Part shown: positions 1-33,903 of the stretch, in pieces
Position numbering within the stretch: position 1 is the stretch's first letter
Layout: each line of letters starts with the position of its first letter
Assembly: GCA_028285215.1 (NCBI GenBank)
Contig: JANQPZ010000173.1
Location: 1 to 33,903, forward strand
Direction: 5' to 3'
DNA from: Rhodovibrionaceae bacterium
GTDB lineage: Bacteria; Pseudomonadota; Alphaproteobacteria; Kiloniellales; DSM-21159
Length of the DNA stretch: 33,903 nucleotides
Program-made: the position numbers and the translations under genes
Notes under the pieces: generated by a model
What the model was told of the DNA's origin: nothing
What the model saw: the letters and a program-made list of their open reading frames with translations, nothing else
The model's database searches: none

Positions 1-375
1 ATGGCAGGCGCCGATCACGCCGGCGTCGGCGTCGGCCAGCAGTACGGGCGCGCAGTCGGCCGCCAGAACGCCCAGGGCGACGTTGCGGCGAGTGGTCACC
101 ATACCGTCGGCGCGCGGGCCTTGGCCGACCTCCCAAGGCTCGGTCACCTCGACCACCTCTGCCGAGTGAATCTGGTGCAGGGTGGCCAGCGACTCGCTCG
201 GCAAGTCCAGCTGCGCCAGGGCTCGGCGCCGGTTTTCCCGGACCGCGGCGGGATCGTCGCCGGATCCGGGGCCGCAGTTGAGCGAGGCGTAGATGCCCTG
301 GGACACGCCGCCCTCGCGCGAAAAGAAGGCGTGGCGAACGCCCGGGAGATCGTTAAGCGGCCCGATGGTCAACAT
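1..375 (-). CDS. pgeF: PgeF/YfiH-family (laccase-domain) protein, 5' part
   Basis: This minus-strand gene starts at the ATG at 375-373 and runs off the left edge; 125 codons are visible. The translation opens MLTIGPLNDLPGVRHAFFSR and shows the family motifs GGVSQGIYASLNCG (about residues 22-35), LHQIHSAEV with conserved His, and LGVLAADCAPVLLAD with a conserved Cys. It ends at GACH, just where the family's CHAGWRG motif begins. The family comprises Zn/Cu-binding proteins once called polyphenol oxidases and now linked in E. coli to peptidoglycan editing and in other bacteria to purine nucleoside handling. Visible length is about half the usual 250 or so residues. A GGAG-like stretch lies 12-15 bases upstream of the start. 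A terminator and a Fur-box-like site lie further upstream. Family assignment is secure; the exact reaction here is not. Confidence 0.9.
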   Translation of the reverse strand, partial: MLTIGPLNDLPGVRHAFFSREGGVSQGIYASLNCGPGSGDDPAAVRENRRRALAQLDLPSESLATLHQIHSAEVVEVTEPWEVGQGPRADGMVTTRRNVALGVLAADCAPVLLADADAGVIGACH

Positions 376-479
376 GGCGCCAATGTAGGGGGCTCCGCGC
401 AGGTGCGGAAGAAGACGATTGCCCTTTCGAGCCGGCGAAGTTGCATCTGCCTCGCCGATTTGGGCGGCCGATCCGCGGT

Positions 480-519
480 GGCGAAGAAGAAAACCCCGCC
501 GCGACCTGCGCGGCGGGGT
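480..519 (-). terminator. Intrinsic terminator with no obvious upstream gene
   Basis: A perfect 11-bp inverted repeat (493-503 with 509-519, arms ACCCCGCCGCG/CGCGGCGGGGT, 5-base loop) is followed on the minus strand by the T-rich tail TTTTCTTCTT. Polarity is clear, because the plus strand has no T-tract after the stem. No minus-strand protein gene ends here, since the next gene upstream (MOSC) points the other way. It therefore ends either a small RNA or an attenuated pgeF leader. Confidence 0.75.
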
Positions 520-637
520 CGGGATGTCCCGTCAAGTGTCAGGAGAGATCGATGCCCACGGTCAAGGACGAAACCGGCGCGGACCGGATCGGCCTGTCGC
601 GTGAAGCAAGGGAAACTTAGGGGGTTTCTTTCGCTAT
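520..637 (-). ncRNA. Candidate Fur-controlled small RNA or attenuated leader
   Basis: This is inferred, not recognised as a known RNA family. The unit lies between a Fur-box-like palindrome (638-658) and a strong minus-strand terminator (480-519), giving a transcript of roughly 120-160 bases. On the minus strand the would-be RNA carries pyrimidine-rich segments able to pair with Shine-Dalgarno sequences: UCUCUCCUGAC (complement of about 542-552) and UUUCCCUUGCUUC (complement of about 604-616). Such anti-SD segments are common in trans-acting small RNAs. The 5' end is not defined. The alternative is a pgeF leader with premature termination. Confidence 0.35.
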
Positions 638-658
638 TGCAACTCATTCTCATTTGCA
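638..658. promoter_or_regulatory. Fur-box-like operator
   Basis: Read on the minus strand, the 21-base site has inverted ends TGCAA and TTGCA around a core AATGAGAATGAG. It resembles Fur boxes of the form TGCAAATGA-N-AATCATTTGCA, with about two deviations in the right half. Its position upstream of an orphan terminator suggests iron (or, for Mur-type Fur proteins, manganese) control of a short minus-strand transcript. It could also act on the pgeF leader or, less likely, on the MOSC gene. Confidence 0.5.
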
Positions 659-702
659 GAGGCCAGATAAACGAAATTTATCCCTTTGCATTGCCCATAA
701 GA

Positions 703-722
703 TTTGCTGCAGTGCAACATGA
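703..722. promoter_or_regulatory. Shared TGC-rich operator candidate, site 1
   Basis: The site contains GCAGTGCAACAT within TTTGCTGCAGTGCAACATGA, an imperfect palindrome of TTGC/GCAA half-sites. The same core occurs at 6592-6611 (sulP promoter region) and, with one change, at 8625-8644 (upstream of ahpC). It lies between pgeF/the candidate small RNA and the MOSC gene. Confidence 0.4.
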
Positions 723-876
723 CGGTTGACTCGTGAGAGCTTCAGGGGCTTGATTTCACAGTTTTGACGTAGAATTCAAAAAACTGAAACAGCCTCCCGG
801 AACGGCCCGCTCGGGTCCCGGAGCCTCCCAAGTCGAACGGAGGCTCGAAACCGAAGAGAGGTGGAGGATCGAACCC

Positions 877-1671
877 GTGGTTGAGATCGCGGCTATCTGG
901 CGTTATCCCGTGAAGGGCCTGGCCGGCGAGCGGTTGCCCAAAGTGCGGCTGACCGCAGGTCAATTGCTGCCGCACGACCGCCGCTTCGCCCTGGCGCACG
1001 GTTCGACCCGGTTCGATCCGGGCGCGCCCGAGTATCTGAAACCAAGCAACTTCTTTCAGCTGAAGCGCGACGAGAAGCTGGCGCAGCTCGGTCTGGCCTT
1101 CGAGGCCGAGGGCGGGCACTTGACGCTGACCCGCAAGGGTAAGCCCGTGGTGCGCGGTCAGGCAGACCATCCGACCGGCCGCCTGGTTCTGGCGCAATTC
1201 TTCGCAACCTTCCTGGGGGAAACCGGCCGCGGCGTGCCCAAGCTGGTGGCTGCCGAAGGCCATGCTTTCACCGACCTGCCCGAACGCCGGATTTCGGTCT
1301 TGAACCTTGCAAGCGTGCGCGATCTGGAGCGGGTGGTCCGAGCCAAGCTCGACCCCCGTCGTTTCCGCGCCAACATCTGGCTGGAGGGCCTGCCCGCCTG
1401 GGCGGAATTCGACTGGATCGGCCGGACCATCGCCCTGGGGCCGCTGGGTGCCCGGGTGCGTTTGCGCGTCGACGCGCCGATCGAGCGCTGCGCGGCCACG
1501 AACGTGCACCCCGAGACGGCCGAGCGCGACCTCAACATCCCACTCAGCCTGCAGCGCGGCTACGGCCACCGGGACATGGGCATCTACTGCGAAGTGCTGG
1601 ACGATGGCGAGATCGCCGAAGGCCAGACCGCCGACGTGCCCCAGGAAGTGCGCGAAGCCCTGCCGTTCTAA
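877..1671 (+). CDS. MOSC domain-containing protein
   Basis: The 264-residue product has an N-terminal MOSC_N beta-barrel region starting with IWRYPVKGL, where the YPVKG motif is typical, and a C-terminal MOSC domain. The motif RCAATNVHPETAERD holds the conserved Cys205, the residue proposed to carry sulfur or bind the molybdenum cofactor in MOSC proteins. Relatives (YcbX, mARC, MOCOS C-terminus) reduce N-hydroxylated compounds or sulfurate the molybdenum cofactor; the substrate here is unknown. Translation starts at a GTG, supported by GGAGG at 863-867, 9 bases upstream. The gene converges on uvrB, and its stop codon lies in a 13-base tandem repeat. It has no fused ferredoxin domain. Confidence 0.88.
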   Translation: MVEIAAIWRYPVKGLAGERLPKVRLTAGQLLPHDRRFALAHGSTRFDPGAPEYLKPSNFFQLKRDEKLAQLGLAFEAEGGHLTLTRKGKPVVRGQADHPTGRLVLAQFFATFLGETGRGVPKLVAAEGHAFTDLPERRISVLNLASVRDLERVVRAKLDPRRFRANIWLEGLPAWAEFDWIGRTIALGPLGARVRLRVDAPIERCAATNVHPETAERDLNIPLSLQRGYGHRDMGIYCEVLDDGEIAEGQTADVPQEVREALPF

Positions 1672-1709
1672 CCTGCCGTTCTAACCTGCCGTTCTAACCT
1701 GCTGTCCTA
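1658..1709. repeat. 13-bp tandem repeat spanning two stop codons
   Basis: Four head-to-tail copies of a 13-base unit (consensus ACCTGCCGTTCTA): 1658-1670, 1671-1683, 1684-1696 and 1697-1709. The two middle copies are identical, the first differs at its first base and the last at two positions. The first copy carries the end of the MOSC gene (stop TAA at 1669-1671). The last copy carries the stop of uvrB on the other strand (CTA at 1707-1709). The repeat thus fills the whole gap between two convergent genes. Confidence 0.85.
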
Positions 1710-3962
1710 GCGCCCGCGGCCGCGCCGCGCTTTCGGGCTCTTGCTCTTGGCGTGGGCGTCGGCGCGCATCAGGGCGGCGGCGAAGGAGTCGGGGTCGGTC
1801 TTCATCGGCTCGCGCCGGCCGCTCGGCTTGCGTCGCTTCTTGCGGCCCTCCGCCTTTCGGTTGTAGCCGGCCCCGATGTCGCCGGTGCCGTCCCAGACGG
1901 CACGGTGGGGAATCTCCAGGTCGGCGTTCTCCAGGCGCAGGATTTCGTCGCGCAGCTGCGCGGCTTCCTCGAACTCCAGGTTCGCGGCCGCCTCCTTCAT
2001 GCGCTTTTCCAGCTCGGCGATATGCGTCTTGAGGTCCTTGCCGACCAGCAGGCCCTCTTCCTCGCCGGTGCCGACGGTGACGTGGTCCCGCTCGTAGACC
2101 GACTGCAGGATGTCTGAGATCTGCTTCTTCACCGTGGCCGGAGTGATGCCGTGCTCGGCGTTGTAGGCCTGCTGCTTCTCGCGCCGCCGTTCCGTCTCCT
2201 CAATCGCCGCCTTCAGGCTGTCGGTCATCTTGTCGGCATAGAGGATGACGCGGCCGTCGACGTTGCGCGCCGCCCGCCCGATGGTCTGGATCAGCGAGGT
2301 GGTGGAGCGCAGATAGCCCTCCTTGTCGGCATCCAGGATGGTGACCAGGCCGCATTCCGGGATGTCCAGCCCCTCGCGGAGCAGGTTGATGCCGACCAGC
2401 ACGTCGAACACGCCGAGGCGCAGGTCGCGGATGATCTCGATCCGCTCCAGCGTGTCGACGTCCGAGTGGATGTAGCGCACCTTCAGGCCGGACTCGTGCA
2501 GGTACTCGGTCAGCTGCTCGGCCATGCGCTTGGTCAGCGTGGTGACCAGCACGCGCAGACCGCGGGCGACGGTGTCCCGGCATTCCGCGATCAGATCGTC
2601 GACCTGGTTCTCGGTCGGGCGGATCAGGCAGACCGGGTCGATCAGGCCGGTCGGGCGGATCACCTGCTCGACGAAGACGCCGCCCGTGCGCTCCAGCTCC
2701 CAGCGCCCTGGCGTGGCCGAGACGTAGACGGAGGGCGGCCGCATGGCGTCCCATTCCTCGAACTTCAGCGGCCGGTTGTCGATGCACGACGGCAGACGGA
2801 AGCCGTATTCCGCCAGGGTCGACTTGCGCGCATAGTCGCCGCGGTACATGCCGTTGAGCTGGCCGACGGTGACGTGGCTCTCGTCGACGAACAGCAGGGC
2901 GTCGTCGGGCAGGTACTCGAAGAGGGTCGGCGGCGGTTCGCCCGGATTGCGGCCGGAGAGGTAGCGCGAGTAGTTCTCGATGCCGGCGCAGGAGCCGGTC
3001 GCCTCCATCATCTCCAGATCGAAGGTGGTGCGCTGCTGCAGCCGCTCGGCCTCCAGCAACTTGCCGGCGGCGACGAACTCGTCCAGGCGGACCTTGAGGT
3101 CTTCCTTGATTTGCTGGATCGCCTGGACCAGCGTCGGCCGCGGCGTGACGTAGTGGCTGTTGGCGTAGAGCTTGATCGCCTCCAGCGTCTGGGTCTTCTC
3201 GCCGGTCAGGGGATCGAACTCGTAGATCGCCTCGATTTCGTCGCCGAACAGGCTCAGGCGCCAGGCGCGGTCCTCGTAGTGGGCCGGGAAGATCTCGACG
3301 GAATCGCCCCGAACCCGAAAGGTGCCGCGGTGGAAGTTGCCGTCGTTGCGCTTGTACTGCAGCTCGGTCATCTCGCGCAGCAGCTGCTTGCGGTCGACGG
3401 TCTCGCCGCTGCGCAGGATGCGCGTCATGCGCGCGTAGGTTTCCGGCGCGCCGATGCCGTAGATGCAGGACACCGAGGCGACGATCACCACGTCGCGCCG
3501 CTCGAAGAGCGCGCGCGTGGCGGAGTGGCGCATGCGGTCGATCTGCTCGATGATCGAGGATTCCTTCTCCACGTAGGTGTCGCTGCGCGGAACGTAGGCC
3601 TCGGGCTGGTAGTAGTCGTAGTAGGAGACGAAGTACTCCACCGCGTTTTCGGGGAAGAAGGAGGTCATCTCCGCATAGAGCTGCGCGGCCAGCGTCTTGT
3701 TCGGCGCCAGGATCAGGGTCGGTCGCTGCAGCGCCTGGATCACGTGCGCCATGGTGAAGGTTTTGCCGGAGCCGGTGACGCCCAGCAGCACCTGGTCGCG
3801 CTCGCCCTCCTGCAGCGCCTGGGTCAGCTCCATGATGGCCTGCGGCTGGTCGCCGGCTGGCCGAAACTCGGAGGCGACGTCGAGCGGCGGCGAGTCGCCG
3901 GAAAGCTGGTCGCGCGCGATGGCCAGCTCGCTCAGGAACTCTTGGTAGGCGTTCTCGGGCAT
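1707..3962 (-). CDS. uvrB: UvrABC excinuclease subunit UvrB
   Basis: UvrB verifies DNA damage after UvrA loading and recruits UvrC for dual incision in nucleotide excision repair. The 751-residue protein shows the Walker A motif GVTGSGKT (61-68), the beta-hairpin region [20 protein letters not shown], the helicase II motif DESH, helicase motifs V/VI ([20 protein letters not shown]) and a C-terminal UVR coiled-coil motif ([19 protein letters not shown]) that contacts UvrC. It is about 80 residues longer than E. coli UvrB; most of the excess is a Lys/Arg-rich tail ending KARRGRGR, as in other alphaproteobacteria. No strong ribosome-binding site precedes the ATG. No GTTC-N7-GTTC LexA box was seen upstream. 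The uvrC gene lies about 30 kb away. Confidence 0.97.
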
Positions 3963-4026
3963 GGCGCTAATGTAGAGCGTTCGGCCCCGAAGTGGCGAGG
4001 GGGCAGGTGTTAATTTCTCGGGCTGC

Positions 4027-4063
4027 AGTCTTCGGCCCGGAGTCTTCGGCTGGAGTCTTCGGC
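4027..4063. repeat. Short tandem repeat upstream of uvrB
   Basis: The unit AGTCTTCGGC occurs three times in a row with spacers of 4 and 3 bases (4027-4040, 4041-4053, 4054-4063). It lies between the uspA stop and the uvrB start, in the uvrB 5' flank. It is of similar period to the repeat at the uvrB 3' end but unrelated in sequence. Function, if any, is unknown. Confidence 0.6.
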
Positions 4064-4085
4064 GTTTGCCGGCCGGAGACAGGTA

Positions 4086-4940
4086 TCAGCGGAACAGCAT
4101 CACCGGAATCTTGCAGAGACGGAGCATGGCCGTGGTGGTGGAGCCGATGATCAGGCTGCGCATGCGCGAATGGCCGTAGGCCCCCATCACCAGAAGATCG
4201 ATGCCCTCGGTCTCGACGGTTTGCGAGATCGCGGTCTCGGGCTGGCCCGGCACGATGTCGGCCTCGACCCTATAGCCTCCGGCTTTCAAGAGGGCCTGTG
4301 CGTCCTCGAGGCCCTTGCGAGTCTCCGCGGTTTCGGGGCCGACCGCCAGCAGGCGGCCCTGCAACCCGGCGAACAGGCGGCTGCGGGCCACGTGGTCCAC
4401 CGCCTTCATGCTGCTGGCGCCGCCGTCGTAGGCAATCAGGAAGCGCTCGATCGGCCGGAAGGCGCGCGAGGCCACGAAGACGGGCTTGTGACAGGAGCGG
4501 ACGATGCGCTCGAGGTTCGAGCCGAGGTGAAGCTTCGCGAAATCGGCGGCCTCGCCGCGCTTGCCGATCATCACCAGGTCGGCCTCGCCCTCGCTTTCGG
4601 TCACCGTCTCGACGAGATCGCCCAGCTTGAGGCGGGCCTGCACCTCGGCAACTCCGGCGGCCTCCAGGATTGCGCGGGCGTCGTCGAGGATCGCCCGGCC
4701 GCGCTTGCGCGCCAGCTTGGCCGTCCGTTCGTCGAGCTCGCTCAGCTCCTCCAGCAGTGCCGTGCGTGCGCCGAGGGCGATGTTGCCGCTGAGGTCGATC
4801 GGCGTGCTTGCGGTTTCCCGGCGCCCGAGCACGTGCAGCAGCTCCACCGCCGCCTCGGTGCGCTTGGCGATCCAGGCGGCGTGGTCGCACAGGCTGCGCG
4901 CGTAGATCGAGCCGTCGACCAGGGCGATCAACTTGGTCAT
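4086..4940 (-). CDS. Tandem-domain universal stress protein (UspA family)
   Basis: The 284-residue cytoplasmic protein has two Usp domains. The N-terminal one starts MTKLIALVDGS and ends near VMIGKRG...HLGSN. The C-terminal one starts RFLIAYDGGASS and carries the ATP-binding signature GAYGH-N8-GS (G-2X-G-9X-G-S/T). Tandem Usp proteins bind ATP and serve stress survival or regulate partner proteins. It lies 12 bases downstream of sulP on the same strand and is surely co-transcribed with it, so it may modulate the transporter in response to energy state; that is inference. The protein has no transmembrane part. Start chosen at the first ATG after the short spacer. Confidence 0.9.
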   Translation of the reverse strand: MTKLIALVDGSIYARSLCDHAAWIAKRTEAAVELLHVLGRRETASTPIDLSGNIALGARTALLEELSELDERTAKLARKRGRAILDDARAILEAAGVAEVQARLKLGDLVETVTESEGEADLVMIGKRGEAADFAKLHLGSNLERIVRSCHKPVFVASRAFRPIERFLIAYDGGASSMKAVDHVARSRLFAGLQGRLLAVGPETAETRKGLEDAQALLKAGGYRVEADIVPGQPETAISQTVETEGIDLLVMGAYGHSRMRSLIIGSTTTAMLRLCKIPVMLFR

Positions 4941-4952
4941 GAACGGTTCCCC

Positions 4953-6437
4953 TCAGTGCCCCATCAGCCGGTCGAAGGCGTCGGGTTTGTCGTGGATCGC
5001 CAGCTTGTCGACGATGGTCTCGCTTGCCTCGTTGATCCCGACGATCTCGACGTCCGTTCCTTCGCGGCGGAACTTCACCACGATCATATCGAGGGCGGCG
5101 ACGCTGGAGATATCCCAGATATGCGCCCGGCTGACGTCGATGATCACCTTGTCCAGCGCTTCGCGAAGGTCGAAGGCGTTGCTGAAGGCCTCGGCGGAGG
5201 CGAAGAAGACCTGCCCCTCGACCAAATAGGTCCGCGTCGTGCCGTCCGGCGACAAGGTGGAGGTGACGCGGAAGATCTGCGCGATCTTCCAGGCGAAGAA
5301 AATCCCGGAGAGCAGCACGCCCACCAGCACGCCGATCGCCAGATTGTGGGTTACGACCACGCAGATCACGGTCGAGAGCATCACGATGGAGGAACTGCGC
5401 GGATGGTCGCGCAGGTTGCGGATCGACGACCAGCTGAAAGTGCCGATCGACACCATGATCATGATCGCCACCAGCGCGGCCATCGGGATCTGCTTCACCC
5501 AGTCGCCCAGCACCACGATCATGAACAGCAGGAAGATGCCCGCGCAGAAGGTGGACAGGCGGCCGCGGCCGCCGGATTTCACGTTGATGATCGATTGGCC
5601 GATCATGGCGCAGCCTGCCATGCCGCCGATGAAGCCGGTTGCCGTGTTGGCCAGGCCTTGGCCCACGCACTCCCGGTTCCGGTCGCTCGAGGTGTCGGTC
5701 AGGTCGTCGACGATGGTGGCGGTCATCAGCGATTCCAGCAGGCCGACGGCGGCCACCGCTGCCGCGTAAGGCAGGATGATCAGCAGGGTCTCCAGGGTCA
5801 GCGGAATGTCGGGCAGCAGGAACATCGGCAGCGTCGAGGGCAATTCGCCCATGTCGCCTACGGTCCGCAGGTCGAGGTCGAGCAGCAGCGCGGCCGAGGT
5901 CAGGACCAGGATGCAGATCAGCGGCGACGGCACCGACTTGGTCAGCCGCGGGAAGAGGTAGATGATCGCCAGGCCGGCGGCCACCATGGCGTAAGTCAGC
6001 CAGGGTACCCCGATCAGCTCGGGGAGCTGGGCCATGAAGATCAGGATGGCGAGGGCGTTGACGAAGCCCGTGATGACGGAGCGGGATACGAAGCGCATGA
6101 CGGCACCCAGGCGCAGCAGCCCGGCGGCGATCTGCAGCAGTCCCGCCAGGACCGTCGCGGCCAGCAGGTATTGCAGCCCGTGCTCCTTCACCAACGTCAC
6201 CATCAGCACGGCGGTCGCGGCCGTTGCCGCGGAGATCATGCCGGGCCGACCGCCGGTGATCGCGACGATCACCGCGATCGAGAAGGAGGCATAGAGGCCG
6301 ACCTTCGGATCGACTCCGGCGATGATCGAGAAGGCAATGGCCTCGGGGATCAAGGCGAGGGCGACGACCAGTCCGGCGAGGATGTCGCCGCGGATGTTGC
6401 CGATCCATTGGTCGCGATAGGCGAGAAGCGAAGGCAT
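4953..6437 (-). CDS. SulP-family inorganic anion transporter with STAS domain
   Basis: The 494-residue inner-membrane protein has the SulP core of about 10-14 membrane segments. The family motif [21 protein letters not shown] sits near residues 28-48, with a further motif [19 protein letters not shown] mid-protein. It ends in a STAS domain (about 390-490, [17 protein letters not shown] through [19 protein letters not shown]). SulP proteins move sulfate, bicarbonate or dicarboxylates, typically by Na+ or H+ coupling. Bicarbonate (BicA-like) or sulfate are both possible, and the sequence does not settle it. No sulfate assimilation or carbonic anhydrase gene is nearby. It is followed at 12 bases by uspA. 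A promoter candidate with the TGC-rich motif lies about 160 bases upstream. Confidence 0.92.
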
Positions 6438-6761
6438 GGCATGTCCCGGTTAATTCGAGCGCACGGATCGGCTGCGCGATCCCTCGCGCGACGCACCGGA
6501 CTCAAGGGTCCGGCCGCCAACGGCAAGGTTCGGCTCTGCAAACGCCACGAAAGAGCAGGAAATTTCTGTAGTTCTGTCTTGATAGAGGAGGTTCTGTTGC
6601 AGTGCAACATAGATTCTCCGATCCAGCGCAGGGCCCTTCTGCGCTCAAGGCCGCGGCCGGGCGGATCCGAGAACAGGCCTCCGGCTTCGGTCCGTCTTGG
6701 CGACTCCGCGAGTTCGCAGCGACACTGCCGCGATGTCTGACTTTTGGGAGTGCCGGATCGG
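6438..6761. other. Divergent promoter region between sulP and the yffB-like gene
   Basis: This 324-base region holds the 5' leaders of sulP (minus) and the ArsC-like gene (plus). The only clear signal is the palindromic TGC-rich motif at 6592-6611. On the minus strand this overlaps a plausible sigma-70-like promoter: TTGCAC, 17 bases, TATCAA. No small gene is supported. Confidence 0.5.
6592..6611. promoter_or_regulatory. Shared TGC-rich operator candidate, site 2
   Basis: The core TGTTGCAGTGCAACA is a near-perfect palindrome (GTTGCA/TGCAAC around one base). On the minus strand TTGCAC of this site is a possible -35 element of sulP, with TATCAA 17 bases on as -10. An operator overlapping the -35 would suit a repressor. 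It shares GCAGTGCAACAT with site 1 (703-722) and, with one change, with site 3 (8625-8644). Confidence 0.45.
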
Positions 6762-7121
6762 ATGATCGTCGTCTACGGACTCAAGAACTGCGATAGCTGC
6801 CGCAAGGCACGGGGCTGGCTGGAGGGGCAGGGGATCGCTCACCGTTTTCACGATCTGCGCGCCGATGGCTTTCCCGGCGAACGCCTGCCTGCCTGGCTGT
6901 CGGCGGTGGGCTGGGAGACACTGCTCAACCGCCGCGGTACGACTTGGCGGCAGCTTCCGGAAGAGACGCGCGCCGGCGCCGGAGCCGAGACGGTCGCGGA
7001 GTTGCTGGAGGCCTACCCGGCCTTGATCAAACGCCCTGTCTTCGATCTGCCGGACGGGCAGGTGGTGGTCGGCTTCGCAGCGGCTCAGCAGGCGGCCCTG
7101 GCCGACGTCCGTTCCAAGTAG
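6762..7121 (+). CDS. ArsC/YffB-family thioredoxin-fold protein
   Basis: The 119-residue protein begins MIVVYGLKNCDSCRKARGWL, with a CxxC pair at Cys10 and Cys13, followed by FHDLRADG, typical of the YffB/Spx/ArsC superfamily. Members are glutathione- or thioredoxin-dependent reductases or, in Firmicutes, RNA-polymerase-binding Spx. The dLRadG motif points to the YffB-type subgroup, whose substrate is unknown. True arsenate reductases have a different active-site context. A 6-residue longer form could start at TTG 6744, but ATG 6762 has GGGAG at 6746-6750 and matches the usual family start. It stands alone, divergent from sulP and convergent with a hydrolase gene. Confidence 0.85.
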   Translation: MIVVYGLKNCDSCRKARGWLEGQGIAHRFHDLRADGFPGERLPAWLSAVGWETLLNRRGTTWRQLPEETRAGAGAETVAELLEAYPALIKRPVFDLPDGQVVVGFAAAQQAALADVRSK

Positions 7122-7238
7122 TCCGGGTCGGATCGAGAAACGGAGTCGGTCCAGGCACCTTAGTCGGCATCGGGTGCTTCGAGAGCGCCGCCCCACTTGG
7201 CCCGGGTTTCGGTGATTTACGGCCAGCCGGACTGTCCG

Positions 7239-8000
7239 TCAGGCCGCCAGGTGCCGAGCGAAGAACGCGATCACCTGTGCGAAGTGCTCGTTCTCCGTGG
7301 GGCTGTCCGGCACATGATCCTGACCCTCGTAATAGTGCACTTCGGGGCTGCGGCCGGCCGCCCGCAGCCGTTTTTCCAGTCGGCGCGTCATCTCGCAACT
7401 CCAGGTCTTGTCCTCGCTGCCGTGGCTTAGGAACAGCGGTCCGTCGTAGCGCTCGATCTCGATGGCGGTGGTGGGGCGCAGGGCTTCGCTGCTGCCGCGC
7501 CAGGTCCAGGCGCGGTCGGCCGGATCCCAAACGCGCCAGCCGGGATCGCCCCGGTCGCGCCAGGTCGCTGCGTGAAAGGCGCCGCAAACCACGTCCGCCG
7601 GGCTGTGAGCGGCAACGGCGTCGGGCGGGCCTTCCAAGCCGTCCCTTGCCATCAGGCTCGTGACCAGCAGGGCGTGCTCGCCGCCGCGCGACAGGCCGTA
7701 GAGTCCGACGCGCGGGCCGGCGAAGGCGAACGACCGCAGGGCCGCCAGGGCCTGCACGGTGCGGTCCAGCGGAACCTCCGAGATGCTGCCGGCGTTCCAG
7801 GGATTACCGCCCTTGGAGTAGCTCAAGGGGAAGGCCAGAAAACCATGGGCGGCCAGCAGCGCGGCATTGCGGTGACTCCAGCCGGCCCAGGGACCCTCGG
7901 ACCCGTGCAGAACCATCACGGCCGGGAAGGGCCCATCGCCGGGCGGTCCGTAGGTCGTGCCCCAGTCGGGCAACAGGCGGCGCAGGATTCTCAGCGACAT
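7239..8000 (-). CDS. Alpha/beta hydrolase, BAAT C-terminal-like / dienelactone hydrolase fold
   Basis: The 253-residue cytoplasmic protein shows a full alpha/beta-hydrolase triad: nucleophile Ser104 in GLSRGGEHAL, Asp197 in HGSEDKTW and His229 in GQDHVPDSP. The oxyanion region is VMVLHGSEGP. The GLSRGGE-type nucleophile elbow and the HSPADVVCGAF stretch are reminiscent of acyl-CoA thioester hydrolase/BAAT C-terminal domains, although dienelactone hydrolase-like annotation is also possible. Substrate unknown. Length is about right for a single-domain enzyme. There is no signal peptide. The start ATG is the only good one; a weak ribosome-binding site precedes it. Confidence 0.82.
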   Translation of the reverse strand: MSLRILRRLLPDWGTTYGPPGDGPFPAVMVLHGSEGPWAGWSHRNAALLAAHGFLAFPLSYSKGGNPWNAGSISEVPLDRTVQALAALRSFAFAGPRVGLYGLSRGGEHALLVTSLMARDGLEGPPDAVAAHSPADVVCGAFHAATWRDRGDPGWRVWDPADRAWTWRGSSEALRPTTAIEIERYDGPLFLSHGSEDKTWSCEMTRRLEKRLRAAGRSPEVHYYEGQDHVPDSPTENEHFAQVIAFFARHLAA

Positions 8001-8270
8001 GTCTAGATATCCGATGTCTGGATGCGTCTAAGGAGACAGCGTAAGGCTGCCGGTTTCGCGCTGCACGCGGGACGCTGTGCATGGCTGTGCTGCGTCCTCC
8101 GGGACTGCAGTCTCTCGATCGTTCGCAGCTTTGCCGGAGACCTGGGCAGGCTCGCGATCCAGCTCCGCAGAGCGGTCTGGCGCCTTCGTACGGCGAACGT
8201 TAGGTTGGGACAGAGAGAGCGTTTCTTCGCACGCTGTGCGTCCCCCTTCGATGCGAGATTCGGAACTCCG

Positions 8271-8456
8271 ATGCTTTGGCTTCCCGCTGCCTGCGCTGTG
8301 CTGCTGTCCATGCTCGGCTATACGGTCTTCCAGTCGGAAGCGGTCGGCTTCGGTGCCGCCGTTGCCGGGTTCGTCGCCGGTTTGGTTCTGAAGAGCTACC
8401 TTGAGGAGCGACGACAGGCGCGTCAGTCGACGGAGCCGCCCGGCTCGAATCGTTAA
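8271..8456 (+). CDS. Small two-helix membrane protein, hypothetical
   Basis: The 61-residue frame starts MLWLPAACAVLLSMLGYTVF, then has a second hydrophobic segment (EAVGFGAAVAGFVAGLVL) and ends in a charged tail, KSYLEERRQARQS. This hydrophobic-loop-hydrophobic-basic pattern is coherent for a small inner-membrane protein, unlike the shadow frames around it. The same frame is open upstream to 8022, but that part looks non-coding (Arg- and Cys-rich), so the ATG at 8271 is preferred. Its ribosome-binding site is weak (GGAAC). No family recognised. Confidence 0.45.
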   Translation: MLWLPAACAVLLSMLGYTVFQSEAVGFGAAVAGFVAGLVLKSYLEERRQARQSTEPPGSNR

Positions 8457-8559
8457 ACCTCTCCCGATTGGCGTGAAGGTCGGCGTCTCATCCATCCGTC
8501 CTGCCAGTCGTTGCGAAGATGGCCGCTGTCCGCGTTACGAAGCTGGATCGAATTTGCCG

Positions 8560-8577
8560 AGATTTCGATCGAAATCT
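8560..8577. promoter_or_regulatory. Perfect 18-bp palindrome, operator candidate
   Basis: AGATTTCGATCGAAATCT is a perfect inverted repeat with no spacer, 217 bases upstream of ahpC and in DNA that is less GC-rich than its surroundings. It does not match the textbook OxyR spacing (ATAG-N7-CTAT). A MarR- or TetR-type dimer site is possible. No regulator gene is adjacent. Confidence 0.4.
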
Positions 8578-8624
8578 TGGCTGTGGCGGCGTACCGGCCG
8601 CTAACCACGTCAAAAGTGTCGCAG

Positions 8625-8644
8625 CTCTTGACGCAGTGCAGCAT
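8625..8644. promoter_or_regulatory. Shared TGC-rich operator candidate, site 3
   Basis: The site reads CTCTTGACGCAGTGCAGCAT and shares the core GCAGTGCA-(A/G)-CAT with sites at 703-722 and 6592-6611. TTGACG here could be a -35 element for ahpC, which would put the motif in the spacer, where a bound protein would block the polymerase. The -10 match (GATTTT) is poor. Confidence 0.4.
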
Positions 8645-8793
8645 AAGCGCGATTTTCCCGGCAACTGCATATTGGACGCGTTCCAAAACCAGCGTCACAT
8701 GCAGGTTTCGGCGGCCCTTCGGTGCGGCAACCCGCTCCGAGAACCGCCGGCTTCGAAGACCGCACTGCCTCTCGATAAGGAGATACGAAGACC

Positions 8794-9342
8794 ATGCTGA
8801 CCGTTGGCGATACCTTTCCCAGCTTCGACCTGACGGCCGTCAAGCCCGGCACGCCGCAGGCGCCTTCCGAGGCTTTCGCGCAGGTCACTGACAAGAGCTA
8901 TCCCGGCCAATGGCTGGTGGTGTTCTTCTGGCCGAAGGACTTCACCTTCGTTTGCCCGACCGAGATCGCCGAATTCGGCCGGCTGAGCGAGGACTTCGCC
9001 GACCGCGACGCGCAGGTGCTCGGCGTGTCGACCGACAACGAGTTCGTCCATCATGCCTGGAAGCGCGACCACGAGGACCTGCGCGCGCTGCCCTTCCCGA
9101 TGGTCTCCGACATCAAGCGGGATCTGGCGATGCAGCTCGGCATCCTCGACCGCGAGGAAGGTGTGGCCCTGCGCGCAACCTTCATCGTCGATCCCGAGGG
9201 CGTCATCCAGCATGTCGCGGTCAACGGGCTGAATGTCGGCCGCAACGTCAAGGAGACGCTGCGCGTGCTCGACGCCTTGCAGACCGACGAGCTCTGCCCC
9301 TGCAACTGGGAAAAGGGCGAAGAGGTCTTGAAGGTCGCGTAA
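8794..9342 (+). CDS. ahpC: Peroxiredoxin AhpC (AhpD-linked type)
   Basis: The 182-residue 2-Cys peroxiredoxin reduces hydrogen peroxide, organic hydroperoxides and peroxynitrite. The peroxidatic Cys54 is in FTFVCPTE. The C-terminal ELCPCNW holds Cys168 and Cys170; two nearby C-terminal cysteines are typical of actinobacterial and alphaproteobacterial AhpC proteins reduced by AhpD rather than AhpF, and ahpD follows 112 bases downstream. The start has AAGGAG at 8778-8783. No oxyR and no ahpF gene is in the window. Operators upstream at 8560 and 8625 may control it. Confidence 0.95.
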   Translation: MLTVGDTFPSFDLTAVKPGTPQAPSEAFAQVTDKSYPGQWLVVFFWPKDFTFVCPTEIAEFGRLSEDFADRDAQVLGVSTDNEFVHHAWKRDHEDLRALPFPMVSDIKRDLAMQLGILDREEGVALRATFIVDPEGVIQHVAVNGLNVGRNVKETLRVLDALQTDELCPCNWEKGEEVLKVA

Positions 9343-9454
9343 GGCAACTGCGCCAAGTCAGCCGGTCTCGTGTCTTCGTATCGGGGCGTTTCGCTGCGCC
9401 CCGGGCGGGGACGGGACCGGGCCTCCGCCCGACAAGCATTTCAGGAGTCCGGAT

Positions 9455-10003
9455 ATGTCGATTGACAGTCTGAAGAGCCGCATCCCGGCCTACGCAAAGG
9501 ACATCAAGCTCAACCTTTCCAACGTGCTCGACCCCCATCATCTCTCCGAACAGCAGGTCTGGGGTATCGCTTTGGCAAGCGCCATCGCCAGCCGCAACGC
9601 CGAGGTGCTCGGGGCCGTTGCCGCAGAGGCCGAAACGAAGCTGTCGCCGGAGGCGCGGACGGCCACACGGACTGCGGCCGCTCTCATGGCAATGAACAAT
9701 ATCTACTACCGCTCGACCCACCTGATCTCCAATCCGGACTATGGCAAGCTGCCGGCACGCCTGCGCATGAACGCGATTGCCAATCCGGGTATCGATAAGC
9801 TGGACTTCGAGCTGATTTCGCTGGCGGTTTCCGCGATCAACGGCTGCGGTATGTGCCTGGACGCCCATGAGCGCGAGGTGCTGGGTAAGGGTGCGACCAA
9901 GGAGGGGGTACAGGACGCGCTGAGGATAGCCGCCGTGATCCACGCCGTCGCCGTTACCCTGGAAGCCGAAGCTGTGGTTGGAGCAGAGCGCGCTGCAGCT
10001 TAG
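9455..10003 (+). CDS. ahpD: Alkyl hydroperoxidase AhpD
   Basis: The 182-residue AhpD-fold protein has the redox motif INGCGMCLDAHE, giving Cys131 and Cys134 with His138 and the upstream Glu119, which correspond to the proton-relay set of M. tuberculosis AhpD. It reduces AhpC, itself being recharged through a lipoamide-containing partner in mycobacteria; the partner here is unknown. AGGAG (9443-9447) precedes the ATG. It is most likely co-transcribed with ahpC, since no terminator was seen in the 112-base gap. A hairpin follows the stop. Confidence 0.95.
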   Translation: MSIDSLKSRIPAYAKDIKLNLSNVLDPHHLSEQQVWGIALASAIASRNAEVLGAVAAEAETKLSPEARTATRTAAALMAMNNIYYRSTHLISNPDYGKLPARLRMNAIANPGIDKLDFELISLAVSAINGCGMCLDAHEREVLGKGATKEGVQDALRIAAVIHAVAVTLEAEAVVGAERAAA

Positions 10004-10017
10004 CTCCGGCGAGACCG

Positions 10018-10045
10018 GTGGCGCCGTTCAGATGAACGGCGCCAC
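10018..10045. terminator. Hairpin between convergent ahpD and a small ORF
   Basis: A 13-bp perfect inverted repeat (arms GTGGCGCCGTTCA / TGAACGGCGCCAC at 10018-10030 and 10033-10045) lies between the ahpD stop and the small minus-strand ORF and includes that ORF's stop codon. There is no clear T-tract on either strand, so it could be a bidirectional, factor-assisted terminator or an mRNA 3'-end stabiliser. Confidence 0.5.
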
Positions 10046-10210
10046 TTCGGTCGCCAACAACAAAGCGCCGCACGCGGCGCCCAATACAACAATCGCATAG
10101 GCAACCACCTGCCGGGTGCGGCGGCGGCGTCGTTTGCGAGGGCTTTCGTAACAGAGCAAGGTGAGATAGCCGTTGCGCATCGTCGCGCCGTCGAAGGGCG
10201 ACTGTTTCAT
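10028..10210 (-). CDS. Small single-helix membrane protein, hypothetical
   Basis: A 60-residue frame starting MKQSPFDGATMRNGYLTLLC has an Arg cluster (PRKRRRRRTRQ, about residues 26-36) followed by one transmembrane segment (VVAYAIVVLGAACGALLLA) and a short tail APFI. By the positive-inside rule the N-terminus is cytoplasmic. A strong GGGAGG sits 5-6 bases upstream of the ATG; a GTG two codons earlier is too close to it. Gene-like features (ribosome-binding site, topology, own 3' hairpin) support it. No family recognised. Confidence 0.65.
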   Translation of the reverse strand: MKQSPFDGATMRNGYLTLLCYESPRKRRRRRTRQVVAYAIVVLGAACGALLLATEVAPFI

Positions 10211-10261
10211 ACACACCTCCCATCCATGCGAAATCCATTCAAGCCAGACAACCTCAGAGAG

Positions 10262-10390
10262 TCATGAGTCAAAGATGTGGTCCCCGGGATTGAAGGCGGG
10301 ATCGGAGGCGATTCGCGCCGAACCGGCGTCCGCGCGGATCGGCAGGCGGCGAGGGCGTGAGGCAGCTTTGCTCTGCGCGACGGTTGTCAT
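10262..10390 (-). CDS. Very small hypothetical protein
   Basis: A 42-residue frame begins MTTVAQSKAASRPRRLPIRA and ends DHIFDS. GAAGGG lies about 10 bases before the ATG, and roughly 70-75% of third codon positions are G or C, as in real genes here. It lies 51 bases upstream of the other small minus-strand ORF, so the two may share a transcript divergent from the aminotransferase gene. It is soluble, basic in the N-terminal half and acidic at the end. No family recognised; it may be spurious. Confidence 0.4.
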   Translation of the reverse strand: MTTVAQSKAASRPRRLPIRADAGSARIASDPAFNPGDHIFDS

Positions 10391-10429
10391 GGCCAGCGCC
10401 CTTCGATAGCTTCCGCTCGCTCTTTTTGA

Positions 10430-11686
<1,257 letters not shown>

Positions 11687-11695
11687 ACCGCCGCC

Positions 11696-12634
11696 GTGAA
11701 GATTCTCATTTTCGGCAGCGGCGGGATCGGGGGCTACTTCGGCGCCCGCTTGGCCGCAGCGGGCGAGCAGGTCGTTTTCGTCGCGCGCGGCGCCTTTGCC
11801 GATGCCCTGAAACACGACGGCCTGAAGGTGTTTTCGGCGCGCGGCGACCTGCATTTGAAACCCGTGACGCTGCATGAGAACGCGGAGACAACCGGGCCCG
11901 TCGACGCCGTGCTGATCTGCACCAAGATGTGGTCGCTTCCCGCTGCGGCCGAGGCGATCCGCCCGCTTCTGACTCCGGAGACCGCCGTGGTTCCGTTGCA
12001 GAACGGTGTCGAGTCAGTCGCGCTCCTCTCCGACTCCGTCGGCGCCAACAACCTGCTGGGCGGCGTTGCCTACATCTCTGCGCATATCGAAGCGCCCGGC
12101 GTAATCCGTCACAACACGCAGCATGCCCGCATTGTGTTCGGGGAACTGGACGGCCGCCGGTCCCCCCGTGCCGAAGCCTTGCATAGGGCGCTGGAGCGCG
12201 CCGGTATCGAGGCGGTGCTGACCACCGACGTGACACGGGCTCTGTGGGAGAAGTTCAGCACTCTGGCGCCTCTGGCAGGCGCCTGCAGCTATCTGCGGAA
12301 GGACGTCGGCGGCGTGCGGGACAGCGCCGGCGGACGAGAGCTGTTGCAGACTCTGGCAAGCGAATGTGTGGCTGTCGGCCGGGCGCGCGGCGTGGCTCTG
12401 CCCGAAGGTTGGGACGCGCAGGTCCATGCGCGCTTCGACGAGTTGGGCGGGGCGGTCAAACCCTCCATGCTGCTCGATCTCGAGCGCGGCAATCCCCTGG
12501 AGTTGGAGTGGCTGAGCGGTGCGGTGCTGCGTTTGGGCGACGCTGCCGGGGTCGAAACGCCGGCCAGCCGCACGGTCTACGATGCCCTCCGCCCTTTCGC
12601 CGAGGGAAGGAACGCCACACGTGCCCGATCGTAA
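11696..12634 (+). CDS. panE: 2-dehydropantoate 2-reductase
   Basis: The 312-residue NADPH-dependent enzyme reduces ketopantoate to pantoate in coenzyme A synthesis. The N-terminal Rossmann motif GSGGIGGYFGARLA (about 7-20), VLICTKMW and PLQNGVES, and in the C-terminal domain ALWEKF with the catalytic Lys, match the ApbA/PanE family. It starts with GTG 9 bases after the aminotransferase stop and has no clear ribosome-binding site, so translation may be coupled. Paralogues of this family act on other 2-oxo acids, so the exact substrate is likely but not proven. Confidence 0.88.
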   Translation: MKILIFGSGGIGGYFGARLAAAGEQVVFVARGAFADALKHDGLKVFSARGDLHLKPVTLHENAETTGPVDAVLICTKMWSLPAAAEAIRPLLTPETAVVPLQNGVESVALLSDSVGANNLLGGVAYISAHIEAPGVIRHNTQHARIVFGELDGRRSPRAEALHRALERAGIEAVLTTDVTRALWEKFSTLAPLAGACSYLRKDVGGVRDSAGGRELLQTLASECVAVGRARGVALPEGWDAQVHARFDELGGAVKPSMLLDLERGNPLELEWLSGAVLRLGDAAGVETPASRTVYDALRPFAEGRNATRARS

Positions 12635-13268
12635 TTTGCCGACCGGAGAGAAAGCAAACGGCCCTGCCTGGCTGAAGCCGGCCTGCGACTACGGGCCTCT
12701 GCTGGTCTTTCTCGTCGTCTATTTCGCCAGTGACATCCTGACCGCAACCGCGGCCCTGATGGCTGCCACCGTGTTCGCCGTCGTCGTGTCCTGGGTCGTG
12801 ACGCGGGCCATTCCGTGGTTACCGCTGTTCGCCGCCGCCATCCTCGGCGTTTTCGGCGGCCTGACTCTCGCGTTCGAAGACGAGATCTGGCTGAAGATTC
12901 GGCCGACTGTGATGCAGGTGGTCTTCGCCGTGGCGCTCTACGGATCCTTGCTGCTCGGCAAGCCGCTGCTGAAACTGTTGATCAACCGCGCCTTTGCCAT
13001 GCCGGACACGGCGTGGCGTGTCCTGACACTGCGCTTCGCGCTTTTCTTCCTCGTTATGGCAGGTCTTAACGAGGTGGTTTGGCGCACCCAGTCGACCGAT
13101 TTCTGGGTCACCTTTGATACGGTCGGCCAAATGGGCATCAACTTCATCTTTGCGATGAGCCAGCTGCCCTACATGCTGCGTCACCACGAAGAGGCGCAGG
13201 CGGCTGCAAAAGGCGGCCAGCTCGAGGGCCGCGGCGACGGCATGAACGACGGTGAAGCGGACCGCTAG
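12621..13268 (+). CDS. ispZ: Inner membrane-spanning septation protein IspZ/YciB
   Basis: The 215-residue protein has five or six membrane segments and the family hallmarks KPACDYGPLLVFLVVYF near the N-terminus, LLLGKPLLK, and RFALFFLVMAGLNEVVWR with TDFWVTFD. YciB/IspZ proteins help coordinate cell-envelope growth and septation. GTG 12621 is preferred; it has GGAAGGA 10 bases upstream and overlaps the end of panE by 14 bases. A longer frame from 12519 adds 34 residues of non-membrane shadow sequence. The protein has a long charged C-terminus. Its stop codon (TAG, 13266-13268) is the first part of a palindromic repeat. Confidence 0.92.
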   Translation: MPDRNLPTGEKANGPAWLKPACDYGPLLVFLVVYFASDILTATAALMAATVFAVVVSWVVTRAIPWLPLFAAAILGVFGGLTLAFEDEIWLKIRPTVMQVVFAVALYGSLLLGKPLLKLLINRAFAMPDTAWRVLTLRFALFFLVMAGLNEVVWRTQSTDFWVTFDTVGQMGINFIFAMSQLPYMLRHHEEAQAAAKGGQLEGRGDGMNDGEADR

Positions 13269-13328
13269 AGCGCGATCGTCTCAGGCGGGATCGCCAGAGC
13301 GAGTCCACCTGAGGCGATTCTGTTCTAG
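13265..13328. repeat. Palindromic REP-like element, copy 1
   Basis: A 64-base imperfect palindrome begins CTAGAGCGCGATCGTCTCAGG and ends with the inverse CCTGAGGCGATTCTGTTCTAG. The centre contains CCAGAGCGAG. It closely resembles the element at 14597-14658. The TAG in its left end is the stop codon of ispZ. Elements of this TAGAGC...GCTCTA type, directly after stop codons, are common in alphaproteobacterial genomes. Confidence 0.8.
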
Positions 13329-13520
13329 GACCCGAGAGTTTCGGGCTCGGGCATCGCGCTTGCACTTCGGTCTCAAAGCAACGCTGACGGGGCGCGCCCG
13401 GCCTTGCGGGATCTGAAACGCAAGATATCAGTCTCGGTTGACGGTCAATCTGGTGTTAATCACTCGATGCGAGAATTTCAGGTGAGGGACCGCCAGTCTT
13501 GCGGCGACCGGGAGCACGGC

Positions 13521-14036
13521 ATGCCGCCCGATTTCACGTCCGCTGTCGCCGACCTGCGCGCGCGTATCACCAATCCGGAGCAGTCGGCCTTCTTCGACTA
13601 CTGGCTGGCCTGCTTCAAGCCTGGCGGACTCCCGGCACGCAGCGACTTGGATCCACTCGATTTTCCCAGCCTCTTGCCGCGGATCGCACTCATCGACGTT
13701 CTGCGCGAGCCTGGCGGACTGGCGTTTCGCTATCGCCTGGCCGGAACGGAGATCGCCAGCCGCGCCCGCCGCGACCCGACCGGCAAGCGTTTCGACGAGC
13801 TTTATGAAGGCGACTACCTGGCGCAGGCTCTCGCCGTGTATCAGGAGATCGCAACGTCGGGTCTGCCACATCTCTCCGACCGTACCTTCCTCATCCAGGG
13901 CGGCACGGAAGCCCTGGATTACGAGCGCCTGATCCTGCCGCTGGCCGGCGACGGTGCAACGGTCGACATGCTGGTGCTCCTGATCGCGGTGATCGATCAG
14001 CGGCGCCTCGACGATGCACTGAGGGCCTTTCGGTGA
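13521..14036 (+). CDS. PAS_5-like sensory/hypothetical protein A
   Basis: The 171-residue soluble protein resembles the PAS_5 family of short alphaproteobacterial PAS proteins: NPEQSAFFDYWLACFKPGG, then LPARSDLDPLDFPSLLPRIALID (a W/P-rich entry helix), then FRYRLAGTEIASRARRDPTGK and LPLAGDGATVDMLVLL. There is no output domain, so it would act as a stand-alone ligand sensor or partner. ATG 13521 has GGGAG 7 bases upstream; a longer frame from 13404 is open but its first 39 residues are not family-like. It overlaps the next gene by 4 bases. Function unknown. Confidence 0.78.
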   Translation: MPPDFTSAVADLRARITNPEQSAFFDYWLACFKPGGLPARSDLDPLDFPSLLPRIALIDVLREPGGLAFRYRLAGTEIASRARRDPTGKRFDELYEGDYLAQALAVYQEIATSGLPHLSDRTFLIQGGTEALDYERLILPLAGDGATVDMLVLLIAVIDQRRLDDALRAFR

Positions 14037-14599
14037 TCCCAGGCACCTCCGACCCCGAGGCCGCCTCCGTGCCAGGCGATGCCACCGAGATGGCGACGCG
14101 GGCGGCTGCGAACCGCAGGACTCTGGAACAGGTCGAGCGAGAAGCCGCGAGTTGGCTGACGCGCGACTTCGCAGGAGCCATGCTTGCGATCCACCCGCCT
14201 GACGCTCTGCCGCCCCGGAGTGCCTTCGATCCTGTCGAGGTGCCCAAGCTTCTGCCTCATCTCATTCTGGTGACGGTGGAGCGCAACCCTTACCGCTTCC
14301 TCGTCAAGCTGACGGGCCAGTCGATGCGCGACGCCATCAAGACGACTCTCAGCGGGCACTACCTGCAGGACTTCCTGGAAACGATGCCGAGCATGCGCTT
14401 TCCCATCGAGGACCGTATGCAGGTCTGCGAAACCGGCTTGGCCGTCTACGGCCTGCGCCAGCCGCGCACGCAGATTGCGTTCGACTTCGCGCGTATCGAG
14501 TACCTGCACATGCCTTTCGCCAGTGACGGCTACCGGGTCGACCGGATCCTCAGCCTGTTCGCCTACGAAGGTGACAACCGCAGCGCCTTTCGGCGCTAG
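14033..14599 (+). CDS. PAS_5-like sensory/hypothetical protein B
   Basis: The 188-residue protein is a diverged paralogue of its upstream neighbour. Compare PPRSAFDPVEVPKLLPHLIL with protein A's RSDLDPLDFPSLLPRIAL, and the shared FLVKLTGQSMRDA / FRYRLAGTEIASRA blocks. GTG 14033 overlaps the upstream stop (GTGA), indicating coupled translation and a fixed ratio of the two proteins. An ATG at 14090 is a shorter alternative. No catalytic or output domain is present. The TAG stop (14597-14599) lies in the second REP-like element. The two may form a heterodimer; that is inference. Confidence 0.75.
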   Translation: MIPGTSDPEAASVPGDATEMATRAAANRRTLEQVEREAASWLTRDFAGAMLAIHPPDALPPRSAFDPVEVPKLLPHLILVTVERNPYRFLVKLTGQSMRDAIKTTLSGHYLQDFLETMPSMRFPIEDRMQVCETGLAVYGLRQPRTQIAFDFARIEYLHMPFASDGYRVDRILSLFAYEGDNRSAFRR

Positions 14600-14658
14600 A
14601 GCAGGATCGCCTTAGGTGGACCCGCTCCAGCGAGCCCCCCTAAGGGGATCCTGCTCTA
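14597..14658. repeat. Palindromic REP-like element, copy 2
   Basis: A 62-base element with arms TAGAGCAGGATCGCCTTAGG and CCTAAGGGGATCCTGCTCTA, 19 of 20 bases complementary, and a central inverted GCTCCAGCGAGC. Its first three bases are the stop codon of PAS protein B. It also separates this plus-strand operon from the convergent minus-strand genes beyond, so it may act as a terminator or mRNA end. Confidence 0.85.
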
Positions 14659-14719
14659 ACTATGGACATAGCGGGCAATTCACCTCTCAGGCAGAAGCGC
14701 TTCGCTTCCGTTCAGGACG

Positions 14720-14857
14720 TCAATCCTCCTCCAGGCTGCGATCGAGCACCTTGTTCTGCTGCCCTTTCCAGTCCATCCAAAGGGGGACCACGAGCCCGCC
14801 GATCACCCCGGCGACCAGGCCCGCGACGAGCGCATAAACGAACCCGCGGCGTCTCAC
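14720..14857 (-). CDS. 45-residue membrane protein overlapping the oxidoreductase stop
   Basis: The frame begins with GTG at 14857-14855, overlapping the upstream TGA stop as GTGA, and encodes MRRRGFVYALVAGLVAGVIG followed by GLVVPLWMDWKGQQNKVLDR and a short acidic tail. This is a basic N-terminus, one glycine-zipper-like hydrophobic helix and an amphipathic tail. The overlap and the sensible topology support translation coupled to the flavin oxidoreductase. No family recognised. It could be a membrane anchor or a partner of the oxidoreductase. Confidence 0.6.
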   Translation of the reverse strand: MRRRGFVYALVAGLVAGVIGGLVVPLWMDWKGQQNKVLDRSLEED

Positions 14858-15522
14858 ACCACGTTCTTCTCGACGATCGGCCGCTGGGCGGCGATCCGGT
14901 CGTAGCCGAAGCGGCCGGCGACGATCAGCTCTGCAAGAGCACGGCCGACGGCGGGGCTTTGCTGCAGACCATGGCCGGAAAAGCCGTTGGCAAAGAGGAA
15001 GTTGGGAACCTCCGGGTGAGGTCCCAGGATGGCGTTGGCATCGAACGGGGCTCCTTCCGCCCGCTGCACCTCGTAGTTCGCCCGCAGGATCGCCGCACCG
15101 GCGTCGCTGGCCAGGAAGAGGTAGCCGCTCTCCTGCAGTTGCACGTCGGGCTGCTCACCTTCGACCTCAAGGATCTCGCCCAAGGCCTTGAGGAAGGCGA
15201 CGCCGAACTGCGACATACGGATGTTCTCCGGCGTCGAGAACTGCTGCCGAATCGAGCCGGCCGAGCGCGCCGTGGCACCGGTCTGGTAGCTGGGGTCGCG
15301 CTCAACGACACAGACACTGCCGTCGAAGTCCGGGTGCGCTGCGAGAAAGTAGGCCACAGCCGAGCCAATCACACCGCCGCCGGCAATCATAATATCGAAG
15401 TTGTGACTGCCGGTCTTGAGGCGTGTTGCGGGAGGGGTCAGGCTCGGGTCGTTTATGGCGCCGGAAAGTAACAGCGCCTCAGGCGAAAGGCGATTGCCAA
15501 GCGAAGCCATGCCTGAGAGCAT
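14854..15522 (-). pseudogene. FAD-dependent oxidoreductase (DAO/FOXRED1-like) with internal deletion
   Basis: The 222-codon frame keeps both FAD-binding ends of a D-amino-acid-oxidase-fold enzyme. The N-terminal part is FDIMIAGGGVIGSAVAYFLA, then ATARSAGSIRQQFS; the C-terminal part is ILGPHPEVPNFLFANGFSGH and LQQSPAVGRALAELIV. Complete relatives run to about 380-400 residues from the GGG motif. Here the chain jumps from RAEGAPF straight to DANAILGPHPE, so roughly 200 residues of the substrate domain are missing, in frame. A smaller gap is seen near VAGRFGYDRIA. Such a protein is unlikely to be an active oxidase. The start is uncertain: ATG 15522 adds about 42 residues before the usual N-terminus. 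An intact deletion derivative or an assembly collapse are alternatives to a pseudogene. Confidence 0.7.
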
Positions 15523-15676
15523 TCGTACCTACCAGCCCGGGTACGGTGGATCGGCCGGGCTGGAGCGATAAAGGCTCGAGAGACCCGGCCAACTCCCCGG
15601 GCGGCCAACCGACGACCCGCCGACCCTCCGTCGAGAAGAGGGGGATGTGCGGGCCGCAACACGGGGAGGAACCGTC

Positions 15677-17719
15677 ATGACGAAGCCGCAAAACGGCGCG
15701 GCACGTTGCGCCGTGCTTGTCGGGCCCTATGGCAGTGGCAAGACAAGCCTGCTCGAGGCCCTGCTCTTCGCCGCCGGCGCGACAGACCGCAAGGGCTTGA
15801 TGGGCGATGCTTCCGCAGAGGCAAAGGCCCGGGAAATGAGCGTCGAGCCGAATTTCGGACAGGCAAGCTATCTGGAAGAGCCCTGGTTCTTCGTCGATTG
15901 CCCCGGGTCCGTCGAACTGGCTCAGGATACCCAGGATGCCTTGATCGCCGCCGATATTGCGGTGGTCGTGGCGGAGCCGGAGGCGGCCAAGGCGCAGGCC
16001 CTGATGCCGCTGATGAAGTTCCTGGACGACCGGCAGATTCCGCACCTGCTCTTCATCAACAAGATGGACAAGCTGAGCCAGAGTGGCGGCGAACGGGTGC
16101 GCGACCTGCTGGCGGCCTTTCAAGCGGCCTCTTCCCGTCCGCTGGTCCTGCGTCAGGTCCCGATGCGCGAAGGCGGCGCCATTGCCGGAGCCGTCGACCT
16201 GGTCAGCGAGCGGGCCTGGCACTACAAGCCGCATGCGCCCTCCGATCTTGTGGAGATGCCCGGCGACCTGCGCGACCGGGAGACGGAGGCGCGACAGCAG
16301 TTGCTCGAGACCTTGGCCGACTTCGACGACGACCTGCTGGAGCAGTTGCTGGAAGACAAGGTTCCGGCCAACGACGAGGTCTACCGCCATCTGACGGCCA
16401 ACCTGGCGGCCGATCGTATCGTACCGGTCTTTCTTGGCTCGGCCGAGCAGGACAACGGCGTCCGCCGATTGCTGAAGGCACTGCGTCACGAGACGCCTGG
16501 TCCGGAGGCCGCGGCCGGGCGCCTTGGCGTTGCGCCCAAGGCACCCCAGGGTGGCGGAAACGGAGGCGGGGAAGCCTGTGCGGCAGTGGCTCGCACCCTC
16601 AACCTCGCCCACGCAGGCAAGGTTTCGGTGGCCCGGTTGCTGCGCGGCAGTCTGAAGGAAGGCGACCGTGTGGCCGGTCAGCGGCTGGCGGCGCTGTTCC
16701 GCCTGCAAGGCAGCCAACTGGAGAAGGTGAGCGAGGCCAAGACCGGGGATCTGGTCGGGCTGGGCAAGCTGGAGGGCCCCGCCACCGGCGATCTGGTCTG
16801 CCCCGAAACCACGGCGGCCGCCGACTGGGCGGACCCCTTGCCGCCCGTCTACGCGCTGGCGATCCAGCCAAGGAACCGCAGCGACGAGGTGAAGATGAGC
16901 GCCGCCTTGAGCAAACTGCTTGAGGAAGATCGTTCCCTGTCGCTGGAGCCCGACCGGGACACCGGCGAAACCAAGCTCTGGGGCCAAGGCGAAGTGCACC
17001 TGCGGATTGCTCTGGAAAAGCTTTCCGGTCGCTTCAATGTCGAGGTCGATGCCGAGCTGCCGCAACCGGCGTACAAGGAGACGATCCGTCATGGCACCGA
17101 TTATCACGCGCGCCACAAGCGTCAGACCGGAGGCCATGGCCAGTTCGCCGACGTCAAGGTAGCCATCGCCCCACAACCACGCGGTGCCGGCTTCGCCTTC
17201 CATGATCGGATTGTCGGCGGTGCCATCCCCAAACAGTTCATTCCTGCTGTCGAGTCCGGGGTGCTGGAGGGCTTGCGAAACGGTCCCCTCGGCTTTCCCG
17301 TGGTCGACGTGTCGGTGACGCTGAACGACGGTCAGTTCCACGCGGTCGATTCGTCGGAAATGGCCTTCAAGACCGCGGGGCGCATGTCCATCCAGGACGG
17401 CCTGCCGGATTGCGATCCTGTGTTGCTGGAGCCGATCCATCGCGTGGCGATCTCGGTGCCCAACGCCTACACCAGCAAGATTCATGGCCTGCTCTCCAGT
17501 CGGCGGGGGCAGATCCTCGGCTTCGACGCCAAGCCGACCTGGGAGGGTTGGGACGAAGTGCAGGCCTATCTGCCGGCGGCGGAACTGCGCGATCTGATTA
17601 TCGAACTCCGTTCGGTGACTCAGGGCAGCGGCAGCTTCACCGCCAGTTTCGATCATCTGTCGGAGCTGACCGGCCGGCTGGCGGACCGCGTGGTTCAGGG
17701 GCGCCAGGCAGCGCAGTAG
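15677..17719 (+). CDS. Elongation factor G-like protein
   Basis: The 680-residue translational GTPase is of the EF-G-like class that accompanies true FusA in many bacteria. It has P-loop GPYGSGKT (16-23), G4 INKMDK (127-132), domain II, and domains III-V, with KRQTGGHGQFADV in domain IV. Switch I lacks the RGITI motif (AREMSVEPNF instead), and G3 reads DCPGS (74-78), so the catalytic His of DTPGH is Ser. GTP hydrolysis must be weak or differently triggered. The role of this subfamily is poorly known (ribosome rescue, stress or recycling have been proposed for EF-G paralogues). ATG 15677 has GGGGAGGA 6 bases upstream. It is divergent from the oxidoreductase remnant. Confidence 0.9.
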   Translation: MTKPQNGAARCAVLVGPYGSGKTSLLEALLFAAGATDRKGLMGDASAEAKAREMSVEPNFGQASYLEEPWFFVDCPGSVELAQDTQDALIAADIAVVVAEPEAAKAQALMPLMKFLDDRQIPHLLFINKMDKLSQSGGERVRDLLAAFQAASSRPLVLRQVPMREGGAIAGAVDLVSERAWHYKPHAPSDLVEMPGDLRDRETEARQQLLETLADFDDDLLEQLLEDKVPANDEVYRHLTANLAADRIVPVFLGSAEQDNGVRRLLKALRHETPGPEAAAGRLGVAPKAPQGGGNGGGEACAAVARTLNLAHAGKVSVARLLRGSLKEGDRVAGQRLAALFRLQGSQLEKVSEAKTGDLVGLGKLEGPATGDLVCPETTAAADWADPLPPVYALAIQPRNRSDEVKMSAALSKLLEEDRSLSLEPDRDTGETKLWGQGEVHLRIALEKLSGRFNVEVDAELPQPAYKETIRHGTDYHARHKRQTGGHGQFADVKVAIAPQPRGAGFAFHDRIVGGAIPKQFIPAVESGVLEGLRNGPLGFPVVDVSVTLNDGQFHAVDSSEMAFKTAGRMSIQDGLPDCDPVLLEPIHRVAISVPNAYTSKIHGLLSSRRGQILGFDAKPTWEGWDEVQAYLPAAELRDLIIELRSVTQGSGSFTASFDHLSELTGRLADRVVQGRQAAQ

Positions 17720-17736
17720 TTCAGGCAGCGCAGTAG
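17705..17736. repeat. Direct repeat duplicating the EF-G-like stop codon
   Basis: CAGGCAGCGCAGTAG occurs at 17705-17719 and again at 17722-17736, separated by TT. The first copy ends with the TAG stop of the EF-G-like gene, so the second is a downstream duplicate of the last four codons plus stop. Confidence 0.85.
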
Positions 17737-17840
17737 CCCCCGGAAAAAAGCCGCGCCGATCCTTGTCAGGAGCGCAATGATATAGGATGGCCGCCTCGGC
17801 AGCGATGGCCGAGACAGGAGTTCGGTCGACCCCACCTATT

Positions 17841-17857
17841 TTTAGAATTATTCCAAA
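17841..17857. promoter_or_regulatory. Irr box (iron control element) upstream of dps
   Basis: TTTAGAATTATTCCAAA matches the alphaproteobacterial Irr-box palindrome TTTAGAA-N3-TTCTAAA except at one position. It is 93 bases upstream of dps in a locally AT-rich stretch, where a promoter is expected. Irr accumulates under iron or heme shortage and normally represses iron storage genes, which fits dps. Confidence 0.75.
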
Positions 17858-17949
17858 CAGCGTTGTAACCAGCTTTTCACGCACTATATCATTTGCTGAG
17901 TGGAAAGCCGGCAACGGTTATGCCCGGAAAATCAAGAAGGAGAGCGATC

Positions 17950-18417
17950 ATGAGCCTAAACACCGGTTTGAGCGATGAAGACCGCAAGGTCGTCGCCGAG
18001 GGGCTGTCCCGCGTTCTGGCGGACACCTACACCCTCTATCTGAAGACCCAGAACTTCCACTGGAACGTGACCGGCCCGCACTTCGGCCCGCTGCATAACC
18101 TCTTCGAGGAGCAGTACAACGAGCTGCGGCTGGCGGCTGACGAGATCGCCGAGCGCATTCGCGCTCTCGGTCATTTCGCGCCTGGCAGCTTCGCCCAGTT
18201 TGCCGAGCTGAAGTCGGTCGCGGAGGCTCCCACCAGCCCGCCCAACGCGGAGGAGATGATCCAGCAGCTGACGGGCGACAACGAGACTCTCTCCCGGGTG
18301 GCGCGCAGCGTGCAGACCACGGCCGAAAACGCCGGCGACGAGGTGACGATCGGCATGATGGTGGATCGTATGTCCGTCCACGAAAAGGCGGCCTGGATGC
18401 TGCGGGCGCATCTGTAG
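17950..18417 (+). CDS. dps: Dps-family ferritin-like DNA-protection protein
   Basis: The 155-residue protein forms dodecamers that oxidise and store iron and protect DNA from peroxide damage. The ferroxidase residues are in place by comparison with E. coli Dps: His37 in NFHWNVTG, His49 and Glu53 in LHNLFEEQYNEL (Glu replacing Asp), then Asp64 and Glu68 in ADEIAERI. The N-terminus is short, so direct DNA binding by a Lys-rich tail is unlikely. AAGGAGAG precedes the ATG. An Irr box lies upstream. The ZIP transporter gene follows after 28 bases, so the two are likely co-transcribed. Confidence 0.94.
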   Translation: MSLNTGLSDEDRKVVAEGLSRVLADTYTLYLKTQNFHWNVTGPHFGPLHNLFEEQYNELRLAADEIAERIRALGHFAPGSFAQFAELKSVAEAPTSPPNAEEMIQQLTGDNETLSRVARSVQTTAENAGDEVTIGMMVDRMSVHEKAAWMLRAHL

Positions 18418-18445
18418 AAGAGCAACCTGGACTCGAGGGCACCCA

Positions 18446-19228
18446 GTGGCTGGCTACGATACCTTTCTGCTCGGCTCCGCCGCTTCTCTGGTGGCGGGGC
18501 TGGGAACCGGCCTCGGGGCGCTCGCGATCTTCGTGGTACGTCGGCCGACCGCGGCGCTCGAAACCACACTGATGAGCCTGGCGGCCGGTATCATGCTGGC
18601 GGCTTCCGTTTTCTCGCTGCTGATGCCAGCACTGGAAGCCGCCGAGCCGAGCGCCGGGCCTGTCGGTGCCGGATTGATCGCTTCGGCGGCGTTCCTGATC
18701 GGCGGCGGGCTCTTCTGGCTGGCCCAGCAGCACATGCCCCACGGTCACCTTACGACCGGCCGCGAAGGCCAAGATGACCTTGAGGTCAAGCGGCTCTGGC
18801 TGTTTGTGCTGGCGATCACGATCCACAACTTTCCCGAGGGTCTTGCGGTCGGCGCCGGCTTCGGTGGCGACGACCAGTCCCGCTCGGTCGCGCTGACGCT
18901 CGGCATTCTGATCCAGAACATGCCGGAGGGGTTCATCGTCGCGGCGGCGCTGGTGGCGCTTGGCTATCCCCATGGGCGCGCCTTTTTCGTGGCCTTGCTG
19001 ACAGGATTGGTCGAGCCGTTCGGCGGACTGCTGGGTGCTGGAGCCGTAACCTTCGTCGCCCCGCTGCTGCCCTGGGCGCTGGCCTTTGCTGCGGGCGCCA
19101 TGCTCTTCGTCATCGGCGGCGCGATGATTCCCGAGACGCACCGCAAGGGCTTCGAGAGCCGTGCCGTCTTCGGCCTGCTGATCGGCTTCTGCCTGATGGT
19201 GATGATCGACCAGACGATTCAGCTTTAG
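18446..19228 (+). CDS. ZIP-family divalent metal transporter
   Basis: The 260-residue inner-membrane protein has eight predicted helices, with the metal-binding motifs HNFPEGLAVG in helix 4 and QNMPEGFIVA in helix 5, and a His-containing loop (QQHMPHGHLTTG) between helices 3 and 4. It takes up zinc or, in ZupT/GufA-like relatives, a range including iron and manganese. Standing directly behind dps with its Irr box, it could be an iron/manganese importer; that is inference. Translation begins at GTG 18446 with GAGGG just upstream. Confidence 0.9.
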   Translation: MAGYDTFLLGSAASLVAGLGTGLGALAIFVVRRPTAALETTLMSLAAGIMLAASVFSLLMPALEAAEPSAGPVGAGLIASAAFLIGGGLFWLAQQHMPHGHLTTGREGQDDLEVKRLWLFVLAITIHNFPEGLAVGAGFGGDDQSRSVALTLGILIQNMPEGFIVAAALVALGYPHGRAFFVALLTGLVEPFGGLLGAGAVTFVAPLLPWALAFAAGAMLFVIGGAMIPETHRKGFESRAVFGLLIGFCLMVMIDQTIQL

Positions 19229-19360
19229 GAAGCGAGGTTTCTGCGGGCATCGCCGCTGTTGCTGCGGATGGCGCAAAGACAATGCTCGCTAAGCTGTGAG
19301 TTGGTCTGCGAGCCCTGTGCCTTACATTGTGGGCGTGATCACGACCAGGAGCCACATGTC

Positions 19361-20395
19361 ATGCTGATCAAGCGCCGCCGGGGCTGGGAATTACCCGAGT
19401 CCGCCGCCACGCCTGAGCCGATCTATCACGGGCGCCGCCGCTTTCTGCGCAGCGCGGCTGCCGGATCGGTGCTCGTAGGGGCCGGTGGTCTGCTGGCTGC
19501 ATGCGACGAGCCCGCCCAAGCCGACGGTAGCGGGCTGGATGAAGGCCCCGGCGCCCTGCAGATCGCCCAGGCGGCCAGCGACGACCCCAGCGCGCAGCTC
19601 TATCCGGTGCCGCGCAACGAAGCCTTCGTGCTCGACCGGGAAATCACCGAAGAGCGATTGGCGATCACTTACAACAACTTTTACGAGTTTGGCTCTTCGA
19701 AGAACATCTGGCAGCGCGCTCAGGACCTGCCGATCCGGCCTTGGACGATCTCGCTGACCGGCGAGGTGGAACAGCCGCAGCAGCTTGCCATCGACGATCT
19801 GCTGGCCAAGGTGGATCTGGAGGAGCGACTCTATCGCCACCGCTGCGTCGAAGCCTGGGCCATGGCCGTGCCCTGGGCCGGCTTTCCGATGCGTCAGTTG
19901 GTGGAGATCGCCAAGCCGCTGTCCTCCGCCAAGTATGTCAAGATGGTCACCTTCATGGACCCCGATGTCGCTTCAGGTCAGCGGTCCAGCTGGTACCCCT
20001 GGCCCTACGTCGAGGGCCTTACCATCGAGGAGGCGACGAACGAGCTGGCCTTCATGGGCACGGGCCTCTATGGCAAGCCGATGCCGAAGCAGAACGGCTC
20101 CCCGTTGCGTCTGGTTGTCCCCTGGAAGTACGGCTTCAAATCGATCAAGTCGATCGTCTCCTTCGAATTCACCCGCGAGCGCCCGGTGTCGTTCTGGGAG
20201 GAAATCCAGGGCAACGAGTACGGCTTCTGGGCCAACGTCAATCCCGAAGTGCCGCATCCGCGCTGGAGCCAGGCCACCGAAGAGCTGCTGGGGGTCGACG
20301 AGCGCGTCCCGACTCTGCTCTACAACGGCTACGGCGAGTGGGTCGCGGACCTCTACGAAGGCAAGGATCAGACCAGCCGCACGCTCTGGATGTAG
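19361..20395 (+). CDS. msrP: Methionine sulfoxide reductase catalytic subunit MsrP
   Basis: The 344-residue molybdopterin enzyme (former YedY) repairs oxidised methionine in periplasmic proteins. The twin-arginine signal is RRRFLRSAAAGSVLVG (25-40). The molybdenum ligand is Cys162 in YRHRCVEAWAM. Other conserved blocks are TYNNFYEFG and WVADLYEGK. LLAAC near residue 48 looks like a lipobox, so the mature enzyme might be a Tat-exported lipoprotein; the usual soluble form is the alternative. The heme membrane partner MsrQ is not adjacent: the next gene is convergent only 4 bases away. AGGAG lies 9 bases before the ATG. Confidence 0.93.
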   Translation: MLIKRRRGWELPESAATPEPIYHGRRRFLRSAAAGSVLVGAGGLLAACDEPAQADGSGLDEGPGALQIAQAASDDPSAQLYPVPRNEAFVLDREITEERLAITYNNFYEFGSSKNIWQRAQDLPIRPWTISLTGEVEQPQQLAIDDLLAKVDLEERLYRHRCVEAWAMAVPWAGFPMRQLVEIAKPLSSAKYVKMVTFMDPDVASGQRSSWYPWPYVEGLTIEEATNELAFMGTGLYGKPMPKQNGSPLRLVVPWKYGFKSIKSIVSFEFTRERPVSFWEEIQGNEYGFWANVNPEVPHPRWSQATEELLGVDERVPTLLYNGYGEWVADLYEGKDQTSRTLWM

Positions 20396-20399
20396 GTCG

Positions 20400-20831
20400 T
20401 CAACGTTCGGCGCCTGATATGCCGAGCATCGCGCCTTCGAGGGCCCAGCCGTCTTCGCGCAGCAGGCTGCCGAGAAATCTGCGGGTTCCGGCGGCATAGC
20501 CCTGGACCTCGATCCCCCAGACCTGCGGGCAGTCCTGCTCGATCAGAAAGCGGACGCCGGAGAGAAAGCGCTGCAGATCCCGGCGCGGTGCGGCATAGGC
20601 CGTGCGGTCGAGCGCGTCGATGCGCAGCCGCACAACGCCGGTGCCGCCTTGCTGCGGTGTCGGGCACCAGCCGCGCGCCGGCAACGGTACGGCGGTCAGC
20701 CCGGTGCGGTCGACCACCCAGGGGCGCGTTGGAGCCGCAGTTGCCCCGGGTTCGCGCGCATGGGTCTGAGCCGCCGCCGGGAGAACCGGAAGGAGCAGGA
20801 GCAGCAGGCACAGGATGAGCGGTCGAACCAT
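20400..20831 (-). CDS. Secreted hypothetical protein
   Basis: The 143-residue protein has a clear Sec signal peptide, MVRPLILCLLLLLLPVLPAA ending AQ, with predicted cleavage after AAAQ or AAA. The mature part has two cysteines (RGWCPTP and EQDCPQVWG), which could form a disulfide, and a C-terminal region resembling a small alpha/beta repeat (LIEQDCPQVWGIEVQGYAAG). No family recognised. A slightly longer start at 20867 is possible, but its extra residues precede the signal core. It lies upstream of nothing else on its strand and is downstream of hemF by about 95 bases. Confidence 0.7.
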   Translation of the reverse strand: MVRPLILCLLLLLLPVLPAAAQTHAREPGATAAPTRPWVVDRTGLTAVPLPARGWCPTPQQGGTGVVRLRIDALDRTAYAAPRRDLQRFLSGVRFLIEQDCPQVWGIEVQGYAAGTRRFLGSLLREDGWALEGAMLGISGAER

Positions 20832-20926
20832 CTTGCGTGATACGTGCGCGGTGGAAGCGGCATACACGGCTGCAGGTCAGGTCTGTCTCCGCAACTGCAC
20901 AGTCGTGAGCGAAGCGCTCTCCTGTG

Positions 20927-21838
20927 TTAGGGCCAGGCAGCCTGCGGAGGCAGGGACATCAGGATGGCTTCTACGTTTCCGCCGGTCTTAAGTCCGAAGG
21001 TCGTTCCGCGGTCGTAGATCAGATTGAACTCGACATAGCGGCCGCGTCGGAAGAGTTGGTGTTGGCGGTGTTCCTCGGTCCAGGGCTCCTGCAGATGGCG
21101 CCGGACGAGCTGCGGGTAGATCTCCAGGAAGGCACGACCGACGTCCTGCGTGAAGGCGAAGTCGGCGTCCCAATCCTCTTCCAGATAGTCGTAGAAGATG
21201 CCGCCGACACCGCGCGCCTCGCCGCGGTGCTTGATCATGAAGTAGTCGTCGCACCAGGCCTTGAACTTCTCGTAGTACGCAGGGTCGTGGGCATCGCAGG
21301 CGCGTTGCAGTGCGGCGTGGAAGTCCGCCGTGTCGGCATCGACCGGGTACATGGGGTTCAGGTCCGCGCCGCCGCCGAACCAGGACTTCGACGTCACGAT
21401 GTGCCGGGTGTTCATATGTACGGCCGGCACCAGCGGCGACTGCATGTGTGCGACCAGGGAGATGCCGGAGGCCCAGAACTGCGGGTTTTCGGCCGCACCG
21501 GGGATTTGTTTGGCGAACTCGGGACTGAAAGTGCCGTAGACGGTCGAGGTGTTCACCCCGACCTTCTCGAATACGCGGCCGCGCATCAGCCCCATCCGCC
21601 CGCCGCCGCCGGGAGCGCCGCTGTCGTCCGTTCGGTCCCAAACCTTGTAGTCGAAGCGGCCGGCGGGTCGGTCGGCATACTGCTGGGGCGGCGCAAGCTC
21701 GTCCTCCAACTCTTCGAAGGCGGCGCAGATCTGGTCCCGCAACTCCTGAAACCAGGCTTCGGCGCGCCGCTGCCGCTCGCTCCAGGCGGTGCGGGGATCT
21801 GCATCAGAGGCTGCACCTAGGTCTGCAACGTCCGTCAT
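20927..21838 (-). CDS. hemF: Oxygen-dependent coproporphyrinogen III oxidase
   Basis: The 303-residue cytoplasmic homodimeric enzyme converts coproporphyrinogen III to protoporphyrinogen IX with O2 in heme synthesis. Family blocks are visible in order: [79 protein letters not shown] and [17 protein letters not shown]. The ATG overlaps the trmL stop as ATGA, with GAGGAG in front, so the two genes form an operon. An oxygen-using heme enzyme indicates an aerobic lifestyle, consistent with the bc1 complex next door. Confidence 0.97.
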
Positions 21839-22305
21839 GAGGGCTCCTCTTGCGGGAAAAGCTTCGCTTGGCGCAGCGCCTCGCCCAAGACCATGGCGCC
21901 TGCCACCGCTACGTTGAGCGAACGCTGCCCCTGGCGCAATGGGATGCGCAGTCGAGCGTCGGCGGCGGCATGAACGTCTTCCGGTACGCCGGCGCTTTCC
22001 CGGCCCAGCAGCAGAGCATCGCCGGGTGCGAAGGCGAAGTCGATGTAGCTGCGGTCGCCCCGAGTCGTGAGCAGGACCAGCCGCTCGCCCTTTTTCTGCC
22101 GAAGCGCGCTGTAGGCCTGCCAGGACCGATGGCGGGTCAGTTCGACGCCGGCCAGGTAGTCCATGCCGGCGCGGCGCAGGCGCCGATCGTCCCAAACGAA
22201 GCCGCAGGGTTCGATCACCTCCACGGCGACGCCAAGGCAAGCACCCAGACGCAGCAGAGTACCTGCGTTCTGCGGGATGTCCGGCTGATAAAGAACCAAT
22301 TTCAT
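21835..22305 (-). CDS. trmL: tRNA (cytidine/uridine 34-2'-O)-methyltransferase TrmL
   Basis: The 156-residue SPOUT methyltransferase modifies the wobble base of leucine tRNAs. The N-terminus [20 protein letters not shown] is the family hallmark, followed by [15 protein letters not shown] and the knot-forming [20 protein letters not shown]. Length and order match TrmL (YibK). It is first in the minus-strand trmL-hemF operon and diverges from petABC; this trmL-petABC proximity is common in alphaproteobacteria. The ribosome-binding site is weak. Confidence 0.95.
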
Positions 22306-22614
22306 GAAAATCTTAACGAGAGACCGGGATAATGCCGGAAGTTGAAGGGCTGGCGCCGGGCGCCGCCTTGGCTGTTGCGGTTCATTGGACCGGTTGTCCT
22401 TTACTTGCGCGGGCGGTTTCCTCTATATCCCAGCCCGCGCCGGGACGACGGGTCTCGGGAGTCGCGTCTTTGTTTCACGATGCGGCAGCTAGCCGCAATC
22501 GCTCGTGCGGCGGATCGAGGTATATCGGAGCGAGGCAGAGGTCTCTGCGCCGATAATGCGCGTACCGCCAGAAACCTGTTCAAAGTCGTTTGTCTAGGGA
22601 TACGGAACGCAGAT
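22306..22614. other. Divergent promoter region trmL / petABC
   Basis: A 309-base region without a supported gene. It should contain the petABC promoter; a weak candidate is TTTACT, 18 bases, TATATC around 22402-22431. No Irr, Fur or FNR-type palindrome was recognised. A frame joined to petA is open through this stretch from 22342, but its sequence is not Rieske-like. Confidence 0.4.
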
Positions 22615-23163
22615 ATGGCTGACAGCGCGGACGTTCAGCACGGCGTAGAAGACCAGTCGAAGCGGGATTTTCTCTATCTGGCCGCGGGCGCGGTCGGGGC
22701 GGTCGGCGTCGCCGCCGCCGTCTGGCCGATGATCAATTCACTCAACCCCTCTGCCGATGTGCTTGCTCTGGCAAGCATCGACGTGGACCTCAGTCCCATC
22801 GCGGTCGGACAGTCGATCACGGTGACTTGGCGCGGCAAGCCGGTATTCATTCGGCATCGCACCGAGGAGGAGATCGCCGAGGCACAGGCGGTGCCGCTCG
22901 AAGACCTGATCGACATCCAAAGCGACGACGAGCGGGTGGAGCAGCCCCAGTGGCTGGTGATGGTGGGGGTCTGCACGCACCTGGGGTGTATTCCGCTGGG
23001 TCAGAATCCCAACGACAACAAGGGCGAGTTCGGCGGCTGGTTCTGCCCCTGCCACGGCTCGCACTACGACACCTCGGGCCGGATCCGCAGGGGACCGGCA
23101 CCGCGGAATCTCGAGGTTCCGGCCTATACCTTCATCGACGAGACCACGATCACGATCGGTTAA
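22615..23163 (+). CDS. petA: Ubiquinol-cytochrome c reductase Rieske iron-sulfur subunit
   Basis: The 182-residue subunit carries the 2Fe-2S cluster that takes electrons from ubiquinol. Cluster ligands are Cys120 and His122 in CTHLGC and Cys144 and His147 in CPCHGSH, with Cys125 and Cys146 forming the conserved disulfide. The single N-terminal anchor ([20 protein letters not shown]) follows a KRDF motif in the place of a twin-arginine signal. ATG 22615 is used because it gives the family's usual length. It is the first gene of petABC. Confidence 0.97.
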
Positions 23164-23209
23164 GTCAGGTGGGGCCAGACTAGCCTCAAGCGAACAAAGG
23201 TCGCGAAGC

Positions 23210-24505
23210 ATGGCATTCCAAAGCAACAACGCGCTGGTTCGATGGATCGACCATCGTCTGCCGATCTTCACCTTCATGAACGCCGAGCTGAACGAGTATC
23301 CGACGCCTCGGAACCTCAGCTACATGTGGAACTTCGGATCGCTGGCCGGAATCGTGCTGGTGATCATGATTGCCACCGGCATTCTGATGGCGATGCAGTA
23401 CACGCCGCATATCGATCACGCTTTCGATTCGGTGGAGCGCATCATGCGCGACGTCAACAGCGGCTGGCTGTTGCGCTACGTGCACATGAACGGCGCGCAC
23501 TTCTTCTTCATCGTGGTCTATCTGCACATCCTGCGCGGCCTCTACTACGGCTCCTACAAGGCACCCCGCGAAATCCTCTGGATGATCGGTGTGGTGATCC
23601 TGCTGCTGATGATGGCGACGGCTTTCATGGGCTACGTCCTGCCCTGGGGCCAGATGTCCTTCTGGGGTGCGACCGTCATCACCAACCTCTTCTCGGCGAT
23701 CCCCTTCATCGGCCCGGATATCGTGGTTTGGCTCTGGGGTGGCTTCAGCGTCGAGAACCCGACTCTCAACCGTTTCTTCGCTCTGCACTATCTGCTGCCC
23801 TTCGTGATCGTCGGGATGGTGTTCCTGCATCTCTGGGCGCTGCACCGCTTCGGCTCGAACAATCCGCTGGGCATCGACGCCAAGGGGCCGCAGGACAAGA
23901 TTCCCTTCCATCCCTACTACACGACGAAGGATCTCTTCGGCCTGGGCGTCTTCCTGCTGGTCTTCTGCGCCGTGGTCTTCTTCGCACCCAACTACATGGG
24001 CCACCCGGAGAACTACATTCAGGCGAACCCGCTGGTGACGCCGCCGCACATCGTGCCGGAGTGGTACTTCCTGCCGTTCTACGCGATCCTGCGGGCCATC
24101 ACCTTCGACATCGGGATCCCCTTCACCGGCATCGTGCTGATCGATGCGAAGCTGGGCGGCGTGATCGCCATGTTCGGGGCCATTGCGGTGCTCTTCGTGC
24201 TGCCTTGGCTGGACCGCTCGCCAGTTCGCTCGGGACGCTTCCGGCCGGTCTTCAAGCAGTTCTTCTGGCTGCTGCTGGTCGCCCTGGTCGTGCTCGGCTA
24301 CATGGGCGCCATGCCGGCGGAGCAGCCCTACGTCGCGATCTCCCAGATCGCGACCGCCTACTACTTCGCCTACTTCATCGTCATCCTGCCGTTGCTCAGC
24401 ATCCTGGAGCGGCCGAAGCCGCTGCCGGCCTCGATCAGCGAACCCGTGCTGAAGGGCGGCGGCAGCGTTGCCGGCGCGACGGCCAAGCCCATGGAGAAGC
24501 CGTAA
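23210..24505 (+). CDS. petB: Cytochrome b of the bc1 complex
   Basis: The 431-residue membrane subunit has eight helices and two b hemes. The axial pairs are His92/His193 and His106/His207, each 14 residues apart within helices B and D ([30 protein letters not shown]). The Qo-site PEWY motif is in [15 protein letters not shown], and the ISP-docking [16 protein letters not shown] is intact. It is a single full-length cytochrome b, not split b6/subunit IV. Its TAA stop overlaps the cytochrome c1 start. Confidence 0.98.
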
Positions 24506-25275
24506 TGCTCAAGCGGCTCGCTGCATCCGCAATCGCCGCTGCGTCGATCTTCGTCGCCGCAGCCGACACGCCCGCCGAGGCCGCCAAGGCCGTCCCGGTG
24601 CCCGATTACGATTTCTCCTTCGACGGCGTCTTCGGCACCTTCGATCAGATGGCAAAGCAGCGCGGTTTCCAGGTCTACCGGGAAGTCTGCGCGGCCTGCC
24701 ATGGGGTGCGCTTTATTGCCTTCCGCAACCTTATGGCGCTCGGCTACAGCGAAGAGGAAGTCAAGGCGCTGGCGGCCGAGTACATGGTCGAGGACGGCCC
24801 CGACGAGAACGGTGACATGTTCACGCGCCCCGGCATCCCGGCCGACCGCATTCCGTCGCCTTATCGGAACGAGCAGGAAGCGCGCTTGCTGAACAACGGT
24901 GCCTACCCGCCCGACCTCTCGCTGATGGCCAAGAAGCGAAAAGGCGGACCGGACTACATCAAGGCCTTGCTGGTCGGCTACGGCGAGCCGCCCGCGGACG
25001 TCGAGCTGATGCCGGGCATGTACTGGAACGACTACTTCCCCGGTCACCAGATCGCCATGCCGGAAATCCTCTTCGACGGTTCCGTCACCTATGCCGACGG
25101 AACCGAGGCCACGCTCGAGCAGATGTCCCTGGACTTGGCCACCTTCCTGATGTGGACGGCCGAACCGAGCATGGATCAGCGCAAGCAGACGGGCATCTCG
25201 GTGATGCTCTTCCTGCTGGTCTTCACCGGACTGATGTACGCGGTGAAACGCAAAGTCTGGGCCGACATTCACTAG
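24505..25275 (+). CDS. petC: Cytochrome c1 of the bc1 complex
   Basis: The 256-residue periplasmic subunit has a signal peptide ending near AEA (about 27), the heme-binding CAACH motif (Cys62, Cys65, His66), the probable sixth ligand Met in GHQIAMPEILFD, and a C-terminal anchor helix (ISVMLFLLVFTGLMYAVKRK). It passes electrons from the Rieske protein to cytochrome c. Start and upstream stop share TAATG, with GGAG upstream, so translation is coupled. A strong hairpin follows. Confidence 0.97.
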   Translation: MLKRLAASAIAAASIFVAAADTPAEAAKAVPVPDYDFSFDGVFGTFDQMAKQRGFQVYREVCAACHGVRFIAFRNLMALGYSEEEVKALAAEYMVEDGPDENGDMFTRPGIPADRIPSPYRNEQEARLLNNGAYPPDLSLMAKKRKGGPDYIKALLVGYGEPPADVELMPGMYWNDYFPGHQIAMPEILFDGSVTYADGTEATLEQMSLDLATFLMWTAEPSMDQRKQTGISVMLFLLVFTGLMYAVKRKVWADIH

Positions 25276-25297
25276 CTAGGGTTTGTCAGGCGAACCG

Positions 25298-25334
25298 GCG
25301 AAACGGCCGCTGCCTGTCGCAGCGGCCGTTTCGC
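25298..25334 (+). terminator. Hairpin terminator after petABC
   Basis: A perfect 16-bp inverted repeat, GCGAAACGGCCGCTGC with its complement, has a 5-base loop (25314-25318). It starts 22 bases after the petC stop. The T-tract is poor, but stem strength and position argue for a transcription end or mRNA-stabilising structure of the bc1 operon. Confidence 0.75.
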
Positions 25335-25404
25335 TGATAGCGCGGGCCTTTCGTTCGCAGTTGCAGCCGCTATGATCCCATCAGCAACGGGAACGGGGCA
25401 GGGC

Positions 25405-26292
25405 ATGAGCGAAGCGGGCGTGCCGCCGGTCATCGGCGTCATTGGCGGTAGTGGTGTCTACGACATCGAAGGGTTGCAGAAGCGGGAATGGCGGGAGGTT
25501 GCCTCCCCTTTCGGCAAGCCGTCCGACGCGCTGCTGTGCGGAGAGCTCGACGGGCAGCGGCTGGTCTTCCTGCCGCGTCACGGCCGTGGCCACGTGCTCT
25601 CCCCCAGCGACCTGAACTTCCGTGCCAACATCGACGTGCTTAAGCGGGCGGGCGTCACGGAGATCCTCTCCGTCTCGGCCGTCGGCTCGTTGCGCGAGGA
25701 TCTGCCGCCCGGCCACTTCGTGCTGGTCGACCAGTTCCTGGATCGCACCTTCAAGCGGGAAACCTCGTTCTTCGGCGAGGGTCTGGTGGCGCACGTGTCT
25801 CTGGCGCATCCGACCTGCAGCCGTCTGGGCAGGCATCTGGCCGCGGCGCTGTCCGAGCTATCCATTCCCCATAGCCGCGGCGGAACCTATCTGGCGATGG
25901 AGGGTCCGCAGTTCTCGACGTTGGCGGAATCCAATCTCTACCGCAGTTGGGGCTGCGACGTGATCGGCATGACCAACATGCCTGAGGCCAAGCTCGCCCG
26001 GGAGGCGGAGCTCTGCTACGCCTCGGTCGCCATGGTCACCGACTACGACTGCTGGCACCCCGATCACGACCACGTCACGGTGGAGGCCATCGTCAAGGTG
26101 CTGATGGATAATGCGGAAAAGGCCCGTGCCTTGGTCCGCGCGGCTGTGCCGCGCCTGGCTGAGCGGACGGCTGTCTGCGAGGTCGGCTGTCACCGCGTAC
26201 TGGACACGGCGATCATCACCGCCCCGGAGAAACGGGATCCCGCGATGCTCGACAAGCTCTCGGCCGTCGCGGGCCGGGTGCTGAATGCCTGA
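25405..26292 (+). CDS. mtnP: S-methyl-5'-thioadenosine phosphorylase
   Basis: The 295-residue purine phosphorylase splits methylthioadenosine (from polyamine or homoserine lactone synthesis) into adenine and methylthioribose-1-phosphate. Family motifs: [15 protein letters not shown] (phosphate loop), [36 protein letters not shown] and [18 protein letters not shown] with the substrate-contacting Met-Glu region, and DYDCWH. The ATG at 25405 follows GGGGCAGGG; an ATG at 25372 adds 11 unlikely residues. Its product feeds mtnA immediately downstream. Confidence 0.96.
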
Positions 26293-26316
26293 CGCGGAGG
26301 TTCAAAGGGTCCGGTT

Positions 26317-26334
26317 ATGAAGGTGCCGCTATGA
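26317..26334 (+). CDS. Five-codon leader ORF overlapping the mtnA start
   Basis: ATGAAGGTGCCGCTATGA encodes MKVPL and its stop overlaps the mtnA start as ATGA. GGAGG (26296-26300) lies about 16 bases upstream, rather far for a start at 26317, while AAGGTG inside the mini-ORF is suitably placed for mtnA itself. It could couple translation between mtnP and mtnA; it may also be chance. Confidence 0.3.
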
Positions 26335-27449
26335 ACGTAGATGGTGTCCCTCACCGCACGATCTGGCTCGCCGAGGACGGCTGGTCGGTCGAGATCATCG
26401 ATCAGACCAAACTGCCGCACCGCTTCGAGACGTTGCGCCTGACCTCGCTGGACCAAGCCGCGGAGGCGATCCGTTCCATGCAGGTGCGCGGTGCGCCGCT
26501 GATCGGCGCTACCGCGGCTTACGGTATCGCGCTGGCCATGGCGGAGGATGCCGGCGATGCAGCGCTGAAGGCCGCCTACGATAGTCTGTTGGCGACCCGG
26601 CCGACGGCGGTCAACCTGCGCTGGGCGCTGGACGATCTCTACGACCTGCTGCAGCCGCTGGGCGCCAACGCCCGGGCCGCGGCGGCTTACCTGAGGGCTG
26701 CGGAGATCTGCGAGGAGGATGTGGCGCTCTGTCGGGCCATCGGCGACCGGGGGCTGCCGCTGATCGAGGCGATCGCTGCCCGGAAGGGCGGCGCCCCCGT
26801 GAACGTTTTGACACACTGCAATGCGGGCTGGCTGGCGACGGTCGACTGGGGGACGGCGACTGCACCGATCTACCTGGCGCACGACAAGGGGATTGCCGTG
26901 AAGGTTTGGGTCGACGAGACCCGACCACGCAACCAGGGTGCCAGTTTGACCGCCTGGGAACTGACGCAGCACGGCGTGCCGCACGCCATCGTAGCGGACA
27001 ACGTCGGCGGCCATCTGATGCAGCAAGGCCTGGTCGATCTCTGTATCGTCGGCACCGACCGCACGACCCGCCGCGGCGACGTCTGCAACAAGATCGGCAC
27101 CTATCTGAAGGCGCTGGCGGCGCGGGATAACGGCGTGCCCTTCTATGTCGCGCTGCCGGGACCGACCGTCGACTGGACGCTGGAGGACGGTCGGGACGTG
27201 CCCATCGAGGAGCGCGACGCACGCGAGGTTACGCACGTGACCGGGCGCAACGAGGCGGGCGAACTCGCGACGGTGGAGATTTCCAACCCCGGCAGCCCGG
27301 CGGCCAACTACGCCTTCGACGTAACGCCGGCGCGTTTGGTCACGGGCCTGATCACCGAGCGCGGGGTCTGCGAGGCCTCCGCCGAAGGCCTGGCCGGCCT
27401 CTATCCGGAGCGGGCGGGCCGCGCAGAGGGGCAAGGCAGCCTGAGCTGA
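26331..27449 (+). CDS. mtnA: S-methyl-5-thioribose-1-phosphate isomerase
   Basis: The 372-residue enzyme turns methylthioribose-1-phosphate into methylthioribulose-1-phosphate in methionine salvage. Active-site residues match B. subtilis MtnA: Cys163 in [11 protein letters not shown] and Asp243 in [19 protein letters not shown]. The N-terminal [16 protein letters not shown] and [12 protein letters not shown] blocks are typical. It is slightly long owing to a tail after the last family motif ([11 protein letters not shown]). It is 38 bases downstream of mtnP. Later pathway genes (mtnB, C, D, K) are not in the window, so the product may go to another route. Confidence 0.96.
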
Positions 27450-27519
27450 CGGCGGTGCCGGTGCCGATGGAGGCCCGCACCGGTTTTGGCGACGGCAGAG
27501 GAGCGGAGGACAGGGTGAA

Positions 27520-28389
27520 ATGGACGGCGGAATGCACGAACCGGTGCCGGAGACTCTTCGCGGGCTCGACCATGTCTTGGTGGGGGTGCGCGACCTGGAG
27601 GCGGCACGCCTGGACTGGGAGCGGCTGGGTTTTACGGCCTGTCCGCGCGGCAAGCACATCGGTTGGGGGACCGCCAACTACTGCCTGATGTTCCCGCAGG
27701 ACTATGTGGAACTGATCGGTATCGTCGATGCCAGCCAGTTCACAAACCGCCTGGACGAGTTCCTCGCCGAGCGCGAAGGCCTGATGGCCGCCGCCTTCGC
27801 CACCGGGGATGCCGAGCGCTGTGTAGAGGCCTTTCGCGCCGAGGGCATTGCGGCCGAGGGGCCGAAGGACCTTAAGCGCATCATCGAACTGCCGGAGGGC
27901 GATGCGCTTCCGGAGTTCCGCCTCGTCTACACACCTCCCGAGGCAACGCCCGAGTTGCGGTCCTTCGTCTGTACCCATCTGACGCCGGAGCTGGTGTGGC
28001 GTCCCGACTGGCTACTGCACGCCAACGGGGCCCAGGGCATCGCCGAAATCGTGGTTGCCGTCGAGTCCCCGGGGTCCCTGGGCGTCGCCTACAGCCGGAT
28101 CTTCGGGCCGCAGGCCGTCAGCGCCGCCGATGGCTGGCTCCAGGTCGCCGCCGGCGACTGCCGCTTGACGTTCCTCGGTCCGGACCGCCTGGCGGCCCGC
28201 TATCCGTCGCGACAGAGTCAGCCGCTGCCCTGGCCGGTCGGCTTCGCCGTCCGTGTCCCAGATCTCGCCGTCCCCTCGTCCTTTCTGAAGCATGCGGGTA
28301 TCGCCTTCGCCGAGACTGCCGAGGGGTGTTTGACCGTTGGTCCGGAGGTGGCTAGCGGCGTGACTCTGGAGTTCGTCGCTTCGCCGTGA
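27520..28389 (+). CDS. Glyoxalase-like (VOC superfamily) protein
   Basis: The 289-residue protein begins with a vicinal-oxygen-chelate motif, LRGLDHVLVGVRDLEAARLD, with a metal-ligand-type His, then FVELIG-like NYCLMFPQDYVELIGI, and a second related half after residue 150. It resembles the Glyoxalase_3-type family, whose members have no established substrate. Two starts are possible, ATG 27520 (with GGAGG 13-17 bases upstream) and ATG 27532; the first is used. It sits between mtnA and msrB, with no sign of a shared function beyond position. Confidence 0.82.
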   Translation: MDGGMHEPVPETLRGLDHVLVGVRDLEAARLDWERLGFTACPRGKHIGWGTANYCLMFPQDYVELIGIVDASQFTNRLDEFLAEREGLMAAAFATGDAERCVEAFRAEGIAAEGPKDLKRIIELPEGDALPEFRLVYTPPEATPELRSFVCTHLTPELVWRPDWLLHANGAQGIAEIVVAVESPGSLGVAYSRIFGPQAVSAADGWLQVAAGDCRLTFLGPDRLAARYPSRQSQPLPWPVGFAVRVPDLAVPSSFLKHAGIAFAETAEGCLTVGPEVASGVTLEFVASP

Positions 28390-28458
28390 CCGCTGCTTGG
28401 CGCGGGTGGCTCGCTGCCTATATCCCGCTCCATAAACGCCCTACAGGAGAGCGCCGCC

Positions 28459-28851
28459 ATGTCCGATCCCGCCAAAACGCGTTTCGATATCTCACACCTG
28501 ACACCGGAACAGGCGCGGGTGACGCAGAAGCACGGAACCGAGCGGGCCTTCAGCGGCGCCTACCACGATGAGAAGCGGTCGGGAACCTATGCCTGTGTAG
28601 TCTGCGGCACACCGCTCTTTGCCTCCGCTCACAAGTTCGACAGCGGTACGGGCTGGCCGTCCTTCTGGCAGCCCATTGAGGAAGCCAGCGTCGGCACCAG
28701 AAGCGACCGTAGTTTCTTCATGGTCCGCACGGAGGTGCATTGCGCGACTTGCGGTGCGCATCAGGGACATGTCTTTCCCGACGGCCCCCAACCGACGGGC
28801 CTGCGCTACTGCATCAACTCGGCCAGTCTGAGCTTCGAGCCCGAGAGCTGA
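28459..28851 (+). CDS. msrB: Peptide-methionine (R)-S-oxide reductase MsrB
   Basis: The 130-residue cytoplasmic enzyme repairs methionine-R-sulfoxide using thioredoxin. Zinc is held by Cys46/Cys49 (CVVC) and Cys95/Cys98 (CATC). The catalytic Cys118 is in [25 protein letters not shown] is the family signature. No resolving Cys in the usual GCGWP place is seen (SGTGWPSF), so recycling probably uses Cys118 directly with thioredoxin. AGGAGAG lies 8 bases upstream of the ATG. No fused or adjacent MsrA. Confidence 0.95.
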
Positions 28852-29134
28852 TCAAGCGGGGCGGACTGTCGCAGTTGGGAGCCGCCTTGCCACATTCTGC
28901 CCCTACCGATGCCACTGGGCTGTTGAATTCCCCCGCCGTCGCCCGCATTTACAGCCGCACAGGGGCAGGGTCGTAAGACGGACCGGTCGCGGCTCGGGCA
29001 ACGCTCCGATATCGCGCCGCCGTCCGCGCTCCATCGCTCATCGCCATCCGTTTTCCCGCTGCCGGCCAAGGTATGACCCCCAGCCTTTCTCCGCCTCTGT
29101 TCAGTATTTGCCGATTCCGCTTTGGGCTGTGCAG
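28852..29134. other. Intergenic region msrB / CaCA antiporter
   Basis: 283 bases with no supported gene. A 22-codon frame starting at 29073 (AAGG just upstream) ends inside the antiporter start region (stop 29139-29141), but has no features of a real protein. No repeat or terminator recognised. Confidence 0.5.
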
Positions 29135-30124
29135 ATGTTGATCGACAGCCTTTTTGTGCTGGGCGGTTTGGTGCTGCTGGTGCTCGGCGGTGAACTGCTG
29201 CTGCGCGGTGCGGTGGGCTTGGCCCGTCTGCTGGGGCTGTCACCGCTGTTGATCGGCCTGACCGTCGTGGCCTGCGCGACCTCCATGCCGGAGCTTGTGG
29301 TGACCGTTGCGGCGGGGCTCGAGGGGCGTCCGATCATCGGTGTCGGCAACGTCATCGGTTCGAACATCGCCAACATCCTTCTGATCGTGGGCGCCGCGGC
29401 ACTGATCCAGGTGATGCACCCGCCGCCCGGGTTGGCCCGGCGGGACGGTGCGGTGATGACCGGCGCCACGCTGGTCATGATCGCGCTCGCCTTCGCAGGC
29501 ACGCTGTTCTGGCCGCATGGTTTGATCTTCCTGCTGCTGCTCGGCGCCTACATCGTGCGCGGCTACGTGGTGGAAAGCCGCCAGGGCAAAACCGGCCCGG
29601 ATGGTGAGGCGGCCGAGGCCCTGGAGGCGGCGCCCGACTCCTGGCTGCCGGCGATCGGTTTGATCATCGGCGGGGCGATCGGGCTGGTGGTCGGTTCGGA
29701 GCTGCTGATCGACGGTGCGGTTGCGATCGCGCAGGCCTTCGGAATTTCCGACGCGGTGATCGGCCTGACGTTGGTTGCCTTCGGGACCTCTCTTCCGGAG
29801 CTGGCGACAGCCGTGGTCGCCGCCTTGCGCAAACACGCCGACGTCGCCATCGGTAACATCATCGGGTCCAACATCTTCAACGTCCTCGGCATTCTGGGCG
29901 TGTTGGCCTTGGTGTCGCCCTTCGAGTTCACGGCCGAGCTTCTGGTCTTTGACATCTGGGTCATGCTCGGTGCGACGCTTCTTCTGATGGCGGTGCTGGC
30001 CTCGGGCCGGTCGATCGGGCGAATGACGGCCCTTGCCTTCCTGGCGATCTACGGCATCTTCATTTACGTCCAATTCGACCCCGCCGCGGTCGCCTTCGCA
30101 GACGTTGCGCTGTCGGCGCGCTGA
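29135..30124 (+). CDS. CaCA-family sodium/calcium antiporter
   Basis: The 329-residue inner-membrane protein shows the two inverted alpha repeats of the family. Repeat 1 is GLTVVACATSMPELVVTVAA with VGNVIGSNIANILLI; repeat 2 is GLTLVAFGTSLPELATAVVA with IGNIIGSNIFNVLGI. The Glu residues in SMPEL and SLPEL bind the cation. It resembles E. coli YrbG. About ten helices are evident, with a charged cytoplasmic loop after helix 5 (ESRQGKTGPDGEAAEALEA). It exports Ca2+ in exchange for Na+ or H+. ATG 29135 is used; a TTG at 29108 would add 9 residues. The ribosome-binding site is weak. Confidence 0.92.
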   Translation: MLIDSLFVLGGLVLLVLGGELLLRGAVGLARLLGLSPLLIGLTVVACATSMPELVVTVAAGLEGRPIIGVGNVIGSNIANILLIVGAAALIQVMHPPPGLARRDGAVMTGATLVMIALAFAGTLFWPHGLIFLLLLGAYIVRGYVVESRQGKTGPDGEAAEALEAAPDSWLPAIGLIIGGAIGLVVGSELLIDGAVAIAQAFGISDAVIGLTLVAFGTSLPELATAVVAALRKHADVAIGNIIGSNIFNVLGILGVLALVSPFEFTAELLVFDIWVMLGATLLLMAVLASGRSIGRMTALAFLAIYGIFIYVQFDPAAVAFADVALSAR

Positions 30125-30150
30125 GGCGGTTCTGTCGGCTTCCCGAGAGG

Positions 30151-30381
30151 ATGTTTCAGTTGCTGGCTGCCGATGCCTTACGTCATGTCCTGCTCAATAC
30201 ACCTCGAGACGGTTCGGTCCTCGATGTGGGCTGTCTTGGCTTCAAGCCGGCGATTTCGATGCGGGATGTGCGTCGGGACCCGATGTTCATGCTGCGTGCG
30301 TTTCTCAATGAACGGGGTAGTTTGTTCACCTTTCCCGAGGCCGAGCCAGGCACCTCGGCGGCTCGCGTTTCCGTTGCCTAG
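30151..30381 (+). CDS. Short ORF, possible methyltransferase fragment
   Basis: A 76-residue frame reads MFQLLAADALRHVLLNTPRD and then VLDVGCLGFKPAISM, which looks like motif I (SAM-binding glycine loop) of class I methyltransferases, but the chain then ends without the rest of the fold. It occupies the gap between the antiporter and the SDR gene on the same strand and ends 9 bases before the latter. GAGAGG sits directly against the ATG, too close to be ideal. It is either a remnant of a decayed methyltransferase gene or a spurious frame. Confidence 0.35.
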   Translation: MFQLLAADALRHVLLNTPRDGSVLDVGCLGFKPAISMRDVRRDPMFMLRAFLNERGSLFTFPEAEPGTSAARVSVA

Positions 30382-30390
30382 GGGGCAGTC

Positions 30391-31167
30391 ATGACGCCTG
30401 GAGTGGCTTTGGTGACCGGTGCAGCGCGCCGGATCGGGAGAGCCATCGCCGGCGCTCTGGCGGCTGACGGGTGGCGCGTGGCTTTGCACTACAACCGCTC
30501 GCGCGATGAGGTCGAAACGCTCTGCGATGAGATCACTGCTGCCGGAGGACGTGCAGTCGCGCTGCGTGCCGACCTGGCCGATACCGACGCCTATGCGGAC
30601 TTGGTGCAGGAAAGCGCAGATAGCCTCGACGGCCCCCTGACGCTCCTGGTGAACAACGCCTCCATCTTCCAGTACGACAAGCCGCAGACCGTGACGGCAG
30701 AGAGTTTCAATGCGCATATGGCGACAAATGCGCTTGCGCCGCTGCTGCTGTCCCAAGCCTTCGCAGCGCGTCTACCGGACGGTGAGAAAGGCCTTATCGT
30801 CAACATGCTGGACAACAAGGTCTTCAATCTGAATCCCGACTTCTTCTCCTACACGGTCAGCAAGGTTGCGCTTCATGGCATTACCGAGATGCTGACCCTG
30901 GCGCTGGCGCCGCAGATTCGGGTTGCCGGCATTGCCCCGGGCGTCACGCTGATCAGCGGCCGGCAGACGCCGGAGAGCTTCGAGAAATCCCATCGCTACA
31001 ACCTGTTGCGGCGTGGGGGAACGGTGCCGGAGATCGTGTCCGCCTTGCGCTTCATTATTGCCAGTCCCAGTCTGACGGGTCAGACACTGGTCCTGGACGG
31101 GGGACAGTCAAAGGTGCGGCAGGAACGTGATGTCGCCTTTCTGACGGGCACCGAGGAAGAGAGCTAG
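30391..31167 (+). CDS. SDR-family oxidoreductase, FolM/pteridine reductase-like
   Basis: The 258-residue short-chain dehydrogenase has the NADPH motif VTGAARRIGRAIA (TGxxxRIG rather than TGxxxGIG), NNAS, and the catalytic YTVSK (Tyr-x3-Lys). The R in the nucleotide loop (ARRIGR) and the position beside folB-like genes are typical of pteridine reductases and FolM dihydromonapterin reductase. It probably works in tetrahydrofolate or tetrahydromonapterin synthesis; this is inferred from context. GGGGCAG lies 5 bases upstream of the ATG. The next gene follows with a 1-base gap. Confidence 0.85.
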   Translation: MTPGVALVTGAARRIGRAIAGALAADGWRVALHYNRSRDEVETLCDEITAAGGRAVALRADLADTDAYADLVQESADSLDGPLTLLVNNASIFQYDKPQTVTAESFNAHMATNALAPLLLSQAFAARLPDGEKGLIVNMLDNKVFNLNPDFFSYTVSKVALHGITEMLTLALAPQIRVAGIAPGVTLISGRQTPESFEKSHRYNLLRRGGTVPEIVSALRFIIASPSLTGQTLVLDGGQSKVRQERDVAFLTGTEEES

Positions 31168-31168
31168 C

Positions 31169-31585
31169 ATGGTTGCCGCTCCCATCGCGCCCGTTGCCGC
31201 AGATGCGGCAACGATGCGTATCTTCTTTCGCGATCTTGCAGTGCAGGTGGGCATTGGGATCCACGACTTCGAACTGGCAAGCCCGCAAAGGGTCTTGGTA
31301 AACATCGATCTTTGGGTCGACCGTCGGCAGGGCGTGCGCGCCGGCAAGAGCGACGATATCGCAGATACGCTGGACTACGACGGTTTGCGCGATGCCGTTC
31401 AGGCACTGGCGCGGGCGCGCAGATACAACACGCAGGAGTCTTTCTGCTGGGAGGTCTTGAAAGCCTGCCTGACCTTTGAAATGGTGCGCGCCGCCCGCGT
31501 ATCCACCTGCAAACCCGACGTCTATACCGACACTGCAGGTGTCGGTGTCGAACTCTTCGAGGCGAAGCAGTCGCTCGATCGGTAG
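31169..31585 (+). CDS. folB: Dihydroneopterin aldolase-family protein (first copy)
   Basis: The 138-residue protein has the FolB/FolX fold. MRIFFRDLAVQVGIGIHDFE matches the N-terminal strand-helix, LDYDGLRDAVQ holds the conserved Tyr, TQESFCWEVLKACL carries the conserved Glu, and TCKPDVYTDTAGVGVELF the Lys-Pro pair. The enzyme cleaves dihydroneopterin to 6-hydroxymethyl-dihydropterin or epimerises its triphosphate. With 15 extra N-terminal residues, an internal ATG at 31214 is a possible start, but ATG 31169 is 1 base after the SDR stop and is used. It forms an operon with the SDR and the second folB-like gene. Confidence 0.85.
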   Translation: MVAAPIAPVAADAATMRIFFRDLAVQVGIGIHDFELASPQRVLVNIDLWVDRRQGVRAGKSDDIADTLDYDGLRDAVQALARARRYNTQESFCWEVLKACLTFEMVRAARVSTCKPDVYTDTAGVGVELFEAKQSLDR

Positions 31586-31648
31586 TCCGCCCTGGGATCG
31601 ACCGCAGCCAACCCCTTTACAGTCTTGCGTGCTTTGGGATCGATAGCC

Positions 31649-32035
31649 ATGCCAGAGGCCTTCCGGACCGATCTGACCCTTCTGGTGACGGCGCTTGAGG
31701 TGAACTGCGTCATCGGCGTCTACCCCGGGGAGCGGGACAGGGCGCAGCGCTTGCGTCTCGATCTCGAGCTCGAGGCGCAACCACCGGCTGCCTTCGACGA
31801 CGATTTCGCTAAAGTAGTAGACTACGGTGCGACTCTCGAAAGAGTGAAGCAGGTCTGCGCGGAAAATAAATCGCATTTGTTGGAAACGCTTGCCGATCGG
31901 ATCCTCGCCGCGTGTCTCGAAGACCGGCGCGTTTTTTCGGCCAGTGTCTGCATCCGCAAACTGGACCTGGATCGAGCTGCAAACGGCATCGGAATCGCCC
32001 TGAAAAGACGGCGAATGCCGGCGCCGGAGTCTTAA
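31649..32035 (+). CDS. folB: Dihydroneopterin aldolase-family protein (second copy)
   Basis: The 128-residue paralogue of the preceding gene has VNCVIGVYPGERDRAQRLRL, VDYGATLERVKQ with Tyr, HLLETLADRIL with Glu, and SVCIRKLDLDRAANGIGIAL with Lys. The two proteins share only the family core, so they diverged long ago. One may be the aldolase (FolB) and the other the epimerase (FolX) or a bifunctional partner; the sequences do not decide. ATG 31649 follows GGGATCG; a TTG at 31625 would add 8 residues. It is 63 bases after the first copy, with no terminator in between. Confidence 0.85.
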   Translation: MPEAFRTDLTLLVTALEVNCVIGVYPGERDRAQRLRLDLELEAQPPAAFDDDFAKVVDYGATLERVKQVCAENKSHLLETLADRILAACLEDRRVFSASVCIRKLDLDRAANGIGIALKRRRMPAPES

Positions 32036-32518
32036 GTCTCTCGGCGGATGCCAACTCACCGTGAAGAGGCCTAACGTACCGCGTTCACAGTGCTTTTCAG
32101 GTACGCACCGAGCTGCAATCACGCGACTGGTCGCTCGAATTGTTCACAGGCGTCCCCGTTCGGTCACGGCCAATCCGTAAACGGGATGGGGTTATGTTCA
32201 TGACGCTTTTCTAACAGTTGGCTGACAGAGAATCTCGGAAAATCAATAGGTTAGATATGTGCTCAAAAAATAGGCAAACTATAGAACCCCGCAGAATCTC
32301 TGCCGTCGGCACCTCGGCCCTTGCCTTTTCCAACAGACTTATCCACAGAGACAGTGGACAGCTCGGAAAAGCCCTGCAAGCGCACCAGGTTCGCCTTTTT
32401 GTCAAGCGCTCGAGGCCAACTTATTTGGTGTTTCGGCAACGATTTACGACCTTGGAGGTCTCTGTAATGCCTCTTTTAGATAGGATGTTTTTTAACGTCG
32501 TTAACGATTTGTAAACCA
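32036..32518. other. AT-richer intergenic region with DnaA-box-like sites
   Basis: A 483-base region between the folate genes and uvrC, notably richer in A and T than the rest of the window (for example 32210-32290 and 32440-32518). It contains one exact DnaA box (TTATCCACA, 32339-32347) and two related TTCACAG sites in the same orientation (near 32083-32090 and 32140-32149). No protein frame is supported. It should hold the uvrC promoter. Confidence 0.5.
32339..32347 (+). promoter_or_regulatory. DnaA-box consensus match
   Basis: TTATCCACA is an exact match to the consensus DnaA box, in an AT-rich non-coding stretch. A single perfect box can regulate genes as well as act at an origin. Confidence 0.45.
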
Positions 32519-33903
32519 ATGCGCCGGAGCACCCGCAAGCCCGTTACGAAGGATCCGACTCTCGGGGGCAAGCGCGCACCGCAGGAGCCGGCCGTCTATC
32601 GGGAGGCGCCCGCCTCGCCGGGCTTGCCGGGCTTGAAAGAAGAGACAGACGACTACGTAGGGTTGAGTGGGCCTTCGGTGGAGAGACTCGAAGGCGGTTT
32701 GGCCGAGGGCGTGGAGATTCTGTCGCGTGCGGTCAAGACGCTGCCGCCGGGCCCCGGCGTCTATCGCATGCTCAACGCCCGGGGCGATGCGCTCTACGTC
32801 GGCAAGGCGCGGAGCCTCAAGCGGCGCGTCACCGCCTACACGCAGCTTTCCAAGTTGCCGCGCCGGCTGCAGCGCATGGTCGCCGAGACGGTGGCGCTGG
32901 AGGTGACCGCGACTCACACAGAGGTCGAGGCGCTGCTGCTGGAATCGAACCTGATCAAGCGCCTGATGCCGCGCTACAACGTGTTGCTGCGCGACGACAA
33001 GTCTTTCCCCTACATTCTGATCGCCGGGGCACACGACTACCCGCAGATCGTCAAACATCGCGGCAGTCACGATCGCGAAGGCCGCTACTTCGGCCCCTTC
33101 GCCTCGGCCGGTGCGGTCAATCGCACGGTGACGGCGCTGGAGAAGGCCTTCCTGCTACGCTCCTGCTCGGACGCCGTGTTCAGTCAGCGCACCCGACCTT
33201 GCCTGCTCTATCAAATCAAGCGGTGCTCGGCCCCTTGCGTGGGGCGCGTGGATCAGGCGGACTACGCGGCCTTGGTCGAAGATGCGCTGGATTTTCTTTC
33301 GGGCAAGTCCAGCAGCGTGCAGCAGGACCTTGCCGCGCAGATGCAGGCCGCGGCGGCACGGTTGGATTACGAGGCGGCTGCTCGCTACCGCGACCGTATC
33401 CGGGCACTGGCGCACATTCAGTCGCATCAGGACATCAACGTCGAGGGCGTTGAGGACGCCGATGTGATCGTCGCGCATCAGCAGGCGGGGCAGACCTGCA
33501 TTCAGGTCTTCTTCTTTCGTGCCGGGCGCAACTACGGCAATCGGGCCTACTTCCCCAGCCATGACAAGCAGCTGGGCTCGGACGAGGTGCTGGCTGCCTT
33601 CGTCGCGCAGTTCTACGACAACAAGCCGGTCCCGCGGCAGGTGCTGCTGAGCCATCCCTTGACCGAGCAAGGCTTGATCGCCGAGGCCTTGAGTCAGAAG
33701 GCCGAGCGCAAGGTCGAACTGGCGGTGCCGCAGCGTGGCGCCAAGCGCAAGCTGATCGATCAAGCGCTCTACAATGCGCGCGAGGAGCTGGCGCGCCGCT
33801 TGGCCGAGAGTTCGGCGCAGCGCCGGCTGCTGGCCGGTTTGGGGGAACTGCTGGGCTCTGACGCGGCACCGGAACGGGTCGAGGTTTACGACAACAGCCA
33901 TAT
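32519..33903 (+). CDS. uvrC: UvrABC excinuclease subunit UvrC, 5' part
   Basis: The frame runs off the right edge with 461 complete codons. The GIY-YIG nuclease domain (3' incision) begins around residue 75 with [20 protein letters not shown] and [10 protein letters not shown]. Then come [27 protein letters not shown], the Cys-rich CSAPCVG, a UVR motif ([17 protein letters not shown]) that pairs with UvrB, and the start of the RNase H-like domain at VEVYDNSH, the site of the 5' incision. About 50 residues precede the usual N-terminus, as in other alphaproteobacteria. No good ribosome-binding site is seen before ATG 32519, so the true start may be further inside. Confidence 0.95.

Follow-up and report, generated by a model that had tools for sequence, protein, structure and literature searches.

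The window that we analyzed (33,903 nt from the draft genome of a Rhodovibrionaceae bacterium) contains a DAO-type FAD-dependent oxidoreductase gene whose middle was probably removed by a real and recent deletion that left an in-frame remnant. This remnant is most likely non-functional, and we consider it likely to be a recently inactivated gene (i.e., a young pseudogene). The ORF at 14854-15522 (minus strand) encodes 222 aa and its frame is open throughout, with neither stop codon nor frameshift. This ORF fuses in frame two parts of a DAO-type (PF01266) oxidoreductase, one N-terminal and FAD-binding, the other C-terminal and carrying GFSGHGLQQ, which confirms the initial annotation of the sequence, where the two ends of the enzyme had been described as directly joined. 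The features of the locus are the following (G001 and G002 denote the two other genomes of the genus used for comparison):

14854..15522, minus strand: gene remnant (DAO-type FAD-dependent oxidoreductase) with an open frame of 222 aa (the G002 orthologue has 423 aa); from the ORF, Pfam and orthologue comparison
15454..15456, minus strand: ATA codon where G002 and G001 have the ATG that is probably their start, a likely start-codon loss
15397..15453, minus strand: leader segment, 24 bp longer than that of G002; from the comparison with G002
15046..15396, minus strand: kept N-terminal FAD-binding part (residues about 43-159), with GGGVIGS and RSAGSIRQQFS
15040..15052, minus strand: junction of the 603-bp deletion, codons 159/160; from the comparison with G002
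14857..15045, minus strand: kept C-terminal part (residues 160-222), with FDANAILG and GFSGHGLQQ
14908..14918, minus strand: second junction, 24-bp in-frame deletion (YVSLDLSR of G002 gone); from the comparison with G002

Domain content of the remnant and length of its homologues

The remnant scores 93.8 bits against the Pfam profile DAO (PF01266), which is above the curated cut-off of 27.9 bits. It aligns to this profile in two stretches, the best of which places residues 43-159 on positions 1-115 of 353, and the profile, with its FAD and substrate domains, is not covered over its full length. For comparison, a full-length relative reaches 205.4 bits and covers positions 1-353 of 353. No NCBIfam cut-off was reached by the remnant or by the full-length form. 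Solved relatives align to the N-terminal part of the remnant and, separately, to residues 160/161-204/209; these C-terminal matches sit near the C-terminal ends of the solved proteins themselves (313-356 in 1y56_B and 322-369 in 1zov_A). The separate matches to the N-terminal part and to the near-C-terminal ends of solved proteins indicate that the middle of the enzyme is absent. The glycine-rich positions G48, G49, G50, G53 and G180-G185, which are invariant in the homologues, are all present in the remnant. We take the glycine-rich dinucleotide-binding motif of the N-terminal part and the GFSGHG segment of the C-terminal part to be the defining motifs of DAO oxidoreductases.

We searched for the short form among homologues at three levels. 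In the family, matches at E ≤ 1e-15 were obtained in 11 of 12 genomes, and the window alone presents both protein ends within a single short frame. The remaining genome (G004), scored 100% complete, presents no match to the gene at this threshold, which indicates that loss of the gene is possible. Across the order, matches at E ≤ 1e-25 were obtained in 40 of 61 genomes, and that of the window is the only one to reach residue 222 in one piece. The other short frame of the order (285 aa in G039) stops at a contig end, and G009 carries a full-length copy in addition to an 89-aa piece (G009:C341) that runs to the end of its contig. Finally, 28 of 30 named loci, a set that may leave out records from the window's own genome or a very near one, present stop-to-stop frames of at least 385 aa, and the two others (L049 and L064) end with their contigs. 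Judging by their titles, 19 of these 30 loci presumably belong to Alphaproteobacteria. The initial annotation had named full-length homologues that are themselves this short as the finding that would speak against a deletion; none was found in the family, the order or the named loci. We therefore rejected a naturally short family, since no examined homologue is this short and the four shorter frames all hit contig ends.

The large deletion and the genomic context

The neighborhood of the remnant is syntenic with G002, whose orthologue at this position is full length (423 aa). The remnant aligns to it in two matches, with 79% identity over residues 1-160 and 86% over residues 159-222. Given this high identity and the synteny with G002, the likeness is not due to chance. 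The alignment with full-length homologues proposed by the initial annotation was conducted as a translated comparison with G002, in which the query gap amounts to 603 nt, the subject gap to 0 nt, and the frame is the same on both sides. The estimate of about 200 missing middle residues thus becomes 201 codons relative to the G002 orthologue, and the join, previously placed within 15040-15080, lies at about 15045/15046. A recent deletion had been one of the causes envisaged and it is supported by the full-length syntenic orthologue and by this net loss of 603 nt. At the junction, the window reads GAAGGAGCCCC then GTTCGATGCCAACGCC, and G002 reads GAGGGCGCCCCC on the left side and AACAGC TTCGACGCCAACGCC on the right side. 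When read as one deletion, the ends of the gap have one base in common in G002, and the longest exact match between the 120-base stretches around these ends measures 7 bp. The alignment program drew a match of 5 bp (TCGAC) at the ends, which requires an extra gap of 9 bp; a single deletion of 603 bp is the simpler reading of the alignment.

We then searched for the middle part elsewhere in the draft genome and detected paralogues only, with 28% and 31% identity (best E-value: 2.8e-9, at 28%). The control searches worked: G001, G003 and G006 match at E ≤ 4.9e-82 and G002, the source of the query, matches itself at 1.2e-135. Relocation of the middle part within the genome was rejected on these grounds. 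A search for the middle part at the DNA level also found nothing, but was run without control and is not relied upon.

It is also conceivable that the two ends belong to an intact gene and were brought together in the draft assembly, through a collapse or a chimeric contig, and that the cell possesses the full-length enzyme. The genome is indeed a draft (3.99 Mb in 366 contigs, 82.8% complete) and the junction is known from one assembly. However, assemblers work with words of 21 bases or more, and neither the single shared base, nor the 7-bp match, nor the TCGAC match with its further 9-bp gap approaches this length. A collapse driven by a repeat is unlikely because the deletion ends share one base in G002, and it was rejected for lack of a long repeat at these ends. 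Moreover, the same gene presents a separate 24-bp deletion and the ATA codon, and no orthologue of the middle part was found on another contig. We further compared the genome with G002 across 59 orthologue pairs, namely those of the 549 frames of the G002 contig (one stretch of 740 kb) that have an orthologue in the own-genome contigs searched (81 of 366 contigs; 807,532 bases; 12 of them cut at 20 kb). A large internal gap was found in one of the 59 pairs, the remnant gene itself, and no gene was split between frames; 58 of the 59 pairs show no large gap. This ratio of 1/59 is not an unbiased rate because the window was picked on account of the finding. The same comparison yielded 10 indels of 5-15 aa, four of them in two genes of the window including the remnant, and four matches with an internal stop, two of which lie in the window. 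We rejected genome-wide gene decay or assembly gaps, as the large gap is found in the remnant gene only among these pairs. The collapsed assembly that the initial annotation had considered is thus unlikely, in view of the single shared base, the second deletion and the 58 compared genes without a large gap.

Several other observations concern the surroundings of the remnant. A frame of 45 aa with a membrane-like N-terminus lies at 14720-14857 (minus strand), and its initial GTG overlaps the remnant's TGA stop codon. An element of about 115 bp (14597-14711) follows immediately downstream of the remnant and contains an imperfect hairpin of 62 bases (self-match of 84%; RNA fold z-score of −5.5). 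This element is dispersed in its own genome, with at least 78 matches in at least 40 separate places (lower bounds, as 40 of 193 candidates were scored), and it was found 23 times in G001, 30 times in G002 and never in the 10 other relatives searched. It apparently represents a genus-specific interspersed palindromic repeat, as judged from these matches. No Rfam match at gathering score was found anywhere in the window, including this element, and an RNA family at the remnant locus was rejected accordingly. A second small gene (14033-14599) adjoins a PAS_5 gene (13404-14036); its DNA matches a region of G001 and not the syntenic region of G002, and it presents no Pfam match at E ≤ 0.001. On the other side, a divergent elongation-factor-G-like gene (15677-17719; 680 aa), with a GTPase domain and EF-G domains II to V, is common to G002 and G001. 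It may represent a paralogue of EF-G and not the main EF-G.

Further changes, structural damage and selection

A second in-frame deletion of 24 bp is located at about 14910-14916, where the residues YVSLDLSR of G002 are missing and GRFGYDRI is left. In G002, the missing stretch is flanked by the near-identical hexamers GCCGTT and GCCGCT, which would be compatible with slippage. Furthermore, the leader of the remnant is 24 bp longer than that of G002, and the codon at 15454-15456 is ATA where both congeners read ATG. The ATG of the congeners is likely to be the start because several relatives have no ATG much further upstream of the FAD motif. These comparisons suggest that the remnant likely lost its start codon (ATG to ATA). 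Another ATG further upstream (15520-15522) holds the frame of the remnant open; the 66 bases that follow it present 10 changes, three of them at first, two at second and five at third codon positions. The stretch may thus be non-coding, and this spread is suggestive only. The 24-bp deletion, the longer leader and the ATA codon were all absent from the initial annotation.

We counted invariant columns over 25 full-length homologues, taken from a list of 26 from which L049 (cut by a contig end) was left out; proteins outside 250-460 aa, identical proteins and those without the glycine pattern had been left out of the list. Out of 55 invariant columns, the remnant keeps 33, all of them unchanged, and loses 22 (20 with the large deletion and two with the small deletion). 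In the structural model of a full-length relative (pLDDT 92.3; pTM 0.91), the large deletion corresponds to most of the substrate domain and takes 11 of 16 strands and 5 of 11 helices, including the VNAAG segment. We take the deleted meander and strand, and likewise the VNAAG segment, to complete the FAD domain in this fold. The model of the remnant itself presents much lower scores (pLDDT 60.0; pTM 0.41), although it was built with 26 rows and its low score is a hint rather than a proof. Its pLDDT falls below 50 at residues 78-95, 160-167 and 178-187, including the GFSGHG segment. Any product that is made from the remnant would not be expected to act as the oxidase, since most of the substrate domain and a middle segment of the FAD domain are absent.

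The initial annotation had also proposed a functional mini-flavoprotein, in which the 222-aa product keeps both FAD-contacting ends, has taken a new role and owes its open frame to selection. The open frame, the 33 unchanged invariant columns and the low dN/dS of the kept parts relative to G002 (0.076, against 0.06-0.13 for five neighboring genes) are in line with this proposal. There is also no significant excess of amino-acid changes on the branch of the window: nine unique changes were counted in the window and five in G002, against 67 and 80, respectively, for the five flanking genes together (P = 0.26; Fisher test). The ratio of amino-acid to synonymous codon changes is likewise similar (9:27 in the window and 5:20 in G002; P = 0.76). 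However, these counts fit a neutral phase of about 3%, and at most about 11%, of the window branch (a rough estimate), such that the low dN/dS is not decisive, and the lack of a stop in the remnant says little because so few hits are expected. The Ka/Ks check suggested for the retained parts is therefore equally compatible with a very recent event and with continued selection. Rates thus do not separate recent death from continued selection, and recent death is preferred because structural damage, not rates, decides. The deletions took most of the fold and a conserved stretch near the C-terminus with two invariant residues, the start codon is probably lost, the GFSGHG segment is among the poorly modeled parts, and such a form was absent from the other genomes searched (family, order and named loci). 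A functional mini-flavoprotein is thus not supported and appears very improbable; that the product is a selected mini-protein without substrate domain, for instance FAD-binding or subunit-like, deserves hardly any credence.

The kept frame is not by itself evidence of function and needs no special explanation. A single deletion stays in frame by chance in one case out of three, and two deletions in one out of nine. In addition, the case was selected for its in-frame state, as a remnant is noticed only if its frame is open. The earlier reasoning, according to which decay seldom leaves the frame intact, is therefore weak, as the chance is one in three and only such cases are noticed as open ORFs. 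Finally, it seems scarcely credible that in-frame deletions alone were tolerated because translation of the remnant is coupled to that of the 45-aa frame: the GTG/TGA overlap fits this idea and G001 reads ATGA after the gene (into a different downstream frame), but the G002 gene ends in TAG without such overlap, and the 45-aa frame is matchless in G001, G002 and 16 of the 18 other relatives searched, and G004 and G009 yield weak matches to part of it (E about 0.007; 47% over 30 aa), so that it may not be a gene.

Probable inactivation of the gene and comparison with known systems

Our preferred reading is that of a young pseudogene. The ancestor would have possessed a regular full-length oxidoreductase of the DAO family, which 10 of the 11 other family genomes have retained. 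A homology-poor (illegitimate) deletion would have taken 603 bp from the middle of the gene in the lineage of the window, slippage between short repeats probably took 24 bp near the gene end, and the probable start codon would have been lost. The frame stayed open because both deletions happened to be multiples of three, and the inactivation would be young. The changes that disrupt the gene relative to its intact orthologues (the 603-bp and 24-bp deletions, and the loss of 22 of 55 invariant columns) support this scenario. Against it stand the lack of stop or frameshift, the 33 of 33 kept columns, the dN/dS of 0.076 and the two in-frame deletions (chance of 1/9), but these points fit a very recent loss as well as a gene that is still selected.

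By itself, the shortening of one dispensable oxidase gene in one draft genome is of little importance. It nevertheless calls for caution, as a frame that stays open after a deletion does not count as evidence of function, and such remnants score above the Pfam cut-off of the intact family.

The remnant has both protein ends in common with DAO oxidoreductases (PF01266). The nearest solved structure is 1y56_B, the L-proline dehydrogenase of P. horikoshii (a chain named sarcosine oxidase), which was matched by the model of the full-length orthologue (TM-score of 0.85); this model also resembles sarcosine oxidase beta subunits and glycine oxidases. Relative to these enzymes, the window copy is without 201 + 8 residues, and most of the substrate domain is among them. 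In archaea, strains of Haloquadratum are reported to differ by deletions mediated by repeats of 4-20 bp, and the copper-binding domain of a Halobacterium protein was precisely removed via a 32-bp repeat (PMC3119063). As in pseudogenes formed by internal deletion, some of them between short repeats, the gene described here has intact counterparts in related genomes and is not needed by at least one relative. It differs in that its large deletion presents a single base of homology (in G002), both deletions are in frame and no stop has yet appeared.
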